A DNA stretch of 64,000 bases from Mesoterricola silvestris (lineage in GTDB: Bacteria > Acidobacteriota > Holophagae > Holophagales > Holophagaceae), in NCBI RefSeq assembly GCF_030295405.1, contig NZ_AP027080.1, positions 3,270,001-3,334,000 on the forward strand, given 5' to 3'. The position numbers and the translations under genes are program-made. The stretch's first letter is position 1. Each line of letters starts with the position of its first letter. This document shows positions 1-64,000 of this stretch, piece by piece. Under the pieces are notes generated by a model. That model was not told the origin of the DNA. It did not search any database and saw only the letters and a list, made by a program, of their open reading frames with translations.

Positions 1-415
1 CCAGCTTCAGGGCCTCCTCGGCCTGGGCCGCGGCCGTCACGTCCCGCACGACGGCGATCACGCGCCCGAAGGCGGTGGTGAGCCGGACCTCGCTCCAGAA
101 GAAGGACCCGTCCGCGCGCCGGGAACGCCAGGGGAACTCCACGCGCCCCCGGGCCAGGGATTCCCGGATCCGCACCTGGGCCTCGGCCAGGGTGTACCCC
201 TCCTCGGCCGCGCTGAGCATCTCCAGGTCCAGGCCCGCCATGGCCTCCGGGGAGTGCCCGAACATCTCCAGGCAGGCCCGGTTCACCTCCAGGATCCGCC
301 CCGTGACCGCGTCATGGATGAGCACCGCGTCCGGCAGGGCGTCCAGGATGAGGGCATAATCCAGCGGCGCACCCCCCGGGCTGGGTTCCATCAACGGTGG
401 CCCAATGGAAAACAT
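1..415 (-). CDS. PAS-domain signalling protein (sensor kinase N-terminus, partial)
   Basis: The minus-strand reading frame is open to the left edge of the window, so only the N-terminal ~138 residues are seen. They form one PAS domain: an N-cap (DALPDAVLIHDAVTGRILEVN), the middle part with an MFGHSPEAM segment, then a PAC segment (RADGSFFWSEVRLT, ending FGRVIAVVRDVTAAAQAEEALKL) that leads into a probable coiled-coil linker. Such N-termini are common in histidine kinases and GGDEF proteins; the output domain lies outside the window, so the class is unknown. The start ATG at 415 has GAGGAGG a few bases upstream; an internal ATG at 391 has no comparable site. No signal peptide or membrane segment is visible in the part seen. 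Confidence 0.8.
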   Translation of the reverse strand, partial: MFSIGPPLMEPSPGGAPLDYALILDALPDAVLIHDAVTGRILEVNRACLEMFGHSPEAMAGLDLEMLSAAEEGYTLAEAQVRIRESLARGRVEFPWRSRRADGSFFWSEVRLTTAFGRVIAVVRDVTAAAQAEEALKL

Positions 416-881
416 GCGCCTCCTCGACGAGGTCTGGCCGATTTGTTGGTTCATTATGCTCCAGGAGGGTGGGCAAGCAATCGTCCGTGTCCCGGACTTT
501 CGCCCCGGGTCGTTGGCGCAGGCAAGCTGCGCCAACGGGAAGGCACCGTCCTTGGGACCCGGAGGTGTGCTGCCGCGTTCCTTCTTCGATGGTCCGTGGG
601 GCGGGTGACGGTTCTGGGCTCCCCTGGAGGACCTAGGCATTGGGGGTACGCTTCGAGTGATCCGGGAGCGGATTGGTTGGCGCCGACGCTGATCGCCAAT
701 GGTTATTGCTTAACTAATTAAGCGTCGGCGCGGCCCCATAACCGCCATGGAGGACGCGAAGCGGGTCCATGCCCGACCGCTGCCAATGGGTGAAACACCG
801 CCCTCTCGTCCAGACGGGGGCTTTCCGTCGGCGCCGGCCCCGCCGGCGACGACGAACCGGGGCGAAGGTCCGGAACCCGGC
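416..881. other. 466-bp gene-free stretch with several inverted repeats
   Basis: No supported gene. It separates two minus-strand genes, so it holds the 3' end of the kinase transcript and the promoter region of the PAS gene. Visible structure: a perfect 10-bp inverted repeat CGTTGGCGCA/TGCGCCAACG at 511-520 and 528-537; a perfect 11-bp inverted repeat GCGCCGACGCT/AGCGTCGGCGC at 680-690 and 721-731 around an unusually AT-rich 30-nt loop; and a 7-bp GC-only stem at 832-848 just after the kinase stop. None is followed by a U-tract, so none is a clear intrinsic terminator. Confidence 0.6.
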
Positions 882-3620
882 CTAGGGGTGTAGCCCGTCC
901 ACTTCGAAGAGTTCGCTGAGCTTGCGGTCGCAGGTGTAGGCCACGGTGCGGGCGTCGGGGGTCATGAAGACGCTGCGGACCTGGAGGTGGCCGGCGGGGT
1001 CGGGGGGGGTGAAGGCGCGCACGGGGGTGCCGGTCCCGGTGGCCGGGTCCAGGCGGCGCAGGACCACGGGCAGGGCGGCCAGTTCGCTGCGCACGTGGAT
1101 GCCCCGGCCATCGCCGGTCCAGCCCACGATCCGCTCGCCCTTGGCCAGGCCCCGGATGGGCTGGGGGGCCGAGCCCCCATGCACGGGGACGATGAACCAG
1201 TCCTTGGCGTTGCCCGTGGCGATGAAGCGGGTGCCGTCGGGGGAGAGGGGGGTGAGGCCGGCCACCATGGCGCCCAGGCCCTCCGGGGTGAAGAGCCGCG
1301 GTTCGCCCTTGCCGGGAATCCAGTGGTACCAACCCATCTGGTCGTTCTCCTGGCCCTGGAAGACCAGTTCGGCACCGCGCTGGAAGGCGGTGCCCAGGCC
1401 CCGGAAACGCCGGGGCATGGGCAGCACCCGGGAGGTGCCGGCCCCGGTGGGCATGAAGAAGAAGTAGCCCACCGGGTCGCCCTTGGCGTCCTTGACGGCC
1501 CCCGGGGTGAGCCCGGCCTGCTGGAAGGCCGCGGCGGCCCCGCGGTCCAGGTCCTTGGGTCCCAGGAAATCGATGGAGAGCTGCAGGGAGGAGCCGTCCG
1601 GAGCCAGGGTCATGGGATTGCCCCGGGCCAGCTTCACGGGAGCGGCCTCGTCAAGGCGGTACACGTACGCCTGGTCCAGGGCGGTGCCGCCGTCCAGGGC
1701 CGGGGACTCCAGCAGGAGCAGGGTCCGGCCGTCGGCGCTGAGGCCCGTGGCCTGGGTGCCTTCGAGGATGGAGATCTCCCGGGTGGCGCCGTCCCGCTGC
1801 ACGAAGACGCCCCGGTGCACCCGCTGGCTGGCCAGGAGGGCCCGCCCCTGGGGCGAGATGTCCATGAGCTGCTTGGCCCCCTCGCCCCGCCACACCAGGC
1901 GCTTGGCGCCCCGGCCCGACAGGGCCCAGAGGGTCGTCTGGTCCCCCTCCCATTCCGTGAACCAGAGCTCCCCCGAAGGGCTCCAGGCCAGGCCGGTGAG
2001 GGTCTGGGCCAGGGAATCGCCTTCCTTGGAGAAGAGCACCTTGAGGGTCCCCTTGCGGTCGAACACGCCGATCTCGGAAACGCCCCGGTTGCTGTCGCTG
2101 TGGATGACGGCGAGGCGGTCCCCCCCCGGGGCCAGGCGCAGGCACTTGATGCCCGTGGCGCCGCCGTCCTCCGTGAAGACCGCGCGCCCCGACGGGAATT
2201 CCAGCCGCAGGAACCCCTTGTCGTCCATGGCCAGGAGGGCCATGCTCTGGCCGTCCCAGGCGGCGTCGCTCACGTCCTCCAGGATGTCCTTGACGCTGCC
2301 GCCGCCCCCGGGGGCCTGGGCCAGGAGCCCGCTGAAGCGGCCCCCGAACCGGCGCACCGGGTTGCGCAGCAGGGCCAGCTCGCCGCTGGCCGAGACGCCC
2401 AGGAGCAGGGCGTCGGCGATGCCCAGGGCCCGGGGGCCCTCCGTGCCGGGGTAGAGGGCGAAGATCTCCGGCCTGCCGCCCTGGAGGCGGGCGGAATAGA
2501 AGATCGTCCTGCCGTCGGGGCCGAAAAAGGCCGATTCCAGGGTGCCCGGGGCGGTGTTCACCCGGTGGAACACCGGCGCGGGCGGCGCCGGCGCGGGGCG
2601 CAGGAAGGCCGCCGCCACGGCCAGGGCCGCCAGGATCCCCAGGGCCCAGGCCGGCACCCTCCGGCGGGGCTTGTGGGGCGCCATGGGGCTGCCCTGGGAG
2701 ACCGTGTCCAGGTGCTGCAGGGCGAAGGCGATGTCCCGCATGGACTGGAACCTCGCCTCGGGGCGCTTCTCCAGGCAGTGGCCCACGATGCTCTCCAGGG
2801 CCGGGGAGAGGGGTCCCCGGGGGCCCTTGAGCTCGGGGGGATCCTGGTTGAGGATCGCCTCGAAGGTCAGGGCCGCGGTGTCCTTCCGGAAGGCGCGCTG
2901 GCCGCTGAGCAGTTCGAAGAGCAGCACCCCGAAGCTGAAGATGTCGCTGCGGGCGTCCAGGTCCTCGCCCCGCACCTGCTCTGGGCTCATGTAGCCCAGG
3001 GTGCCCACCACCATCCCGGCCTGGGTGCCCGGGTCGGAGGCCTCGGGGGCCCGGAAGGGCACGGGGGATTGGCGGGTGGCCGAAGGCGGCTCGGAGGCGG
3101 TGAGGGTCTCCTCCTGGAGCCCCGGGGACGGGCTCCAGCGGGGCATGGCCTTGGCCAGGCCGAAGTCCAGGACCTTCACCTGCCCGTCCTTGCACAGGAA
3201 GATGTTCTCGGGCTTGATGTCCCGGTGCAGGATGCCCTTGTCGTGGGCCGCGGCCAGGCCCAGGGCCACCTGCACGGCGATGTCCAGGGCCTTGCGGGGC
3301 GCCAGGATCCCGGGCCGCAGCCGCTCCCGCAGGTTCTCGCCCTCCAGCAGCTCCATGGCCGCGTAGCAGGTCCGGCCCTCCCTCCCGAAGTCGAAGATCC
3401 CCATCACGTTGGGGTGGGAGAGGGCCGCGACGGCCTTGGCCTCCCGTTCGAACCGCGCCACCCGCACGGGATCGTCGGCCATGGAGGCCGGCAGGACCTT
3501 CACGGCCACGAGGCGGTCCAGCTTGGAGTCCTTCGCCTTGTACACGACGCCCATGCCGCCCAGACCGATCTGGGACAGGATCACATAGGGCCCGAGATGG
3601 GCGCCGGGTTCGAGGGTCAT
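882..3620 (-). CDS. Membrane Ser/Thr protein kinase with C-terminal TolB-like propeller
   Basis: 912 residues. The N-terminal Hanks-type kinase domain (about 10-305) has a glycine-rich loop (GLGGMG), catalytic Lys41, the HRDIKPEN loop at 132-139, DFG at 152-154 and SPE at 212-214. The activation segment carries an extra ~45 residues rich in Ser, Thr and Pro. A single membrane segment follows at about 322-341, then ~570 residues with WD40/TolB-like blades (for example SPDGTRFIATG, TPDARTVAYT), predicted outside the membrane. Known role of such proteins: phosphorylation of Ser/Thr in response to an envelope signal read by the propeller; the ligand is unknown. I chose the ATG at 3620 because AGGAG precedes it; an in-frame start at 3680 would overlap the upstream gene and add a sequence unlike kinase N-termini. 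Confidence 0.9.
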   Translation of the reverse strand: MTLEPGAHLGPYVILSQIGLGGMGVVYKAKDSKLDRLVAVKVLPASMADDPVRVARFEREAKAVAALSHPNVMGIFDFGREGRTCYAAMELLEGENLRERLRPGILAPRKALDIAVQVALGLAAAHDKGILHRDIKPENIFLCKDGQVKVLDFGLAKAMPRWSPSPGLQEETLTASEPPSATRQSPVPFRAPEASDPGTQAGMVVGTLGYMSPEQVRGEDLDARSDIFSFGVLLFELLSGQRAFRKDTAALTFEAILNQDPPELKGPRGPLSPALESIVGHCLEKRPEARFQSMRDIAFALQHLDTVSQGSPMAPHKPRRRVPAWALGILAALAVAAAFLRPAPAPPAPVFHRVNTAPGTLESAFFGPDGRTIFYSARLQGGRPEIFALYPGTEGPRALGIADALLLGVSASGELALLRNPVRRFGGRFSGLLAQAPGGGGSVKDILEDVSDAAWDGQSMALLAMDDKGFLRLEFPSGRAVFTEDGGATGIKCLRLAPGGDRLAVIHSDSNRGVSEIGVFDRKGTLKVLFSKEGDSLAQTLTGLAWSPSGELWFTEWEGDQTTLWALSGRGAKRLVWRGEGAKQLMDISPQGRALLASQRVHRGVFVQRDGATREISILEGTQATGLSADGRTLLLLESPALDGGTALDQAYVYRLDEAAPVKLARGNPMTLAPDGSSLQLSIDFLGPKDLDRGAAAAFQQAGLTPGAVKDAKGDPVGYFFFMPTGAGTSRVLPMPRRFRGLGTAFQRGAELVFQGQENDQMGWYHWIPGKGEPRLFTPEGLGAMVAGLTPLSPDGTRFIATGNAKDWFIVPVHGGSAPQPIRGLAKGERIVGWTGDGRGIHVRSELAALPVVLRRLDPATGTGTPVRAFTPPDPAGHLQVRSVFMTPDARTVAYTCDRKLSELFEVDGLHP

Positions 3621-3642
3621 GGGGGCTCCTGCCCCCAGTTTA

Positions 3643-4167
3643 CTACGCCTTGCCCTGCCACCGCTGGAAACGCTGGACATAGTCCGCCACGGTCCCTCCC
3701 GGGTCCTGGCCCAGGGCGGCGAAATAGGCCGTGAGGTAGCCCCGCACGATCACCGCGGCCGAAGGCAGATCCAGGAAACTCTCCTCCTCCAGGGCCTGCA
3801 GGTAGCTGATCCGCACATGGGTCTCCCCCGCCATGCGCTCCAGGGTGAACCCCGCGGCCTCCCGGGTCCGCCGCAGGGCGGGGCCGTCCAGGACGCCCCC
3901 CGGGTCCCGGGCGGGGGCCGGCACCGGCCGGGGCGGAGGCTGGGGCCCGTCCAGGAGCCCGCAGAGTTCCGCGAACGCGGCCTCCACCTCGGCCAGGACC
4001 CGCGCCTGGGCCTCGGGGTCGAACTCGTCCATGGTGGGCAGGGTGGAGCCCGCGTACAGGCCCTTGAGGAAAGTGTGGGCGCGGCGGATCTCGTCCAGGC
4101 CGGCGCCGGGATCCACCTCCAGGATCTCGCGGCAGCGGGCCTCCCCGAAGGGGGGAAGGCCCGTCAC
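3643..4167 (-). CDS. J-like domain plus RodZ-type helix-turn-helix protein
   Basis: 174 residues from a GTG start whose GTGA overlaps the stop of the MinD-like gene, so the two are almost certainly co-translated. Residues ~8-75 resemble a DnaJ J-domain (REILEVDPGAGLDEIRRAH) but have no HPD motif, so stimulation of a DnaK is doubtful. Residues ~90-165 look like the RodZ/HTH_25 helix-turn-helix (LRRTREAAGFTLERMAGETHV, then IRGYL-like VRGYLTAYF). No membrane segment is seen, unlike RodZ. Similar gene pairs beside MinD-like ATPases occur in Deltaproteobacteria, as far as I recall. Function unknown; a regulatory or assembly adaptor of the ATPase is a guess. Confidence 0.75.
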   Translation of the reverse strand: MTGLPPFGEARCREILEVDPGAGLDEIRRAHTFLKGLYAGSTLPTMDEFDPEAQARVLAEVEAAFAELCGLLDGPQPPPRPVPAPARDPGGVLDGPALRRTREAAGFTLERMAGETHVRISYLQALEEESFLDLPSAAVIVRGYLTAYFAALGQDPGGTVADYVQRFQRWQGKA

Positions 4168-5072
4168 GGCTGCGCCTCCCAGCGGGCGCGGGTCCTGAGG
4201 ATGCCTTCGAGGATGGAATCCAGGTCGTTGCGCAGGGCGAAGGAGGCCCCCTGGAGCACCAGCGAGGATCCCTGCCCGAACTGGTTCCACATGTCCTTGT
4301 CGTGGTGGATGAACCCGGCCATTTCCGTGGGCAGGTGGAAGAACTTGACCACGGCGCTGCGGGCGGCGCGTCCCTGGTCCACCTGGCGGAATTCCCGCAC
4401 TTCGTTGAGGACCAGGTGGAGCTTGAGCTTGCCCTGCTCGCGCCGATAGGCCTCGGCGAAGGCCGGCGAAAGGTCCGAGAGGTGCCGGGCCAGGTCCTGG
4501 ACGGTGGCGATCCCATGGGCGGCCCGCTCCTTCCAGATGGTCCGGGCCTGGTCGCGCAGGTGGGCCTCGGCCAGGATTCCGCTGAGCTGGCGGTACTGGA
4601 GGTTCTTCACGAACAGGTAGAAGTTCTCGATGGAAAGCGGTTCGGGGGTGATGACCGCCACTTTCACGTCGGCCAGGAGGAAGGCGTCCAGGGTGTCGTA
4701 CTGGGTGCCCGCCCCCAGGTCCAGGATCACGTGGTCCGCCTCCAGGCGCCGGAGGTGGCGGAAGAGTTTCAGTTTCTGGGCCGAATTCATGCCGTCGGTG
4801 TTGGCGGAATTGAGATTGCCCGGCACCAGCTGGAGGCCCGGGACCCGGGTGTCCAGGGCCAGCTCCTCCAGGGTGGCCTTGCCGTCCAGGAAGCGGCCCA
4901 GGTTGGCCGGGGGGTTTCGCAAACCACAGTACGTGTGCTGGTTGGCCCCGCCGAAATCGGCGTCCACCAGAACGACCCGGCGGGAGCGCTCCGCCAAGCG
5001 AAGGGCCAACCCGTTGGACACGAGGCTCTTGCCCGTGCCGCCCTTGCCTCCCCCCACTGCCCATATCAGCAT
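4164..5072 (-). CDS. MinD/ParA-family P-loop ATPase
   Basis: 302 residues. The deviant Walker A motif GGGKGGTGKS is at residues 7-16, switch I has VDADFGGANQH at about 37-47, and the Walker B-like segment VILDLGAGTQYD follows at about 114. This is the SIMIBI/MinD fold, an ATP-dependent dimer switch. No amphipathic C-terminal helix typical of MinD is obvious, and no minC or minE is nearby, so a division-site role is not supported; FlhG-like, polar-organising or other partitioning roles remain possible. It is translationally coupled to the J-like/HTH gene and lies upstream of the Ser/Thr kinase on the same strand. The C-terminal half carries family-typical text about lipid-like or stress partners only by analogy, which I do not claim. 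Confidence 0.85.
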   Translation of the reverse strand: MLIWAVGGGKGGTGKSLVSNGLALRLAERSRRVVLVDADFGGANQHTYCGLRNPPANLGRFLDGKATLEELALDTRVPGLQLVPGNLNSANTDGMNSAQKLKLFRHLRRLEADHVILDLGAGTQYDTLDAFLLADVKVAVITPEPLSIENFYLFVKNLQYRQLSGILAEAHLRDQARTIWKERAAHGIATVQDLARHLSDLSPAFAEAYRREQGKLKLHLVLNEVREFRQVDQGRAARSAVVKFFHLPTEMAGFIHHDKDMWNQFGQGSSLVLQGASFALRNDLDSILEGILRTRARWEAQP

Positions 5073-5228
5073 GAATTACCCATAAGAATGTTCAAGTCCA
5101 CCCTAACAGAACCAGAGCAATCAGTTTAGGGTCCAGGAAGAATCCATGGGAAAAATCAGTAATATTGAGATTTTTATATATTCCCGGGTATTTGTTGACA
5201 TATTCTACGAAATGACACTGGAAGGCTC

Positions 5229-6188
5229 ATGGATCCGACGAACCAACCGCCTGACCCCTCTCCCTTCCTCTCCTGGAAGGACCCCCGGGAGGTCGCGAAA
5301 CGAATAAAAATCCTCATCAAGGCCATCGAACAAAGCCCCGTATCCGTCATCATCACGGATCCCCGGGGCGTCATTCAATACGTGAACCCCAAGTTCACGA
5401 AGCTGATGGGTTACACCCTGGAGGAGGCGGTCGGTCAGACGCCGCGCATCCTCAAGGGCGGGTTCCTCACCCGGGAGTTCTACACGAACCTGTGGGACAC
5501 CATCCTGGCGGGCAACGAGTGGCACGGGCTCTTCCACAACCGCACCAAGCAAGGCGACCTGGTGTGGGAACTGGCCTCCATCTCCCCCATCCGGGACGAC
5601 AACGGCGTCATCACCCATTTCGTGGGCGTCAAGGAGGACATCACCGAGCTCAAGCGCCTCCAGGACCAGATGGCCCACATGGCCCACCATGACCAGCTCA
5701 CGGGCCTTCCCAACCGGTTCCTCTTCCTGGACCGCCTGAGCCAGATGCTGGCCCAGGCCCGGCGCCGGGAAACCTCCTTCGCGGTGCTCTACCTGGACCT
5801 GGACGACTTCAAGGCCGTCAACGACACCCGGGGCCACGCCGCCGGGGACAGCCTCCTGACCGCGGTGGCCCAGCGCCTACAGGGCTGCGTGCGCGAAACC
5901 GACACCGTGAGCCGCATGGGCGGCGACGAATTCACCATCCTCCTCGCCGATGTCCACGACCTGGCCGACGTGGAGCGCATCGTGGCCACGATCCTCACGG
6001 CCATTTCCACCCCCTTCACCGTCGGGGACGCGGAGTGCAGGGTGGGCGTCTCCATCGGGGTGGCCATCTACCCCCTGGACGGCCTCGACGTGGACCCCCT
6101 GCTTTCCACCGCCGATGGGGCCCTCTACAAGGTCAAGGCCAGCGGCCGCGGGGGCTATTGCTTCCCGGCGCGCCATGCCGAGCCCTAG
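5229..6188 (+). CDS. PAS-GGDEF diguanylate cyclase
   Basis: 319 residues, soluble. A PAS domain with its PAC tail spans about 30-142 (ending FVGVKEDITELKRLQ), followed by a GGDEF domain at about 150-315. The active-site GGDEF is intact at 231-235, and an inhibitory I-site RETD sits at 222-225, exactly five residues before it. The expected reaction is two GTP to cyclic di-GMP with product feedback inhibition. No EAL domain follows. The ATG at 5229 has GGAAGG upstream. The gene is divergent from the MinD-like operon across a 156-bp AT-rich gap in which I could not assign a convincing promoter. With a flagellar operon 16 kb away, control of motility or attachment is plausible but not shown. Confidence 0.93.
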   Translation: MDPTNQPPDPSPFLSWKDPREVAKRIKILIKAIEQSPVSVIITDPRGVIQYVNPKFTKLMGYTLEEAVGQTPRILKGGFLTREFYTNLWDTILAGNEWHGLFHNRTKQGDLVWELASISPIRDDNGVITHFVGVKEDITELKRLQDQMAHMAHHDQLTGLPNRFLFLDRLSQMLAQARRRETSFAVLYLDLDDFKAVNDTRGHAAGDSLLTAVAQRLQGCVRETDTVSRMGGDEFTILLADVHDLADVERIVATILTAISTPFTVGDAECRVGVSIGVAIYPLDGLDVDPLLSTADGALYKVKASGRGGYCFPARHAEP

Positions 6189-6250
6189 TGCCTGTCGGCA
6201 ACCCCAAGGTGCCTTGAACCCGCGATGGAAGGGTCAGTTCCAGGTTGAGC

Positions 6251-6848
6251 GGATCCCATTTCATCCCAACAATCGGCGTTCATCCCTGTTTCCGCAGGGC
6301 TGACGCAGAGGTGGGTCGAAGCGCAAGTTACTCGACATCCTTCACTTCGAGTTCCATTCCTCCGGTCCCTTTGCCAGGACTCATTCCCAGCCTTCGAACC
6401 TCGATCTTCGCCTTGCCGAAATTGACGAGGAGGCAGGTCGGCAATCCTGTCGCCCTCAGGTAATTCAGGCCCTGGGCCACGTCAACGTCACCCAGGGCCT
6501 GGATGGCTTTGACCTCCACGATGACCCGGCCCTCGACGACGAGATCAGCTTTATACCTTCCGACCCTCGCGCCCTCGTAGAACACGTCGAGGACCTTCTG
6601 TTGAGCAAAGGTGACCTTGGCCCTACGGAGCTCGAACGCCAGCGCGTTTTCGTATACCTTCTCCACGAAACCATGGCCCAGGATGTTTGCGACGCGGTAG
6701 CTTAGGCCGATGATCTGCTGCGTGATCGGGTCCTGGATGGGCATGGGCGGGCTCCTCGACACAAAGGTGGCGACAACTCCCTGCGAAGTTCGAACGGGGA
6801 TGAAAAGGATCCAGGGGAAAAAGCAGGATAAGGAACGTCTGGTCAAGG
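6251..6848. mobile_element. Repeat-bounded element A carrying the GxxExxY gene
   Basis: The gene at 6328-6744 is enclosed by flanks that recur, without the gene, at 37472-37655. The left flank (about 6260-6340) has TTCATCC repeats, then CATCCCTGTTTCCGCAGGG and a GAGGTGGGTCG segment. The right flank (about 6763-6846) contains AAAGGTGGCGACAACTCCC and ends AAAAAGCAGGATAAGGAACG. The two ends are imperfect inverted repeats of each other: each has a TTCATCCC(C/T)GTT segment followed by CGCAGGG. I see no clear target-site duplication. Related arms occur at 50.73 and 52.60 kb. Boundaries are approximate. Confidence 0.65.
6328..6744 (-). CDS. GxxExxY protein, putative PD-(D/E)XK-fold nuclease
   Basis: 138 residues. 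The naming motif G25-x-x-E28-x-x-Y31 (GFVEKVY) is intact. Further on it has Asp67 (YKADLVV), E77-V-K79 (VEVKA) and Q91-x-x-x-Y95 (QGLNY). This is the D...ExK...QxxxY spacing of PD-(D/E)XK nucleases of the RecB/Cas4 type; that reading is mine from the sequence, and nuclease activity is inference. The ATG at 6744 follows GAGGAG by seven bases; a longer in-frame start lies in the repeat flank and is unlikely. The last codons and stop fall inside the left flank of the surrounding element and are the part retained in the gene-less copy at 37.5 kb. No neighbour suggests a pathway; it appears to be cargo of, or to drive, the element. Confidence 0.85.
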   Translation of the reverse strand: MPIQDPITQQIIGLSYRVANILGHGFVEKVYENALAFELRRAKVTFAQQKVLDVFYEGARVGRYKADLVVEGRVIVEVKAIQALGDVDVAQGLNYLRATGLPTCLLVNFGKAKIEVRRLGMSPGKGTGGMELEVKDVE

Positions 6849-6968
6849 CTGGAGCCAGATCACCGCGCAGGCGATCGGCGTCCGCGCTCCTCTAGCGGCA
6901 ACCTGGATACCGCCTTCGCACCTTGAGTCAACGTAGCTATTCATGACCTAGGGTTTGCCGACACACCT

Positions 6969-6974
6969 TAGAAT
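6969..6974 (+). promoter_or_regulatory. -10-like TAGAAT just before the helicase ATG
   Basis: TAGAAT ends six bases before the ATG at 6981 and no Shine-Dalgarno sequence lies between them. If this is the -10 element, transcription would start at or next to the ATG, giving a leaderless message. No good -35 hexamer is seen at 16-18 bp. Confidence 0.4.
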
Positions 6975-6980
6975 CTTGGA

Positions 6981-9326
6981 ATGAGCCTGGGATTATCTGT
7001 ACGGGAATTCGTGGCGCCCCTGGAGCCTTCGGGCAGCCTGGATGCGCGGCGCGCCCTCTCCGCGGAGGAGGACCCCATGGCCCTGGGCGCGCGGCTCCAC
7101 GCGCGGGTGCAGAAGCGCCTGGCCCAGGAGGACGGCACGGTGCGGGCGGAAGTGGCGGTGCAGGCCGCGCTGGACCACGTGGGGTTCCAGGTGCTGGTGC
7201 GGGGCCGGGTGGACGTGCTGGTGGGGTCCTCGCCTCCGGTGGTGGAGGAGATCAAGACCAGCTTCCGGCCCGACGCCATCCTCCGGGAGCTGGACGAGGG
7301 CCATCCCTTCGCCCTGCAGGCGCGGATGTACGCCTGGATCCTCTGGCGGGACGGGGGGGAGTGTCCCCGCTGCCGCATCCGGATCATCAGCCTCCAGGAC
7401 GAGGGCGAGACCCTGGTGGAGCTGCCCTTCGACCCCAGGGCCTTCTCGGACTGGGTGGAGGAGCGGCTCCGGGACCTGCACGGGGCCTGGGACCGGGCCC
7501 AGGCCCGGCGCGCGGAACGCCGCGAACTGGCCGGGAGCCTCGCCTTCCCCTTTCCGGACCCCCGGCCCGGGCAGGCGCGGCTGGTGGAGCTGGTGGCCTC
7601 GGCCCTGGCCTCGGGCCGGCGCCTGCTCCTGCAGGCCCCCACGGGCCTGGGAAAGACCGCCGCGGTGCTCTTCCCGGCCCTGGCCCGGGCCCTGGCCGAC
7701 GATCTGCGGGTCTTCTACTGCACCCCCCGCAACAGCCAGCACGAGGTGGCCGAGGACTGCGTGCGCCGCATCCGCGCCCAGGGCCACCCGGTGCGGTCCG
7801 TGACCATCAAGGCCAAGGAGAAGGTGTGCCCCCAGGCCGAGGTGGACTGCCGCCCCGAGGTGTGCCCCCGGGCGGATCTCTACTTCGACCGGCTCAAGGC
7901 CTCCGGCGCCGTGGAGGCGCTCATGGCCGGCGGCTGCGCCGACGCCGCGGCGGTGAAGGCCGCGGCCGACGAGCACCTGCTCTGCCCCTTCGAGCTCTCC
8001 CTGGACGCCGCGCGCCACGCGGACGTGATCATCGGGGACTACAACTACGCATTCGCCCCCAACGCCACGCTGGTGCGGTTCTTCGGGACGCCGGAGGAGA
8101 GCGCGCGCAACATCGTGCTGGTGGACGAGGCCCACAACCTGCCTTCGCGCGCGGCGGACTGGTTCAGCCCGGCCCTGGAGCTCCCCTGGCTGGAAGAGTT
8201 GCGCAAGCGCCGCGCCGCGCCCCGGGACCGGGCCCTGCGCAGCCGCCTCACCGCCCAGATCAAGCGCTGCGCCGCGCTCCTCCAGGCCCTGGAAGGGGCC
8301 CACCGCGTGGTGGAGCTGGACACCCAGCCCTTCCTGGGCGAGGAGTTCCGCATCGCGCGGCTCCTGGCCGAGACCGCGGCGCGGGGCGTGGAGCTGCGCC
8401 CCGCCCATCCCCTGGTGGAGCTGCAGCGGGGCTGGGGCGCCTTCTGCGCGGTGCTGCGCATCCTGGCCGCGCCCCACATCGTCACCTGGATCCCCCCGGG
8501 GCGCCTGCAGATCACCTGCGCCGACGCCTCGGCGCACCTGGGGGAACGCATGGCCGGGCTCCATTCCGCCGTGCTCTTCTCGGCCACCCTCAAGCCCTTC
8601 CTGTACCACCGGCGCCTGGCGGGCCTGGCCGGGGCGGAGGTCCTGGAGGCCGAAGTGCCCTCCCCCTTTCCGCCGTCCAACCGCAAGATCCTGGTGGTGC
8701 CCCAGATCTCCACCCTCTACCGGCTGCGGGACCGGGAGATGCCCCGCATCGCCCATTTCCTGGGCCGGGTCCTGCCCCTGCGGCCGGGCAACTACTTCGT
8801 CTTCTTCCCCAGCTTCGACATGCTGGAAAGGACCCTGCCCCACCTGGACCTGCCCGGCTTCCAGGTGCTGGCCCAGCCCCGCAAGGCCGGGGCCGCGCGC
8901 ATCCTCGAACTGGTCCGGGCCCTGCGGGAAGGGAACCGCACGGTGGTGCTGGCTGTGCAGGGGGGGTCCCTCTCGGAAGGCATCGATCTGCCCGGGGAGG
9001 CCCTCATCGGCTGCGTGGTGGCGGGTCCGCCCCTGCCCCCCTTCGACCTGGAGCGGGACCGCATCCGCGCGTACTTCCAGGCCGCCTACGGCTGCGGCCA
9101 GGCCTATGCCTACACCTACCCCGCCGCCGCCAAGGCGGTGCAGGCCGCGGGCCGGGTGATCCGCACCCCCGGGGACCGGGGGCTCCTGGTGTTCCTGGAC
9201 GGCAGGTTCCTGGAGGCGGAGTACGCCGCCTGCTTTCCCGAGGGCTGGTTCCGGGAATCGCCCTCCGAACTGGTGTCCGGGGCCATTCTCGGGGACATCG
9301 CGGCCTTCTGGAGTGTGCGATCCTGA
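6981..9326 (+). CDS. Cas4/RecB-type nuclease fused to XPD/DinG-type helicase
   Basis: 781 residues. Residues ~1-170 have the motifs of a RecB/Cas4 exonuclease: H40 (LGARLHARV), D78 (GRVDVLV), E90-I-K92 and Q113-x-x-x-Y117. From ~200 a superfamily 2 helicase of the XPD/DinG group follows: Walker A APTGLGKT at 219-226, four cysteines C283, C290, C295 and C335 placed like the XPD iron-sulfur cluster, a DEAH box (VDEAHN, about 382), an SATL motif (FSATLKP), and the C-terminal QAAGRVIR motif VI. Expected action: ATP-driven 5'-3' DNA unwinding coupled to strand cleavage, in repair or processing of damaged or foreign DNA. It is the first gene of a three-gene run with the phosphatase and FKBP, though no shared function is evident. 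Confidence 0.88.
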   Translation: MSLGLSVREFVAPLEPSGSLDARRALSAEEDPMALGARLHARVQKRLAQEDGTVRAEVAVQAALDHVGFQVLVRGRVDVLVGSSPPVVEEIKTSFRPDAILRELDEGHPFALQARMYAWILWRDGGECPRCRIRIISLQDEGETLVELPFDPRAFSDWVEERLRDLHGAWDRAQARRAERRELAGSLAFPFPDPRPGQARLVELVASALASGRRLLLQAPTGLGKTAAVLFPALARALADDLRVFYCTPRNSQHEVAEDCVRRIRAQGHPVRSVTIKAKEKVCPQAEVDCRPEVCPRADLYFDRLKASGAVEALMAGGCADAAAVKAAADEHLLCPFELSLDAARHADVIIGDYNYAFAPNATLVRFFGTPEESARNIVLVDEAHNLPSRAADWFSPALELPWLEELRKRRAAPRDRALRSRLTAQIKRCAALLQALEGAHRVVELDTQPFLGEEFRIARLLAETAARGVELRPAHPLVELQRGWGAFCAVLRILAAPHIVTWIPPGRLQITCADASAHLGERMAGLHSAVLFSATLKPFLYHRRLAGLAGAEVLEAEVPSPFPPSNRKILVVPQISTLYRLRDREMPRIAHFLGRVLPLRPGNYFVFFPSFDMLERTLPHLDLPGFQVLAQPRKAGAARILELVRALREGNRTVVLAVQGGSLSEGIDLPGEALIGCVVAGPPLPPFDLERDRIRAYFQAAYGCGQAYAYTYPAAAKAVQAAGRVIRTPGDRGLLVFLDGRFLEAEYAACFPEGWFRESPSELVSGAILGDIAAFWSVRS

Positions 9327-9329
9327 GGC

Positions 9330-10361
9330 ATGCGCCGCCTCGCCCCCGTTCTCGCCATCCTCCTCCTGGCCCCGCTCCGGGCCCAGGTCCCGCCGCCGCT
9401 GCCGGCCGCGGCCCAGGTGGACGACGGGCCCCACGTGGTGTGGGAGGGCCGCGGGGCCCGAGTCCTGCGGTGGCGCCAGGGCCGGCCCGAGGAGACCGCC
9501 CTGCCCGCGGATTTCCGCCTGGAGCTGGATGGCCTGCCCCCCCTCACCCTGGATCCCGCCCCCGCCCCCCAGCAGCCCGCGGCCTTCCCCCTTCCCGCGA
9601 GGATCGCCGCCATCAGCGACATCCACGGCAACTACGCCGCCATGACCGCCCTGCTCGTGAAGCAGGGGATCCTCGCGAAGAACCTGGCCTGGGCCTTCGG
9701 CAAGGGCCACCTGGTGGTCCTGGGCGACACCGTGGACCGGGGCCCGCAGGTCACGGAGGCCTTCTGGCTCCTGCGATCCCTGGAGCGGCAGGCCCGGGAC
9801 GCCGGGGGCGGGGTCCACGTGCTCCTGGGCAACCACGAGGTGATGGACATGAAGGGGGACCTGCGGTACCTCAACGCCAAGTACCGGGCCCTGCCCCTTT
9901 CCACCCCGTACCTCCTGGGCCCCGATACGGAAGCGGGGCGCTGGCTGCGCTCCCTGCCGGTGATGGTGCGCTTCGGGGACCTGCTCTTCGTGCACGGGGG
10001 CGTCTCGCCCCGCCTGGGGGAGGCCTTCCCCTCCCTGGAGGCCCTCAACGCCGCCGCCCGGGACGCCATGCCCCGGCCCAAGAAGACCCTCCTGGGGGGC
10101 GACGGCCCCCTGTGGTACCGGGGCATGGTGCAGGACCCCGTGGACCCGGCCGCGGTGGTGGAGGCCAGCCTGCGCCCCTACGGGGCCCGCACCGTGGTGG
10201 TGGGCCACACCACCGTCAAGCAGGTGACGGTCATCCGCCCCGGGCAGGTGTACCTCATCGACGCGGGGCTCAGCGAGGGAAGGCCCGGCGAACTGTGGCT
10301 CCAGGTGGACGGCAAGCGCTGGCGGGGCTTGGCGGACGGCACCCGGGTGCCCCTGGATTAG
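9330..10361 (+). CDS. Exported PPP-family (Shewanella-like) metallophosphatase
   Basis: 343 residues. An N-terminal signal peptide (MRRLAPVLAILLLAPLRAQ) predicts export. The metallophosphoesterase core has SDIHGN at 96-101 (D97, H99), GDTVDRG at 132-138 and GNHE at 167-170, plus later FVHGG and GHTT histidines. The GDxVDRG...GNHE pattern is that of PPP-type protein phosphatases, and the ~340-residue length matches the Shewanella-like group. Predicted to remove phosphate from Ser/Thr or Tyr residues in the periplasm; the substrate is unknown. It starts three bases after the helicase stop, with GAGG at the junction, so the genes are likely co-transcribed. Its presence beside a kinase-rich region is suggestive only. 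Confidence 0.88.
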   Translation: MRRLAPVLAILLLAPLRAQVPPPLPAAAQVDDGPHVVWEGRGARVLRWRQGRPEETALPADFRLELDGLPPLTLDPAPAPQQPAAFPLPARIAAISDIHGNYAAMTALLVKQGILAKNLAWAFGKGHLVVLGDTVDRGPQVTEAFWLLRSLERQARDAGGGVHVLLGNHEVMDMKGDLRYLNAKYRALPLSTPYLLGPDTEAGRWLRSLPVMVRFGDLLFVHGGVSPRLGEAFPSLEALNAAARDAMPRPKKTLLGGDGPLWYRGMVQDPVDPAAVVEASLRPYGARTVVVGHTTVKQVTVIRPGQVYLIDAGLSEGRPGELWLQVDGKRWRGLADGTRVPLD

Positions 10362-10391
10362 TTGGGCTACACTCTACCCTTTGGAGGACCC

Positions 10392-10862
10392 TTGACCCGC
10401 CCTGCCCTCCTCGGCCTGATGTTCGCCCTCGCGGCCACCGGGCTGGCATCCCAACCCCCCGCCCGCGCCCGGAAGAAAGCCCCGGCGCCCGCCCCGAAAA
10501 AAGGACCCGTCATGATCACCACCCCCAGCGGCCTCGGCTACGTGGACACCACCGAAGGCGCCGGCGAATCCCCGAAGAAGGGCCAGACCTGCGTCATGCA
10601 CTACACCGGCTGGCTCTCCAACGGCGGCAAGCCCGGCCAGAAGTTCGACAGCTCCGTGGACCGGGGCCAGCCCTTCTCCTTCACCGTGGGCGTAGGCCAG
10701 GTCATCAAGGGCTGGGACGAGGGCGTCATCACCATGAAGAAGGGCGGCAAGCGCACCCTCCACATCCCCGCCGCCCTGGGCTACGGCGCCCGCGGCGCCG
10801 GCGGCGTGATCCCCCCCAACGCCGACCTGATCTTCGACGTGGAACTGCTGGATTTCCGGTAG
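10392..10862 (+). CDS. FKBP-type peptidyl-prolyl cis-trans isomerase, exported
   Basis: 156 residues. A signal peptide (residues 1-19, [15 protein letters not shown]) is followed by a basic Ala/Pro/Lys linker and one complete FKBP domain (about 45-156). It has the typical [44 protein letters not shown] signature, including the Asp, Trp and Tyr of the active-site cleft. It should catalyse prolyl isomerisation of exported proteins. I take TTG at 10392 as start because GGAGG lies just upstream and the signal peptide begins there; another TTG at 10362 overlaps the previous stop. Its last codons and stop are duplicated upstream of the second ankyrin gene at 13.43 kb. Confidence 0.9.
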
Positions 10863-10948
10863 CGTCCGTCCGGACGGCTTCCGCCAGGGCTTGCATAAAT
10901 TTTTAATAACACTACCTTGGGAGTCCCCGGGAGAGGGCAAGGAGTGGC
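10855..10948 (+). repeat. Duplicated junction unit, copy 1 (fkpA tail plus ankyrin leader)
   Basis: This segment runs from the last codons of the FKBP gene (TTTCCGGTAG) through the palindrome CCGTCCGGACGG (10867-10878), an AT-rich stretch (TTGCATAAATTTTTAATAAC) and the GCAAGGAGTGGC ribosome site to the ATG of the first ankyrin gene. Nearly the same ~97 bp precede the second ankyrin gene. The palindrome followed by the AT-rich stretch could end the FKBP transcript, and the AT-rich part may hold a promoter, but no canonical -35/-10 pair is clear. Confidence 0.8.
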
Positions 10949-13408
10949 ATGGATCCCAGGAAGAGCATCCTCACGGCGCTGGTTCTCCTGGTCCTGCCCC
11001 TCCGGGCCGAGATCCCGCCCCAGGAGGCCAGGGGCCTCTACGGGCACACCGACCCCGTGCACCGGAACCTCTCCCCGCTCTGGGGCATGGCGGCGCTGGA
11101 ATCGGGCTACCTGGCCAACCTCCGGTTCTTCGGGGCGTACGGCTCCGTCCCGGATCCACGCTTCCCCCGCCACCCCGCCCTGGAGAAGATCCCCCAGGAC
11201 AACTGCCCCCTGGACGCCACCGCGGCGGTGATCCAGTATCTTTTCCCCTCCCCGGATGGGGACAACTTCGTGCTGAACGAGCGCGGCAAGGACCCCATCG
11301 GGGCCATCGCCCGGGAGCAGGCCCGGCACCGCCAGGTCCCGGGGACGCTGGGCGGACTGAGGAAGATCACCGCCCTGCTGGACGCCACGACCCATTATCG
11401 CCAGGAGCTGTCGCTGCATCCGGGGGCTGCGCCGGTGGCCTCCCAGACGTTCCGTGCCGATGTGGGTCGCATCCTGGGCCACGAGCCGGAGGGCCGCAAA
11501 CCCGCGGTGGCCAGCCTCCGCCAGCGCTTCGCCGCCCTCCTGCAGGAAGCGGCCTGGGACGAGACGCGGCACCCCGGGGGCATCTACCCGCCGGACATCG
11601 TGGAGGTGGCCCTGCTGGCCTACGCCTGGAAGGCCGCGGACCACGTGAGCGAGCTCTATGAGGCCCTGACGCCGCTCCTGCGCAGGCCCGAAGGCCCCCT
11701 GCCGGTCTATGACGCCGCCTATCACGAGGCCCATGCCGATGCGCTCTGGGAGCGCATGGGAGCGGACGGACCCGGCCCGGCGCCGTCCCCGGAGGAGGTC
11801 CTCCTGCTCCTCTTCGGTTGCGAGACCTTCCAGATCCGGTCCCTGCCCAGCCTGGTCACCTATGCCATGGCCCAGTACAAGGGCTCCACCTACCCCGATT
11901 GCGGCGAGACGTCGCTGCGCAATTTCTTCAACATCGTCCTCTCCCGGAAGGGCGCCATCGCCCGGGAAACCCTGGAGGCCTTCCTGGCCCGCTGCGCCGG
12001 CCCACGCGAGGAGCACAAGGGCTTGGACCCTGCGCCCGCGGGACTGGGCCTGCTGGCCCACTACTACCGGCACCATGGCCGTATCGCCGGGCAGTTCTCC
12101 CGGGAGGCCCGCAACGCCTGGAGCGAGGTGGTGAGCAACCGCAATGCCCCCGGCGCCGATCCGCTGCCCATCGTCTACGGCGCCAAGGACCACAACCTGT
12201 CGGCCAAGCCGGGCCTCGAGAACATGCTCAACCTGATCGCCCACCTCCTGCCCCTGCCCGCCCTCAACCGCCCGTGGCCCCTGGACCCCGGGGCCCGGTT
12301 CGCGGAGGCGGATCGAAAGCTGGACGCCCTCTGCACCCTGGTGTCGGAGGAGGGGTTCACCGTGGATTGGTCGGCCGGAGGCGAAAAACGCGTGAAGAGC
12401 GCCCACCCCACCCTGGCCTTCTCCATCAACGGCAGGCCCGCCTTCGCCTGGACCTTCGCGGTGCACCATTACAACATGGCGGCGCTCTCCGAACTGCCGG
12501 ACCTGGGCCATCGGAGCGACGCCGTCGCCGCCCGCGGCGGCTTCTTCGCCCAGGCCTGGCTTCGCCGGCTCACGCCCCCCCTGGACTTTTTCTCCTTCGA
12601 AGTCCCGCCGGAGGAGGGCTTCGCGCTGACGTCCCTCAGCGAGGCGTTGGGCATGAACCTGCGGGACCCGAACAGCGCCCTGCACATGGTCAATCGCCTG
12701 CTGGTCTCCGATCCCGCCCTGGCCCGCGCCCCCACGCTCCCCCTGGTCCTGTCCCGCTCGATCCTTCCGGACATGAATTCGGCGATGGTGCTCACCAACG
12801 CCCTGGAACTTCGCCGGGACCTGAGGGAGGACAGGGCCTTCTACCCCATGCCGGCCCTGCTGCGCTGGCCCCAGTCGGTGAAGGACCATATCCTGAACGC
12901 AGCCGTCTTCGGGGACGTGCATACGATGCGGCTGATCCTGGACCATGGCGCCGACGTGAACGCCCGGCTTCCGGATGTGGAGACGACACCGGTGATCTTC
13001 CAGGCCCTCCATTTCTACGTCGGGGGGACCGGGGACACCCCCCTCAGCGTGCTCCTGGCGACCCGGCCCCGCCTGAATCTGGACGTGATCGGGCCCGAGG
13101 GGAACACCCCCCTGACCCGGGCGATCCGGAGCCCCCTGGGCCCCGAGATGCTGCTGGCGGCCGGCGCCGATCCGAATTTCCAGGGGCCCTGCGGCAGCCC
13201 CCTGGGGGTCGCCATACTAGCCTTGGAAGACCATCCCTTCGAGGTCCTGCTGGAGGCCGGGGCCGACCCCTTCCGGAAGGATGCCCTGGGAAGGACTCCC
13301 GTGGATCTGGCCCGGGGCATCCACTTCCTTCGTCCGGGCTTCCTGGACACCCTGGAGCGCCTGTTCCCCGAGCGATTCAAGGATCCCGAGGCCAAATCCG
13401 CACCTTGA
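10949..13408 (+). CDS. Exported ankyrin-repeat protein, tandem copy 1
   Basis: 819 residues. A signal peptide (MDPRKSILTALVLLVLPLRA) predicts export. The ~600-residue middle region is not one I recognise; it includes a conserved NCPLDATAAVIQYLF segment, YPDCGETSLRNFFN (near residue 315) and a later VHHYNMAAL segment. The Cys and His residues are the same in all three copies, and a cysteine-hydrolase-like role is only a thought. The C-terminus (about 645-815) has four degenerate ankyrin repeats (for example AAVFGDVHTMRLILDHGADVN, LLAAGADPNF, LLEAGADPF, GRTPVDLA), suggesting protein binding. GGAG precedes the ATG by six bases. The gene is one of three tandem paralogues of about 90% or higher nucleotide identity by eye. 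Function unknown; envelope or secreted effector, toxin-like or scaffold roles are open. Confidence 0.85.
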   Translation: MDPRKSILTALVLLVLPLRAEIPPQEARGLYGHTDPVHRNLSPLWGMAALESGYLANLRFFGAYGSVPDPRFPRHPALEKIPQDNCPLDATAAVIQYLFPSPDGDNFVLNERGKDPIGAIAREQARHRQVPGTLGGLRKITALLDATTHYRQELSLHPGAAPVASQTFRADVGRILGHEPEGRKPAVASLRQRFAALLQEAAWDETRHPGGIYPPDIVEVALLAYAWKAADHVSELYEALTPLLRRPEGPLPVYDAAYHEAHADALWERMGADGPGPAPSPEEVLLLLFGCETFQIRSLPSLVTYAMAQYKGSTYPDCGETSLRNFFNIVLSRKGAIARETLEAFLARCAGPREEHKGLDPAPAGLGLLAHYYRHHGRIAGQFSREARNAWSEVVSNRNAPGADPLPIVYGAKDHNLSAKPGLENMLNLIAHLLPLPALNRPWPLDPGARFAEADRKLDALCTLVSEEGFTVDWSAGGEKRVKSAHPTLAFSINGRPAFAWTFAVHHYNMAALSELPDLGHRSDAVAARGGFFAQAWLRRLTPPLDFFSFEVPPEEGFALTSLSEALGMNLRDPNSALHMVNRLLVSDPALARAPTLPLVLSRSILPDMNSAMVLTNALELRRDLREDRAFYPMPALLRWPQSVKDHILNAAVFGDVHTMRLILDHGADVNARLPDVETTPVIFQALHFYVGGTGDTPLSVLLATRPRLNLDVIGPEGNTPLTRAIRSPLGPEMLLAAGADPNFQGPCGSPLGVAILALEDHPFEVLLEAGADPFRKDALGRTPVDLARGIHFLRPGFLDTLERLFPERFKDPEAKSAP

Positions 13409-13430
13409 CCGACCCTCGGACCGGGGCCTG

Positions 13431-13527
13431 GTTTCCGGTAGCGACCGTCCGGACGGCTCCCGCCAGGGCTTGCATAAATTTTTTATAACGCTACCTTGGG
13501 ATTCCCGCGGTGGGGGCAAGGAGTGGC
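13431..13527 (+). repeat. Duplicated junction unit, copy 2
   Basis: This is a copy of 10855-10948. It begins with a remnant of the end of the FKBP gene (GGTTTCCGGTAG), repeats the CCGTCCGGACGG palindrome and the AT-rich stretch (TTGCATAAATTTTTTATAAC), and ends with the same GCAAGGAGTGGC ribosome site. It shows where the tandem duplication joined: the duplicated unit included the FKBP 3' end. The third ankyrin gene keeps only the last ~30 bp of this leader. Confidence 0.85.
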
Positions 13528-15985
13528 ATGGATCCCAGGAAGAGCATCCTCACGGCGCTGGTTTTCCTGGTCCTGCCCCTCCGGGCCGAGATCCCGCCCC
13601 AGGAGGCCATGGGCCTCTACGAGCACACCGACCCCGCGCACCGGAACCTCTCCCCGCTCTGGGGCATGGCGGCCCTGGAATCGGGCTACCTGGCCAACCT
13701 CCGGTTCTTCGGGGCGTACGGTTCGGTCCCGAACCCACGCTTCCCCCGCCACCCCGCCCTGGAGAAGATCCCCCAGGACAACTGCCCCCTGAACGCCACC
13801 GCGGCGGTGATCCAGTACCTTTTCCCCTCCCCGGACGGGGACAACTTCGTGCTGAACGAGCGCGCCAAGGACCCCATCGGGGCCATCGCCCGGGAGCAGG
13901 CCCTGCACCGCAAGGACCCGGGGATGCTGGGCGGACTGAGGAAGATCACCGCCCTGCTGGACGCCACGACCCATTACCGCCAGCGGCTGATGCCGCCGGG
14001 GGCTGTGCCGGAGGCCTCCGATGAGTTCCGTGCCGACGTGGATCGCATCCTGGGCCACGAGCCGGAGGGCCGCAAACCCGCGGTGGCCGCCCTCCGCCAG
14101 CGCTTCGCCGCCCTCCTCCAGGAAGCGGTCTGGGACGAGACGTGGCATCCCGGGGGCATCTACCCCCGGGACATCGTGGAGGTGACCCTGCTGGCCTACG
14201 CGTGGAAGGCCGCGGACCACGTGAGCGAGCTCTATGGGGCCCTGACGCCGCTCCTGCGCAGGCCCGAAGGCCCCCTGCCGGTCTATGACGCCGCCTATCA
14301 CGAGGCCCATGCCGATGCGCTCTGGGAGCGCATGGGAGCGGACGCGCCCGGACCGGCGCCGTCCCCGGAGGACGCCCTTCTGCTCCTCTACGGCTGCGAG
14401 GCCTTCCAGACCCGGTCCCTGCCCAGCCTGGTCAGCTATGCCATGGCCCAGTACAAGGGCGCCAGCTACCCCGACTGCGGCGAAACGTCGCTGCGCAATT
14501 TCTTCAACATCGTCCTCTCCCGGAAGGGCGCCATCGCCCCGGAAACCCTGGAGGCCTTCCTGGCCCGCTGCGCGGGCCCACGCGAGGAGCACAAGGGCCC
14601 GGAGCCGGCACGCGCGGGACTGGGCCTGCTGGCCCGCTACTACCAGCACCATGGGCGGATCGCCGGGCAGTTCTCGCAGGAGGCCCGCAACGCCTGGAGC
14701 AAGGTGGTGAGCAACCGCAATGCCCCCGGCGCCGATCCGCTGCCCATCGTCTACGGCGCCAAGGACCACAACCTGTCGGCCAGGCCGGGCCTCGAGAACA
14801 TGCTCAACCTGATCGCCCACCTCCTGCCCCTGCCCGCCCTCAGCCACCCATGGCCCCTGGACCCCGGGGCCCGGTTCGAGGAGGCGGGCCGCAAGCTGGA
14901 CGCCCTCTGCGCCCTCGTGTCGGAGGAGGGATTCACCGTGGATTGGACCGCCGGGCGCGAGAAACGCGTGAAGAGCGCCCACCCCACCCTGACCTTCTCC
15001 ATCAACGACAGGCCCGCCTTCTCCTGGGCCTTCTCGACGCACCATTACAACATGACGGCGCTCTCCGAACGGCCGGACCTGGTCCATCGGGGTGACGCCG
15101 CCGCCGCCCGCGGCGGCTTCTTCGCCCAGGCCTGGGTGCGCCGGCTCACGCCCCCCCCGGAATCCTTCTCCTTCGCGGTTCCGCCGGAGGAAGGCTTCGC
15201 GCTGACCTCCCTCAGCCAGGTCCTGGGCATGAACCTGCGCGACCCGAACAGCGCCCTTCTCACGGTCAATCGCCTGCTGGTCTCCAATCCCGCCCTGGCC
15301 CGCGCCCCCACGCTCCCCCTGATCCTGTCCCGCGCGATCCTCCCGGACACCGAGTCGGCGCGGGTCCTGGCCGCGGGCCTGGAGCGCCGCAGGGACCTGA
15401 AGGAGGACAGGGCGTTCTACCCCATGCCGGCCCTGCTGCGCTGGTCCCAGTCGGTAAAGGACCATATCCTGCACGCGGCCGTCTTAGGGGACGTGCGCAC
15501 GATGCGGCTGATCCTGGACCATGGCGCCGACGTGAACGCCCGGCTTCCGGATGTGCAATTTTCCCCGGTGATCTTCCCGGCCGTCGCCAGTGACCGAAGG
15601 CAGGCCGGGGACAGCCCCTTGATCGTGCTGCTGGCGACCCGGCCCCGCCTGAATCTGGACGTGATCGGTCCCGGGGGGGGGTACCCCCCTGACCTGGTCG
15701 ATAAGCACCGAAAGTGGCACCGAGAAACTCCTGAAGGCCGGCGCCGATCCGAATTTCCAGGGGGCCAACGGCAGCCCCCTGGGGACCGCCATAAGAGCCT
15801 TGGCACGCTATCCCTTCAATCTCCTTCTGGAGCACAAGGCCGACCCCTTCCAGAAGGATGCCGAGGGGCGGACCCCCGTGGACCGGGCCCGGGAAATCTA
15901 CGACCTTGATCCGCGCTTTCTGGACACCTTGAAGCGCCAGTTCCCGGAGCGATTCGAGGAACCCGAGGCCAAATCCGCGCCTTGA
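13528..15985 (+). pseudogene. Exported ankyrin-repeat protein, tandem copy 2 (frameshifted)
   Basis: The same gene as its neighbours, with signal peptide MDPRKSILTALVFLVLPLRA and the conserved middle region. The frame is lost at a run of nine G at 15673-15681 in the ankyrin region. Copies 1 and 3 read GPxGNTPLT here; removing one G restores GPGGGTPLT and then an intact tail to the stop at 15985 (LLKAGADPNF, LLLEHKADPF, PEAKSAP). As read, translation continues in the wrong frame and stops at 15909, replacing the last ~100 residues. The undamaged tail argues that the shift is recent, a phase-variable tract, or a sequencing error in a homopolymer. The ATG and GGAG ribosome site match copy 1. Confidence 0.85.
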
Positions 15986-15995
15986 CCGACCCCGG

Positions 15996-16028
15996 GGCCG
16001 GGCCCTTCAGAAGACGAAGGGCCCGGCC
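15996..16028 (+). terminator. Strong stem-loop after ankyrin copy 2
   Basis: A perfect 13-bp inverted repeat GGCCGGGCCCTTC/GAAGGGCCCGGCC with a 7-nt loop lies just after the stop of copy 2 and before copy 3. There is no T-run, so it may be a partial terminator or an mRNA-stabilising hairpin. Only the first arm recurs after copy 3 (about 18536-18550). Confidence 0.5.
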
Positions 16029-16082
16029 TGAAGAGGTCTAATCGCATTGCCTCAGGATTCCCCGGGCGGGGCAAGGAGTGGC

Positions 16083-18527
16083 ATGGATCCCAGGAAGAGC
16101 ATCCTCACAACGCTGGTTTTCCTGGTCCTGCCCCTCCGGGCCGAGATCCCGCCCCAGGAGGCCAGGGGCCTCTACGAACACACCGAGCCCGCGCACCGGA
16201 ACCTCTCCCCGCTCTGGGGCATGGCGGCCCTGGAATCGGGCTACCTGGCCAACCTCCGGTTCTTCGGGGCGTACGGCTCGGCCCCGGATCCACGCTTCCC
16301 CCGCCACCCCGCCCTGGAGAAGGTCCCCCAGGACAACTGCCCCCTGGACGCCACCGCGGCGGTGATCCAGTACCTTTTCCCCTCCCCGGACGGGGACAAC
16401 TTCGTGCTGAACGAGCGCGCCAAGGACCCCATCGGGGCCATCGCCCGGGAGCAGGCCCGGCACCGCGAGGCCCCGGGGACGCTGGGCGGATTGAGGAAGA
16501 TCACCGCCCTGCTGGACGCCACGACCCATTACCGCCAGCGGCTGATGTCGCCGGGGGCCTCCGAGGCGTTCCGTGCCGACGTGGATCGCATCCTGGGCCA
16601 CGAGCCGGAGGGCCGCAAACCCGCGGTGGCCGTCCTCCGCCAGCGCTTCGCCGCCCTCCTGCAGGAAGCGGTATGGGACGAGACGCGGCACCCCGGGGGC
16701 ATCTACCCGCCGGACATCGTGGAGGTGGCCCTGCTGGCCTACGCCTGGAAGGCCGCGGACCACGTGAGCGAGCTCTATGAGGCCCTGACGCCGCTCCTGC
16801 GCAGGCCCAAAGGCCCCCTTCCGGTCTATGACGCCGCCTATCACGAGGCCCATGCCGATGCGCTCTGGGAGCGCATGGGAGCGGACGCGCCCGGACCGGC
16901 GCCGTCCCCGGAGGACGCCCTTCTGCTCCTCTACGGCTGCGAGGCCTTCCAGACCCGGTCCCTGCCCAGCCTGGTCAGCTATGCCATGGCCCAGTACAAG
17001 GGCTCCACCTACCCCGATTGCGGCGAGACGTCGCTGCGAAATTTCTTCAACATCGTCCTCTCCCGGAAGGGCGCCATCGCCCCGGAAACCCCGAAGGCCT
17101 TCCTGGCCCGCTGCGCCGGTCCACGCGAGGAGCCCAAGGGCCCGGACCCGTCGCCCGCGGGACTGGGCCTGCTGGCCCGCTACTACCGGCACCATGGCCG
17201 TATCGCTGGGCAGTTCTCCCGGGAGGCCCGCGACGCATGGAGCGAGGTGGTGAGCAACCGCAATGCCCCTGGCGCCGATCCGCTGCCCATCGTCTACGGC
17301 GCCAAGGACCACAACCTGTCGGCCAGGCCGGGCCTCGAGAACATGCTCAACCTGATCGCCCACCTCCTGCCCCTGTCCGCCCTCAGCCACCCATGGCCCC
17401 TGGACCCCGGGGCCCGGTTCGAGGAGGCGGGCCGCAAGCTGGACGCCCTCTGCACCGTGGTGTCCGAGGAGGGTTTCACCGTGGATTGGTCGGCCGGAGG
17501 CGAGAAACGCGTGGAGAGCGCCCACCCCACCCTGGCCTTCTCCATCAACGGCAGGCCCGCATTCGCCTGGACCTTCGCGGTGCACCATTACACCATGGCG
17601 GCGCTCTCCGAACGGCCGGACCTGGGCCATCGGAGCGACGCCGTCGCCGCCCGCGGCGGCTTCTTCGCCCAGGCCTGGCTGCGCCGGCTCACGCCCCCCC
17701 TGGACTATTTCTCCTTCGAAGTTCCGCCGGAGGAGGGCTTCGCGCTGACGTCCCTCAGCCAGGTCCTGGGCATGAACCTGCGCGACCCGAACAGCGCCCT
17801 GCGCATGGTCAATCGCCTGCTGTTCTCCGATCCCGCCCTGGCCCGCGCCCCCACGCTCCCCCTGGTCCTGTCCCGCTCGATCGTCCCGGACATGGATTCA
17901 GCGAGGGTGCTCGCCAACGCCCTGGCGCACCGCGGGGACCTGAGGGAGGACAGGGCGTTCTATCCCATGCCGGCCCTGCTGCGCTGGCCCCAGTCGGTGA
18001 AGGACCATATCCTGAACGCAGCCGTCGCCGGGGACGTGCGTACGATGCGGCTGATCCTGGACCATGGCGCCGACGTGAACGCCCGGCTTGCGGATGTGGA
18101 GGAATCCCCGGTGATCTTCCAGGCCCTCGCCTTCGACTGGGGGAGCGGGGGGGACACCCCCCTCAGCGTGCTGCTGGCGACCCGGCCCCGCCTGAATCTG
18201 GAGGCGATCGGACCCGGGGGGAACACCCCCCTGACCCGGGCGATCCGGGTCCCCGGGGGCACCGCGAGGCTGCTGGCGGCCGGCGCCGATCCGAATTTCC
18301 AGGGGCCCCGCGGCAGCCCCCTGGGGGTCGCCCTAGAAGCCTTTGCATACCATCCCTTCGAGGTCCTGCTGAAGGCCGGGGCCGACCCATTCCGGAAGGA
18401 TGCCCAGGGGCGGACCCCCGTGGACCTGGCCCGGAAAATCCACGACCTTCATCCGCGCTACCTGGACACCTTGAAGCGCCTGTTCCCGAAGCGATTCGAG
18501 GAACCCGAGGCCAAATCCGCGCCTTGA
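16083..18527 (+). CDS. Exported ankyrin-repeat protein, tandem copy 3
   Basis: 814 residues, full length, with signal peptide MDPRKSILTTLVFLVLPLRA, the unrecognised middle region (YPDCGETSLRNFFN, VHHYTMAAL) and four C-terminal ankyrin repeats. The sequence is a mosaic. Up to SLPSLVSYAMAQYKG it matches copy 2, then STYPDCGETSL matches copy 1. Later ALSHPWPLDPGARFEEAGRK matches copy 2, then VDWSAGGEKRV and FAWTFAVHHY match copy 1. The upstream region differs from the other copies except for the last ~30 bp with GCAAGGAGTGGC. The stop is 21 bp from the end of the convergent Omp85 gene. Role as for copy 1: unknown. Confidence 0.85.
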   Translation: MDPRKSILTTLVFLVLPLRAEIPPQEARGLYEHTEPAHRNLSPLWGMAALESGYLANLRFFGAYGSAPDPRFPRHPALEKVPQDNCPLDATAAVIQYLFPSPDGDNFVLNERAKDPIGAIAREQARHREAPGTLGGLRKITALLDATTHYRQRLMSPGASEAFRADVDRILGHEPEGRKPAVAVLRQRFAALLQEAVWDETRHPGGIYPPDIVEVALLAYAWKAADHVSELYEALTPLLRRPKGPLPVYDAAYHEAHADALWERMGADAPGPAPSPEDALLLLYGCEAFQTRSLPSLVSYAMAQYKGSTYPDCGETSLRNFFNIVLSRKGAIAPETPKAFLARCAGPREEPKGPDPSPAGLGLLARYYRHHGRIAGQFSREARDAWSEVVSNRNAPGADPLPIVYGAKDHNLSARPGLENMLNLIAHLLPLSALSHPWPLDPGARFEEAGRKLDALCTVVSEEGFTVDWSAGGEKRVESAHPTLAFSINGRPAFAWTFAVHHYTMAALSERPDLGHRSDAVAARGGFFAQAWLRRLTPPLDYFSFEVPPEEGFALTSLSQVLGMNLRDPNSALRMVNRLLFSDPALARAPTLPLVLSRSIVPDMDSARVLANALAHRGDLREDRAFYPMPALLRWPQSVKDHILNAAVAGDVRTMRLILDHGADVNARLADVEESPVIFQALAFDWGSGGDTPLSVLLATRPRLNLEAIGPGGNTPLTRAIRVPGGTARLLAAGADPNFQGPRGSPLGVALEAFAYHPFEVLLKAGADPFRKDAQGRTPVDLARKIHDLHPRYLDTLKRLFPKRFEEPEAKSAP

Positions 18528-18548
18528 CCGACCCCGGGGCCGGGCCCC

Positions 18549-21500
18549 TCAGAACTGGAAGCCCGCCGAGATGGTCACGTTCCGCAGCTGCGTGCTCCGG
18601 TCCCCCTCGGACCGGGGCCGGCCGAGGATCCGGTCCACGTCGGCGGCGTACTCCAGTTTCAGGGGGATGCCAAGCTTGACGATGATGCCCAGGCCCAGGG
18701 CGGTGCGCAGGGGAAGCCGGGTGCGGTTGCCGTCGGAGTCCACGGAATAGGTGCGGCCGGGCTTCTGGTAGACCTGGCCGGTGTCCACGAAGACCTCGCC
18801 CCAGAGGGTCTGGCCCAGCATGGGGAAGCGGTACTCCAGGTTCGCGATGAAGAGGGCCTGGCCCCCCAGGGGGATCTGCTCGGTGGCGCGGATGGGGATT
18901 CCGCCGGGCCCGGGGGTCATCTGGGCGCTGCCGTCGGCGCTGAAGAGGGGGATGCGGTCCAGGGGGCCCAGGAAGTCCGGCTCCACGCCCCGCATGGTAC
19001 CCGAGCCGCCCGCGAAGAACCGCTCGGAAAGGGGCAGGTCCTCGGCGGTCTTGGCGGTGGGCACGGCCAGGCCCACCCGGACCCCGAAGGCCACCACGCC
19101 GGCCTGGGCCTTGTAGCCCACGGGCCAGGTCCACTGGTTGCGCAGGTCCAGCTTGATGAAGCTGCTGTTCTTGCTGGTGAGGAAGAACTGGCTGGCGGCC
19201 TCGAAACGCGCCAGGGAGTAGACCCCGCTGGTGGGATCGAAGGGGTTGTCCCGGGTGTCGCGCACCAGCTGCAGGTAGGGGGAGCTGATGATGGCCCGGT
19301 CGGGGTACTTGGCGATCTTGGCCAGATCGGCGCTGGAGATGTTGTCGATGCTGGCGGCGACCTCCACCCGCTCGAAGCGGTACCCGGCTTCCACGGCCAC
19401 CCGCGAAGGCAGGGCCCAGCGCAGGGAGCTCAGCACCCGGCGCCGGCGCACCTGGTAGATGTAGCGCTGCTCCTGGATGTAGGCGCCCTCGGTGCGGAAC
19501 GAGGTGCGGTCCGGCAGGGCCTGGCCCAGGGCGCCGGCCTCGAACCAGGGATCGGTGTAGCCCAGGGAGATGGAATCCAGGCTCCGGGTGTACCGGCCCG
19601 TGGGGAAGAGGTCCCGCAGGGTGGGATTGTGGAGGAAGCCGTCGCCGGCGCGGGCGTTGAAGTCCAGGGTGCGGCCCATGCCGCCGACGTTCAGGCGCTG
19701 GACGCCCATGCCCAGGTAGTACCCCTGGGTGCGGTCGTAGCCCAGGGAATTGGTCACCACCCAGGGGGAGCGTTCCTCGGTGCGGAACAGCAGGTCCCCG
19801 GCCTTCCAGGGGGAGGGCGGGCCCGCCTCCTGGCCTTCGGCGAGGGTGGACACCTCCACCCGCTGGAAGGCCCCCAGGCCCCCCAGGCGCCCCTGGGCGC
19901 GGCCCAGCTTGTCCTGGTCCAGGGGGTCGCCGGGCTTCAGGTTGATCTCCCGCAGGATGGCCTTGGCCCGGGTCCTGCCGGCGCCCCGCACCACCACGCG
20001 GTCCACCTTCTCCATGGGCTGGTCGGGCACCTCGAACAGGATCCCGCAGTTCGCTCCCTCCTCCACCACCTCGGAACGCACGGTGGGGCGCAGGACGCCC
20101 AGGGCCACCAGGTGCTGCTGGCGCACGTCGGTGTAGGCCCGGAAGAAATCCGCCTTGAGGAGGGGGATGGGCCGGGAGAAGGTGAGCGTGACCCGCAGGC
20201 GCCCCTCCACCTCCGTCTGGGCCAGGGTGGCCAGGCAGCCCTCCATTCCGGGGCGGTCGCTGCGGTAGACCCGCGTGCCGTCGGCGGCGGAGGTGAACAC
20301 GGGCTTGTCCGCGAACAGCAGGGCGAGGCCGGAGCCCAGCCCCCAGGGATCCCCGAAACCCCCGGCGGGCAGGTCCAGGCGCGCCCAGGCCACGAGCCGC
20401 TGGCGCCCCTCCCGGATGCGGAACACCAGATCGGCCTTGCCGTCGCGCAGCACCACGGAGCGCCGGACCTTGGCCTCGGTGAAGCCCCGGCTTTCGTACA
20501 GCGCCTGGATGTGGTTCTCCGCGGCGTCCATGAGCTCGGGCCGGGCCTTGGCGCCCAGGAAGCCCCCCACGTCGGCGGCCTTGCGCAGCTCCTTCTCGCC
20601 CACGGCCTGGTTGCCCTCGAAGGTGTAGGCGCCCAGCCTGGACACGGGGCCGGGGGCCAGGTGGTAGGTCACCACCACCTCCTCGGGGCCTTCGGGACCG
20701 GTGCGGGTGATCTGCCGGGTGTAGGTGACCTGGGGGTCCAGGTGGCCCCGGGACCGGAACAGGCGCACCAGGCGCCGCTCCCCTTCGTCCAGGAGATCGG
20801 GGGTGTAGCGGTCCGCCCGGGTGAGGGGGACCAGGTCCTTCAGGGACGTGGTCCAGCCCAGGCCGGCGCCGTCGGATTTGAGGAGGACCTTCGGCCCCAC
20901 GTCCACGGTGATGCGCAGCACCCCGCCGGTGTCCCAGTCCAGGTCCACCCGCCCCTCGAACCGCTTGGCCCCCACCAGCTTCTTGCGCAGGCGCCGCAGG
21001 CACTCGATCTCCAGGTCCCGGTTCCACAGGGTCTTGCCGGGCACCACCTGGGTCTCCCGGATCAGGGATTGGGGGGTGAAGGGGCCGACTTTGCCCACCA
21101 CCTCCACCCCCCGGATGAGGTTGGGCGTCCCCGCGGCGATGTCCAGCACAAGCCGGGCGTCCCCCTCCGCGCGGGAGGCGGCGACCTTGGCGGCGGGGAA
21201 GCCCGCGGCCACCAGGCGCTCCTGGGCCTGGGCCCGCTGGGCCTCCAGGCGGAGGGCGCCCACCCGGTCCCCCCGGCGAAGGCCCGGGAACAGGCCCCTG
21301 CGCAGGGAGGATGGGGCGTCGCCCCGCACCAGGATGCCCGTGGTGCGGGGCCAGGGATCCAGCCGCACGACGCCCGCGCCTCCCTCCACGGTCCGGAAGC
21401 GGTCCGTGGCCCGGATGGCCTCCAGGGCGGCCTGGAATTCCGGCCCGGTGAGGGCGTGGCCGGGCTTGAGGCCAGCGGCCGAACGGGCGAAAACCTGGTC

Positions 21501-21602
21501 GTCCAGGCTCCCGCCCTGGAACTCCAGCCGGTCCACCGGCGCCTGCCCCAGGCCCAGGGCAGGAACTGCCAGGAGGACGAGAGGGGCGCCGAAGAACTTC
21601 AT
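18549..21602 (-). CDS. Omp85/BamA-TamA family outer-membrane protein
   Basis: 1017 residues. A signal peptide (MKFFGAPLVLLAVPALGLGQ) is followed by several POTRA-like repeats (for example VVVRGAGRTRAKAILREINLKPGDPLD and LGAYTFEGNQAVGEKELRKAADV), then a C-terminal Omp85 beta-barrel of ~400 residues. The barrel includes GGSGTMRG, equivalent to the VRGF/Y loop-6 motif, and ends in Phe (SAGFQF), the usual barrel-assembly signal. Members insert or translocate proteins at the outer membrane. The long POTRA region and the distance from bamBCDE-type genes leave BamA, TamA or a special-purpose paralogue open. It lies nine bases downstream of the STAS gene and is probably co-transcribed with it. Confidence 0.88.
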   Translation of the reverse strand: MKFFGAPLVLLAVPALGLGQAPVDRLEFQGGSLDDQVFARSAAGLKPGHALTGPEFQAALEAIRATDRFRTVEGGAGVVRLDPWPRTTGILVRGDAPSSLRRGLFPGLRRGDRVGALRLEAQRAQAQERLVAAGFPAAKVAASRAEGDARLVLDIAAGTPNLIRGVEVVGKVGPFTPQSLIRETQVVPGKTLWNRDLEIECLRRLRKKLVGAKRFEGRVDLDWDTGGVLRITVDVGPKVLLKSDGAGLGWTTSLKDLVPLTRADRYTPDLLDEGERRLVRLFRSRGHLDPQVTYTRQITRTGPEGPEEVVVTYHLAPGPVSRLGAYTFEGNQAVGEKELRKAADVGGFLGAKARPELMDAAENHIQALYESRGFTEAKVRRSVVLRDGKADLVFRIREGRQRLVAWARLDLPAGGFGDPWGLGSGLALLFADKPVFTSAADGTRVYRSDRPGMEGCLATLAQTEVEGRLRVTLTFSRPIPLLKADFFRAYTDVRQQHLVALGVLRPTVRSEVVEEGANCGILFEVPDQPMEKVDRVVVRGAGRTRAKAILREINLKPGDPLDQDKLGRAQGRLGGLGAFQRVEVSTLAEGQEAGPPSPWKAGDLLFRTEERSPWVVTNSLGYDRTQGYYLGMGVQRLNVGGMGRTLDFNARAGDGFLHNPTLRDLFPTGRYTRSLDSISLGYTDPWFEAGALGQALPDRTSFRTEGAYIQEQRYIYQVRRRRVLSSLRWALPSRVAVEAGYRFERVEVAASIDNISSADLAKIAKYPDRAIISSPYLQLVRDTRDNPFDPTSGVYSLARFEAASQFFLTSKNSSFIKLDLRNQWTWPVGYKAQAGVVAFGVRVGLAVPTAKTAEDLPLSERFFAGGSGTMRGVEPDFLGPLDRIPLFSADGSAQMTPGPGGIPIRATEQIPLGGQALFIANLEYRFPMLGQTLWGEVFVDTGQVYQKPGRTYSVDSDGNRTRLPLRTALGLGIIVKLGIPLKLEYAADVDRILGRPRSEGDRSTQLRNVTISAGFQF

Positions 21603-21611
21603 CGGCTTGGT

Positions 21612-21947
21612 TTAGAATCCGGCCAGGGACTCTTCCTCGGTTTCCTTCACGTCGAAGACGGAGTGGAGGCTGGTCATGGTGATCAGGTTGAAGATCCGGG
21701 AATTCATGCCGCAGATGCGCAGCTCCCCGCCCTTGTTCTTGATGGAGGTGTAGCAGCCCACCAGCTCGCCCACGCCCGAGGAATCCAGATAGCTGACTTT
21801 GCTCAGGTTGAGAATGATGCGGCGGCTCCCGGCCTCCAGGACGGTGCGCACGGCCTCGCCCAGCTCCTGGTCCCCGTCGCCCAGGGTGATCTTGCCCTCG
21901 GGGTAGAGGATGGTGATGCCCTCGTGATCGCGCTTCGTGATCTTCAT
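21612..21947 (-). CDS. STAS-domain anti-sigma factor antagonist
   Basis: 111 residues forming a single STAS domain (ITKRDHEGITILYPEGKITLGDGD...). The segment SKVSYLDSSGVGELVG contains the serine that anti-sigma kinases of the SpoIIAB/RsbW type phosphorylate (in DSSG). Such proteins switch partners by phosphorylation to release a sigma factor or another regulator. No partner kinase or phosphatase adjoins it. GAGGACGACAC precedes the ATG. The gene is divergent from the flagellar operon and leads into the Omp85 gene. Confidence 0.92.
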   Translation of the reverse strand: MKITKRDHEGITILYPEGKITLGDGDQELGEAVRTVLEAGSRRIILNLSKVSYLDSSGVGELVGCYTSIKNKGGELRICGMNSRIFNLITMTSLHSVFDVKETEEESLAGF

Positions 21948-22023
21948 GTGTCGTCCTCGCGGTGTTCCTGGAGTCTACCAAGGCGGGCCGGGAAACCCAA
22001 CCCACGATCGCGCCGGGGGCGTT

Positions 22024-22040
22024 GCGGCATGAACCATGCA
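22024..22040 (+). promoter_or_regulatory. Putative sigma-54 promoter of the flagellar operon
   Basis: The sequence GCGGCATGAACCATGCA has GG at 22026-22027 and GC at 22038-22039, exactly ten bases apart. It matches the -24/-12 consensus TGGCAC-N5-TTGCA at nearly all key positions (CGGCAT, ATGCA). It lies about 50 bp upstream of the flgB ATG, leaving room for a ~40-nt leader. Sigma-54 control of flagellar genes is known in many bacteria; here it is inferred. Confidence 0.6.
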
Positions 22041-22091
22041 AAGAGGGGGGAGCCCGGATGCCTTTCCGGACACCCTCCCCATGGTGCCCCC

Positions 22092-22505
22092 ATGTTCGAC
22101 CTGGTTTCCCAGAACCCCATGATCGCCCTGGCCGACAAGGGCATGTCCCTGGCCACCCAGCGCATCGCCCTCATCGCCTCCAACCTGGCCAACATCGACA
22201 CGCCCGGCTACCGCACCAAGGACTTCGACTTCGCGGCGGCCTTCCAGACCGAGATGGAAAAGCTGGATAGGCAGTTCTCGCCCACTCCGGGGAGCCCCGC
22301 CTCCCCCGCCGAGCCGGGCATCACCCCCCCGGCCATCATCCATCCGGTCGATATCACTTCGGAGCGCAACGACGGCAACGACGTGCACCTGGACCGGGAG
22401 AACATGCTGCTCACCCAGACCCAGAGCGTCTTCACCCTCAGTTCCAACCTGGCCCAGGGCGAGCTCCGGCTCGTGCTGGGCGCCATCCGTGACGCGGCCA
22501 AATAA
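22092..22505 (+). CDS. flgB: Flagellar basal-body rod protein FlgB
   Basis: 137 residues, the usual size. The N-terminal rod-protein motif is clear (ALIASNLANIDTPGYRTKDFDF), and the C-terminal helix ends LAQGELRLVLGAIRDAAK. FlgB is the proximal rod subunit next to the MS ring and is exported by the flagellar type III system. It is the first gene of the operon, downstream of the sigma-54-type promoter. The ATG at 22092 is followed by the MFDLVSQNPM start typical of the family; the frame is open far upstream but that part is antisense to the STAS and Omp85 genes. Confidence 0.95.
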   Translation: MFDLVSQNPMIALADKGMSLATQRIALIASNLANIDTPGYRTKDFDFAAAFQTEMEKLDRQFSPTPGSPASPAEPGITPPAIIHPVDITSERNDGNDVHLDRENMLLTQTQSVFTLSSNLAQGELRLVLGAIRDAAK

Positions 22506-22930
22506 TGAGCACCTTCGACGCCATCAACACCATCGCCGCCTCCGGCCTGGCCGCCCAGCGTCTCCGGGCCCAGCTGGTGGCTTCCAACATCGCCAACGCC
22601 GAGACCACCCGCACCCCCCAGGGGGGCCCCTTCCGGCGCAAGGACGCCGTGTTCTCGGTGGAGACCCTGGGCATGGGCCCCAACGGCGTGCCCATCACCG
22701 GGGTGAAGGTGGCCGAGATCCGGGCCTCCCAGGACCCCTTCCTCACCAAGTTCGACCCGGGCCACCCGGACGCGGACGCCTCGGGCATCGTCCAGTACCC
22801 CAACGTCAACCCCGTGGAGGAGATGGTCAACCTCACGGAAGCCAGCCGGGGCTTCGACGCCAACGCCTCGGTGGTGCGGGCGGTGCGGACCATGACGCTT
22901 TCGGCCCAGGATTTGCTGCGTGTCACCTGA
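22505..22930 (+). CDS. flgC: Flagellar basal-body rod protein FlgC
   Basis: 141 residues. It has the rod signature LVASNIANAETTRTPQGGPFRRKDAVF near the N-terminus and the C-terminal signature YPNVNPVEEMVNLTEASRGFDANASVV. FlgC is a proximal rod component stacked with FlgB and FlgF. Its ATG overlaps the flgB stop (TAATG), which indicates translational coupling. Confidence 0.96.
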   Translation: MSTFDAINTIAASGLAAQRLRAQLVASNIANAETTRTPQGGPFRRKDAVFSVETLGMGPNGVPITGVKVAEIRASQDPFLTKFDPGHPDADASGIVQYPNVNPVEEMVNLTEASRGFDANASVVRAVRTMTLSAQDLLRVT

Positions 22931-23018
22931 TGGGCGGATTTCGCCCGGTGACGGAAATCTGACGGGCCTGCCGGTCAGTAAAACCCTATCCTGAAGCAGT
23001 TCCATTGCAAGGTTCGCC

Positions 23019-23333
23019 ATGAACCCCATCCTCCCCAGCCAGCTTCCCTCCCTCGACGCCCTGGCCCAGGCCGGCCAGAAGCCCGCCTCCAGCGCCCCGG
23101 GCGAGGCGGAAGGCGCGCCGTTCGCGGACGTCCTCAAGCAGGCCCTGGCCGAAGTGAACGACTCCCGGACCAACGCCGAGCAAGAGGCACGGAACTTGAT
23201 AAGTGGGAACTCCACTGACATGCACACGGCGATTCTGGCGGTCCAGAAGGCCGATGTCAGTTTCCAGATGATGATGGCCGTCCGTTCCAAGCTGGTGGAC
23301 GCATACCGCGAAGTGATGCGCATGCAGATGTGA
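23019..23333 (+). CDS. fliE: Flagellar hook-basal body protein FliE
   Basis: 104 residues. The C-terminal half is the conserved FliE helix region (FADVLKQALAEVNDSRTN... DMHTAILAVQKADVSFQMMMAVRSKLVDAYREVMRMQM). FliE joins the MS ring to the rod. An 88-bp gap separates it from flgC; the gap contains short inverted repeats (GATTTC...GAAATC) but no clear promoter. AAGG precedes the ATG. Confidence 0.95.
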   Translation: MNPILPSQLPSLDALAQAGQKPASSAPGEAEGAPFADVLKQALAEVNDSRTNAEQEARNLISGNSTDMHTAILAVQKADVSFQMMMAVRSKLVDAYREVMRMQM

Positions 23334-23364
23334 CGCTTAGCTTTCCGGCCATCGAAAGGATCCC

Positions 23365-25044
23365 ATGGCCGACGAGAACAGCGTCACCAAGCAATTCACC
23401 GAAGCACTGGAGAACATGACGGCCACCCAGAAGGGGATGGTCGCCGCCATGTGCCTGACGGTGCTCCTGGTCCTCATCGGCTTCGGCCTGTGGGCCGGGC
23501 AGGAGAACATGGGGGTGCTCTTCAGCAACCTGCCCCCCCTGGACGCCAACCGCATCGTCGAGGAATTGAAGAAGCAGAACATAAAATATGAATTGAGCAC
23601 CGACCAGCGCACCGTTTCCGTGCCGGAAAAGCGGGTGGGCGACCTGCGCCTGAAGTTCGCCGGGGACGGCCTGCCCCAGGGCGAGGGCATCGGGTTCGAG
23701 AAGCTGGAGAACCCCGGGCTGACCACCACCGACTTCACCCAGAAGATCATGTACCGCCGGGCCCTGGAGTCCAACCTGGCCAAGACCATCATGGCCCTCC
23801 AGCAGGTGGCGGGCGCCACGGTGCACATCACCCCCCAGAACGACAGCCCCTTCGCCACCGAGAAGGAGGAGGCCAAGGCCTCCGTGCTCCTCAAGCTCAA
23901 GGGCGGCCGGGCCCTGCCCGACGAGAACACCCAGGCCATCGTGAACCTGGTGGCCGCCAGCGTGGAGGGCCTCAAGCCCGACCAGGTGGTGGTCATCGAC
24001 CAGTTCAGCCGCATCCTCAGCCGCACCGGGCGCGATCCGGCGGTGGGGGCCTCCGATGTGCAGAAGAAGGCCCAGCGCGAGGAGGAGGAGCACCTGGTGC
24101 GCATGGTCAACGAGCTCCTGGAGCCGGTGGTGGGCATCGGCAAGGTGCGGGCCACGGCCCGGGTGGACCTGGACTTCGACAAGGTGAAGGTCAATTCCGA
24201 GACCTTCGACCCCGCCGGCCAGGTGGAACGGGACCTGAAGGTGCTGAAGGAGGAGGGCCAGAAGCGCGACGGGGTGGCCGGGGTGCCCGGAACCCCCAGC
24301 AATGTGCCCCCCATCAACCAGCCCGCCCCCGGCACCCCCGGAACCGACAGCCACAAGAAGGAAGAGACCACCACCCACTACGAGATCTCCAAGACCCTCA
24401 AGTCCGTGGAGCAGGCCCCCGGCAACGTGCGGCGCCTGTCCCTGGCCGTCATCGTGGACGACGCCAGCAAGTGGGAGAAGGACGCCAAGGGCAACCCGGT
24501 GGAGAAGGTCATCCCCCGCACCGCCGACGAGCTCAAGAAGATCCGGGAGCAGGTGGCCTCGGCCATCGGCTTCCAGCAGAAGCGGGGCGATGAATTGACG
24601 GTGGAAAACATGGCCTTCGCCCCCACCAGCAATCCCCGGGAGGAGCAGGAGGCCCGGCAGCAGCGGTGGATCAATCTGGGCTGGGAACTGGCGCCCAAGG
24701 TCCTGTGGATCATCCTTGGGTTGGTCATCTTCTTCCTGATCATCCTGCCCATGCTCAAGCGCCTCTCCTCCGCCCTGAACCGCCCCGCCCCCCTCCGGGT
24801 GCGCGTGGGCGCCGACGGGACCCCCGGCGAGCCCGGGGCCGCCCCCCGGAAGTTCGCGCCCCTGAAATCCATGGCCGAAATGGAATCCGAGATCGAGGCC
24901 GAACTCAACGCCGAGGGGGCCTCCTCGGCGCCCGAGGCCCAGCGGCGCTCCCTGATCAAGAAGCGCATCCAGGAAAGCACCCAGTCCGACGCGGAGACCG
25001 TGGCCTCCCTGGTGAGATCCTGGATGATCGAGGACGGGAGATAG
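23365..25044 (+). CDS. fliF: Flagellar MS-ring protein FliF
   Basis: 559 residues, close to the usual 530-570. Membrane segments lie near residues 25-45 and 447-467 (VLWIILGLVIFFLIILPML), enclosing the periplasmic ring-building domains with the YscJ-like part (VSVPEKRVGDLRLKFAGDGLPQ). A Pro/Gly-rich spacer (about 305-335) lies in the periplasmic domain. The cytoplasmic C-terminus (RSLIKKRIQESTQSDAETVASLVRSWMIEDGR) is the FliG-binding segment. FliF forms the ring on which the motor and export gate are built. It is one base from fliG. Confidence 0.97.
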   Translation: MADENSVTKQFTEALENMTATQKGMVAAMCLTVLLVLIGFGLWAGQENMGVLFSNLPPLDANRIVEELKKQNIKYELSTDQRTVSVPEKRVGDLRLKFAGDGLPQGEGIGFEKLENPGLTTTDFTQKIMYRRALESNLAKTIMALQQVAGATVHITPQNDSPFATEKEEAKASVLLKLKGGRALPDENTQAIVNLVAASVEGLKPDQVVVIDQFSRILSRTGRDPAVGASDVQKKAQREEEEHLVRMVNELLEPVVGIGKVRATARVDLDFDKVKVNSETFDPAGQVERDLKVLKEEGQKRDGVAGVPGTPSNVPPINQPAPGTPGTDSHKKEETTTHYEISKTLKSVEQAPGNVRRLSLAVIVDDASKWEKDAKGNPVEKVIPRTADELKKIREQVASAIGFQQKRGDELTVENMAFAPTSNPREEQEARQQRWINLGWELAPKVLWIILGLVIFFLIILPMLKRLSSALNRPAPLRVRVGADGTPGEPGAAPRKFAPLKSMAEMESEIEAELNAEGASSAPEAQRRSLIKKRIQESTQSDAETVASLVRSWMIEDGR

Positions 25045-25045
25045 C

Positions 25046-26050
25046 ATGGCCAAGCTTTCCGGCGCGCAAAAAGCAGCGGTCCTCATGGTCGCCCTGGGCG
25101 ACGAGACCGCGGCCAGCATCTTCAAGTTCCTGGAAGAGGACGAGATCCAGAACATCTCCAAGGAGATCGCCCTCACCAAGCACGTGCAGCCCGAGACCGC
25201 CGACGAGGTGCTGGAGGAATTCCACACCATGACCCTGGCCAAGACCTACATCGCCCAGGGCGGCATCGAGTATGCCAAGAAGCTGCTCATCAAGTCCGTG
25301 GGCCCCGAGGCCGCGCGCAAGATCATCGACCGGCTCACCAAGGCCCTGGAATCCTCCGCGGGCTTCTCCAGCATCGAACGGGCCAATCCCCAGCAGCTCT
25401 CCAAGTTCATCCAGAACGAGCACCCCCAGACCATCGCCCTGATCCTGGCCCACCTCAACGCCTCCCAGGCCGGGGACCTCATCGCCAGCCTCCCGGAGAC
25501 CCTCCGGGCCGACGTGGCCATGCGCATGGCCAACCTCCAGGAGATCAGCCCCGAGGTGGTGCGGCGCATCTCGCTCATCCTCGAGCAGAAGCTGGAGGCC
25601 CTGGGATCCTTCGCCACCGAGGCCTACGGCGGCGTCCGGGCCGTGGCCGAGCTCTTCAACCGCATGGACCGCACCACGGGCCGGGTGGTGCTGGAGAAGA
25701 TCGAGAACGAGAACCCGCAGCTGGCCGCGAGCATCCGCGACCTGATGTTCGTGTTCGACGACATCCTGCTCATCGACGACCTGGGCATCGCCGAGATCCT
25801 CAAGCGCGTGGACAAGAAGTCCCTCACCACCGCCCTCAAGGGCACCTCGGAGGAGCTGCGCAACCAGTTCTTCCGCAACATGTCCTCCCGGGCCGTGGAG
25901 CTCATGAAGGAGGAGATGGAGTTCATGGGGCCCGTCAAGCTCAAGGACGTGGAGAAGGCCCAGCACGAGATCGTGGAGATCGTGCGCCAGCTGGAGGAGG
26001 AAGGCGTCATCAGCATCGGTGGCGGCGGCGGCGACGACTATGTGTCCTGA
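25046..26050 (+). CDS. fliG: Flagellar motor switch protein FliG
   Basis: 334 residues with the three FliG domains in order: N-terminal (SGAQKAAVLMVALGDETAASIFKFL), the middle domain with the EHPQTIALILAHL motif (EHPQ at about residue 127), and the C-terminal torque domain with the charged helix (FDDILLIDDLGIAEILKRVD...ALKGTSEELRNQFFRNMSSRA). FliG couples stator ion flow to rotation and directional switching. It ends in an unusual Gly/Asp tail (SIGGGGGDDYVS), and the fliH start lies within its last codons. Confidence 0.97.
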   Translation: MAKLSGAQKAAVLMVALGDETAASIFKFLEEDEIQNISKEIALTKHVQPETADEVLEEFHTMTLAKTYIAQGGIEYAKKLLIKSVGPEAARKIIDRLTKALESSAGFSSIERANPQQLSKFIQNEHPQTIALILAHLNASQAGDLIASLPETLRADVAMRMANLQEISPEVVRRISLILEQKLEALGSFATEAYGGVRAVAELFNRMDRTTGRVVLEKIENENPQLAASIRDLMFVFDDILLIDDLGIAEILKRVDKKSLTTALKGTSEELRNQFFRNMSSRAVELMKEEMEFMGPVKLKDVEKAQHEIVEIVRQLEEEGVISIGGGGGDDYVS

Positions 26051-26780
26051 ACGGGTCATTCCCGCCCGCCACGTGGATCTGGATTCCATCGAGGCCTTCC
26101 CGTACTTCGCCGCGGACTTCTCCATGTCCCTGGAGGGCGCGGAGGCCACCGACGACGAGCCCCTTTCCGCCAAGCTCACCACCCCCGAGGAGGACGCCCG
26201 GCGCCTGGCCTCGGTGGACCAGATCATCTACGAGAAGCTCCAGCAGGCCGAACGGGACGCCCACGACGTGGCGCGCAAGGCCTACGAGGAGGGGTTCGCG
26301 GCGGGGGAGGCCGAGGGCCGCACCTTCGGGGAGAGCCAGTACAAGGCCCAGATCCAGCGCCTGGACGCCGCCCTCCAGGACCTTTCGGCCTCCCTGGACC
26401 TCAACGCCAAGGTCGCCCAGGACGAGCTCCTGGCCCTCACCCTGGCCATGGCGGAGTACCTGGCGGCCCGGGAGATCCAGGACGGGGCCTCCACCATCCA
26501 GCCCCTCCTCACCCGCGTGCTGGAATCCCACCCCTTCCCCGAGGGCGACGCGGACCTCCAGGGCCGGCCCGGCCTCACCGTGCTCATGAACTCCCGGGAC
26601 CTGGACCTGCTGGGGGACGCCGCCCGGAGCCACCCCGGCGTGGGCGTGCGTGAGGACGATGCCCTGAGCCGCGGCAGCCTCCGGGTGGAGAGCGTCGCGG
26701 GGGTGCTGGACGCCACCCTGGAACGGCGCCGGGTCCGGCTCCTGGAGCTCCTGCAGCGCACCCGGGAGCAGGAGGGCTGA
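26040..26780 (+). CDS. fliH: Flagellar assembly protein FliH
   Basis: 246 residues. FliH-like features are a long charged helix with a small-residue G/A-x-x-x-E-G pattern (KAYEEGFAAGEAEGRTFGESQY) and a C-terminal domain with the ELLALTLAMAEYLA segment. It regulates the FliI ATPase of the flagellar export apparatus. The ATG at 26040 overlaps the fliG stop by 11 bases; an earlier in-frame start falls in the Gly-rich end of fliG and is less likely. The stop overlaps the fliI start. Confidence 0.85.
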   Translation: MCPERVIPARHVDLDSIEAFPYFAADFSMSLEGAEATDDEPLSAKLTTPEEDARRLASVDQIIYEKLQQAERDAHDVARKAYEEGFAAGEAEGRTFGESQYKAQIQRLDAALQDLSASLDLNAKVAQDELLALTLAMAEYLAAREIQDGASTIQPLLTRVLESHPFPEGDADLQGRPGLTVLMNSRDLDLLGDAARSHPGVGVREDDALSRGSLRVESVAGVLDATLERRRVRLLELLQRTREQEG

Positions 26781-28117
26781 TGGATCTCCGCGCCCTGGCC
26801 CGCGAGGTCAAGCTGCTGCCCCCCGGCGACGTGCTGGGGCGGGTGAGCAAGGTGGTGGGCCTGGTGGTGGAATCCCGGGGCCCCGAGGGTTCCGTGGGCG
26901 AGCAGATGATCATCCACATGCAGGACGGGCGCCAGGTCATGGCCGAGGTGGTGGGCTTCCAGGACCAGCAGGTGCTCCTCATGCCCGTGGAGAACATCGA
27001 GGGCATCCGCCCCGGCCTCATGGTGGAGGCCCGGGGCCACCAGCCCGAGCTGCCCGTGTCCAGCGCGCTGCTGGGCCGGGTCATCGACCCCCTGGGCCGG
27101 CCCCTGGACGGCGGCCCCCCCCTGGAGGCCCAGGACCGGGTGCCCATCCACGGGCGCCCCCCCAATCCCATGCAGCGCCGCATGATCAAGGAGGTGCTGG
27201 CCACCGGGGTGCGCGCCATCGACGGCCTCCTGACCCTGGGCAAGGGCCAGCGCATCGGCATCTTCTCCGGGTCGGGGGTGGGCAAGTCCACCCTCATGGG
27301 CATGATCGCCCGGAACACCTCCGCCCAGGTGAACGTCATCGCCCTGGTGGGGGAGCGGGGCCGCGAGCTGAAGGAATTCATCGAGAACGACCTGGGTCCC
27401 GAGGGCCTGGCGCGCAGCGTGGTGGTGGTGGCCACCAGCGACCAGACCCCCCTCCTGCGCCTGCGCTGCGCCCTGGCGGGCATGGCGGTGTCCGAGTACT
27501 TCATGCGCCAGGGCAAGGACGTCCTCATGATGATGGACAGCGTCACCCGCTTCGCCATGGCCCAGCGGGAAGTGGGCCTGTCCGCGGGGGAGCCCCCCTC
27601 CTCCCGGGGCTACACCCCCTCGGTCTTCGCCCTCCTGCCCCGGCTCATGGAGCGGGCCGGCACCTTCGAGGGCCAGGGGTCCATCACCGGCATCTTCACG
27701 GTGCTGGTGGAGGGCGACGACATGAACGAGCCCATCTCCGACGCCGTGCGGGGCATCCTGGACGGCCACGTGATCCTTTCCCGCAAATTGGCCTCCAAGA
27801 ACCACTTCCCCGCCATCGACGTGCTGCCCAGCATCTCCCGCCTCTTCTCGGCCCTGGCCGTGCCCGAGCAGAAGCAGCTCTGCGCCAAGATGCGGGACCT
27901 CATGGCCACCTACGCCGACGCCGAGGACCTCATCCAGATCGGCGCCTACACCAAGGGCGCCAGCCCCAACATCGACCAGGCCATCCAGTTCCAGCCGGTC
28001 ATCCAGGCCTTCCTGCGCCAGGCCGTGGCCGAGGGCTCGGACCACCGATCCACCCTCCTGGCCATGGGCCAGATCTTCGGCATCGACCTGGCCCCCTTCC
28101 TGAAGCCGGTGGCGTGA
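26780..28117 (+). CDS. fliI: Flagellar export ATPase FliI
   Basis: 445 residues, the usual size. Walker A SGSGVGKST is at about 162-170, Walker B lies in DVLMMMDSVTRFAMAQRE, and the export-specific GEPPSSRGYTPSVFALLPRLMERAG follows. It is homologous to the F1 beta subunit and energises early steps of type III export with FliH and FliJ. Its start overlaps the fliH stop (TGATGG) and fliJ begins one base after its stop. Confidence 0.97.
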   Translation: MDLRALAREVKLLPPGDVLGRVSKVVGLVVESRGPEGSVGEQMIIHMQDGRQVMAEVVGFQDQQVLLMPVENIEGIRPGLMVEARGHQPELPVSSALLGRVIDPLGRPLDGGPPLEAQDRVPIHGRPPNPMQRRMIKEVLATGVRAIDGLLTLGKGQRIGIFSGSGVGKSTLMGMIARNTSAQVNVIALVGERGRELKEFIENDLGPEGLARSVVVVATSDQTPLLRLRCALAGMAVSEYFMRQGKDVLMMMDSVTRFAMAQREVGLSAGEPPSSRGYTPSVFALLPRLMERAGTFEGQGSITGIFTVLVEGDDMNEPISDAVRGILDGHVILSRKLASKNHFPAIDVLPSISRLFSALAVPEQKQLCAKMRDLMATYADAEDLIQIGAYTKGASPNIDQAIQFQPVIQAFLRQAVAEGSDHRSTLLAMGQIFGIDLAPFLKPVA

Positions 28118-28118
28118 G

Positions 28119-28583
28119 ATGGCGGCCCGGTTCCGGTTCCGCCTGGAATCCCTCCTGCGGGTGCGGGTGGCCCTGGAGGAGGAGGCCAAGCGGCGCCTGG
28201 CCGTGGCCATCCTCGCCCGGGACCGGGCCGCGGCCCGGGTGGAAGAGCTGAGGCAGGCCCAGCGGGAGGCCCTGGAAAGCCGGCGCACCGCCCCCAACGA
28301 AGCGGTGGACCTGGACCGGTGGCGGGCCACGGAACGCTACCTCCTGGTGGTGGAACGGCGCATCGACCAGGCCCTGGAGGTCCTGCGGGAGGCCGAGGCC
28401 CGGGTGGCCGAGGCCCGCAAGGCCCTCCTGAAGGCCCACCAGGACCAGCTGGTCCTCCAGCGCCTCAAGGAGCGCCGCCAGGAGCAGCACGCCCTGGAGC
28501 GCCTCCGGGAGGAAATCCGGGAAACGGATGAAATTGCGGTTCTCCGGTACCACTTTACCCATTCCAATGCATCCAATCGGTGA
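28119..28583 (+). CDS. fliJ: Flagellar export chaperone FliJ
   Basis: 154 residues, almost entirely charged helix (FRFRLESLLRVRVALEEEAKRRLAVAIL... QRLKERRQEQHALERLREEIRETDE), as expected for the FliJ coiled coil that sits in the FliI ring like the F1 gamma subunit. Assignment rests on this character, the FRFRLESLL start and its place directly after fliI. Confidence 0.85.
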   Translation: MAARFRFRLESLLRVRVALEEEAKRRLAVAILARDRAAARVEELRQAQREALESRRTAPNEAVDLDRWRATERYLLVVERRIDQALEVLREAEARVAEARKALLKAHQDQLVLQRLKERRQEQHALERLREEIRETDEIAVLRYHFTHSNASNR

Positions 28584-28590
28584 GGCAGCC

Positions 28591-29109
28591 ATGAACGTCA
28601 AGAACCTCGCATGGGTCATCGCCCCCCTCGCGCTCTCCGCGGGGGTCATCTGGCTCTCCGCCCAGGCCCCCCAGACAACGGAGGGCGTGAAGATGGGCGA
28701 ACTGGCCGAAAAGGTCCAGGCCCGGGAGAAGGCCGTCGCCCAGAAGGAGGTGGAACTCCGGCAGATGGAGGAACGCCTCGCCACCCTCCAGGGTTCCCTG
28801 GAAAAGGACCGCAACGATCTCCAGAACCGGGAGAAGGCCCTCCAGGAGGCCAACCTCAAGCTCACGGCCCTCAAGACCCGCCCCCCCATCGATATCCAGA
28901 TCATCCGCACCTACGAGAACATGGACCCCATCGCCGCGGCCCCGGCCGTGAAGGAACTGGCGGGCCTGAACCAGGACGTGTGCGTGAGCCTGCTGGGGGG
29001 CATGCAGGCCAAGAAGGCGGCCCGGATCCTCGATCAGTTGGCCCCCAAGGACGCCAAGCTGGCCGCCCAGCTGTCGGAAAAAGTGGGGTTGACTCGCCCC
29101 AAGGAGTGA
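28591..29109 (+). CDS. MotE-like flagellar protein (MgtE intracellular-domain family)
   Basis: 172 residues. One N-terminal membrane segment (VIAPLALSAGVIWLSAQ), a long periplasmic coiled coil (about 40-105, EKVQAREKAVAQKEVELRQMEERL), and a C-terminal helical domain (MDPIAAAPAVKELAGLNQDVCVSLLGGMQAKKAARILDQL) of the MgtE-N type. This layout matches MotE-like proteins found after fliJ in several phyla, where they act as chaperones or stator partners of MotB; that role is from family knowledge. GAGG precedes the ATG at 28591. Confidence 0.8.
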   Translation: MNVKNLAWVIAPLALSAGVIWLSAQAPQTTEGVKMGELAEKVQAREKAVAQKEVELRQMEERLATLQGSLEKDRNDLQNREKALQEANLKLTALKTRPPIDIQIIRTYENMDPIAAAPAVKELAGLNQDVCVSLLGGMQAKKAARILDQLAPKDAKLAAQLSEKVGLTRPKE

Positions 29110-29269
29110 TAAGGTACCCGTTAGCACGTTTTTGACAGGAGAATATGAACAGGTAAAAACAATTTATCTCGCAATGAATTCTTTTAATAAACTTTTATTA
29201 AAACTTATTGAAGCCGGCGGAGAAACTTTTCCTCGTCCGGCCCCAGAAAAGGGAGAAGTGGAGGACACC

Positions 29270-29722
29270 ATGGCATCCAACAACGATGAAAATATCCAGA
29301 TGAACACCCAGGAAGCCGCGCCCGCGGCCCGGGAGCACATGGCCGAGATCGGCCGCAAGGGGGGCCAGTCCGTGAGCCAGAACCGGGCCCACATGGCCGA
29401 GATCGGCCGCAAGGGGGGCCAGTCCGTGAGCCAGAACCGCGCCCACATGGCCGAGATCGGCCGCAAGGGGGGCGAGGCCGTGAGCCAGGACCGGTCCCAC
29501 ATGTCGCAGATCGGCCGCAAGGGGGGCGAGGCCGTGAGCCAGGACCGGACCCACATGGAGGAGATCGGCCGCAAGGGCGGCACCACCGTGAGCCAGGACC
29601 GCAGCCACATGGCCCAGATCGGCCGCAAGGGCGGCGAAGCCGTGAGCCAGGACCGGGCGCACATGGAAGAAATCGGCCGCAAGGGCGGCGAGGCCTCCCG
29701 CACCCGCAAGCCCCAGGAGTGA
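29270..29722 (+). CDS. KGG-repeat stress protein (GsiB/LEA-like)
   Basis: 150 residues, made mostly of seven tandem 18-residue repeats of the form HMAEIGRKGG-x-x-VSQ-(D/N)-R, with no membrane segment. The repeat is the KGG motif of GsiB- and YciG-type stress proteins, which resemble plant group-1 LEA proteins and are linked to desiccation or starvation; a protective hydrophilic role here is inference. It sits inside the flagellar operon yet has its own AT-rich leader (about 29150-29215) and a strong stem-loop behind it, so it may be transcribed separately. The ATG at 29270 has GGAG seven bases upstream; in-frame starts at 29132 or 29174 would add a low-GC segment that looks non-coding. Confidence 0.85.
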   Translation: MASNNDENIQMNTQEAAPAAREHMAEIGRKGGQSVSQNRAHMAEIGRKGGQSVSQNRAHMAEIGRKGGEAVSQDRSHMSQIGRKGGEAVSQDRTHMEEIGRKGGTTVSQDRSHMAQIGRKGGEAVSQDRAHMEEIGRKGGEASRTRKPQE

Positions 29723-29730
29723 AGCCCCCC

Positions 29731-29763
29731 GGAAGCACCCGGCCAAATTCGCCGGGTGCTTCC
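29731..29763 (+). terminator. Stem-loop after the KGG gene
   Basis: A perfect 13-bp inverted repeat GGAAGCACCCGGC/GCCGGGTGCTTCC with a 7-nt loop lies 9 bases after the stop codon. The run after it is not U-rich, so strength as an intrinsic terminator is uncertain. It separates the KGG gene from fliK. Confidence 0.6.
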
Positions 29764-29818
29764 GGCACGGCCTGTGCCATGGAGGGTCACCCGGTCCAGT
29801 GTCCCGGGTGGAGGTCCG

Positions 29819-31723
29819 ATGCTCCAAGCCGTCACCAGCCACGGGGAACCCACCCCGGGGATCCAGGGGAAGGAACCCGCCCAGGGCTCCGCCTCCCGGT
29901 TCTCCGGAATCATCCATAATCTGGTGACCGACACCCGGGCCACGGCCACCCGGGATACGACCCTCCCGGATACGGCCACCCGGGATACGGCCACCCGGGA
30001 TACGGCGACCCGCGATGCGGCCAGCCGGGATACGGCGACCCGCGATGCGGCCAGCCGGGATGTGACGACCCGGGATTCGACGACCCGCGAGGACCGGAGC
30101 ACCCCGGCCAAGGAGCCGGTGCAGTCGGCCGTGGACAAACCCAAGGACCCCGCCGCCCGTCCCCCTTCCAAGCGCCAGGAGGCCGCCCCCAAGGCCGCCG
30201 ATGCCCCGTCCGATGGGGCCCCTGCCGCCCAGGCCGCGGCGCCGGAACCACCGACCACGCCGGTCTCCGGGGATCCCGGGGCGGCCGCCGAGGCCCCGGT
30301 GACGCCTGCTCCCCCGGCAACCGATGCCGGATCCAAGTCCGCGGAGCCCCCGGCCCTCCCCTCCGATCCCATGGCGGCCCTGGCGGCCCTGCTTGCGGCG
30401 GTGGTGCCGGCCGCGCCGGCGGCGCCGCCGGCGCCGGGCCCCGCCGATCCCGCGTCCGCGGGGGTGGATGCCGTGGCGGGCCCCTCGGCGCCCGCCCAGG
30501 CGGCAGCTCCCGCGGCCGTCGGCGCCACGGACGTTCCCAAGGCCAGCTCCCCCACCCAGCCTCCGGTCCAGCCCGATCTGTCCCCGGCCCCGCCGGGGCC
30601 TGGGGGGGCCCCGGCCTCCCAAACGGTTGACCCGGCCTCCCAAACGGTTGACCCGGCCTCCCAAACGGTTGACCCGGCGTCCCAAACGGCTGGCCCGGCA
30701 TCCCAGCCGGTTGACCTGATCTCCCAGGCGGGGTCCCAGTCCGCGGCGGCCGCGGTCAGCGCCGAGCCCACGCCCGATAATGCGGGCGCCCCCAAGGCCG
30801 GCGCGGCGGATCCCGCCGGGACCGGGAAGGCCGTGGCGTCCCGCCGGGACGCCCAGGATCCCCTCCCCATGGCCCCGGATCCGGCCCCCGGGCCGGAGGC
30901 GGCCCCGCCCCGCACCGACGGCCGCGCCGTGGCCGACCTTGGGACGCCCGCCCCGGCCCTCTCCCCGTCCCAGGCCAAGGCGGCCCTGGACCAGGCGGTC
31001 CCCGGGGTCAAGCTCCAGGTGAAGGCGGGGCCCGCCCCGGAGGCGTCCGCCACCGCCAAGCCCGCCCTCACGGAACTGCTCCACCAGCCCATGCCGGCGG
31101 TGGAGACGCCCGCCATCCTGGGCCAGGCCGCCCTGGACCCCGCCGCCGGCAGCCCGGCGGTGGCCCAGGCCCAGCTGGTCCAGCCGGCGCCCGCCGTGCC
31201 GCACGCCCCCGCGACGCCCACCCCCGAAGCGGCCCTGGCGGCCCTCGTGCCCGGAGCCGCCGCGGCGGTGCGGGTGTCCGCCGCCACGGCCACGGCCGAA
31301 GCGCCCCGGGCCGCGGCGCACCCCAGCCTTGTGGGCCAGGTGGACGGCAGCATCCGGTGGCTCCTGAAGAACCAGGAGACGGGCGCCGAGCTCCAGCTCC
31401 ACCCGGAATCACTGGGCACCGTGCAGATCAAGCTCCGGGTGGAGGGCACCGAGGTGCACGCCCGGGTGTGGGCCACGGACGCGTCGGCCCTGCCGGTCCT
31501 GCAGGAGCACCGCGGTTTCCTGGAGGCCTCCCTGCGGGAGCAGGGCCTCAACCTGGGCAGCTTCGACCTGCACCAGGGCCGCCAGGGCGGGGAGACGCCT
31601 TTGCCCACCGAGCCTTCCCAGGCCGCGGCGGCCTTCCGGGGGGCCCCGGAAATCGGGCAGGAATCGCCCATCCCCGCGGGCCCCATCCCCTCGAACGCGC
31701 ACCGTATCGAGATCGTCGCCTGA
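29819..31723 (+). CDS. fliK: Flagellar hook-length control protein FliK
   Basis: 634 residues, very rich in Ala, Pro and Gly. The C-terminal ~100 residues form the Flg_hook domain (GAELQLHPESLGTVQIKLRVEGTEVHARVWATD... LREQGLNLGSFDLHQG). The N-terminal ruler region contains two tandem-repeat tracts: ~5-residue TATRD units near residues 38-85, and about five 7-residue SQTVDPA units near 260-300. FliK is secreted to measure hook length and then switches export specificity through FlhB. The ATG at 29819 follows TGGAGGT; an upstream frame extension overlaps the stem-loop. flgD and flgE follow, as is common. Confidence 0.88.
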   Translation: MLQAVTSHGEPTPGIQGKEPAQGSASRFSGIIHNLVTDTRATATRDTTLPDTATRDTATRDTATRDAASRDTATRDAASRDVTTRDSTTREDRSTPAKEPVQSAVDKPKDPAARPPSKRQEAAPKAADAPSDGAPAAQAAAPEPPTTPVSGDPGAAAEAPVTPAPPATDAGSKSAEPPALPSDPMAALAALLAAVVPAAPAAPPAPGPADPASAGVDAVAGPSAPAQAAAPAAVGATDVPKASSPTQPPVQPDLSPAPPGPGGAPASQTVDPASQTVDPASQTVDPASQTAGPASQPVDLISQAGSQSAAAAVSAEPTPDNAGAPKAGAADPAGTGKAVASRRDAQDPLPMAPDPAPGPEAAPPRTDGRAVADLGTPAPALSPSQAKAALDQAVPGVKLQVKAGPAPEASATAKPALTELLHQPMPAVETPAILGQAALDPAAGSPAVAQAQLVQPAPAVPHAPATPTPEAALAALVPGAAAAVRVSAATATAEAPRAAAHPSLVGQVDGSIRWLLKNQETGAELQLHPESLGTVQIKLRVEGTEVHARVWATDASALPVLQEHRGFLEASLREQGLNLGSFDLHQGRQGGETPLPTEPSQAAAAFRGAPEIGQESPIPAGPIPSNAHRIEIVA

Positions 31724-31763
31724 CGGCACGACTCCTGCCTATAGCCTCCCGGAGGAATCCAGC

Positions 31764-32423
31764 ATGCAATCCCCGACCGTCTCCACCACCAGCGCCACCA
31801 CGGCCAACACCCCGGCCACCACCAAGGCCTCCAACACCCTCTCCAAGGATGCCTTCCTGAAGCTCCTGGTGGCCCAGCTCCAGCATCAGGATCCCACCAA
31901 CACCCAGGACCCCAATCAGATGGTCGCGCAGATGGCCACCTTCTCCTCCCTGGAAGCCCAGCAGAACACCAACACGCTGCTGGCCAGCATCCAGACCCAG
32001 AACGCCGCCCTCTACCAGGCCCAGAGCGCCGACCTCATCGGCAAGAAGATCCAGATCACCTCGGGCAAGGTGGCCCTGGCGGGAGGCGCCGCCAGCATCG
32101 GGGTGAACATGGCCACCGACGGCAACGCCACCCTGGTCATCAAGAACGCCAACGGCGCCATCGTGCGCACCCTGGGCCCCGGCGCCCTGGGGGCCGGGGA
32201 GAGCACCCTGAACTGGAACGGCAAGGACGACAACGGGGTGCAGCTGCCGGACGGGAACTACACCGTGTCCATCTCCGCCAAGAACGCCAGCGGAACGGCC
32301 ATCACCGCCTCCACGACCACCAGCGCCGTGGTGACGGCCGTGTCCTTCGTGGACAACGAGGTGAAGGTCACCGCCGGCGGCAACCAGTACTCCCTGTCCA
32401 ATATCACCAAGATTTCCAGCTAA
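31764..32423 (+). CDS. flgD: Flagellar hook assembly scaffold FlgD
   Basis: 219 residues. The N-terminal signature (LSKDAFLKLLVAQLQHQDPTNTQDPNQMVAQMATFSSLEAQQN) is unmistakable, followed by an immunoglobulin-like/FlgD-tudor C-terminal part (GESTLNWNGKDDNGVQLPDGNYTVSISAKNASG). FlgD caps the growing hook and is removed when the hook is complete. GGAGG precedes the ATG. Confidence 0.95.
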   Translation: MQSPTVSTTSATTANTPATTKASNTLSKDAFLKLLVAQLQHQDPTNTQDPNQMVAQMATFSSLEAQQNTNTLLASIQTQNAALYQAQSADLIGKKIQITSGKVALAGGAASIGVNMATDGNATLVIKNANGAIVRTLGPGALGAGESTLNWNGKDDNGVQLPDGNYTVSISAKNASGTAITASTTTSAVVTAVSFVDNEVKVTAGGNQYSLSNITKISS

Positions 32424-32437
32424 CCCAGGAGCGCACC

Positions 32438-33733
32438 ATGGGCCTATATTCCTCCTTCTACGCCAGCCTCTCCGGGCTCTCCACCAACGCCTCCGCCCTG
32501 AGCGTGATCGGCAACAACCTGGCCAACCTGAACACGGCCGGGTTCAAGGGTTCCAGCTCCCAGTTCCAGGATCTCTTCAACGCCGCCATCGCCAACCAGG
32601 GCACCCAGGGCAACGGGAACCCCATGCAGGTGGGCCTGGGCGCCTCCCTGGGCTCCGTGGCCCAGGACTTCGCCCAGGGCTCCTTCCAGCAGACGGGCAG
32701 CGTCACGGACATGGCCATGCAGGGCAACGGGTTCTTCACCCTGCAGAACAAGACCGGCAGCCAGGTCTTCACCCGCAACGGCAACTTCACCATCGACAAG
32801 ACCGGCTACCTGGTGGATTCCCAGGGCGACAAGGTGATGGGCTGGAACGCCAACGGGGGCGTCGTCAACCCGGGCGGCCTGCCCGCGCCCATCCTGCTGA
32901 ACATGGCCGGCACCTCGGGGGGCGTGCCCACCGCCAATCTGGAAATCATCGCCAACCTGGATTCCACCACCGCCGTGGGCGCCACGCCCTTCACGTCCAC
33001 CGTGCAGGTGTACGACAGCCTCGGCGCCACCCACAGCGTCACCTTCTCCTTCTCGCCCACCGCCACCACGGGCCAGTGGAACGTTTCCGCCACCGCCACC
33101 GACGGCGGCACCGTGGCCGGCATGCCCACCTCCGTGCAGTTCAACAGCAGCGGCGTCCTCACCAGCTACACCCTGGGCGGCGTGACCGTCACCCCCACCG
33201 CCGCCGCCCCCGCCAACCCGGTGCTCACCATCAGCGGCTGGACCAACGGCGCCGCGGCCAACACCACCAACTGGCTCCTGAGCACCCCCACCAGTTCCGG
33301 CGGCCTCACCAAGTTCCTCACCAGCTACGCGGCCGCGTCCACCACCTCCGGCAGCAGCCAGGACGGCTTCGGCGCCGGCACCGTGGCGAGCCTCACCGTC
33401 GACCAGGACGGCATGATCATCGGCAACTACACCAACGGCCAGACGATCACCATGGCCCAGGTGGCCATCAGCACCTTCCTGAACGAGAACGGTCTCTCCA
33501 AGCAGGGCGGCAACAACTACATCGCCACCGTGGCCAGCGGCTCGGCGGCGGTGGGCGCGGCCAACCAGGGCGGCCGGGGCGGCGTCCTGGGGTCCAATCT
33601 GGAGCTTTCCAACGTGGACGTGGCCACCGAACTGACCCGCATGATCATCAACCAGAACGGCTATCAAGCGAACAGCCGCGTCGTGACCACCGCCAACAAC
33701 CTGCTCCAGGAAGTCCTCAACCTCGTCCGCTGA
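32438..33733 (+). CDS. flgE: Flagellar hook protein FlgE
   Basis: 431 residues. The N-terminal rod/hook motif (SVIGNNLANLNTAGFKGSSSQFQDLF) and the C-terminal one (GSNLELSNVDVATELTRMIINQNGYQANSRVVTTANNLLQEVLNLVR) are both intact. The middle domain is Thr/Ala/Ser/Gly-rich, as in exposed hook domains. FlgE subunits form the universal joint of the flagellum. It is the last flagellar gene of this operon; flhA, flhB, fliC and motAB are not in the window. Confidence 0.95.
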   Translation: MGLYSSFYASLSGLSTNASALSVIGNNLANLNTAGFKGSSSQFQDLFNAAIANQGTQGNGNPMQVGLGASLGSVAQDFAQGSFQQTGSVTDMAMQGNGFFTLQNKTGSQVFTRNGNFTIDKTGYLVDSQGDKVMGWNANGGVVNPGGLPAPILLNMAGTSGGVPTANLEIIANLDSTTAVGATPFTSTVQVYDSLGATHSVTFSFSPTATTGQWNVSATATDGGTVAGMPTSVQFNSSGVLTSYTLGGVTVTPTAAAPANPVLTISGWTNGAAANTTNWLLSTPTSSGGLTKFLTSYAAASTTSGSSQDGFGAGTVASLTVDQDGMIIGNYTNGQTITMAQVAISTFLNENGLSKQGGNNYIATVASGSAAVGAANQGGRGGVLGSNLELSNVDVATELTRMIINQNGYQANSRVVTTANNLLQEVLNLVR

Positions 33734-33750
33734 GGATTTCCCTCTGACAT

Positions 33751-33792
33751 CATGGGGCTTCCGGGGTTAACCTTCTACCCGGGAGCCCCATG
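33751..33792 (+). promoter_or_regulatory. Stem-loop covering the ribosome site and start of the next gene
   Basis: CATGGGGCTTCCGGG (33751-33765) pairs with CCCGGGAGCCCCATG (33778-33792) with a single G-U pair and a 12-nt loop. The right arm contains GGGAG and the ATG of the response-regulator gene, so the hairpin would hide its translation start. It may also end flagellar transcription. Confidence 0.55.
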
Positions 33793-34515
33793 ATCGATTC
33801 CTACATTCCGACGCCCGCGAACCCCGGACGCATCCTGATCGTCGACGACCTGGTGGGGAACCTGAAGGTCCACGAACGGGAGCTGCGCAACCAGCCCTTC
33901 AGCCTGACCCTGGCCCAGAGCGGGGCCGAGGCCCTGGAGGTGTGCTCCCGCCTCGTGTTCGAGGGCATCCTCATGGACGTGAGCCTGCCGGGCATGGACG
34001 GCATCGAAGCCTGCCGGCAGATCCGGCAGTGCCGGCTCAACGCATCCACGCCGCTCATCTTCATCAGCGCCGTGCGCATCGGCGAGGACTGGGTGAAGGA
34101 GGGCATCGATTCCGGGGGCATCGACTACCTGGTCAAGCCCTACGTGTTCTCCGAGCTCCTGGTGAAGCTGCGGATGATGGTGCGCCTTTCCAGGCAGCGG
34201 GACGCGGCCCTGGCCGGGGAGCGGAACCGGGCCCTGCTGGAGGTGGCCGGGGGCACCGCCCACGAACTGGCCCAGCCCCTGAGCTCGGCCCAGATCCTCC
34301 TGGACCGGTTCATCAAGTCGCCCACCCCCCCCACCCCCGCGGACCTCCAGGACCTCCACGACTGCCTGGAAAGCACCACCAAGGTGCTCCACCAGATCCA
34401 GAACCTGCACACGTACATCACCAAGCCCTACGCGTCGGGGCGGATCCTGGACCTGGCCCTCTCCAGCCAGAAGCCGTACCAGTCCCCCATTACCGACCCG
34501 GCCGATCAGGAATAG
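33790..34515 (+). CDS. Response regulator with H-box domain, no kinase catalytic domain
   Basis: 241 residues. Residues ~10-135 are a complete receiver domain (ILIVDDLVGN, phosphoacceptor Asp in FEGILMDVSLPGMDG, Ser in FISA, Lys in YLVKPY). After a short helix there is a HisKA-like segment with the H-box GGTAHELAQPLSSAQ (about 150-165) and a second helix, then the protein ends without any ATP-binding domain. It may act as a phosphotransfer adaptor or dimeric regulator, or the segment may be a degenerate remnant; I cannot tell which. It lies between flgE and ispG, and its start codon is inside a hairpin. Confidence 0.85.
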   Translation: MIDSYIPTPANPGRILIVDDLVGNLKVHERELRNQPFSLTLAQSGAEALEVCSRLVFEGILMDVSLPGMDGIEACRQIRQCRLNASTPLIFISAVRIGEDWVKEGIDSGGIDYLVKPYVFSELLVKLRMMVRLSRQRDAALAGERNRALLEVAGGTAHELAQPLSSAQILLDRFIKSPTPPTPADLQDLHDCLESTTKVLHQIQNLHTYITKPYASGRILDLALSSQKPYQSPITDPADQE

Positions 34516-34554
34516 ACTGGAGGGATCCAGCGCGGAGCTGGCCGAGGTCCCCCT

Positions 34555-35655
34555 ATGCCCGAACTTGAATCCCGACTCCTCGCGCCCCGGCGCAAGACCC
34601 GCCAGATCCTGGTGGGTGGCGTGCCCGTGGGAGGGGACGCCCCCATCACCGTCCAGAGCATGACCAAGACCGACACCCGGGACGTGGAGGCCACCGTCAA
34701 GCAGATCTACGAGTACGCCGCCGCCGGCTGCGAGATCGTGCGGGTCAGCGTGCCCACCAAGAAGGCCGGGGAGGTCTTCCACGAGATCACCGCCCGCAGC
34801 CCCATCCCCGTGGTGGCCGACATCCACTTCGACTACCGCCTCGCGCTGGTGGCCGCCGACGGCGGCGCCGCGTGCCTGCGCATCAACCCCGGCAACATCG
34901 GCGGCCAGGACCGGGTGCGGGCCGTGGTGGAGAAGGCCGGCGAAAAGGGCATCCCCATCCGCATCGGCGTGAACGCCGGCAGCCTCGAGAAGGACCTGGT
35001 GGAGAAGTTCGGCGGCACCGCCACCCCCGAGGCCATGGTGGAAAGCGCCCTGCGCCACCTGGAGATGCTGGAGAAGGAGCAATTCTTCAACACCAAGATC
35101 AGCCTCAAGGCCTCGGACGTGGTGCGCACGGTGCAGGCCTACCGGCTCCTGGCGAAGCAGGTGGACTATCCCTTCCACCTGGGCATCACCGAGGCCGGCA
35201 CCCCCTGGGGCGCCACCATCCGCAGCAGCATCGGCCTGGGCATCCTCCTGGCCGAGGGTCTGGGCGACACCATCCGGGTCTCCCTCACCGGCGACGGCTC
35301 CGAGGAGTGCAAGATCGGCCACGAGATGCTCCGGGCCCTGGATCTGCGCGCGGGCGGCTTCCACATGGTGAGCTGCCCCTCCTGCGGGCGCGTGCAGATC
35401 GACCTGAACCGGGTCGCCCACCAGATCGAGGAGGGCCTGAGGGAGATCAACCACGAGGACGTCACCTACGCGGTCATGGGCTGCGTGGTCAACGGCCCCG
35501 GCGAGGCCCGGGACGCGGACCTGGGCGTGGCCGGCGGCGCCGGGGAGGGTCTCATCTACCGCAAGGGCGTGCTCATCCGCAAGGTCAAGGAGGCCGACCT
35601 GGTCCCGGCCTTCCTGGAGGAGGCGCGAAAGTTCAAGGCCGAGCAGAGCGCGTGA
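34555..35655 (+). CDS. ispG: 4-hydroxy-3-methylbut-2-enyl diphosphate synthase
   Basis: 366 residues, the short bacterial form. The TIM-barrel start (ITVQSMTKTDTRDVEATVKQI) is clear, and the three iron-sulfur ligands are present: C274 and C277 (CPSCGR) and C310 (GCVVNGPGEA). It converts methylerythritol cyclodiphosphate to HMBPP with reduced ferredoxin or flavodoxin in the MEP pathway; ispF is also in this window. GAGG precedes the ATG. Its stop overlaps the yidD start. Confidence 0.97.
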   Translation: MPELESRLLAPRRKTRQILVGGVPVGGDAPITVQSMTKTDTRDVEATVKQIYEYAAAGCEIVRVSVPTKKAGEVFHEITARSPIPVVADIHFDYRLALVAADGGAACLRINPGNIGGQDRVRAVVEKAGEKGIPIRIGVNAGSLEKDLVEKFGGTATPEAMVESALRHLEMLEKEQFFNTKISLKASDVVRTVQAYRLLAKQVDYPFHLGITEAGTPWGATIRSSIGLGILLAEGLGDTIRVSLTGDGSEECKIGHEMLRALDLRAGGFHMVSCPSCGRVQIDLNRVAHQIEEGLREINHEDVTYAVMGCVVNGPGEARDADLGVAGGAGEGLIYRKGVLIRKVKEADLVPAFLEEARKFKAEQSA

Positions 35656-35966
35656 CGGGAGTCCGGCGGGTGATCGACGCGCTGTTTGCCCATCCCCTGC
35701 TGGCCTTCGGCGCCTACCTGGTCCTGGAGGCCTTCCTTCCCGTGCCCCTGCAGCCCACGGCCTGGGCGGCCCGGGGGGCCATCCGCCTCTACCAGGCCAC
35801 CCTGGGCCCCGCCCTGCCCACCCAGTGCAAGTTCACGCCCACGTGCAGCCAGTACGGCCTCGGATGCGTGCGGAAGTACGGGACCCTCCGGGGGGGGGTC
35901 CTCACCACCTGGCGGATCCTCAGGTGCAACCCCTTCGGGCACGGCGGCCACGACCCGGTGCCGTGA
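35652..35966 (+). CDS. yidD: YidD-family membrane protein insertion efficiency factor
   Basis: 104 residues from a GTG that overlaps the ispG stop (GTGA). The YidD signature is clear: AIRLYQATLGPALPTQCKFTPTCSQYGL, then TWRILRCNPFGHGGHDPVP. The family works beside YidC and usually sits between rnpA and yidC; here it is coupled to ispG instead. The N-terminal ~40 residues form a hydrophobic helix (ALFAHPLLAFGAYLVLEAFLPV), longer than in the typical short protein. Confidence 0.88.
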   Translation: MTGVRRVIDALFAHPLLAFGAYLVLEAFLPVPLQPTAWAARGAIRLYQATLGPALPTQCKFTPTCSQYGLGCVRKYGTLRGGVLTTWRILRCNPFGHGGHDPVP

Positions 35967-36000
35967 TAAGGTAGAAGCTCGCGTCAGACCAGGATCCCGC

Positions 36001-36684
36001 ATGCCCATCGACACTTCCAGCCCCATTGACCAGCTGGCCACCTCCAGCCAGGCCATGACCCGCCATTTCTGCCGCCTGGGCATCGACGTGCACGCCCAGG
36101 GCCACTTGACCCTCGCCGAGGCCTGCGGGGCGCGGGGGCTGGTGCCGGAAAAGGTGGCCCAGGACCTGGCCGCCCTCAAGCCCCCGGTGCAGCGCGACTG
36201 GTCCCAGGCCACGACCCCGGAGCTGGTGCATCACATCGTCCACCACCACCACGCCTTCACCCGGGAGGAGCTGGTGCGCATCCAGAAGCTCATGGACGCG
36301 GGCCTGGCCATCCCCGGCCCCGCCCAGGCCATGCTCATCCGCCTCAAGGTCCACTTCGCCAGCCTCGCCCGGGACCTGGTGGCCCACTTCCAGATGGAGG
36401 AGCGCAACCTGTTCCCCGCCATCTGCGCGGCGGAAAACGGGAGCATGACGCCCATCTCCCTGAGCACCCCGTCGGAGCAGGCCCGCACCATCTCCGCCGA
36501 GCACCAGGCCGCGGAGGAGCTCCTCCACAACATCCGGCTCATCACCGCCGACTACGAGATCGCCCCCGGCATCGAGGAACACCTGAGGATCATCTACCTG
36601 GGCCTGCGGAACCTGGAGGACGACCTGCACCTCCACCTCTTCCTGGAGAACCACATCCTGTTCCCCCGGGCCCTGCCGGCCTGA
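36001..36684 (+). CDS. Iron-sulfur cluster repair di-iron protein (RIC/ScdA/YtfE type)
   Basis: 227 residues. The N-terminal ScdA-N-like part (FCRLGIDVHAQGHLTLAEACGARGL) is followed by a hemerythrin-like four-helix region with histidine and glutamate ligands (LVHHIVHHHHAF, LVAHFQMEERNLFPAI, SAEHQAAEELL, LHLHLFLENHILFPRAL). RIC proteins restore iron-sulfur clusters after nitric oxide or oxidative damage. The usual CC pair of the N-terminal part is reduced to one Cys. No NO-sensing regulator adjoins it. AGGA precedes the ATG. Confidence 0.88.
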   Translation: MPIDTSSPIDQLATSSQAMTRHFCRLGIDVHAQGHLTLAEACGARGLVPEKVAQDLAALKPPVQRDWSQATTPELVHHIVHHHHAFTREELVRIQKLMDAGLAIPGPAQAMLIRLKVHFASLARDLVAHFQMEERNLFPAICAAENGSMTPISLSTPSEQARTISAEHQAAEELLHNIRLITADYEIAPGIEEHLRIIYLGLRNLEDDLHLHLFLENHILFPRALPA

Positions 36685-36690
36685 CCCAGG

Positions 36691-37452
36691 ATGGCGCCGA
36701 CGTCGGGAGGTTGGAAGAGCACCTGGCCGTGGAGGGCGACGGTCACCGCGTGGGGGCTGGCGAGCCTCCCGCTCACCGCCGTCGCCATCATCCTGGGCGC
36801 GCCCTTCCTGGGGCCCAAGCGCTCCTTCTGGACCTTCGGGCCCCTGTGGTCCCGGTCCATCTTCCGGTTCTTCGGCATGCACAACGAACTGGCCGGCTGG
36901 GAGGACCTCCCCGAGGACATCCGGGAGGGACGCCAGCCGGTGATCTTCATGGCCAACCACGAAAGCCTCCTGGACCCGCCGGTGCTCATGGGCACCCTGC
37001 CCATCCCCGCGGTGTACCTGGCCAAGCATGAGCTGAAGTGGATGGTCCCCGTGGGCTGGGCCGCCATGATGGCCGGCACCATCTTCATCGATCGCCGCAA
37101 CCGGGAGAAGGCCGTGGCCAGCATCGCCCAGGCCGCCCGGCAGATCCGGGGCGGCAAGAGCGTCGTCCTGTTCCCCGAAGGCACCCGCACCCGCACCGGG
37201 GACCTGCTCCCCTTCAAGAAGGGCGGCTTCGCCCTGGCCCTGGAGGCCGGCACCCCCATCGTCCCCCTGGGCATCGGCGGCGCCTACCACATGCTCCCCC
37301 CCGGCAGCCTCCTGGTGAGGCCTTGGAAGTACGCCATCGCCGTGGGCCGGCCGGTGGACCCCCGCGACTTCGCCCGCAAGGAGGACCTCATGGCCGAGGT
37401 GCGCGCCCGCATCGTGGTATTGCGGGAACAGGCCCGGAAGGGCACGGAGTAA
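36691..37452 (+). CDS. plsC: 1-acyl-sn-glycerol-3-phosphate acyltransferase
   Basis: 253 residues. An N-terminal membrane segment (AWGLASLPLTAVAIILGAPFL) is followed by the PlsC core: the NHxxxxD motif (MANHESLLDPP), the phosphate-binding FPEGTRTRTGDLLPFKKG, and IVPLGIGG. It makes phosphatidic acid from lysophosphatidic acid on the inner membrane. It begins six bases after the RIC gene; the ribosome site is weak, so coupling is likely. Confidence 0.93.
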   Translation: MAPTSGGWKSTWPWRATVTAWGLASLPLTAVAIILGAPFLGPKRSFWTFGPLWSRSIFRFFGMHNELAGWEDLPEDIREGRQPVIFMANHESLLDPPVLMGTLPIPAVYLAKHELKWMVPVGWAAMMAGTIFIDRRNREKAVASIAQAARQIRGGKSVVLFPEGTRTRTGDLLPFKKGGFALALEAGTPIVPLGIGGAYHMLPPGSLLVRPWKYAIAVGRPVDPRDFARKEDLMAEVRARIVVLREQARKGTE

Positions 37453-37471
37453 GGGTCCGATCGACCCGAGC

Positions 37472-37655
37472 CTGACCTGACGTTCTTTATCCTGCCTTTT
37501 CCCTTTGATCCTGTTTATCCCCGTTTGAACTGCGCCGGGAGTTGCCGTCACCTTTGGGTCATGGACGTCGGGTAACGCGCGCTCCGACCCACCTCCACGT
37601 CAGCCCTGCGGAAACCGGGATGAACGCCGATCAATGGGATGAACGGGGATGAAAG
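37472..37655. repeat. Element B: gene-less copy of the GxxExxY element
   Basis: Read on the minus strand, this ~180-bp segment matches the left flank of element A (TTCATCCC, GATCGGCGTTCATCCC, TTTCCGCAGGGCTGACG, GAGGTGGGTCGG), then jumps to the right flank (AAAGGTGACGGCAACTCCC ... AAAAGGCAGGATAAAGAACG). At the junction it keeps GACGTCGGGTAA, the equivalent of the last codons and stop of the GxxExxY gene (GATGTCGAGTAA). About 420 bp holding the gene body are absent. It fills most of the gap between plsC and miaA; I see no gene in that gap. Confidence 0.75.
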
Positions 37656-37747
37656 CGTTCATGGAAGCCTCCCCAGCGCCAGGGGCCAAAAGGCGCAATA
37701 GGGAAGGAACTATAGCCTTGGACGTCCGCGGCGCCAGGGGGTCGGAT

Positions 37748-38623
37748 TCAGAGCCCCAGCCGGGCGAAGGCGGCCTCCACCGGTTCGGCGTCCGGATCCC
37801 AGGCCGGCACGTCCGGCCACTGGTTGCGGAAGTACGTGGCCTGGCGCTTGGCGTAGGCCCGGGTGTCCTGGATGATGCGGGCGCCGGCCCCCCGGGGCTC
37901 GTCCATCCAGGTCTCGTAGCCCAGGGGGCGCAGGCGGCGCAGGTCGGCCTCGGCGGGGGTGCCCTGGAGGGCGGCCACCTCCCGCTGCCAGCCGGCGCGG
38001 ATCATGGCGCGCACGCGGTGCGCCACCCGCTCCCGCTGGTGCTCCCGGGAGGGCAGCACCAGGATGGCCCGCCAGCCCTCGGGCACGCCCCGTTCCACGC
38101 CGTCCAGGAACAGCGAGGCGCGGCTTCCGGTGGCCAGGTGGAGGCCCAGGGCCCGCTGGACCCGGGAGCGGTCGTTGGGGTGGAGCTGGGCGGCGCGGGC
38201 GGGGTCCACGGCGGCCAGGTACCGGTGCAGGACCGGCGCGCCCAGCACGTCCACCCACCGGCGCAGCTTGGCGGTGGTGGCCTCGGGCACTTCGGGCAGG
38301 GTCGTGAGCTGGTCCCAGATGCCCCGCAGGTAGAGGCCCGATCCGGTGACCAGGACGGGGTTCGCGCAGGAGGCGATCCAGCCCCGCACCCGTTCCCCGA
38401 AGGAGGCGGGGTTCAGCACGGTGTCCAGGGGCAGGACGCCGTAGCCGTGGTGGGGGATCCCCTCCCGCTCCTCCGCGCCGGGCTGGCCCGTGCCCACGGG
38501 CAGGTCCCGGTAGGCCTGGAAGGGGTCGCCGTTGACCACCTCGCCCCCGATGCGCCGGGCCAGGGCCAGGGCCAGGGCCGACTTGCCCGAGGCCGTGGGG
38601 CCCAGCACCGCGATCCTAGTCAT
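37748..38623 (-). CDS. miaA: tRNA dimethylallyltransferase
   Basis: 291 residues. The P-loop GPTASGKSAL is at residues 8-17, followed by the substrate segments (GGEVVNGDPFQAYRDLPVGT, VTGSGLYLRGI) and the RALGLHLATG region. MiaA adds the dimethylallyl group to A37 of tRNAs that read UNN codons. Typical proteins have DS and QVYRG where this one has NGDPFQAYRD, a small variation. The ATG overlaps the stop of the small upstream gene (ATGACTAG), making a purF-small gene-miaA operon. Confidence 0.94.
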   Translation of the reverse strand: MTRIAVLGPTASGKSALALALARRIGGEVVNGDPFQAYRDLPVGTGQPGAEEREGIPHHGYGVLPLDTVLNPASFGERVRGWIASCANPVLVTGSGLYLRGIWDQLTTLPEVPEATTAKLRRWVDVLGAPVLHRYLAAVDPARAAQLHPNDRSRVQRALGLHLATGSRASLFLDGVERGVPEGWRAILVLPSREHQRERVAHRVRAMIRAGWQREVAALQGTPAEADLRRLRPLGYETWMDEPRGAGARIIQDTRAYAKRQATYFRNQWPDVPAWDPDAEPVEAAFARLGL

Positions 38624-38963
38624 GGGTCACCGCCAGGAGCGCGATGACCCGGGCCGCCTCGTCCCGGGCCAGCCTCGCGGCCTCCAGCGTGTGATCGAGG
38701 GCGTCGGCGGGCTCCTGGCGGAGGTTGAGCAGGGCGCCGCACTGGTCCCGGAGCCGCTGGACGTTGCCGCCGGGGTCCGGCAGGCGGCGCAGGGAGGCGG
38801 CTTCCAGGATCTTCAGGAAGCGCTGGATGGCCGAACAGGCCGCGGAGATGGCGGCGGCCTCGCTCCGGCGGTCCCCCTTGAGGGCCAGGGCCGCGGCCAG
38901 GAGCCGCAGGCCGTCCTCGAACTGCTGCGGGAGGGGCCCGCCCGGACCCGCCGGGCCCGTCAT
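38616..38963 (-). CDS. Small helical protein of unknown function
   Basis: 115 residues, not recognised. It is predicted to be mostly helical (QQFEDGLRLLAAALAL, SEAAAISAACSAIQRFLKILEAASL, RLRDQCGALLNLRQ, DALDHTLEAARLARDEAARVIALLAV), with no signal peptide or membrane segment. Its ATG overlaps the purF stop (ATGA) and its stop overlaps the miaA start, so it is tightly co-translated with both. The overlap at both ends and the coding-like frame support it as a real gene. Confidence 0.75.
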   Translation of the reverse strand: MTGPAGPGGPLPQQFEDGLRLLAAALALKGDRRSEAAAISAACSAIQRFLKILEAASLRRLPDPGGNVQRLRDQCGALLNLRQEPADALDHTLEAARLARDEAARVIALLAVTHD

Positions 38964-40339
38964 CCGCAGCGGCCCGCGGCGCTCCGGGGGAGCACGGGGT
39001 AGTCGCCGGTGAAGCACGCGTAGCAGAAGTGGCCGCCGTCGGGGTCCCGCACGGAGGTCTGGAGGTCCTCCAGGGTCAGGTAGCCGATGGTGTCGGCGCC
39101 GATGAATTCGCGGATCGCCTCCAGGTCCCGGGTGGCCGCGAGCAGGTGCTCCCGGTCCGGCGTGTCGATGCCGTAGAAGCAGGGGTGGGTGGTGGGCGGG
39201 CTCGAGATGCGCATGTGCACCTCCTGGGCCCCGGCGGCCCGCACCATGGAGACGATCTTGCGGCTGGTGGTGCCCCGCACCACGCTGTCGTCCACCAGCA
39301 CCACGCGCTTGCCCTTCAGGAGTTCGCGCACGGGGTTGAGCTTCACCTTGACGCCGAAGGAGCGGATGCTCTGCCTGGGCTCGATGAAGGTGCGGCCCAC
39401 GTAGTGGTTCCGGATGAGGCCGAAGTCGAAGGGGATCCCGGATTCCTCCGAGTAGCCCAGGGCCGCCGACACGCCCGAGTCGGGCACCGGCACCACCAGG
39501 TCGGCGGCGACGCCGTGGCGCCGGGCCAGGAGCCGCCCCATGTCCCGGCGGGTGCCCATGACCGAGAGGCCGTACACGAAGGAGTCGGGGCGCGCGAAGT
39601 ACACGTGCTCGAACACGCAGGGCCGTGCCTGGATGCGCTCCCGGGGGAACAGGGACGTGAGGCCGTCCCGGTCCATCACCACCAACTCCCCGGCCTCCAC
39701 CTCCCGCACGTATTCCGCCCCCAGCAGGTCGAAGGCGCAGGTCTCGCTGGAGAAGGCGGTGGCCCCGCCCAGGCGCCCCATGGACAGGGGGCGGAAGCCC
39801 CGGGGATCCCGGGCGGCCATGAACTTGTCCTTGGTGATGATCAGCACCGAGAAGGCGCCCTCCACCTGCCGGAGGGCCTCCACCACCGCCTCCACCACGC
39901 TGGCGGCCTTGGCCCGGTTGATGAGGGCGAGGATCACCTCGGAATCGGAAGGGCTGGAAAAGACCTGGCCCTCCTGGATGAGCCGGTTCCGCAGTTCCTC
40001 GGTGTTGGTGAGGTTGCCGTTGTGGCACAGGGCGATCTGCCCGAAGCGGCCCTCCACCAGGAAGGGGTGGGCCGCCGAGGCCACGTTGCCGCCGGTGGTG
40101 GAATACCGGGTGTGCCCGATGGCCCCGTCCCCGGGAAGGCGGTCCAGGGTGGCCTCGGTGAAGACGTCGGCCACGTAGCCCTGGCCCTTGTGCAGGTGGA
40201 GCCGGCCCTGGTCCCGGGAGCAGATGCCCGCGGCCTCCTGGCCCCGGTGCTGGAGGGCGTAGAGTCCCAGGTAGGTCTGGCGGGAGGCTTCCAGCTCAGG
40301 CCAGATCCCGAATACGCCGCACTCGTCCTTGAAAGCCAT
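38960..40339 (-). CDS. purF: Amidophosphoribosyltransferase
   Basis: 459 residues. A short propeptide (MAFKDE) precedes the nucleophile Cys7 (CGVFGIW). The glutaminase domain has GHTRYSTTGGN and CHNGNLTN. The phosphoribosyltransferase domain has the PRPP loop VVLVDDSVVRGTTS and the late cysteines (THPCFYGIDTP and FCYACFTGDYP) of the iron-sulfur B. subtilis type. It catalyses the first committed step of purine synthesis, transferring glutamine amide nitrogen to PRPP. It leads an operon with the small gene and miaA. Confidence 0.96.
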   Translation of the reverse strand: MAFKDECGVFGIWPELEASRQTYLGLYALQHRGQEAAGICSRDQGRLHLHKGQGYVADVFTEATLDRLPGDGAIGHTRYSTTGGNVASAAHPFLVEGRFGQIALCHNGNLTNTEELRNRLIQEGQVFSSPSDSEVILALINRAKAASVVEAVVEALRQVEGAFSVLIITKDKFMAARDPRGFRPLSMGRLGGATAFSSETCAFDLLGAEYVREVEAGELVVMDRDGLTSLFPRERIQARPCVFEHVYFARPDSFVYGLSVMGTRRDMGRLLARRHGVAADLVVPVPDSGVSAALGYSEESGIPFDFGLIRNHYVGRTFIEPRQSIRSFGVKVKLNPVRELLKGKRVVLVDDSVVRGTTSRKIVSMVRAAGAQEVHMRISSPPTTHPCFYGIDTPDREHLLAATRDLEAIREFIGADTIGYLTLEDLQTSVRDPDGGHFCYACFTGDYPVLPRSAAGRCG

Positions 40340-40365
40340 GTCCCCCCCGGTCCATCAGGATAACC

Positions 40366-40380
40366 GACCCCGAAGGGGTC
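40366..40380 (-). terminator. Short stem-loop between exported hypothetical and purF
   Basis: A perfect 6-bp stem GACCCC/GGGGTC with a 3-nt loop overlaps the stop of the gene upstream on the minus strand and lies 27 bp before purF. No U-tract follows, so it is at best a weak terminator or attenuator. Confidence 0.35.
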
Positions 40381-40990
40381 ACTGTATCTGCTCTGTCACC
40401 ATCACTTGCTGATCGTCGTCCACCAGGGCGCCCCACTTCCGCAGGGTGCGCAGGAGCACCGTCCCGTCCTCCGCGGGGGCCGGGGCGGAACCCAGGCTCA
40501 CCCCTTCCAGGTGGATCTCGATGGAGGCCAGGTCCCCCTCCGGAAGGCTCGCGCTGAGGTACGAGAGGGCCAGGAGGTTGGGCGAGATCTCCGCCAGGTA
40601 CACGAACGCCCCCACGGAGGAGGGCGTCAGGGCCTGCCAGAGCCGGCAGTTCCGGCCCCCGAACCGGGTCCCCCCCTCCCGGGGCACCACCCCGGAATTG
40701 GGCCCCTCCAGGTACAGCAGGCTCTCCACCCGGGTGAGCACCGACGCCGGAGGCAGGCCCCCCTTGCCCGGGAAGGCCCGGATCCGCCACCCCACGAACC
40801 GGGGGCGCTTGACCCTGTTGCGCGTGGCCACCGGGGCCGTGGTCACCACCTGCAGGCGGCTCTCCTGGGGCCCGCCGCCCTCCCGCATGCGCACCACGAC
40901 CTTGTAGTCCAGGACGGTTCCCGCGCTTCCGGCCGCATCGACGGAAAGGGCCATGAGGGCCGACGCCAGGATCGCTGAGAAATACCGCAT
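40379..40990 (-). CDS. Exported protein of unknown function
   Basis: 203 residues, not recognised. A signal peptide (MRYFSAILASALMALSVDAAG) predicts export. The rest looks like a beta-rich soluble domain (VLDYKVVVRMREGG, LQVVTTAPVATRNRV, ASIEIHLEGVSLG) ending TLRKWGALVDDDQQVMVTEQIQ. No catalytic motif is visible. It lies upstream of purF on the same strand but has no evident metabolic link. Confidence 0.75.
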   Translation of the reverse strand: MRYFSAILASALMALSVDAAGSAGTVLDYKVVVRMREGGGPQESRLQVVTTAPVATRNRVKRPRFVGWRIRAFPGKGGLPPASVLTRVESLLYLEGPNSGVVPREGGTRFGGRNCRLWQALTPSSVGAFVYLAEISPNLLALSYLSASLPEGDLASIEIHLEGVSLGSAPAPAEDGTVLLRTLRKWGALVDDDQQVMVTEQIQ

Positions 40991-41050
40991 GGATCCAGGT
41001 TAGCCTCCGGATCCCCGGCCATCCACGGCTTTTTGCCGCACAATGGAGCC

Positions 41051-41722
41051 ATGCCACTCTGCTTCGACCTCGACGGCACCCTGGGACAGTTCGGCGGCGG
41101 CTACGTGCTGCTCAGGAAGGCCCTGGGCGACCTCTGGGGCCAGGAGCCCACCGTGGACCAGCTGCGGCGCTGCACGGGCTCCACCGACTGGGAGATCATG
41201 GGCGAGCTCCACGCCATGCGCTTCGGGGCCCCCATGTCCGAGGCCCACTACGCCGCCTACGAATCCGCGTGCCTGGCGCGCTTCGAGGCCGCCTTCCACC
41301 CCCAGGGCCACGCCCCCACCGCCTTCCGGGGCCTCATCGACGGCATGGCGCGCCTGGTGGACGCGGGCCGCTCCGTGTGGCTGGTGTCGGGCAACGTCCC
41401 CCGGGTGCTGGCCTTCAAGGCCGGGCTCCTGGGCGTGGATCCGCGCATCCCGCGCCTGGGCAGCCTGCCCCGGCTGGACCGGGCCGGCCTGATCCGCATG
41501 GCCATGGCCGGCTGCAAGGGCCCCCACCTGTACGTGGGCGACCGCCCCCACGATCGCCATGCCGCGGAGCAGGCGGGCGTTCCGTTCCTGGGGGTGGGGG
41601 ACATGGTGCCGGGCGATCACCCGATCCTGCCTCCGGAGGCCCTGGCCGAACACCTGGTGAGCGCGGTGGGACGCCTGCTGGGGCCCCATCCCGGCCCTTG
41701 CCAAGGTCCAGCCAGGGCCTAG
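41051..41722 (+). CDS. HAD-superfamily hydrolase
   Basis: 223 residues. Motif I DLDGTLG is at residues 6-12, motif II Ser in WLVSGNVPRVL, and motif IV in YVGDRPHDRHAAEQAG, with a helical cap between (about 20-90). The second Asp of DxD is kept, so phosphatase or mutase chemistry is expected; the substrate is not evident. GGAG precedes the ATG at 41051. It converges with the GIY-YIG gene. Confidence 0.85.
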   Translation: MPLCFDLDGTLGQFGGGYVLLRKALGDLWGQEPTVDQLRRCTGSTDWEIMGELHAMRFGAPMSEAHYAAYESACLARFEAAFHPQGHAPTAFRGLIDGMARLVDAGRSVWLVSGNVPRVLAFKAGLLGVDPRIPRLGSLPRLDRAGLIRMAMAGCKGPHLYVGDRPHDRHAAEQAGVPFLGVGDMVPGDHPILPPEALAEHLVSAVGRLLGPHPGPCQGPARA

Positions 41723-41784
41723 GCTGGATGGGGAACCCGCGCGGTGTCCCATGCGCCCATTGACCGACTGCGAAGCCCTTTCCG

Positions 41785-42174
41785 TCACCGGCGGCGGACC
41801 CGGCCCCCTGCGGGAGTTCCCGCACCTGGACCCCTTCCCGCCCCCTCTCCGTCCCCCGCCGGTGCTCCGGCCCTGGCCGGCGCCGCGTCCGCCCTTTCCT
41901 CCGCCCTTTCGTCCACCGCAGGCAGGGGCTCCCTTCCCGCCGCGAGATCCAGCTTGCGGTCATGGGAAAGGCGTTTGACGGCCCGTTCCATGCGGGTGGC
42001 CTGGCCGCGGGTGCCCACGGGGGCCTGGAAGAGGAGGCGCTGGTCCGGGCGGCCCCGGGTGTACTTGGCGCCCTTGCCGGCGGCATGGGCGGCCACGCGG
42101 GCTTCCACATCGGTGGTGATGCCGGTGTAGATGCACCGGCCGCACTGGAGCAGGTACAGGTGCCAGGTGGTCAT
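41785..42174 (-). CDS. GIY-YIG domain protein (YhbQ/UPF0213 type)
   Basis: 129 residues. The small GIY-YIG fold is seen at about 4-75 (LYLLQCGRCIYTGITTDVEARVAAH, then KYTRGRPDQRLLF and the ERAVKRLSHDRKLDL segment). The last ~45 residues are a Pro/Ala/Gly-rich tail unusual for the family. Members are single-domain proteins of uncertain role, possibly DNA cleavage. The ATG overlaps the methyltransferase stop (ATGA). Confidence 0.85.
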   Translation of the reverse strand: MTTWHLYLLQCGRCIYTGITTDVEARVAAHAAGKGAKYTRGRPDQRLLFQAPVGTRGQATRMERAVKRLSHDRKLDLAAGREPLPAVDERAEERADAAPARAGAPAGDGEGAGRGPGAGTPAGGRVRRR

Positions 42175-43616
42175 GCGGGGCGGACGAGGCCCCTGCGCAC
42201 CAGGGCCACCAGGGCGTCCAGCACGGCTTCGGACCCAAGCCCCGCGGCGGCCGCCGCGGCCAGGAGGTCGGCGACCCGGGCCTCGGGATCCATGCGCTCC
42301 AGGAGATCCCGCTCCAGGGGCGCCAGGGGGTGCTCCACGGGCATGGCCTGGGCGGCGAGGCGGGCCTGGGTGGTGGGGGGGACCCGCATCCCCAGGGCCC
42401 GGGCCTCCAGGAGCGCCACGGGGCCGGCCAGGGCCACCCGGCCCCCTTCCAGGCGCTGCCGCAGCCCGGGGTCCCGGGCCAGGCGCTGGGCGGCGAAGAG
42501 GGCTTCCAGCTCCCCGCCCGCGTCCCGGGCGGGGGCCAGGGCCTCGTCCACCCGGGTCCAGGGGTCGTCGCTCCACTGGAAGGCCAGGAGGACGGAGACG
42601 ATGCGGTCGTAGCCCTGGGCCCGCAGGTTGGCGTGCCAGCGCCCCACGGAGGCCAGGAAGGTGGGATTGTCGTCCCCCTGAGCGTGGCCGATGGCGTACG
42701 CCTGGGCGGGGTGCACCCGCAGGCGGAGGATATGGAGGGCCATGGGGGCGCCGTCCAGCCACCCGCGCAGCCGGTCCTCCAGGGGCTCGCCCTCCCGCTC
42801 CCCCAGTTCCGTGACGATCTGGGCCAGGCCCCCCGGGGCCAGGTGCCGGGGCAGGCCCTGGACGATGCGGCGCTGCACGTCCTCGCCGCTGGGGCCGCCG
42901 TCCCGGAAATCCACCGCCTGGGCGGGGGCGGGCACGAAGGGCGGGTTGGCGGTGATGAGGCCGAAGCGCCGGGCGCCCACCGGGGCGTAGAGGTCCCCCT
43001 GGAGGGCCTCCAGGTTGGCGAGGCCCTGGGCCCGGGCGTTGAAGGCGGTGCAGGCCACGGCGCGGGCGTTGATGTCCACGGCGGTGGCGGTTCCGGCGTG
43101 GGCGGCCGCCAGGAGGGCCTGGATCCCCGAACCGCAGCAGAGGTCCAGGGAGGCCTCCACCGGCTTTCGCACGGTGGCCCGGGCCAGCCAGCGGCTGTCC
43201 GTGCCCACGTACATGACCTGGTCCCGCGGCACGTCCCCGGACTCGGCCCAGGCGTGGTCGGAGAAGATGAGGGTGGAACCCACCGGATACACCGAGGCCC
43301 GGGCCCGCACCAGGGCGCCGGCCCGCTCCAGGATGCCGGCACGCACCAGCGCCCCCTGGGTCCCGGGGTCGAAGAGCCGGCCCAGTTCCCGGGCCTCCAG
43401 GGAACCCTGGAGCACGAAGAGGTCGATGGCGGAGGCCAGGGCATCCCGGTCGGCCAGGCGGTCCTGGCGGTACACGGGCACCGCCTTCCACTGCAGGTCG
43501 TTGAGATCCTCCAGGCCCAGGCGCCCGGCCACGGCGGCTTCGGTGAACCCCAGGGCTCCCAGGCGCGCCAGGGCCCCCGAGCAGTCGGCGGATTGGGGAT
43601 CGAAGGTGAAGGTCAT
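42171..43616 (-). CDS. SAM-dependent methyltransferase (PrmC/RsmC-like)
   Basis: 481 residues. A class I methyltransferase core lies in the middle: the SAM-binding SLDLCCGSGIQALLAA (about 155-170), AVDINARAV, and the catalytic ANPPFVP (about 225) of N-methyltransferases acting on glutamine or on bases. An N-terminal ~130-residue winged-helix-like region (SAIDLFVLQGSLEARELGRLF) and a C-terminal ~170-residue helical part are not assigned. The substrate is unknown; rRNA, DNA or a release factor are possible. Co-translated with the GIY-YIG gene. Confidence 0.85.
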   Translation of the reverse strand: MTFTFDPQSADCSGALARLGALGFTEAAVAGRLGLEDLNDLQWKAVPVYRQDRLADRDALASAIDLFVLQGSLEARELGRLFDPGTQGALVRAGILERAGALVRARASVYPVGSTLIFSDHAWAESGDVPRDQVMYVGTDSRWLARATVRKPVEASLDLCCGSGIQALLAAAHAGTATAVDINARAVACTAFNARAQGLANLEALQGDLYAPVGARRFGLITANPPFVPAPAQAVDFRDGGPSGEDVQRRIVQGLPRHLAPGGLAQIVTELGEREGEPLEDRLRGWLDGAPMALHILRLRVHPAQAYAIGHAQGDDNPTFLASVGRWHANLRAQGYDRIVSVLLAFQWSDDPWTRVDEALAPARDAGGELEALFAAQRLARDPGLRQRLEGGRVALAGPVALLEARALGMRVPPTTQARLAAQAMPVEHPLAPLERDLLERMDPEARVADLLAAAAAAGLGSEAVLDALVALVRRGLVRPA

Positions 43617-43625
43617 GGAAAGACG

Positions 43626-44780
43626 CTACCTTGGCTTGTCGTTTTCGGCCAGGGCCCCCTGGATGGCCTCTTCGGTGAGGGCCTCGCTGAACCCGGTCCA
43701 CCGCTGGCGGATCCGCCCCTTCCGGTCGATGACGAAGTTGGCGGGGTACGTGGACACGGTGCCCAGGGGCCGCACCGCCTTGGCATTGGGGGCCACGGCC
43801 GGGGCGATCTCCAGGGCCCACTGGAGGGCGTCATGGACGTCCTGCGCCCGTTCCAGGCGGCGAACGTACAGGATGAAGGACTCGAAGTCCGGTCCCCGGC
43901 GGGCATCCAGCTTGCGCAGGTAGGGCACCGCTTCGTGGATGGTGGGGTGGCGGCCGTCCACCAGGTGGAGGAAGACGACCTTGCCCTGGAAGTCCCCCAG
44001 GCAGTACGAACCCGCCCGCTGGTGGATGACGTCCGCCAGCTCGAAGGTCACGCTGCGGGCGTACGGCCTGAGCCAGCCCGGCAGCACCCGGCCCAGCCCG
44101 GTGCCCTTGGGGGGGTGGATCTTGCCGAAAAGGCCCCACACCACCCGGCCGGGGTCCGGCCTCCAGGCCCCCATCCCGAAGAAATAGATATCCAGGGCGA
44201 GGTAGGCGCCCAGGGCCAGGGCGGAGCCCAGCAGGACCCGGACCCCGCGGCGCCCCACCCCCTCCCGGCGAAGCTCCCGGGCCCCCTCGGCCAGGGACCG
44301 CACGTGGCGCCGGCCCCGGTCCGGGGCGTAGGTGGACCTGAGCAGGGCCCTGCGGCCGAAGGCCTCGAAGGCCGGGTCCTCCACGGGTTCCCCCTCCTCC
44401 AGCTGCCGGAGGCGCCGGGGGGCCTCGGGATGGCCCAGGTCCAGGGCCATGCGGTAGTGTTCCAGGGCCTTCCAGTGGTTCCGGGGCCGGCCGAAGCCGG
44501 TGCGGTGGGCCTCGGCCACCTGGAAGGCCGCATCCGCGTCACCCCGGGCGGCCAGCACGGCGTAGCGGTCCAGGGCCTTCGTGGCGGCCTCCGGGGCCTC
44601 CTCCCCCCCCGTGAGCCGTTCGACGTGGGCCCGCTCCAGGAGGCGCAGGGCGTTCTCCCGCACCAGGGCATCGCAGCCCCGCCGCTCCGCGTGGCGGTAG
44701 AGGGGATCCAGGAACCCGTGGAGCATCCAGTGGCGGGAGCAGAACCGGATCAGCCGGCCCGTGACAGGGGCTGTGTCCAA
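43626..44780 (-). CDS. Membrane protein with Sel1-like repeats and a thioredoxin-like domain lacking CxxC
   Basis: 384 residues. The N-terminal part (about 60-130) has Sel1/TPR-like repeats (ALDRYAVLAARGDADAAFQVAEAHRTG and ALEHYRMALDLGHPEAPRRL). One membrane segment (182-202) is followed by a TlpA-like thioredoxin fold (about 255-375). The fold keeps the cis-proline strand (YPANFVIDRKGRI, P345), but the usual WCxxC site is replaced by HLVDGRH (271-277), so it cannot do disulfide chemistry. The start is uncertain: TTG at 44780, two bases after the upstream stop, fits coupling; an ATG 18 codons later is the alternative. Role unknown. Confidence 0.75.
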   Translation of the reverse strand: MDTAPVTGRLIRFCSRHWMLHGFLDPLYRHAERRGCDALVRENALRLLERAHVERLTGGEEAPEAATKALDRYAVLAARGDADAAFQVAEAHRTGFGRPRNHWKALEHYRMALDLGHPEAPRRLRQLEEGEPVEDPAFEAFGRRALLRSTYAPDRGRRHVRSLAEGARELRREGVGRRGVRVLLGSALALGAYLALDIYFFGMGAWRPDPGRVVWGLFGKIHPPKGTGLGRVLPGWLRPYARSVTFELADVIHQRAGSYCLGDFQGKVVFLHLVDGRHPTIHEAVPYLRKLDARRGPDFESFILYVRRLERAQDVHDALQWALEIAPAVAPNAKAVRPLGTVSTYPANFVIDRKGRIRQRWTGFSEALTEEAIQGALAENDKPR

Positions 44781-44781
44781 A

Positions 44782-46536
44782 TCAGGATCCGGTGTGGGTG
44801 GCCAGGGCCCGGCTCACCACGGCCAGGGCCTCCTTGATGCTGCACGGCTTGGACAGGAAGCCCGCCAGGCCCCGCCCGGCCAGGGCGGTGGTGGCCTCCT
44901 CCTGGCTGTAGCCGCTCATGAGCACCACCGGCACCTCCGGGGCCAGCTTGTGGATCTCCTCGAACACCTCGTCGCCGCCCATGCGGGGCATGGTGAGGTC
45001 CAGGAGGACGGCGTTGATGGAGGAGCGGTGCCGCACGAAGGAGGCGAAGCCGTCCACCCCGTCCACCCCTTCGATGACCTTGAAGCCCGCGTTCTCGAAG
45101 CCCTGGCGGAGGATGGAGCGGATGGTGGGCTCGTCGTCCACCAGCAGGAGCACCCCCGAGGCGCCCACCAGGGGCGTGCCCTCGTCGCCCGCGTCGATCT
45201 CCGGGTTCTTCTCGGCCAGGTGGAAGTAGAGCACGGTGGCATCGCCCCGGCCCGGCTCGCCCTTGGCGTGCACGGCCCCATGGTGCTCCTTGAGGATGTC
45301 CTCCACCGTGGACAGGCCCAGGCCGTGGCCGGGATGCAGGGTGCTGAAGAGGGGATCGAAGACCTTGCCCAGGATCTCGGGCGGGGTGCCGGGGCCGGTG
45401 TCGGCCACCTCCAGGCACACGAAGTCGCCCCGGAGGCCCTGGCCCCCGGGTTCGGTGCCGCCCAGGCTGCGCAGGAAGGTGCGGATGGTGATCTCGCCGC
45501 CCCGGATCCCCAGGGACTCGCAGGCGTTGAAGACCAGGTTCAGGAGGGCGTGCCGGGCCTGGGTCAGGTCCACGTTGGCCAGGGGCAGGTCGTTCTGGAG
45601 GTCCAGCACCAGGTGGGCCCCTTCGGGCACCAGGGTCTCGATGGCCGAGAGGCTCTCCCGCACGGCGTCATTGAGCTGGTGGGGCGAGATCTGGATGCGG
45701 CCCTGGCCGGTGTAGGAGAGGATCTGCTTGCACAGGCCCGTGGCCCGGGGGATGTTGGCCTGGACGAACTCGAGGCTGGTGCGCAGGACGGCCGGAGCCT
45801 GCTGGCCCTCCAGGGCGATCTCGGCATAGCCCTGGATGCCCATGAGGGTGTTGTTCAGGTCGTTGACGGTGCCGCGCACCAGCGCGCCCAGGCTCTCCAC
45901 CTTGTGGGCCTGCACCAGGGCGGATTCGAAGGAGCGCTGCTGGGTGATGTCCTGGATGACGGCCAGGATCTCGGCGGGGCGCCCGTCCCCGTAGCGCACG
46001 AAGACGGTCCGGCGGCCCCTGAACCAGCGCCAGGTGCCGTGGTGGTTGCGGATCCGGTAGATCTCCTCCAGGATGGGCTCCTCCGCCCCCTCGGGCGGGG
46101 GGGGCGCGGCGGCCTCCCGGTGCTGGCGGAGCACCGGCAGGTCCTCGGGATGGACCAGCGAATAGAAGTACTCCCGGCCGCCCTTGATGAAGGCCTCCGA
46201 GGGGAAGCCCAGCAGGTCCTCCACGGCGGGGTTCAGGTACAGGAAGGCGCCGGATTCGGCGTCCACGATGGCATGGATGTCCTGGCTGAGCTCGGCCACC
46301 TTCTCGATGTAGCGCTCCCCTTCGGCCAGGGCCAGCTCCGCCTCCCGGGCCCGCACCGCGGTGGTGCGGATGCCCACCACGCCGACGATGGCCATGCCCG
46401 TGAGGGACAGGGCCAGGGCCGGGGAGTGGGCGCCGGGCGCGAACACCAGGGCCACCGCGGCCACCGAGAAGAGAAGGAAGAACAGCCCCAGCATGGCCGG
46501 CGGCGTCACGAGCTTGCGCATCGGGGGTGCGGTCAT
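44782..46536 (-). CDS. Hybrid histidine-kinase-like protein with His-to-Asn change and receiver domain
   Basis: 584 residues. Two membrane segments (about 14-33 and 37-57) are followed by a PAS domain (75-205), a dimerisation segment, a GHKL ATPase domain (N-box LLNLVFNACESLG, G-box GHGLGLS), and a C-terminal receiver from about 465 (VDDEP, phosphoacceptor Asp in LLDLTMPRMGG, Lys in LSKP). In the segment that normally reads AHDFNN, this protein has VNDLNN, with Asn225 in place of the phosphorylated His. The ATP-binding and receiver residues are intact. It may signal by other means or serve as a partner of a true kinase. Confidence 0.85.
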   Translation of the reverse strand: MTAPPMRKLVTPPAMLGLFFLLFSVAAVALVFAPGAHSPALALSLTGMAIVGVVGIRTTAVRAREAELALAEGERYIEKVAELSQDIHAIVDAESGAFLYLNPAVEDLLGFPSEAFIKGGREYFYSLVHPEDLPVLRQHREAAAPPPPEGAEEPILEEIYRIRNHHGTWRWFRGRRTVFVRYGDGRPAEILAVIQDITQQRSFESALVQAHKVESLGALVRGTVNDLNNTLMGIQGYAEIALEGQQAPAVLRTSLEFVQANIPRATGLCKQILSYTGQGRIQISPHQLNDAVRESLSAIETLVPEGAHLVLDLQNDLPLANVDLTQARHALLNLVFNACESLGIRGGEITIRTFLRSLGGTEPGGQGLRGDFVCLEVADTGPGTPPEILGKVFDPLFSTLHPGHGLGLSTVEDILKEHHGAVHAKGEPGRGDATVLYFHLAEKNPEIDAGDEGTPLVGASGVLLLVDDEPTIRSILRQGFENAGFKVIEGVDGVDGFASFVRHRSSINAVLLDLTMPRMGGDEVFEEIHKLAPEVPVVLMSGYSQEEATTALAGRGLAGFLSKPCSIKEALAVVSRALATHTGS

Positions 46537-46657
46537 GGATCATCTCGCGAAATGGGAGCGGAAGGGATTGCGGCGGTTACTATATTCCCCCAGGTGCCTG
46601 CCCAGCGGGAACCCTATTTCATCCTAAGTGGAATTCATAGCCTTTTTGGAGTGCCCG

Positions 46658-47488
46658 ATGCCGCTTTTCCCCGTGGTCGCGCCCGCAGATCTCGTTCCGC
46701 CCTATGTGCTCCTGGACGCCCGGCCCGGAGCCGGATCCTTCGCCCGGGAGCACCTGCCCGGCGCCATCCACGCGGACCTGGACGCCGCCCTCAGCGCCCG
46801 GGGCCTGCCGGACTTCGATCCGGCCCGGGGGGGCCGCCACCCCCTGCCCTCCCCGGAAACCTGGGCCCGCCAGCTGGGCGCCTGGGGCATCACCCCGGAG
46901 ACCCGGGTGGTGGCCTACGACGACGCCTGCGGGGGCTCCGGCGCGGCCCGGCTCTGGTGGATGCTGCGGGCCTTCGGCCACGGGCGGGTCGTGGTGCTGG
47001 ACGGGGGGATCCAGGCGGGGCTCGCGGAAGGCCTGCCCGCCCCGGGCGCCCGGCCCGAACCCACCGGACCCTACCCCGAGGACCGCTGGCTCCTGCCCGT
47101 GGCCGACCTGGCCATGGTGGACCGCCTCCGCTCCGACCCGGACTGGAAGGTCCTGGATGTGCGCGCCGCCCCGCGCTACCGGGGCGAGACGGAACCCTTC
47201 GACCCCGTCGCGGGCCATATCCCCGGCGCCGTGAACCTGCCCTGGCAGGAGAACCTGGGGCCCGGGGGCCGCATGAAGCCCGCCCAGGAACTGCGGCGCC
47301 TGTACGCGGACCTGCTCGGCGCCACCCCCCGGGGCCGCCTGGTGGTGCACTGCGGCAGCGGCGTCACCGCCTGCCACACCCTGCTGGCCCTGGAGGCCGC
47401 CGGCATGGGGGGCGCGGCCCTGTACGTGGGGTCCTGGAGCGAATGGTGCCGGAATCCCCTGCCCGTGGCCACGGGCGCCGACCGGTAA
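46658..47488 (+). CDS. Rhodanese-family sulfurtransferase (two domains)
   Basis: 276 residues with two rhodanese domains. The first (about 1-125: YVLLDARPGAGSFAREHLPGAIHADLD) lacks the active Cys. The second (about 150-276) has the loop HCGSGVTACHTLLAL with the sulfur-carrying Cys in CGSGVT. This layout and size match thiosulfate or 3-mercaptopyruvate sulfurtransferases; the CGSGVTA loop is the mercaptopyruvate type as I recall. The ATG at 46658 follows TGGAG by six bases. Confidence 0.92.
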   Translation: MPLFPVVAPADLVPPYVLLDARPGAGSFAREHLPGAIHADLDAALSARGLPDFDPARGGRHPLPSPETWARQLGAWGITPETRVVAYDDACGGSGAARLWWMLRAFGHGRVVVLDGGIQAGLAEGLPAPGARPEPTGPYPEDRWLLPVADLAMVDRLRSDPDWKVLDVRAAPRYRGETEPFDPVAGHIPGAVNLPWQENLGPGGRMKPAQELRRLYADLLGATPRGRLVVHCGSGVTACHTLLALEAAGMGGAALYVGSWSEWCRNPLPVATGADR

Positions 47489-47576
47489 AAAAAACGGCGA
47501 ACAGACGGTATTCGGTCCTTGCGGGGACCCGGGGCCAGCGCTAAGCTCCCCCTGCAACCCGAAAAAGGAATTACCG

Positions 47577-48746
47577 ATGCGCATCTGCAAGCTGTGCTTC
47601 CGCCTCGCCGCGCCTTTGTTCTGCCTCGCCCTCGCCGGCGGCGAGACCCTCACCCTCAAGGTGCTTCCCTTGGATTCCCGGGGCATCGCCGCCGGCCTGA
47701 AGCCCACGGACTGGAAGGTGCAGATCGCCGGCAAGGGCGCCGACGTCGTGGCCATGCGAACCCCGGAGGAGCTGGGCAAGGAAGGCCAGAAGTGGACCTT
47801 CCTACTCCTTCCCGTGCGCGATCCGGACTTCCGCCAGGTGGTGCTCCAGTCCCTGGCCACCTTCATGGCCTCGCTGCCCCCCTCCGATTCCGCCCTGGTG
47901 GTCATGCGCACCTCCAAGGGCCTGGAGTGCCTCACGCCCGGTTTCACGACGCGCCCCTCCCTGTGGGCCAAGGCGCTCACCCAGGCCGCGGGCGCCTGGC
48001 GGGGCAAGCTGGAGGGGAACCCGAACCCCGTCTTCAACCTCCCCCCCACCCCGGCCAGCGAGCCCCAGGAGGGGATGGAGGCCGTCAACGCCCTGCTCGC
48101 GGGCGGCCTGGGCAGGGCCATGGCCAGGGATGCCAAGGACACCTCGTCCACCCGCAGGAGCGTCATCGGCGAATACTCGCCCGAGGAACTCGGGGGCGTC
48201 ACCAAGACCGTCACCGCCGCCATGGAGGAGGTGATGGGGATGGCCCGGACCCTGGCCAAGGCCGCCCCCGAGGCCCAGGTGGTGATCATCAGCCGCAACG
48301 AGATCGATGACCTGACCAACCCCATCTGGGCCCAGCGGGTCTCCCGCATGAGCGCCGGGGGCTTGAAGGCGCCGGGCTTGAACGAGATCATGGGCGGGCG
48401 CGACGTCATGAACAACCGGCTGCAGACGGAGCTGATGGTGCGGGACGTCACCCTGGCCAGGGTGGCCCTCAAGAACACCTTCGCCGGGTCCGGGATCACC
48501 CTCCACAGCGTCGGGGGCGTCGGCGAATCCAACACCGGCCCCTTCGGCGAAGCCGCCGTCGCCTCGGGCGGCAACACCTTCCGGCTCGAGAACGAGCTTC
48601 CCGCCCGGCTCACCCAGGCCCTGAATCTCTGGGCCACCCGGTACGAACTCAAGGTGCCGGTCCCTGCCGGCACCCCCCGCCCCGCCGCCGTGAAGGTGGA
48701 AGCGGGCCGGAAGGACCTGAAGCTGTTCGCCCCCACCCTCCAGTAG
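47577..48746 (+). CDS. Exported von Willebrand A-like protein
   Basis: 389 residues. A signal peptide (LCFRLAAPLFCLALAGG) is followed by a region reminiscent of the VWFA-related proteins common in Acidobacteriota (KWTFLLLPVRDPDFRQVVLQSLATFMASLPPSDSALVVMRT). The metal-site DxSxS is not preserved, so ion binding is doubtful. The C-terminus ends with a typical beta-strand tail (YELKVPVPAGTPRPAAVKVEAGRKDLKL). Function unknown, probably envelope-associated. AAGGAATT precedes the ATG. Confidence 0.7.
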   Translation: MRICKLCFRLAAPLFCLALAGGETLTLKVLPLDSRGIAAGLKPTDWKVQIAGKGADVVAMRTPEELGKEGQKWTFLLLPVRDPDFRQVVLQSLATFMASLPPSDSALVVMRTSKGLECLTPGFTTRPSLWAKALTQAAGAWRGKLEGNPNPVFNLPPTPASEPQEGMEAVNALLAGGLGRAMARDAKDTSSTRRSVIGEYSPEELGGVTKTVTAAMEEVMGMARTLAKAAPEAQVVIISRNEIDDLTNPIWAQRVSRMSAGGLKAPGLNEIMGGRDVMNNRLQTELMVRDVTLARVALKNTFAGSGITLHSVGGVGESNTGPFGEAAVASGGNTFRLENELPARLTQALNLWATRYELKVPVPAGTPRPAAVKVEAGRKDLKLFAPTLQ

Positions 48747-48747
48747 C

Positions 48748-49167
48748 TCAGGCGGTGCGGGACTCCCACATGGCGTTGACGATCTTCCAGGGTCCCGCCG
48801 ACTTGGCGAGGTGCAGGTGGATCACCCACCCGCACAATTCGGCCACGGCGCTCGCGGAGGCCTTGCGCACCTCGAGGATGCGCACCTCCACCGTGCGCAG
48901 GTCCGGGGGCGTCTGGCTCCCGAGGCTTCCCTGCACGCCCAGGGGGCGGGATTGGGTGCCCAGGGTGACGAGGCGGTTGACGTAGTCGGGGTGGAGGGTC
49001 CCGAGCATGCCCTCGGAGTCGCCCCAGTACCAGGCCTGGGCGAACTCCTGCACCGCACGCCGGATGGCCGGGGACGGATCCTCGGAAGCGTTCAAGCTAA
49101 CGGCCGAGAAGGACATTCCCAGGGAACGCTGGGTGATTCCCATATGTCGCGAGTCGCCTCTGGGCAT
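48748..49167 (-). CDS. NTF2-like / putative lumazine-binding family protein
   Basis: 139 residues. The core (AIRRAVQEFAQAWYWGDSEGMLGTLHPDYVNRLVTLG... AVAELCGWVIHLHLAKSAGPWKIVNAMWE) has the SnoaL/NTF2-like cone fold pattern of the putative lumazine-binding family. No catalytic residue can be assigned. AAGGGGG precedes the ATG at 49167. It converges with the VWA-like gene and is divergent from the Rrf2 regulator. Confidence 0.75.
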   Translation of the reverse strand: MPRGDSRHMGITQRSLGMSFSAVSLNASEDPSPAIRRAVQEFAQAWYWGDSEGMLGTLHPDYVNRLVTLGTQSRPLGVQGSLGSQTPPDLRTVEVRILEVRKASASAVAELCGWVIHLHLAKSAGPWKIVNAMWESRTA

Positions 49168-49266
49168 CGGTGCCCCCTTTTCAAAGGTGTTCTGCCTCCT
49201 GAGTGCGTCCAAGCCGGCCGGGGTTTACACCCCGCGATGAATTTCCCTGTTGGTGACAAATGGTGG

Positions 49267-49300
49267 TTTCCTGAAGAACTTGACCAATTCAATCAGGAAA
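49267..49300. promoter_or_regulatory. Inverted-repeat operator candidate upstream of the Rrf2 gene
   Basis: TTTCCTGA (49267-49274) and TCAGGAAA (49293-49300) form a perfect 8-bp inverted repeat with an 18-bp spacer. It surrounds the -35 hexamer of the promoter, the usual place for a repressor. Autoregulation by the Rrf2 protein is the natural inference. Confidence 0.5.
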
Positions 49301-49308
49301 AGTATATT
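49280..49308 (+). promoter_or_regulatory. Sigma-70-type promoter of the Rrf2 gene
   Basis: TTGACC (49280-49285), 17-bp spacer and TATATT (49303-49308). This is one of the two best vegetative promoters visible in the window, with transcription expected near 49315, about 20 nt before the start codon. Confidence 0.7.
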
Positions 49309-49334
49309 AAACCAGTCTGGACAGGAAGGCCCCT

Positions 49335-49844
49335 TTGAAGATCTCAGCCCGCGGCAGGTATTCCATGCAAGCGCTGTTCGACCTGGCCCACCACAGCCAC
49401 GGACAGCCCGTTCCCCTCCACCTCATCGCCCAGAGGCAGGAGCTCAGCCTGCCCTTCCTGGAGCAGATCTTCAACCGCCTGAAGAAGGCGGGGATCGTGG
49501 CCAGCGTGCGCGGCCCCAAGGGCGGCTACATCATCACGCGCCCCTGCAACATGGTGACGGTGGGCGATGTGCTGCGCCTCACGGACACCAGCTTCTACGC
49601 CTCCGCCAAGGAGGATCCGGTCACCGCGAAGTCCGCCCTGCGCGCCGACGTGAAGATGAACGAGCTGCTGTGGAAGCAGCTCTCCAGCCACATCACCGAC
49701 TTCATGGACACCATCACCCTGGCCGACCTCTGCGTGGAGAGCCACAGCAACACGTGCCCGGACTGCACCTGCCCCGCCTACACCAAGGGCGTGCAGGAAC
49801 AGCTGGACAGCGGGGCCCGGCCCCGGTGCGCCGCCCTGGGCTGA
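49335..49844 (+). CDS. Rrf2-family transcriptional regulator (IscR-like)
   Basis: 169 residues from a TTG start preceded by AGGAAGG. The N-terminal winged helix is typical (ISARGRYSMQALFDLAHHS... LPFLEQIFNRLKKAGIVASVRGPKGGYIITRP). The C-terminal cysteines C-x2-C-x-C (TCPDCTCPAY) and one earlier Cys (LCVES) could bind an iron-sulfur cluster, as in IscR, though the spacing differs from the usual C-x5-C-x5-C. It probably senses cluster status or cysteine supply; ttcA, an iron-sulfur tRNA thiolase, follows seven bases downstream. Confidence 0.9.
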   Translation: MKISARGRYSMQALFDLAHHSHGQPVPLHLIAQRQELSLPFLEQIFNRLKKAGIVASVRGPKGGYIITRPCNMVTVGDVLRLTDTSFYASAKEDPVTAKSALRADVKMNELLWKQLSSHITDFMDTITLADLCVESHSNTCPDCTCPAYTKGVQEQLDSGARPRCAALG

Positions 49845-49850
49845 GTCCGC

Positions 49851-50681
49851 TTGAGCAACCCCTGCGCCCTCCCCAGCCTCGCCCTGCCCCCCACCGAAGC
49901 CGACCTCAGGACGCTGCCCAAGCTCGAGGAACGCATCCGCCGCCGGGTGGGCATGGCCGTCCATGAATTCGGCCTCATCCAGGACGGGGACCGCATCCTC
50001 GTGGGCCTCAGCGGAGGCAAGGACTCCTGGGCGCTGCTGGACGTCCTGGAATCCCTGCGCCGGCGGGCCCCCATCCGGTTCGAGGTCCACGGCGCCACCA
50101 TCGACCCGGGCTTCCCCGGCTACAACCCCGACCGCATCGCCGAGGTGTGCGAGGCCAAGGGCATCCCCCACGTGATCCTGGGCGCGCCCATCGACACCCT
50201 GGTGCGCCGCAAGCCCGACATCACCCCCTGCGCCATCTGCTCCCGGCTTCGCCGGGGAGTGCTCTACTCCTACGCCCGGGAGCAGGGCTTCAACAAGCTG
50301 GCCCTGGGCCACCACCTGGACGACCTCATCGAGACCCTGCTCATCAACCAGTTCTTCGAGGGCCGCCTCTCCACCATGCCCCTCAAGCTCGTGAGCGACG
50401 ACGGCGGCAACACCGTCATCCGCCCCCTGGGCACCTGCGAGGAGGAGGACCTGCGCCGCTTCGCGTGGCTCAAGGGCTATCCCTTCGTGCCCTGCGGCTG
50501 CCCCCTGTGCGGGGCCTCGGTGCTGGAATCCCGCCGGGCCCAGGTCAAGGACCTGGTCGCCACCCTCAAGACGAGCATCCCCGACCTGAAGTTCTCCATG
50601 CTGAAGGCCATGAAGAACGTGAAACCCTCCCATCTCCTGGACGCGAGACTGCCTCCCGAAACCCGGGACTCCGGAAACTAG
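49851..50681 (+). CDS. ttcA: tRNA 2-thiocytidine synthetase TtcA-type PP-loop protein
   Basis: 276 residues. The PP-loop SGGKDSWALLDVL is at about 54-66. The cluster cysteines are present as C-x2-C (PCAICSRLRRG) and CGCPLCG further on. GHHLDDLIETLLINQFFEGRLSTMP is the family signature. TtcA thiolates C32 of certain tRNAs using ATP, an iron-sulfur cluster and sulfur from a cysteine desulfurase. A TTG start is used here; the ribosome site is weak and the gene is close behind the Rrf2 gene, so they are likely co-transcribed. Confidence 0.9.
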   Translation: MSNPCALPSLALPPTEADLRTLPKLEERIRRRVGMAVHEFGLIQDGDRILVGLSGGKDSWALLDVLESLRRRAPIRFEVHGATIDPGFPGYNPDRIAEVCEAKGIPHVILGAPIDTLVRRKPDITPCAICSRLRRGVLYSYAREQGFNKLALGHHLDDLIETLLINQFFEGRLSTMPLKLVSDDGGNTVIRPLGTCEEEDLRRFAWLKGYPFVPCGCPLCGASVLESRRAQVKDLVATLKTSIPDLKFSMLKAMKNVKPSHLLDARLPPETRDSGN

Positions 50682-50727
50682 ACGGGGTATCAACACCATC
50701 CTTCGCCGCCGGGATGGGCGGCCCCCA

Positions 50728-50880
50728 TCTCCTTCATCCCATTCATCCGTGTTCATCACCGTTTCGCAGGGCCAATGCTCCGTTGGGTTGGCTCATGCGG
50801 GTAATGCCTGCGCCGGCACAAGCCATCGCTGGCCCTGCGAAACAGGGATGAACAGCGATGCCCAGGATGAACAGGATTGG
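50728..50880. repeat. Element C: palindromic repeat upstream of the chemotaxis receptor
   Basis: The left arm (50733-50773: TTCATCCC, TTCATCC, GTTCATCACCGTTTCGCAGGGCC) is mirrored by the right arm. On the minus strand the right arm reads CCTGTTCATCCTGGGCATCG, then CTGTTCATCCCTGTTTCGC and AGGGCCAGCGATGG. About 50 bp lie between. It shares the TTCATCC repeats and the GTTTCxGCAGGG core with elements A, B and D. It occupies most of the 303-bp gap between ttcA and the receptor gene; no gene is seen in that gap. Confidence 0.75.
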
Positions 50881-50984
50881 AGGTTTGTTACCACTTCCTC
50901 ATCCCCAGGCCGGGTTGGTGGGATAATCGCCCCGCAAATCGGATTCAGTACTCAGGTACGGTTCAGATCTCAAATGGAGGATTC

Positions 50985-52574
50985 ATGCTGGCTCGGCTTG
51001 AAATCGGGAAAAGGCTGGCTCTTGGTTTCGGCGCGATCCTCGCGCTGATGGTCCTCGCCGTGGGGGTGGGGCACTTCCAATCGCGCCGCGCGGAGGCCAC
51101 CCTCCGGGACATCGTGGAGAACGAGCAGAAATCCATGGAAAGCGCTTCCCTCATGGATCGCCAGATGCTGCTCACCGGCAGGTTCATCCGGGCCTACGCG
51201 CTGGAGGAGACGGCGGCGGCACGCGCCACCCAGAAGGAGAAACTGGCGAAATCCAGGGCCACCTACGAGGAGGCCGAAAGGAAACTGGTCAAGCTGTGCG
51301 GCACCGAGGACACCGAGACCCTGGCGCTCCTGAGGACCGTGGGCTCCCACCGGGAGCAGGCCGAGGCCATCCACGCCAGGTTCGTGGGCCTCGTGGACCA
51401 GGGCAAGAAGGAGGAGGCGGTCCGGCTCATCTTCGGGGATGGGCGGAAGGTCATTTCGGCCTGGGAGGAAGGGCTTGGCAAGATCGTGGCCCTCCAGGAC
51501 AAGCAGGCCAGCGAGAAGAGCCTTTCCGCCATCCAGGCTTCCGGGCAGGCTGGGTGGACCCTGCTGGCCCTCGGGGCGGGGGCCATGGTGGCCGGCATCT
51601 GGCTTTCCCTGGCCATCTCCCGGAGCGTCGCCGGCCCCGCCCAGGCCATGTGCCAGGCCATCGAAAGGGGCATCGCCAAGGGGGACCTGAAAGTGGATCT
51701 CCCGGTGGTCTGCGACGACGAGCTGGGACGCGTGGGCAAGGCGGTCAATGAATTCCTGCACAAGCTGAGGGGGATCTGGAACGACCTGGCGGATGCGTCC
51801 GCCCAAACGGCCAGTGGATCCATGGAACTTTCCGCGGGCGCCGAGCAGATGTCGGCGACCACGGATCAGATCGCCAAGAGCACCGAAGTCCAGCGCCAGG
51901 GCGCCGAGCAACTGGCGGCGGCGGTGAGCGAGTTCTCGGCGTCCATCCAGCAGGTGGCCGCCAACGTCAAGGAGGCCCGGGACCAGGCCGAGGCGGCCGT
52001 CCAGGCCACCGCCCAGGGCCACCGGGCCGGGGCCGACACCACCGAATCCATGGAGGCCATCCGCAGCACCACGGCCCAGATCGTGAAGGCCATCCAGGTG
52101 ATCCAGGAAATCGCCCGCCAGACCAACCTCCTGAGCCTGAACGCCGCCATCGAGGCGGCCAAGGCCGGGGCCCACGGCAAGGGCTTCGCCGTGGTGGCCG
52201 AGGAAGTGCGGAAACTCGCCGAACGCTCCGGCCAGGCCGCCAAGGAAATCGCGGAACTGGTCAAGGGCTCCAACGAAGCCGTGGACCGGGGGAAAGAGAC
52301 GGTGGGCGCGGCCGTGGCGTCGCTGGAATCCATCCAGGCCAACGTCACGAGCCTCTCCTCCCTCGTCCTGGAGATCGGCAGCGCCTCCGAGGAGCAGGCC
52401 CGCACCAGCGACGAAGTGGCCCGGGCCGTGGATCAGAGCGCCAACCACGCCGCCCAGAACGCCACGGCGACCACCCAGCTGGCCAGCACCGTGAGCGAGG
52501 TCGCCCGTACGGCCAACGGACTCGCCCGGGTCGCGGAACGCCTTGCGGAGTCCACGGCCCAGTTCAAGGCCTAG
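50985..52574 (+). CDS. Methyl-accepting chemotaxis protein
   Basis: 529 residues. The first membrane segment (about 11-29) is followed by a ~155-residue periplasmic four-helix-bundle-like sensor ([38 protein letters not shown]), a second membrane segment (about 187-207), a HAMP-like region, and the cytoplasmic signalling domain. The hairpin tip is intact ([50 protein letters not shown]). It passes ligand state to CheA/CheW. The ligand is unknown. GGAGG precedes the ATG. It is flanked by palindromic elements C and D. Confidence 0.95.
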
Positions 52575-52594
52575 ATAGAAGCGAACGTCCAATC

Positions 52595-52757
52595 CCCTAT
52601 TTCATCCCCTGCATCCTGTTCATCCAGTCCATCCCTGTTCCCGCAGGGCCAGCGATGGGATGGGGCGGCGCGTCGTTGATCTGCATGCGCCGACCCATCC
52701 CGGCTCTGGCCCTGCGGGAACAGGGATGAAAAATGGATGAACAGGATGAAGGGGATC
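52595..52757. repeat. Element D: long palindromic repeat downstream of the chemotaxis receptor
   Basis: The left arm (TTCATCCCCTGCATCCTG, then CATCCCTGTTCCCGCAGGGCC and GATGGGATGGGGCGGCGCG) pairs over about 70 bp with the right arm, whose reverse complement reads TTCATCCTGTTCATCC, then CATCCCTGTTCCCGCAGGG and CCGGGATGGGTCGGCGC. The central GATGGG(T)CGGCGC part resembles the GAGGTGGGTCGGAGCGC of element B. The rest of the gap up to the rRNA methyltransferase gene shows no supported gene. Confidence 0.75.
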
Positions 52758-52865
52758 AGCCTTTGGACTCTTTCTGTTCCGGGCTGAGGAGCCGGACTTT
52801 GGTATTCATGGGATCACGATCTGTTGGCATCGGCACGGGTAGCTGGAGTGGGTCGGGACCTTGAG

Positions 52866-54044
52866 TTAGAAGATCCTTATCCAGAGCCCCTTGAGGTAGA
52901 ACCCTTCCGGGTGATTGAGGGCGTAGGGATGGTCCATGGGCTGCCCCAGATGGGCCAGCACCTGGGCTTCGCGGCCGGCCTCCAGCAGCGCGGTCCACAC
53001 CGCCTCCTGGAACCGGCTCCGGTCCAGGTGCTGGGAGCAGGAGAAGCACCCCAGGATCCCGCCGGGGGCCGTGGCGCGGGCGCCGAGGCGGAAGACGTCC
53101 TTGTAGGCCTTGAAGGCCTTTTCCACGTCCTTGCGCTGCTTGGCGAAGGCGGGGGGATCCACCACCACCCGGTCGAAGCTGGCGGGCTCCAGGGCGCGCA
53201 GGAGCTCGAAGGCGTCCCCCTCCATGCGCACGTGGGCCGCGGGGTCCAGGCCGTTGGCTTCCCAGTCGCGCTGGGCCTGGTCCAGGGCCTGGGCGGAGAT
53301 GTCCAGGGTGGCGACCCGGGCCGCCCCGCCCAGGCCGGCGTGGATGGAGAAGCCGCCGGTGTAGCCGAAGGCGTTGAGCACCGTGGCGCCCCTGGAGATC
53401 CTCCCCAGGAAGAGACGGTGCTCCCGCTGGTCCAGGAAGAAGCCGGTCTTCTGGCCCTTGAGGAGGTCCACCGCCAGGCGCGCCGGTCCTTCCCGCACCG
53501 TGACCGGGCCCGCCAGGGAGCCCTTGAGGAGCCGGTTCACGGGGGCCAGGCCCTCCTCCTTGCGGCCGCCCTGGCTGCGCTCCACGAAGACCGTGATGCC
53601 CTCGGCCCGGGCCCGCTCGTACAGCACGGGCCACCAGATGTCCCGCAGGGCCTCCAGGCCGGCGGTGCCCACCTGGATGACCAGGGCGTGGGCGTAGCGG
53701 TCCACCACCAGCCCCGGCAGCAGGTCCCCTTCCCCGAAGACCCACCGGCACCCGGCTTCGGGGCCGTCCAGGCCCAGCAGGATCCGCCCCTCCAGGGCCC
53801 GGTCCAGGCGCTGGCGGAAGAAGGCCGCGTCCAGGGGACCGTCCTCGAAGCGGAAGATGCGCACCGCCAGGGGATTCGTGGCGGAGGCGGTGCCCACGGC
53901 CAGCACGTTGCCCGAGGCGTCCGCCAGGCGCACCAGGGGCGAGGTGGGCGGCGCCGCCAGGGCGCCGGAGTACACCCAGGGGTGCAGCTTGGACAGGAGG
54001 GCTTCCTTGCCGGGCTTCAGACGGAGGAGGGAATACGGTTCCAT
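52866..54044 (-). CDS. Class I rRNA large-subunit methyltransferase (RlmI/YccW type)
   Basis: 392 residues. An N-terminal PUA domain (LHPWVYSGALAAP... VRLADASGNVLAVGTAS, about 18-65) is followed by a Rossmann methyltransferase domain with ATVLNAFGYTGGFSIHAG (about 230-247), DISAQAL and the catalytic-type VVVDPPAFAK (about 295). The Cys in FSCSQH lies at the 5-methylcytosine position seen in the family. Expected to methylate 23S rRNA at a cytosine. CTGGAG precedes the ATG. Confidence 0.88.
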   Translation of the reverse strand: MEPYSLLRLKPGKEALLSKLHPWVYSGALAAPPTSPLVRLADASGNVLAVGTASATNPLAVRIFRFEDGPLDAAFFRQRLDRALEGRILLGLDGPEAGCRWVFGEGDLLPGLVVDRYAHALVIQVGTAGLEALRDIWWPVLYERARAEGITVFVERSQGGRKEEGLAPVNRLLKGSLAGPVTVREGPARLAVDLLKGQKTGFFLDQREHRLFLGRISRGATVLNAFGYTGGFSIHAGLGGAARVATLDISAQALDQAQRDWEANGLDPAAHVRMEGDAFELLRALEPASFDRVVVDPPAFAKQRKDVEKAFKAYKDVFRLGARATAPGGILGCFSCSQHLDRSRFQEAVWTALLEAGREAQVLAHLGQPMDHPYALNHPEGFYLKGLWIRIF

Positions 54045-54066
54045 GGCTCCAGCTTACTGCACCCCG

Positions 54067-54912
54067 TCACTTGGGCGCCGCGGCCTTCCATTCCCGGGAT
54101 TCCGGGATGAAGAGGGCCTGGCCGTAGCGGTCCTTGCCGAAGTCCGCGATGATCCGCTGGCCCTTGTCGGCCGCGGTGAGCCACGCCAGGAAGGCCGCGG
54201 CGCCGGCGTGGTCCACCTGCGGGCACCGGGCCGGGTTGACCAGGATCAGGGAGATGTGGTTGAGCAGCACCTCGTCGCCCTCCACCAGCACCTCCAGCCG
54301 GATGTTCTTGCGCGCCCCCAGGTAGCTGGCGCGGTCCATGAGGGTGTAGGCGTTCTGGGCATCGGTGAAGGCGAGGGTGGCCGCGTTGCCCAGGGCGCCC
54401 TTCTCGAAGAGCCGGTACCAGGGGGCCGCGGGCTTCAGGCCCGCCTTGATCCACAGGTCCCGCTCCGCCACGTGGGTGCCGGAATTGTCGCCGCGGGTGA
54501 TGAAGGGCGCGCCCTTGGCGGCCAGGGCCCGCAGGGCGTCCAGGGCGCCCTTCATGCCCCGGATCCCGGCGGGGTCCGCGGCGGGGCCCACGATCACGAA
54601 ATCGTTGTACATCAGGGGAACCCGCCCCACCCCGTAGCCCTCGGCCACGAAGGCCTCCTCCAGGGCCCGGGCATGGGCCAGGACGAGGTCCACGCTGCCC
54701 TGCTTGGCGATCTCCAGGGCGGCCCCGGTGCCGGCGCCCACGTGGCGCACCCGCACCCCGGTCTCCTTCTCGTAGGCGTCCTCCAGGGCCCCCACGACGC
54801 CCGAATCGATGGGGCCGATGGTGCTGCCCAGAAGGAGCATCTTCCCAGGCTGCTGGGCGCCCAGGAACGCGGCAACGAACATCAGCCCGAGGGCCAGGAT
54901 CTGGCGGCGCAT
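54067..54912 (-). CDS. tupA: Tungstate-binding periplasmic protein (TupA type)
   Basis: 281 residues. A signal peptide (MRRQILALGLMFVAAFLGAQ) is followed by the PBP-like domain with TupA family landmarks: LLGSTIGPIDSG near the start, YGVGRVPLMYNDFVIVGPAADPAGI, TRGDNSGTH and DAQNAYTLMDRASY. TupA feeds tungstate (or related oxyanions) to the TupB permease and TupC ATPase. Neither is next to it; the neighbours are a methyltransferase and a cysteine desulfurase. The start of the family normally reads TSTQDSG, so the ligand loop differs slightly. GGAGG precedes the ATG. Confidence 0.85.
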   Translation of the reverse strand: MRRQILALGLMFVAAFLGAQQPGKMLLLGSTIGPIDSGVVGALEDAYEKETGVRVRHVGAGTGAALEIAKQGSVDLVLAHARALEEAFVAEGYGVGRVPLMYNDFVIVGPAADPAGIRGMKGALDALRALAAKGAPFITRGDNSGTHVAERDLWIKAGLKPAAPWYRLFEKGALGNAATLAFTDAQNAYTLMDRASYLGARKNIRLEVLVEGDEVLLNHISLILVNPARCPQVDHAGAAAFLAWLTAADKGQRIIADFGKDRYGQALFIPESREWKAAAPK

Positions 54913-54940
54913 GGTGCCTCCACGGAAGGGATGCCCCAGT

Positions 54941-55981
54941 CTACCTCTTAAGGACCCGCTTCAGGGCCCCGGCGAGGGCCCCCACGGCTTCCCGGGAGGT
55001 CCCGGGCAGCATGGAGACCCGGATGACGCTGCGGGCCTCGGCCGCGGAATAGCCCAGGGAGGTGACGGCGTGGCTGGGCCGCGTGGCGCCGCTGTGGCAG
55101 GCCGACCCCGTGGAGACGGCGAAGCCCGCCAGGTCCAGGGCGATCTGCACCGATTCCCCGTTGTGGCCCCGGAGCAGGAGGGCGCTGGTGTTGGGCAGGC
55201 GGGGCAGGCCCCGGCCCAGGGCCTCGTAGTCCGGGCTCCAGCCCAGCACCTCCGCCTCCAGGTCGTCGCGCAGGGCGGCCAGGGCGGCGTTGGCCTCCAC
55301 CCGGGCGCCCACGGCCCGGGCGGCTTCGGCCAGGCCCACGATGGCCGGGAGGTCCTCGGTCCCCCCCCGCCGGCGGCGCTCCTGGGGGCCCTCCAGGACC
55401 GCGGTCCAGGGCAGGTCCGGGCGCATCCACAGCAGGGCGGCCCCCCGGGGGCCGCCGATCTTGTGCCCGGAGAGGACCGCGGCGTCGCACACCGACAGGT
55501 CCAGGGGCACCTTGCCCCAGGCTTGGACGGCGTCCAGGATCCGCACGGCCTCGGGTACCTGGGGCATGGGGTAGCGGATCCCGGTCTCGTTGCTGGCCGC
55601 CATCTGCACCACCGTGGCCGCCCCCTCCGCCTCGCAGGGCAGCCACCGCACCATGCTCCAGTCCCGGAGGGGGTTCAGGCAGGCGCTGTGCTCCCCGGGG
55701 AAGACCACCGCGGGGAGGCCGCCCAGGCGGGGCTGGAGGCCCCTCAGGAGCAGGTGGAGGGCCTCGGTGGCGCTGGCGCAAAAGACCAGGTGGGCCGGGT
55801 CCACGGCCAGCTCGAGCGCCACCGCGCGCCGGGCCTCCTCCAGGAGGTGGCGGGCCCGCTGGCCCTCCCGGTGGGTGCTGGTGGGGTTGGCCCAGGCCTC
55901 CGCCGCGGCCCGGGCCTGGGCCGCCAGGACCTCGGGCAGGGGGGGCGTGGTGGCGTTGGCGTCGAAGTAGTACCGGTCCAT
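54941..55981 (-). CDS. Cysteine desulfurase (NifS/IscS family)
   Basis: 346 residues. The PLP lysine is K174 in SGHKIGGPRG. The catalytic Cys295 lies in STGSACHSG, and the N-terminal YYFDANATTPP is typical. It is shorter than most family members (~380-400). It provides sulfur from cysteine for iron-sulfur clusters or tRNA thiolation; ttcA is 4 kb away. A longer in-frame start at 56056 overlaps the divergent HAD gene and is unlikely. Confidence 0.9.
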   Translation of the reverse strand: MDRYYFDANATTPPLPEVLAAQARAAAEAWANPTSTHREGQRARHLLEEARRAVALELAVDPAHLVFCASATEALHLLLRGLQPRLGGLPAVVFPGEHSACLNPLRDWSMVRWLPCEAEGAATVVQMAASNETGIRYPMPQVPEAVRILDAVQAWGKVPLDLSVCDAAVLSGHKIGGPRGAALLWMRPDLPWTAVLEGPQERRRRGGTEDLPAIVGLAEAARAVGARVEANAALAALRDDLEAEVLGWSPDYEALGRGLPRLPNTSALLLRGHNGESVQIALDLAGFAVSTGSACHSGATRPSHAVTSLGYSAAEARSVIRVSMLPGTSREAVGALAGALKRVLKR

Positions 55982-56046
55982 CCGCTCATTGTCGCCGGGT
56001 TGCGGGCAACGCAGGTAGTATCGAAGGCAGAGCCCCCGGGAGCCCC

Positions 56047-57036
56047 GTGTCCACACCCCTCCATCCCCAGAACGTCATCGCCATGGTCTGGGATTTCGAC
56101 AAGACGCTGATTCCAGGCTATATGCAGGAGCCGATCTTCGGGGCCTTCGGGGTGGACGAGACGGCCTTCTGGCGGGAGGTGAACGCCCTGCCCGGCTTCT
56201 TCGCGCGCCTGGGCGTGACGCTGCACCCGGACACGGCCTACCTGAACCACCTCCTGACCTACGTGCACCACGGGCGCATGCCCGGACTCACCAACGCCCG
56301 GCTGCGGGAACTGGGCCGGGAGATCCGCTTCCACCCGGGGCTGCCGGACTTCTTCGAGCGGATCCAGCGGCGCCTGGAGGAGGACCCCGAATCCCGGCGC
56401 TTCGAACTGCGCCTGGAACACTACGTGGTCTCCACCGGCCTCAAGGCCATGATCGAAGGTTCGGCCATCAGGCCCTTCGTGAACGGCATCTGGGCCTCGG
56501 AATTCCTGGAGTCCCCCGCCCCTCCGGGCTTCGATCCCGACGCCACCGTGGACCTGGACCTGCCCACCTACGAGGCGCTCCTGCCCGAGACCCAGGGCAT
56601 CTCCCAGATCGCCGTGGCCTACGACAACACCAGCAAGACCCGGGCCCTCTTCGAGATCAACAAGGGCAGCAACGTGAACGCCACCATCGAGGTGAACTCC
56701 ACCATGCGCCCCGAGGACCGCCGGGTGCCCTTCCACCACATGATCTACATCGCCGACGGCCCCTCGGACGTGCCCGCCTTTTCCGTCATGCGCCAGAACC
56801 GCGGCACGGGCTACGCGGTGTACGACCCGGCCAATCCCCTGAGCCTGAGGCAGGTGGACCGCCTGCGCCGGGACGGCCGCATCGACCACTACGGCCCCGC
56901 CGACTACCGCGAAGGCAGCCCCACCTCCGACTGGCTCATGATGCAGGTGGAGCGCATCGCCGCCCAGATCGTCGACGAGCGCAAATCCGCCCTGAAGGCC
57001 CGGGTGGGTGAAGCGCCCCACCACCTTCCCCACTAG
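56047..57036 (+). CDS. HAD-superfamily phosphatase
   Basis: 329 residues from a GTG preceded by GGGAGCC. Motif I WDFDKTLIPGYM is at about 15-26 (DFDKT), and motif IV YIADGPSDVPAFSVM at about 238. The cap in between (about 30-150) is helical. The DFDKT start resembles the PHOSPHO/phosphoserine-phosphatase-like subgroup. The substrate is unknown. The last codons overlap a possible early start of the CCA enzyme gene. Confidence 0.85.
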   Translation: MSTPLHPQNVIAMVWDFDKTLIPGYMQEPIFGAFGVDETAFWREVNALPGFFARLGVTLHPDTAYLNHLLTYVHHGRMPGLTNARLRELGREIRFHPGLPDFFERIQRRLEEDPESRRFELRLEHYVVSTGLKAMIEGSAIRPFVNGIWASEFLESPAPPGFDPDATVDLDLPTYEALLPETQGISQIAVAYDNTSKTRALFEINKGSNVNATIEVNSTMRPEDRRVPFHHMIYIADGPSDVPAFSVMRQNRGTGYAVYDPANPLSLRQVDRLRRDGRIDHYGPADYREGSPTSDWLMMQVERIAAQIVDERKSALKARVGEAPHHLPH

Positions 57037-57037
57037 C

Positions 57038-58420
57038 ATGAGGGAATTCCTGCGCACCCTCCACCAGGCCCTGGGACCGGATTCCGGCCTGGTGCTGGTG
57101 GGCGGCGCGGTGAGGGACCTGCTGCTGGACCGCCCGAGCCCGGACTGGGACCTGGCCACGGCCCTCCTGCCCGGGGAGGTCATGGACCGGGCCCGGGCCG
57201 CGGGCCTGCGGGTGATCCCCACCGGCCTCCAGCACGGCACCGTCACGGTCATGGTGGGCGCCAAGGGTTTCGAGGTCACCACCTTCCGGGGCGACGAGGC
57301 CTACGTGGACGGGCGGCGCCCGGAAAGCGTCAGGCTGGGGGTGGCCCTGGAGGAGGACCTCGCCCGCCGGGACTTCACCATCAACGCCATGGCCCTGCCC
57401 GCCCAGGCCCTGGATGGAGGCCCCTGGGAGCCCTTCCTGGTGGATCCCTTCGGGGGACGCGGGGACCTGGCCTCGGGCACCCTCCGGGCCGTGGGCGACC
57501 CCCTGGAGCGCTTCGGCGAGGACGGCCTCCGGTGCCTGCGGGCCTGCCGCTTCGCGTCCCAGCTGGACTTCGACATCGAACCCGGCACCCTGGCGGCCAT
57601 CCCCCGGCGCCTGGAGGTGGCCGGGAAGGTCTCCGTGGAGCGGGTCCTGGCCGAGCTCACCAAGCTCCTCTGCGGCCTGCAGCCCGGCAAGGGCCTTTCG
57701 GCCCTGGCCACTTCGGGCCTCCTGGGGCTCTGGCTTGCCGAACTGCAGCCCATGATCGGGTGCCTCCAGAACCGCTACCACGCCTATCCCGTGTGGGAGC
57801 ACACCCTGGAGGTGGTGCGCCGCACCCCCCCCGACCCGGGGCTGCGGTGGGCCGCCCTGCTCCACGACTGCGGCAAGCCCGCGCGCCGCTCCGAGGACGC
57901 CCAGGGGCACATCCACTTCTACGGCCATGAGCCCGTGTCGGTGCGCATCGCCGGGGAGATCCTGGCCCGGCTGCGGGCCTCCGGCGCCCTGGCCCGGGAC
58001 GTGATCGCCCTGGTGGCCCACCACGGCACCCACCCCGGCCCCGAATGGGGCGACCCCGCCTGCCGCCGCTTCCTCCGGCGCCTGCGCGAGGACGGCCTGT
58101 CCCTGGAGCGCTGGGGGGCCTTCCGCCTGGCGGACCAGTCCGGCAAGGGCATGGGGGACGGCACCTGCCTGGGGGAGCACCGGGAGGTGATGGCGCGCCT
58201 GGAGGCCCTGGCCCGGTCCAACCCGCCCCTGGACGTCAAGGCCCTGGCCCTGGACGGCCGGGCCCTCATGGCCCTGGCGAACCGCAAGGGCGGGCCCTGG
58301 CTGGGGGAGCTGCAGGGCCACCTGCTGGAGCGGGTCCTGGACGAGCCCGGCCTGAACGCGCCCGGCCCCCTGGCGGAACTGGCTAGGGCTTTCCTGACAC
58401 CAGGGGCAGCGTCACCTTGA
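57038..58420 (+). CDS. CCA-adding tRNA nucleotidyltransferase with HD domain
   Basis: 460 residues. The polymerase-beta-type head has LVGGAVRDLLL at about 17-27 and the catalytic DWDLATAL (two Asp). The second conserved motif RRDFTINAMAL follows, then the RNA-binding RFASQLDFDIE region. The C-terminal half has an HD-type domain (YPVWEHTLEVV, LLHDCGKPARR, LVAHHGTHPG), so phosphodiesterase or phosphatase activity as in E. coli Cca is possible. The ATG at 57038 begins two bases after the HAD stop; a GTG at 57008 is the alternative start. Its end overlaps the convergent sensor kinase by 38 bp. Confidence 0.9.
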   Translation: MREFLRTLHQALGPDSGLVLVGGAVRDLLLDRPSPDWDLATALLPGEVMDRARAAGLRVIPTGLQHGTVTVMVGAKGFEVTTFRGDEAYVDGRRPESVRLGVALEEDLARRDFTINAMALPAQALDGGPWEPFLVDPFGGRGDLASGTLRAVGDPLERFGEDGLRCLRACRFASQLDFDIEPGTLAAIPRRLEVAGKVSVERVLAELTKLLCGLQPGKGLSALATSGLLGLWLAELQPMIGCLQNRYHAYPVWEHTLEVVRRTPPDPGLRWAALLHDCGKPARRSEDAQGHIHFYGHEPVSVRIAGEILARLRASGALARDVIALVAHHGTHPGPEWGDPACRRFLRRLREDGLSLERWGAFRLADQSGKGMGDGTCLGEHREVMARLEALARSNPPLDVKALALDGRALMALANRKGGPWLGELQGHLLERVLDEPGLNAPGPLAELARAFLTPGAASP

Positions 58421-61400
58421 ACCGGGAGCCCTTCCCGGGCTCGCTGTCCACCTCGATGGTGCCCTGGTGGGCCTCCACCAGGGTCCTGCAGATGCTCAGG
58501 CCCAGCCCCCAGCCCAGCTTCGCGTCGGCCTCCCGGGCCTGGCTGAAGGGCTTGAAGAGGTCCGCGGCCTGGGCGGGGTCGATGCCGCGGCCGGTGTCCC
58601 ACACCTCCAGCACCCACGCGGCGGGTTCCAGCCGGCTGCGGATGCCGATCTCGCCGGGGGCGGGGGTGAACTTCAGGGCGTTCTCGATGAGGTTGAAGAG
58701 CACCTGCTGCATGGCCTCGGCGTCGGCCAGGATCCAGGTGCGGTCCCCCATGGGGTCCAGGGCGATGCGGGCCGTGAGGTCCCGGGATTCCGCCTTGAGG
58801 TGGAGGGTCTCGGCCAGGCCTTCCATGACCTCGCCGGGGTGGCACACGCGGAAGTTCAGGCCGTCGGTGAGGTTCTCGGCCCTGCTGCTGTCCAGCAGGT
58901 GCTTCAGGAGCCGCTCCACCCGCTGGGCCTCGCGCCCCAGCACCTTGAGGGCGGAGGCGCCCGGGCCCCCCGGGTTCCCCTCCAGGCGCTCCACGGAGAT
59001 GAGGATGCTGGTGAGGGGGGAGCGCAGGTCGTGGGTGATGGTGTTCATGAGCTGCACCCGGCCCTCCAGGCTGCGCTTGAGCTGGTGGTGGAGCCGCTCC
59101 AGGGAGCGGTTGCGCAGGGTGAGCTCCTCGGTGCGCTCCTGCACCTTGGCCTCCAGCATCCGGGACCGTTTCTGGACCTGCTTGAGCCGGATGTCCACCA
59201 GCAGGAGGAAGAGGGCAACGCCCGCCAGGGCGAACCCCGCGCGCGCCCAGGACGTCTGGTACCAGGCCGCGCGCACCCGGATCCGCACCGGGTCCGACTC
59301 GGCCCACCCGAGGCCGTCGCCGGCCCTCACCCGCACCGACAGGATGCCCGGGCCCAGGTGGGCGATCTGGAAGAAGGTGCTGGACTGCTCCACGTAGCGC
59401 CAGGAACCGTCGATCCACACCTGGTACGACGGGTTCTCGGGCAGGAGCGGCTTGGCGGCGTCGAAGCGCAGGGTCAGGGTGCCCGGGGTGGCGGGCAGGA
59501 CGATGTTCACGGGCAGCCCGAAGGCCAGGTCCCCCACGGTGGCGTCCAGGATCCGCGGCCTGGGAAGGCCGGGATCCGGCAGCTCCGCGGCGGGGTCCAG
59601 GAGGCAGAGCCCCCCCGACATGCCGATCCAGAGGCGGCCCAGGTGGTCCCGGCACACCGCCGAATCCGAGGTCTCGTTGGAAAGCAGCCCGAGGTTGCGG
59701 GTGATCTGCATGACCCGCGGCCCGGACCGGCTTGAGCGCAGGACCGAAAGGCCCCGGGCGTGGCCCACCACCAGGTCGCCGTTGCCCAGGCGCGAGATCC
59801 AGCTCACGCGGCCGTGGATCCGGGCATTGGCCTCGGAGTAGGGCTCGCAGGGGCCGTCCTCGCCCTGGGGGAAGGCGAAGACGCCGTCGCTGCCGGTGCC
59901 CACCCACAGATCGCCCGCGGGCCCCAGGTAGAGGCAGGAGATGGAGCGGGTGCCCACCGGGGTGCCCCGCAGGGCGGGCCGGAAGACCCCGGCGCGGAAG
60001 GCGTAGAGGCCGTACCGGGTGGCGGCCAGGAGCCCGTCCCCCCGGGGGATGACGGCGGTGATGGCGGGGTCCCCCACTTCGGCCGGCGCCGGATGGCGGG
60101 CGATGAAGGCCCCCCCCGCGTCCAGTTCGATCAGCCCCTGCTCGAGGGTGCAGACCCACAGCCGGCCCCCGTGGGCCACCAGGGAGAGGGTGGTGACGTT
60201 CTCCAGTTCCCGGGGCCCCTTGACGATCCGCCCCCCTTCCCAGATCACCAGGCCCTTGGCGGTGCACACCCAGGCGCCGCCCCGGGCGCGGGGCGCCAGG
60301 CCCCACACCCCGTTGCTGGGCAGGCCCCGGGCCTGGTCCCAGGCGCCGGTGATGCCCCTGCCCCGCTCCCAGAGCCGGAGCCCGGAGGTCCCGCCGATGA
60401 GCATCCGGTCCTGGCCCAGTTCCGCGAAGGCGAGCACCGTGCCCAGCCCCAGGCCCACGCCGGTGCGCACGTCCCGGTCCAGGCACAGGAGCCCGGGCAC
60501 GGCTTCGGCCACCAGGCCCGCGCCGTCGGTGCCCAGCCAGAGGTCCCCCCGGCTGTCCCGGAGGATGGAGGCCACGCCCTCCCGGGGCAGGCCGTCCAGG
60601 TAGGAAAGGACCCGGCCCGCCCCGGAGGGGCTGCGCAGGTAGGCGCCGTCGGCGTCCAGGGCCAGGAGCAGCTCGCCCTGGGGGGTCACCTGCAGGTTGC
60701 GCAGCCGCGCCCGGCGGTCCAGCCCGGGCAGGGGGTCCCGCACCCAGGCCAGGCCCCGGTCCAGGCGGTAGAGGCCGTCGGGGGAAAGGGCCCACACCTG
60801 GCCCGAAGCGTCGGTGCGCAGGCGGCGGAACCGGGAGGCCATGGGTCCGGGCAGCTCCGCCGCCGCCAGGGTCCTCCCGTCCCAGCGGGCGAGGCGGTCC
60901 TTATGGGAGGCCAGCCACACGCGACCCTGGGGATCCACGGCCATGGCGAAGATGGGCTCCTGGCTCCACCCCCCCGGCAGGTCCACCGCCTCGAACCGGC
61001 CGCCCCGGAGGCGGAAGAGGCCCAGGCGCGTGCCCGCCAGGAGCTCCCCCGCCGCGTTTTCCGCCAGGCAATAGATGTTGAGGACCGGCAGGCCTTCGGC
61101 CCGCCCGAAGTGGGTGATCTTCCCCCCCAGGATGCGGTCCACCCCGCCCTCCTGGCTGGCCACCCAGATGCCCCCGGCCCGGTCCTGCATGAGATCGGTG
61201 ACGAACAGGGCCGTGAGGCCCTGCTTGGCGGCGAAGGGCTGGAACCCCGAGGCCCCCAGGCGGGCCACGCCCTCGGCCGTGCCCGCCCACAGGAAGCCGT
61301 CCCGGTCCTCCAACAGCGCGGTCACCTGACTTTGGGGAAGGCCGTCCCTGTCATCGAAGTGTCGATAAGTTTGGACTTGCGCCTGAGCCACCCCGGCCAG

Positions 61401-61451
61401 GGCCAGCACCAGCACGAGGCACCTGGCCAGCCATCGACGGCCTACCGGCAT
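58383..61451 (-). CDS. Sensor histidine kinase with periplasmic two-component propeller
   Basis: 1022 residues. A signal peptide (RWLARCLVLVLALAGVAQA) leads into ~650 residues of two-component-regulator propeller blades (for example DDRDGLPQSQVTALLEDRDGFLWAGTAEGVARL and DRAGGIWVASQEGGVDRI), then a Y_Y_Y-like domain, one membrane segment near residue 745 (AGFALAGVALFLLLVDI), a coiled coil and a full kinase. The H-box is ITHDLRSPLTSI with an intact His; the ATPase has NLIENALKFTP, DTGRGID and GWGLGLSI. There is no receiver domain, so a partner regulator lies elsewhere. I chose the start at 61451 for its GGAG and the signal peptide. Confidence 0.93.
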   Translation of the reverse strand: MPVGRRWLARCLVLVLALAGVAQAQVQTYRHFDDRDGLPQSQVTALLEDRDGFLWAGTAEGVARLGASGFQPFAAKQGLTALFVTDLMQDRAGGIWVASQEGGVDRILGGKITHFGRAEGLPVLNIYCLAENAAGELLAGTRLGLFRLRGGRFEAVDLPGGWSQEPIFAMAVDPQGRVWLASHKDRLARWDGRTLAAAELPGPMASRFRRLRTDASGQVWALSPDGLYRLDRGLAWVRDPLPGLDRRARLRNLQVTPQGELLLALDADGAYLRSPSGAGRVLSYLDGLPREGVASILRDSRGDLWLGTDGAGLVAEAVPGLLCLDRDVRTGVGLGLGTVLAFAELGQDRMLIGGTSGLRLWERGRGITGAWDQARGLPSNGVWGLAPRARGGAWVCTAKGLVIWEGGRIVKGPRELENVTTLSLVAHGGRLWVCTLEQGLIELDAGGAFIARHPAPAEVGDPAITAVIPRGDGLLAATRYGLYAFRAGVFRPALRGTPVGTRSISCLYLGPAGDLWVGTGSDGVFAFPQGEDGPCEPYSEANARIHGRVSWISRLGNGDLVVGHARGLSVLRSSRSGPRVMQITRNLGLLSNETSDSAVCRDHLGRLWIGMSGGLCLLDPAAELPDPGLPRPRILDATVGDLAFGLPVNIVLPATPGTLTLRFDAAKPLLPENPSYQVWIDGSWRYVEQSSTFFQIAHLGPGILSVRVRAGDGLGWAESDPVRIRVRAAWYQTSWARAGFALAGVALFLLLVDIRLKQVQKRSRMLEAKVQERTEELTLRNRSLERLHHQLKRSLEGRVQLMNTITHDLRSPLTSILISVERLEGNPGGPGASALKVLGREAQRVERLLKHLLDSSRAENLTDGLNFRVCHPGEVMEGLAETLHLKAESRDLTARIALDPMGDRTWILADAEAMQQVLFNLIENALKFTPAPGEIGIRSRLEPAAWVLEVWDTGRGIDPAQAADLFKPFSQAREADAKLGWGLGLSICRTLVEAHQGTIEVDSEPGKGSRFKVTLPLVSGKP

Positions 61452-61560
61452 GAGCACTCCACGGAAGGTGACCACAGACCCAATGTAGCCCACCCCTGGG
61501 TTGGTTTTGTCATGAAACGGACATGTCCTATCCCCGGAGAACGTTTTTTTTGGGGCGGCC

Positions 61561-61589
61561 TTGACAGCTTAGTGATAGACACGCATATT
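61561..61589 (+). promoter_or_regulatory. Sigma-70-type promoter of the hsp20 gene
   Basis: TTGACA (61561-61566), 17-bp spacer, then CATATT (61584-61589). It lies about 75 bp upstream of the ATG. No CIRCE, HspR-type or clear sigma-32 element is visible nearby. Confidence 0.6.
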
Positions 61590-61663
61590 TTCTTCGCTGC
61601 TGGCATCCACTCTCCGGAACCCGGGCCGGAGGTGGGTTCCCGCCCCAACCGAAGGAGACTTCC

Positions 61664-62125
61664 ATGAACCTCATCCGCCGTGACAACCGCGCCATCCCCG
61701 CCACCCCCGCCTTCGAGCCCTTCGGGGTCATGCGCAATTTCCTGAGGTGGGACCCCTTCCGGGACCTGGACTTCAACATGGACCTCCAGACCGCCTTCAC
61801 CCCCTCCTTCGATATCCGGGAGACCCCGGAGGCCTACCTCTTCGAGGCCGACCTGCCGGGCATCCGCCGGGAGGACGTGGAGATCAACCTCACGGGCAAC
61901 CGGATCACCATCACCGGCAAGCGCGAGGCGCGGGCCCGCAAGGAGAAGGAGAACATCTTCATGCTCGAGCGGAGCAACGGGGCCTTCACCCGCAGCTTCA
62001 ACCTCCCCGACGGCGTGGACGCCGGCAAGGTGGCCGCGGACCTGAAGGACGGCGTGCTGACCCTCACCCTGCCCAAGGTGCCCGAGGTGCAGCCCAAGAA
62101 GATCGAGATCAGCCTCGCTCGATGA
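61664..62125 (+). CDS. Small heat-shock protein Hsp20 (alpha-crystallin family)
   Basis: 153 residues. The alpha-crystallin domain spans about 45-140 (SFDIRETPEAYLFEADLPGIRREDVEINLTGNRITITGKRE... GVDAGKVAADLKDGVLTLTLPK), with the conserved A-x-x-x-x-G-V-L-T-x-x-x-P motif. It is followed by the short PKKIEISLAR tail holding an I-x-I-type motif. It holds unfolding proteins as an ATP-independent chaperone in the cytoplasm. GAAGGAGA precedes the ATG. The 3' end overlaps ispF by 17 bp (convergent). Confidence 0.95.
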   Translation: MNLIRRDNRAIPATPAFEPFGVMRNFLRWDPFRDLDFNMDLQTAFTPSFDIRETPEAYLFEADLPGIRREDVEINLTGNRITITGKREARARKEKENIFMLERSNGAFTRSFNLPDGVDAGKVAADLKDGVLTLTLPKVPEVQPKKIEISLAR

Positions 62126-62594
62126 GCACCACGGCCTGGGCCGCCAGGCCTTCGCCCCGCCCCGTGAAGCCCAGGCGCTCCGTGGTGGTGGCCTTGACGT
62201 TGAGGTCCTGGGGCGCGAGCCCCAGGACGGGCGCGATGCGGTCCCGCATGGCCTCCCGGTGGGGGGCCAGCTTGGGCCGCTCCCCGATGAGGGCCACGTC
62301 GGCGTTCACCACCCGCCAGCCCCCGGCCCTCAGGTCGGCCATGACCGCGGCCAGGAGGCCCACGGAATCCGCGCCCCGGTAGGCGGGGTCGGTGTCCGGG
62401 AAATGCTGGCCGATGTCGCCCAGCCCGGCCGCGCCCAGCAGGGCGTCCATGAGGGCGTGGACCATCACGTCGGCGTCGCTGTGGCCCGCCAGGCCCCGGT
62501 CGTGGGGCACCCGCAGGCCCATGAGCATCAGGGGCCGGCCGGCCTCGGGCTCCGCGAAGCGGTGCACGTCGAAGCCCTGGCCCACCCGGATCAC
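62109..62594 (-). CDS. ispF: 2-C-methyl-D-erythritol 2,4-cyclodiphosphate synthase
   Basis: 161 residues, standard size. Metal ligands are in GQGFDVHRF (Asp, His) and GLAGHSDADVMVHALMDALLGA. The signature DIGQHFPDTDP and the C-terminal ATTTERLGFTGRGEGLAAQAVVLI are intact. It closes the diphosphate ring in the MEP pathway, two steps around ispG. The GTG start overlaps the stop of the upstream FHA-GAF kinase (GTGA). Confidence 0.97.
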   Translation of the reverse strand: MIRVGQGFDVHRFAEPEAGRPLMLMGLRVPHDRGLAGHSDADVMVHALMDALLGAAGLGDIGQHFPDTDPAYRGADSVGLLAAVMADLRAGGWRVVNADVALIGERPKLAPHREAMRDRIAPVLGLAPQDLNVKATTTERLGFTGRGEGLAAQAVVLIERG

Positions 62595-64000
62595 CGGCCC
62601 CCCTGGACGCGGAACTCGTCCGTGGAGTCCTCCACGGCCCCCTGGGGGGCCTTGGCCGTGGCGTCGGGCAGCAGGATGGTCACCACGGTGCCGTGGCCCT
62701 CCTCGCTGACCACCTCCACCGTGCCGCCGTGCTCCTCCACGATCTTCTTGACCGTCGCCATGCCCAGGCCCGTGCCCTTGCGCTTGCCGTGGCTGAAGAA
62801 GGGCTCGAAGATGCGCTTGAGCACCTTCCGGGGGATGCCCTTGCCGTTGTCCTGCACCTTGATCTCGAGGCCCTCGGGCACCCGCCCCCAGCCCAGGCGC
62901 ACCTCGCCGCCCTCGTGGCCCTCCAGGGCGTCGATGGAATTGGCCACCAGATTCTCCACGACCCGGGCGAACCGGTGCCTGTCGAGGCTGGCCGGGCAGG
63001 CCTCGCCCTCGCAGCGCAGCGCCGCCCCCGCCTCCGCGGCCCGGGGCTGCAGGGGCTCCATCAGGGCGCCCAGGTAGGACCCCAGTTCCACGGTCTCCCG
63101 CTTCGGCTCGCGCACCTTGGCGTAGTCCAGGATATCGGCGCTGAGCCGGCTCAGGCGGTCCACGGCGGAGAGGATCTGGTCCAGGTGGTGCCTGCAGTAG
63201 TCGTCCTTGACGGTGGTGCCCAGGAGCTGGGCGTGGCCGCCCACCACGAACAGGCCGTTCTTGAAGTCGTGTACGATGCTCGAGGCCACCTGGCCCACGG
63301 TGGCCAGCACCTGGTTGCGCAGGTTCGCCTCGGCCAGCCGCGTGCGCTCGATGGCGATGGCGCACAGGGCCACGATGGCCTCGAAGGTGGGCCGGTCCAC
63401 GGGTTCGCTGACGATGGTGCGGCTGTCCAGGTACACCACGCCGATGCGCTCGCCCTGCACCTGCAGGGGCAGGCAGAGGATGGTCTTGAGCTGGAGGTTG
63501 ATGACGGACTTCTGGGCCATGAGGGCCTCGTCCGTGGCCACGTTGTGGATCCACACCGCGTCGCCCTGCTCGAAGACCTTGTGCACGCTGCTCATGGAGA
63601 GATGGATGGTCTTCTCCATCTCGGCGCCCAGGTTCCGCTGGACCTTCACCTGCAGTTCCCCGCCCTCGGGCATCATGAGGAAGCCCCGGTCCGTGCCGGA
63701 GATGGCCAGGAGGCGGTCCAGGGTCTGCTCCAGCAGGTCGTCCAGTTCCGTGTCCCCCGCCAGGAGGCCGGCGGTCCTGAGGATGGCCTGGAGGTTCACC
63801 TCGGAGGCGAAGGCCGATTCCGCGCGCAGGGTCAGGTAGTAGGCCCCGTCCGCCACGCGCACGGTGCTGCCGGGCTCCCAGGCCATGCGGGTGAGCCGCT
63901 GGTCCTTGAAGAAGGTGCCGTGGGAGGACCCCAGGTCCTCCACCCACCAGGTGTCGTCGGCGAACTCGATCTTCAGGTGGTTGCGGCTGACCATGCTGTC
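62591..64000 (-). CDS. FHA-GAF sensor histidine kinase (N-terminus missing)
   Basis: At least 469 residues; the frame is open to the right edge. The end of an FHA domain is seen first (SMVSRNHLKIEFADDTWWVEDLGSSHGTFFKDQRL), the phosphothreonine-reading fold. Then come a GAF domain (LDDLLEQTLDRLLAISGTDRGFLMM... IGVVYLDSRTIV), a dimerisation domain with an intact H-box (SSIVHDFKNGLFVVGGH), and the ATPase domain (NLVANSIDALEG, DNGKGIPRKV, GTGLGMATVKKI). The FHA input suggests that it reads phosphorylation by Ser/Thr kinases such as the one at 0.9-3.6 kb, but no direct link is shown. Confidence 0.9.
   Translation of the reverse strand, partial: DSMVSRNHLKIEFADDTWWVEDLGSSHGTFFKDQRLTRMAWEPGSTVRVADGAYYLTLRAESAFASEVNLQAILRTAGLLAGDTELDDLLEQTLDRLLAISGTDRGFLMMPEGGELQVKVQRNLGAEMEKTIHLSMSSVHKVFEQGDAVWIHNVATDEALMAQKSVINLQLKTILCLPLQVQGERIGVVYLDSRTIVSEPVDRPTFEAIVALCAIAIERTRLAEANLRNQVLATVGQVASSIVHDFKNGLFVVGGHAQLLGTTVKDDYCRHHLDQILSAVDRLSRLSADILDYAKVREPKRETVELGSYLGALMEPLQPRAAEAGAALRCEGEACPASLDRHRFARVVENLVANSIDALEGHEGGEVRLGWGRVPEGLEIKVQDNGKGIPRKVLKRIFEPFFSHGKRKGTGLGMATVKKIVEEHGGTVEVVSEEGHGTVVTILLPDATAKAPQGAVEDSTDEFRVQGGR

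Follow-up and report, generated by a model that had tools for sequence, protein, structure and literature searches.

The window, the whole 64,000-nt stretch of Mesoterricola silvestris DNA analysed here, contains a GxxExxY gene (6328–6744, minus strand) that encodes a protein of 138 aa and lies within a 781-bp element (6188–6968), which has a GGDEF gene on one side and a helicase gene on the other. The element ends in terminal inverted repeats of ~20 bp with CTA|...|TAG borders, the left one at 6188–6211 (plus strand) and the right one at 6945–6968 (minus strand), and the inverted repeat at these ends (18 nt, 89%), stronger than that of the inner arms, pairs 6193–6210 with 6946–6963. The TA of the left CTAG target (6186–6187) overlaps the TAG stop codon of the upstream GGDEF gene (5229–6188), and on the right, positions 6969–6970 are the TA of the target copy TTAGAAT. 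Among the 17 terminal repeat pairs listed for copies in the same genome, CTA stands on the left in nine and TAG on the right in ten.

Two inner arms flank the gene, one 3' of it (6252–6299), which combines an ATCC/GGAT-class iterated motif with CGCAGGG, and one 5' of it (6780–6835), with an iterated motif of the same class. A first-pass annotation of this DNA had regarded these arms as the bounds of the element; they do exist, but they pair weakly (12 nt, 92%), and the true ends lie outside 6251–6848. In addition, positions 6843–6868 (minus strand) hold the 3' end of an IS5 transposase gene with its stop codon, which matches the VIWL(K/R)L-stop of two longer elements in the same genome (L061 and L062).

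Related elements in the same genome

These two elements, IS5 parents of 1500 bp each (G000:138960-140463 and 840081-841584), encode an IS5-family transposase whose two reading frames overlap near a AAAAAGGGGGC run and which is followed directly by GxxExxY. The two frames match NF033580 with 132.7 and 138.3 bits, and DUF4096 and DDE_Tnp_1 are matched as well; together with the terminal repeats and the CTA/TAG borders, this places the parents in the IS5 family. They are the only copies with an intact transposase in the genome, two further copies being deleted or decayed. The parent comprises a frameshifted DDE transposase and then a GxxExxY passenger, and the window copy has kept both terminal repeats and the passenger. 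Because only a remnant of the transposase gene is retained, the window copy is a non-autonomous IS5 derivative, and any movement of it therefore needs the transposase of the two intact parents to act in trans.

Empty sites in related strains, which the first-pass annotation had proposed to look for, were found in three congeners (G005, G004, and G002). In two of them, G005 and G004, CTAGAAT occurs once ahead of the helicase gene, at the place taken by CTAG...TTAGAAT in the window's genome.

Copies of the element without the gene are abundant in this genome. The one at 37.5 kb, described in the first-pass annotation as the same flanks lacking the gene, is real (37473–37650, minus strand) and is one of more than 40, a number that is itself a lower bound. 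When positions 6150–6950 were compared with the 4.99-Mb genome, at least 75 matches were obtained, and the 37.5-kb copy as query gave at least 40, several of them new. The aligned gene-less copies share (C)TA-GGGTGTGTCGGCAAACCC ... GGGTTTGCCGACACACCC-TA(G) and mostly measure about 306 bp between the terminal repeats, compared with 781 bp for the window copy and 1500 bp for two copies. They fuse the outer parts of the element at query positions of about 191–196 and 604–609, so that the ORF is absent. Many of them keep the terminal repeats; the 37.5-kb copy represents the element interior with the terminal repeats lost. This copy was also considered as a module predating the insertion sequence (IS), and a decayed miniature element (MITE) fits equally well, the two being inseparable.

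Because of the parents, the shared ends, the gene-less copies, and the empty congener sites, the window element is read as an IS5 derivative that carries a passenger, with the short copies as its MITEs. It is almost certainly a transposase-deleted IS5 relic of the mobile-insertion-cassette kind, with GxxExxY as passenger and the 306-bp gene-less copies as matching MITEs. Like IS5-family insertion sequences with their MITEs and mobile insertion cassettes, it has terminal repeats, CTAG/TA borders, a DDE transposase in the parents, and short internally deleted copies. It differs from the usual IS5 element in carrying a GxxExxY passenger with inner arms of its own, for which no report was found.

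The GxxExxY protein

The window protein belongs to the GxxExxY family, passing both curated cut-offs in profile searches: TIGR04256 (E=3.5e-38, 130.5 bits, cut-off 35) and PF13366 'PDDEXK_3' (E=9e-37, 126.5 bits, cut-off 22). The D67, E77-V-K79, and Q91 residues named in the first-pass annotation are present at those positions and conserved in an alignment of 51 homologues with 32–51% identity to the window protein, in which E28, D67, and E77 do not vary, while K79, Q91, and Y95 reach at least 90%. The D...ExK (+ Q) active-site residues of the PD-(D/E)XK superfamily are therein conserved.

The AlphaFold2 model has a pLDDT of 92.8 and a pTM of 0.86. Comparison of this model with nucleases of the RecB/Cas4 type, also suggested earlier, placed Cas4 SSO0001 among the best Foldseek matches: the top solved structures were LHK-Exo, Cas4 SSO0001, and a restriction-endonuclease-like protein, with probabilities of 0.95–1.00, none at E≤0.001, and with unrelated proteasome, COP9, and ribosome entries listed beneath them. 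The four best matches by VIA (Z of 9.5, 9.3, 8.6, and 8.4) are nuclease-fold entries. A PD-(D/E)XK core fold is supported for the modelled protein, and the earlier suggestion of this pattern is borne out by the Pfam assignment, the model, Foldseek, and VIA; the fold itself is not new, because Pfam already places the family in PD-(D/E)XK. GxxExxY resembles Cas4 SSO0001, LHK-Exo, Hjc, and restriction-endonuclease-like proteins in predicted fold and catalytic residues, but it is a stand-alone protein of 138 aa tied to its own flanking repeats.

In diverged pairs of GxxExxY genes, dN/dS ranges from 0.04 to 0.18, and it is about 0.1 between the window gene and its paralogues; the protein is therefore maintained by purifying selection. 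One GxxExxY copy in a transposase-deleted IS of the same genome (L063, G000:2781700-2782035) has N in place of the catalytic K79, as read from its translation only. In PADLOC, the window protein matched no defence system, and two homologues gave only marginal matches (E 0.015–0.038).

Inverted arms across genomes

GxxExxY genes were sought with PF13366 in 60 relatives, 35 of which were positive, and the flanks of these genes form inverted arms of varied sequence. The first-pass annotation had expected related genomes to show the flanks seen in the window; the flanks as such are specific to the IS, whereas the architecture of inverted, iterated arms holds generally. From 84,980 species genomes scanned, 80 GxxExxY loci in ~20 phyla were obtained, for which an arm score was taken as the best inverted repeat between 295-nt flanks, with a threshold of at least 30. 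This threshold is reached by 72.5% of the 80 loci (median 39.5), about one quarter falling below it; the corresponding figures are 0.8% for 507 pseudo-windows taken within these loci and 4% for cross-paired flanks. At the same threshold, 16 of 20 GxxExxY loci in the relatives are armed, versus none of 28 ParE loci. Each arm consists of ~three iterations of a 7–8-nt core, such as AACCACAGAGGACACAGAGAGCACAGAGG (L191, in which the two arms are identical), TTTAGACAGGATTAACAGGATGCACAGGAT (L134), AACCACGAATTAACACGAATGAACACGAAT (L140), or TGAACCGCCAAGGACGCCAAGAGCGCCAAGG (L177). Across many phyla, the modules mostly occur without any IS. GxxExxY with its own inner arms is a module, carried in the window as an IS passenger.

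Arm pairs without the gene are dispersed in genomes that have it. In 400 kb of G035, a genome with six GxxExxY genes, there are 20 inverted arm pairs (~50 per Mb), typically of 55–75 nt, and its congener G025, which has no such gene, shows none in the 400 kb scanned. For each of its three gene-less classes (CACCAAG, CGCAGAT, and CACGGAT), G035 also has a GxxExxY gene with matching arms (L346, L080, and L114). In a crude test of whether gene-less pairs in G035 favour gene ends, made with a rough ORF caller, eight pairs lie in gaps (four convergent, three tandem, and one divergent) and nine outside, and no such preference is claimed.

A three-core pattern was counted over the 60 relatives, and the reversed control pattern gave essentially zero matches. 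Among the 54 relatives outside the window's genus, arrays are present in 29 of 30 genomes with the gene and in four of 24 without it, and array counts correlate with the gene (Spearman 0.79, shared ancestry uncorrected). ACCAC-type arrays occur in 33 of 40 GxxExxY genomes of other phyla, with one control match overall (shared ancestry again uncorrected). Two results count against the mechanism proposed below: at least four genomes (G043 with 39 arrays, G045, G036, and G025) have arm arrays and no detected GxxExxY gene, and the window's genus has GxxExxY and essentially no three-core arrays. In G043 the arrays are of the ACCGC type, and a PF13366 gene may have been lost, may have been missed in the fragmented assembly, or may be replaced by another partner. 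In G044 (C1, C15, C16, C18, and C26), arm arrays are clustered at ~180-nt spacing in a satellite-like manner. With arms occurring both with and without the gene, a repeat-linked role is the best reading for the family; this part of the earlier proposal stands, and the part that made it explain the movement of the window copy does not.

Filled and empty sites were compared at two loci of G035, whose gene names were read from sequence and not from a database search. The thiolase/HADH spacer measures 448 nt with arms and gene in G035 and 34 nt in four congeners, and the queC/queF spacer measures 487 nt in G035 and 9 nt in two congeners; arms and gene are therefore gained or lost as one block. Two other congeners have different gene-less arm pairs in the thiolase/HADH spacer, so arms without the gene can fill the same spacer. 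No target-site duplication was identified for the arm-only modules.

In the window's genus, GxxExxY modules with different arms lie behind the transposase of three different insertion sequences: the IS5 element of G000, a second, distinct one of the IS5 family in G001, and one of the IS630 family in G004. Each of the three has terminal repeats at CTAG. They look like separate captures of GxxExxY modules. G001 (L098–L105) has 49 PF13366 matches, many of them N-terminal fragments (profile positions 1–54), and in the fragment copies retrieved the PF13366 fragment is preceded by the 3' end of a transposase gene resembling that of IS5.

The type of arm is coupled to the protein. Arms were classed by regular expression as '...GAT' or '...GAG/AAG', which left 45 of 120 loci unassignable. 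On a tree of 79 proteins the arm class changes five times, versus 25.1 in shuffled data (0/500), although the exact number is soft, since the tree was built from few columns and leaves many forks open. Both classes occur within Planctomycetota, Acidobacteriota, Verrucomicrobiota, Bacteroidota, Pseudomonadota, Chloroflexota, and Ignavibacteriota. Moreover, when only pairs between phyla were considered (37 loci), arm similarity rose with protein identity (Spearman 0.22, 0/1000 permutations). Synonymous sites are saturated in such pairs, as in L129/L133 (dS 3.2, dN/dS 0.04), and the shared cores are hence not merely the result of recent DNA ancestry.

Interpretation and competing readings

The closest parallel is the REPIN-RAYT system. 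RAYT genes are described as always flanked by two inverted REPs and as coevolving with them, their presence correlating with REP abundance (PMC2817692); REPINs are described as doublets of REPs in inverted orientation, possibly able to spread non-autonomously (PMC3116915). GxxExxY modules similarly have a single gene between two inverted repeats (at ~three quarters of loci), gene-less inverted pairs dispersed in the genome, a repeat type that co-varies with the protein, and a repeat abundance that tracks the gene. In contrast, RAYT is an HUH/Y1 protein, whereas GxxExxY has profile matches to PF13366/TIGR04256 alone and a PD-(D/E)XK model, which makes it an analogue and not a member; a REP is a tagged palindrome, whereas a GxxExxY arm is an array of ~three 7–8-nt cores; and GxxExxY has several genes per genome and a phyla-wide range. 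The 23S rRNA intervening sequence (IVS) with its S23p/IVP ORF, known in Coxiella to have tandem heptamers (GACAGAT) beside the ORF (PMC4990558), likewise places an ORF within an inverted-arm hairpin. It differs in that GxxExxY modules are intergenic, the window element included, and in that the protein folds are unrelated.

Since the features of the REPIN-RAYT pattern recur with an unrelated protein, arm spread promoted by GxxExxY is proposed. The protein, by prediction most likely a PD-(D/E)XK endonuclease, would recognise the core of its own arms and would help arm pairs to be copied into further sites, whether or not the loop contains the gene, in a way likened to RAYT transposases with REPINs. 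Binding or cutting of the arms, and spread driven thereby, are what we infer; by analogy, recognition of its own arm core and a drive to arm-pair spread are on balance probable. For the explanation as a whole, an IS5 relic in the window together with a GxxExxY-arm module, a probability of roughly 0.6 seems appropriate. The chances are about even for a broader claim: that GxxExxY and its cognate arms form an undescribed, phyla-wide selfish repeat system, an analogue of REPIN-RAYT with PD-(D/E)XK in place of HUH, which is repeatedly captured by insertion sequences and is the source of much of the dispersed repeat content of the CACAGAG, CACGGAT, ACAGGAT, and CACCAAG types in the genomes of environmental bacteria.

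To our knowledge, GxxExxY (TIGR04256) is a widespread family without an assigned role, and we know of no assigned origin for the iterated arm repeats that litter the genomes of many phyla. In the open-access literature searched, GxxExxY is named in passing only, PDDEXK_3, PF13366, and TIGR04256 have no functional account, the arm sequences appear nowhere, and a GxxExxY-arm system has no prior description; this novelty is provisional because subscription journals lie outside the literature covered. The link between gene and repeat gives the family a testable job, spreading or controlling its repeats, and predicts which repeat pairs with which gene. It suggests that gene-repeat pairing of the REPIN-RAYT kind also arose with an unrelated nuclease fold. 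The apparently independent capture by three insertion sequences in one genus shows a route for further spread.

Among the competing readings, the one that survives best, although unlikely, is that the arm pairs owe their movement to another enzyme, be it a RAYT, some host process, or a route through RNA, with GxxExxY as cargo in the hairpin loop. An unrelated family fills a similar armed slot, which is the chief caution about the mechanism proposed above: PF05635 (23S-IVP, a four-helix bundle) loci in the relatives (L286–L315) have inverted arms in 16 of 22 cases, and both families may thus owe the spread of their arms to a shared cause and not to the nuclease; the mechanism behind the architecture shared by PF05635, GxxExxY, and the Coxiella IVS may be supplied by neither protein alone. 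The many arrays of G043 and the travel of GxxExxY on IS5 and IS630 elements also agree with cargo. However, cargo would not need matching arms, and the arm class tracks the protein clade across phyla; array counts also follow the GxxExxY gene. The PF05635 arms are themselves iterations of 7–9-nt cores, for example TTCAAAGTTCAAAG, TAGGCATTAGGC, and CTGGAGGCTGGAG.

Less likely still, the arms could be operators or terminators of an autoregulating, DNA-binding GxxExxY protein, gene-less pairs being kept as terminators or regulatory sites. The arms do form hairpins, and their start often coincides with the stop codon of the gene before them, but block insertion at empty sites, dispersal at ~50 pairs per Mb, and the conserved nuclease residues are left unexplained. 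As for the earlier view of the window copy as a minimal transposase-free element mobilised by its own GxxExxY nuclease, the lack of a transposase ORF between its ends and the predicted nuclease fold agree with it, but the IS terminal repeats, the CTAG borders, the transposase 3' remnant, and the intact IS5 parents sharing its ends make it highly improbable for this copy. Elsewhere in the genome (L279, G000:C1:3364039-3366258), the same terminal repeats surround an ORF of 449 aa that resembles, judged from sequence, a group II intron-like reverse transcriptase.
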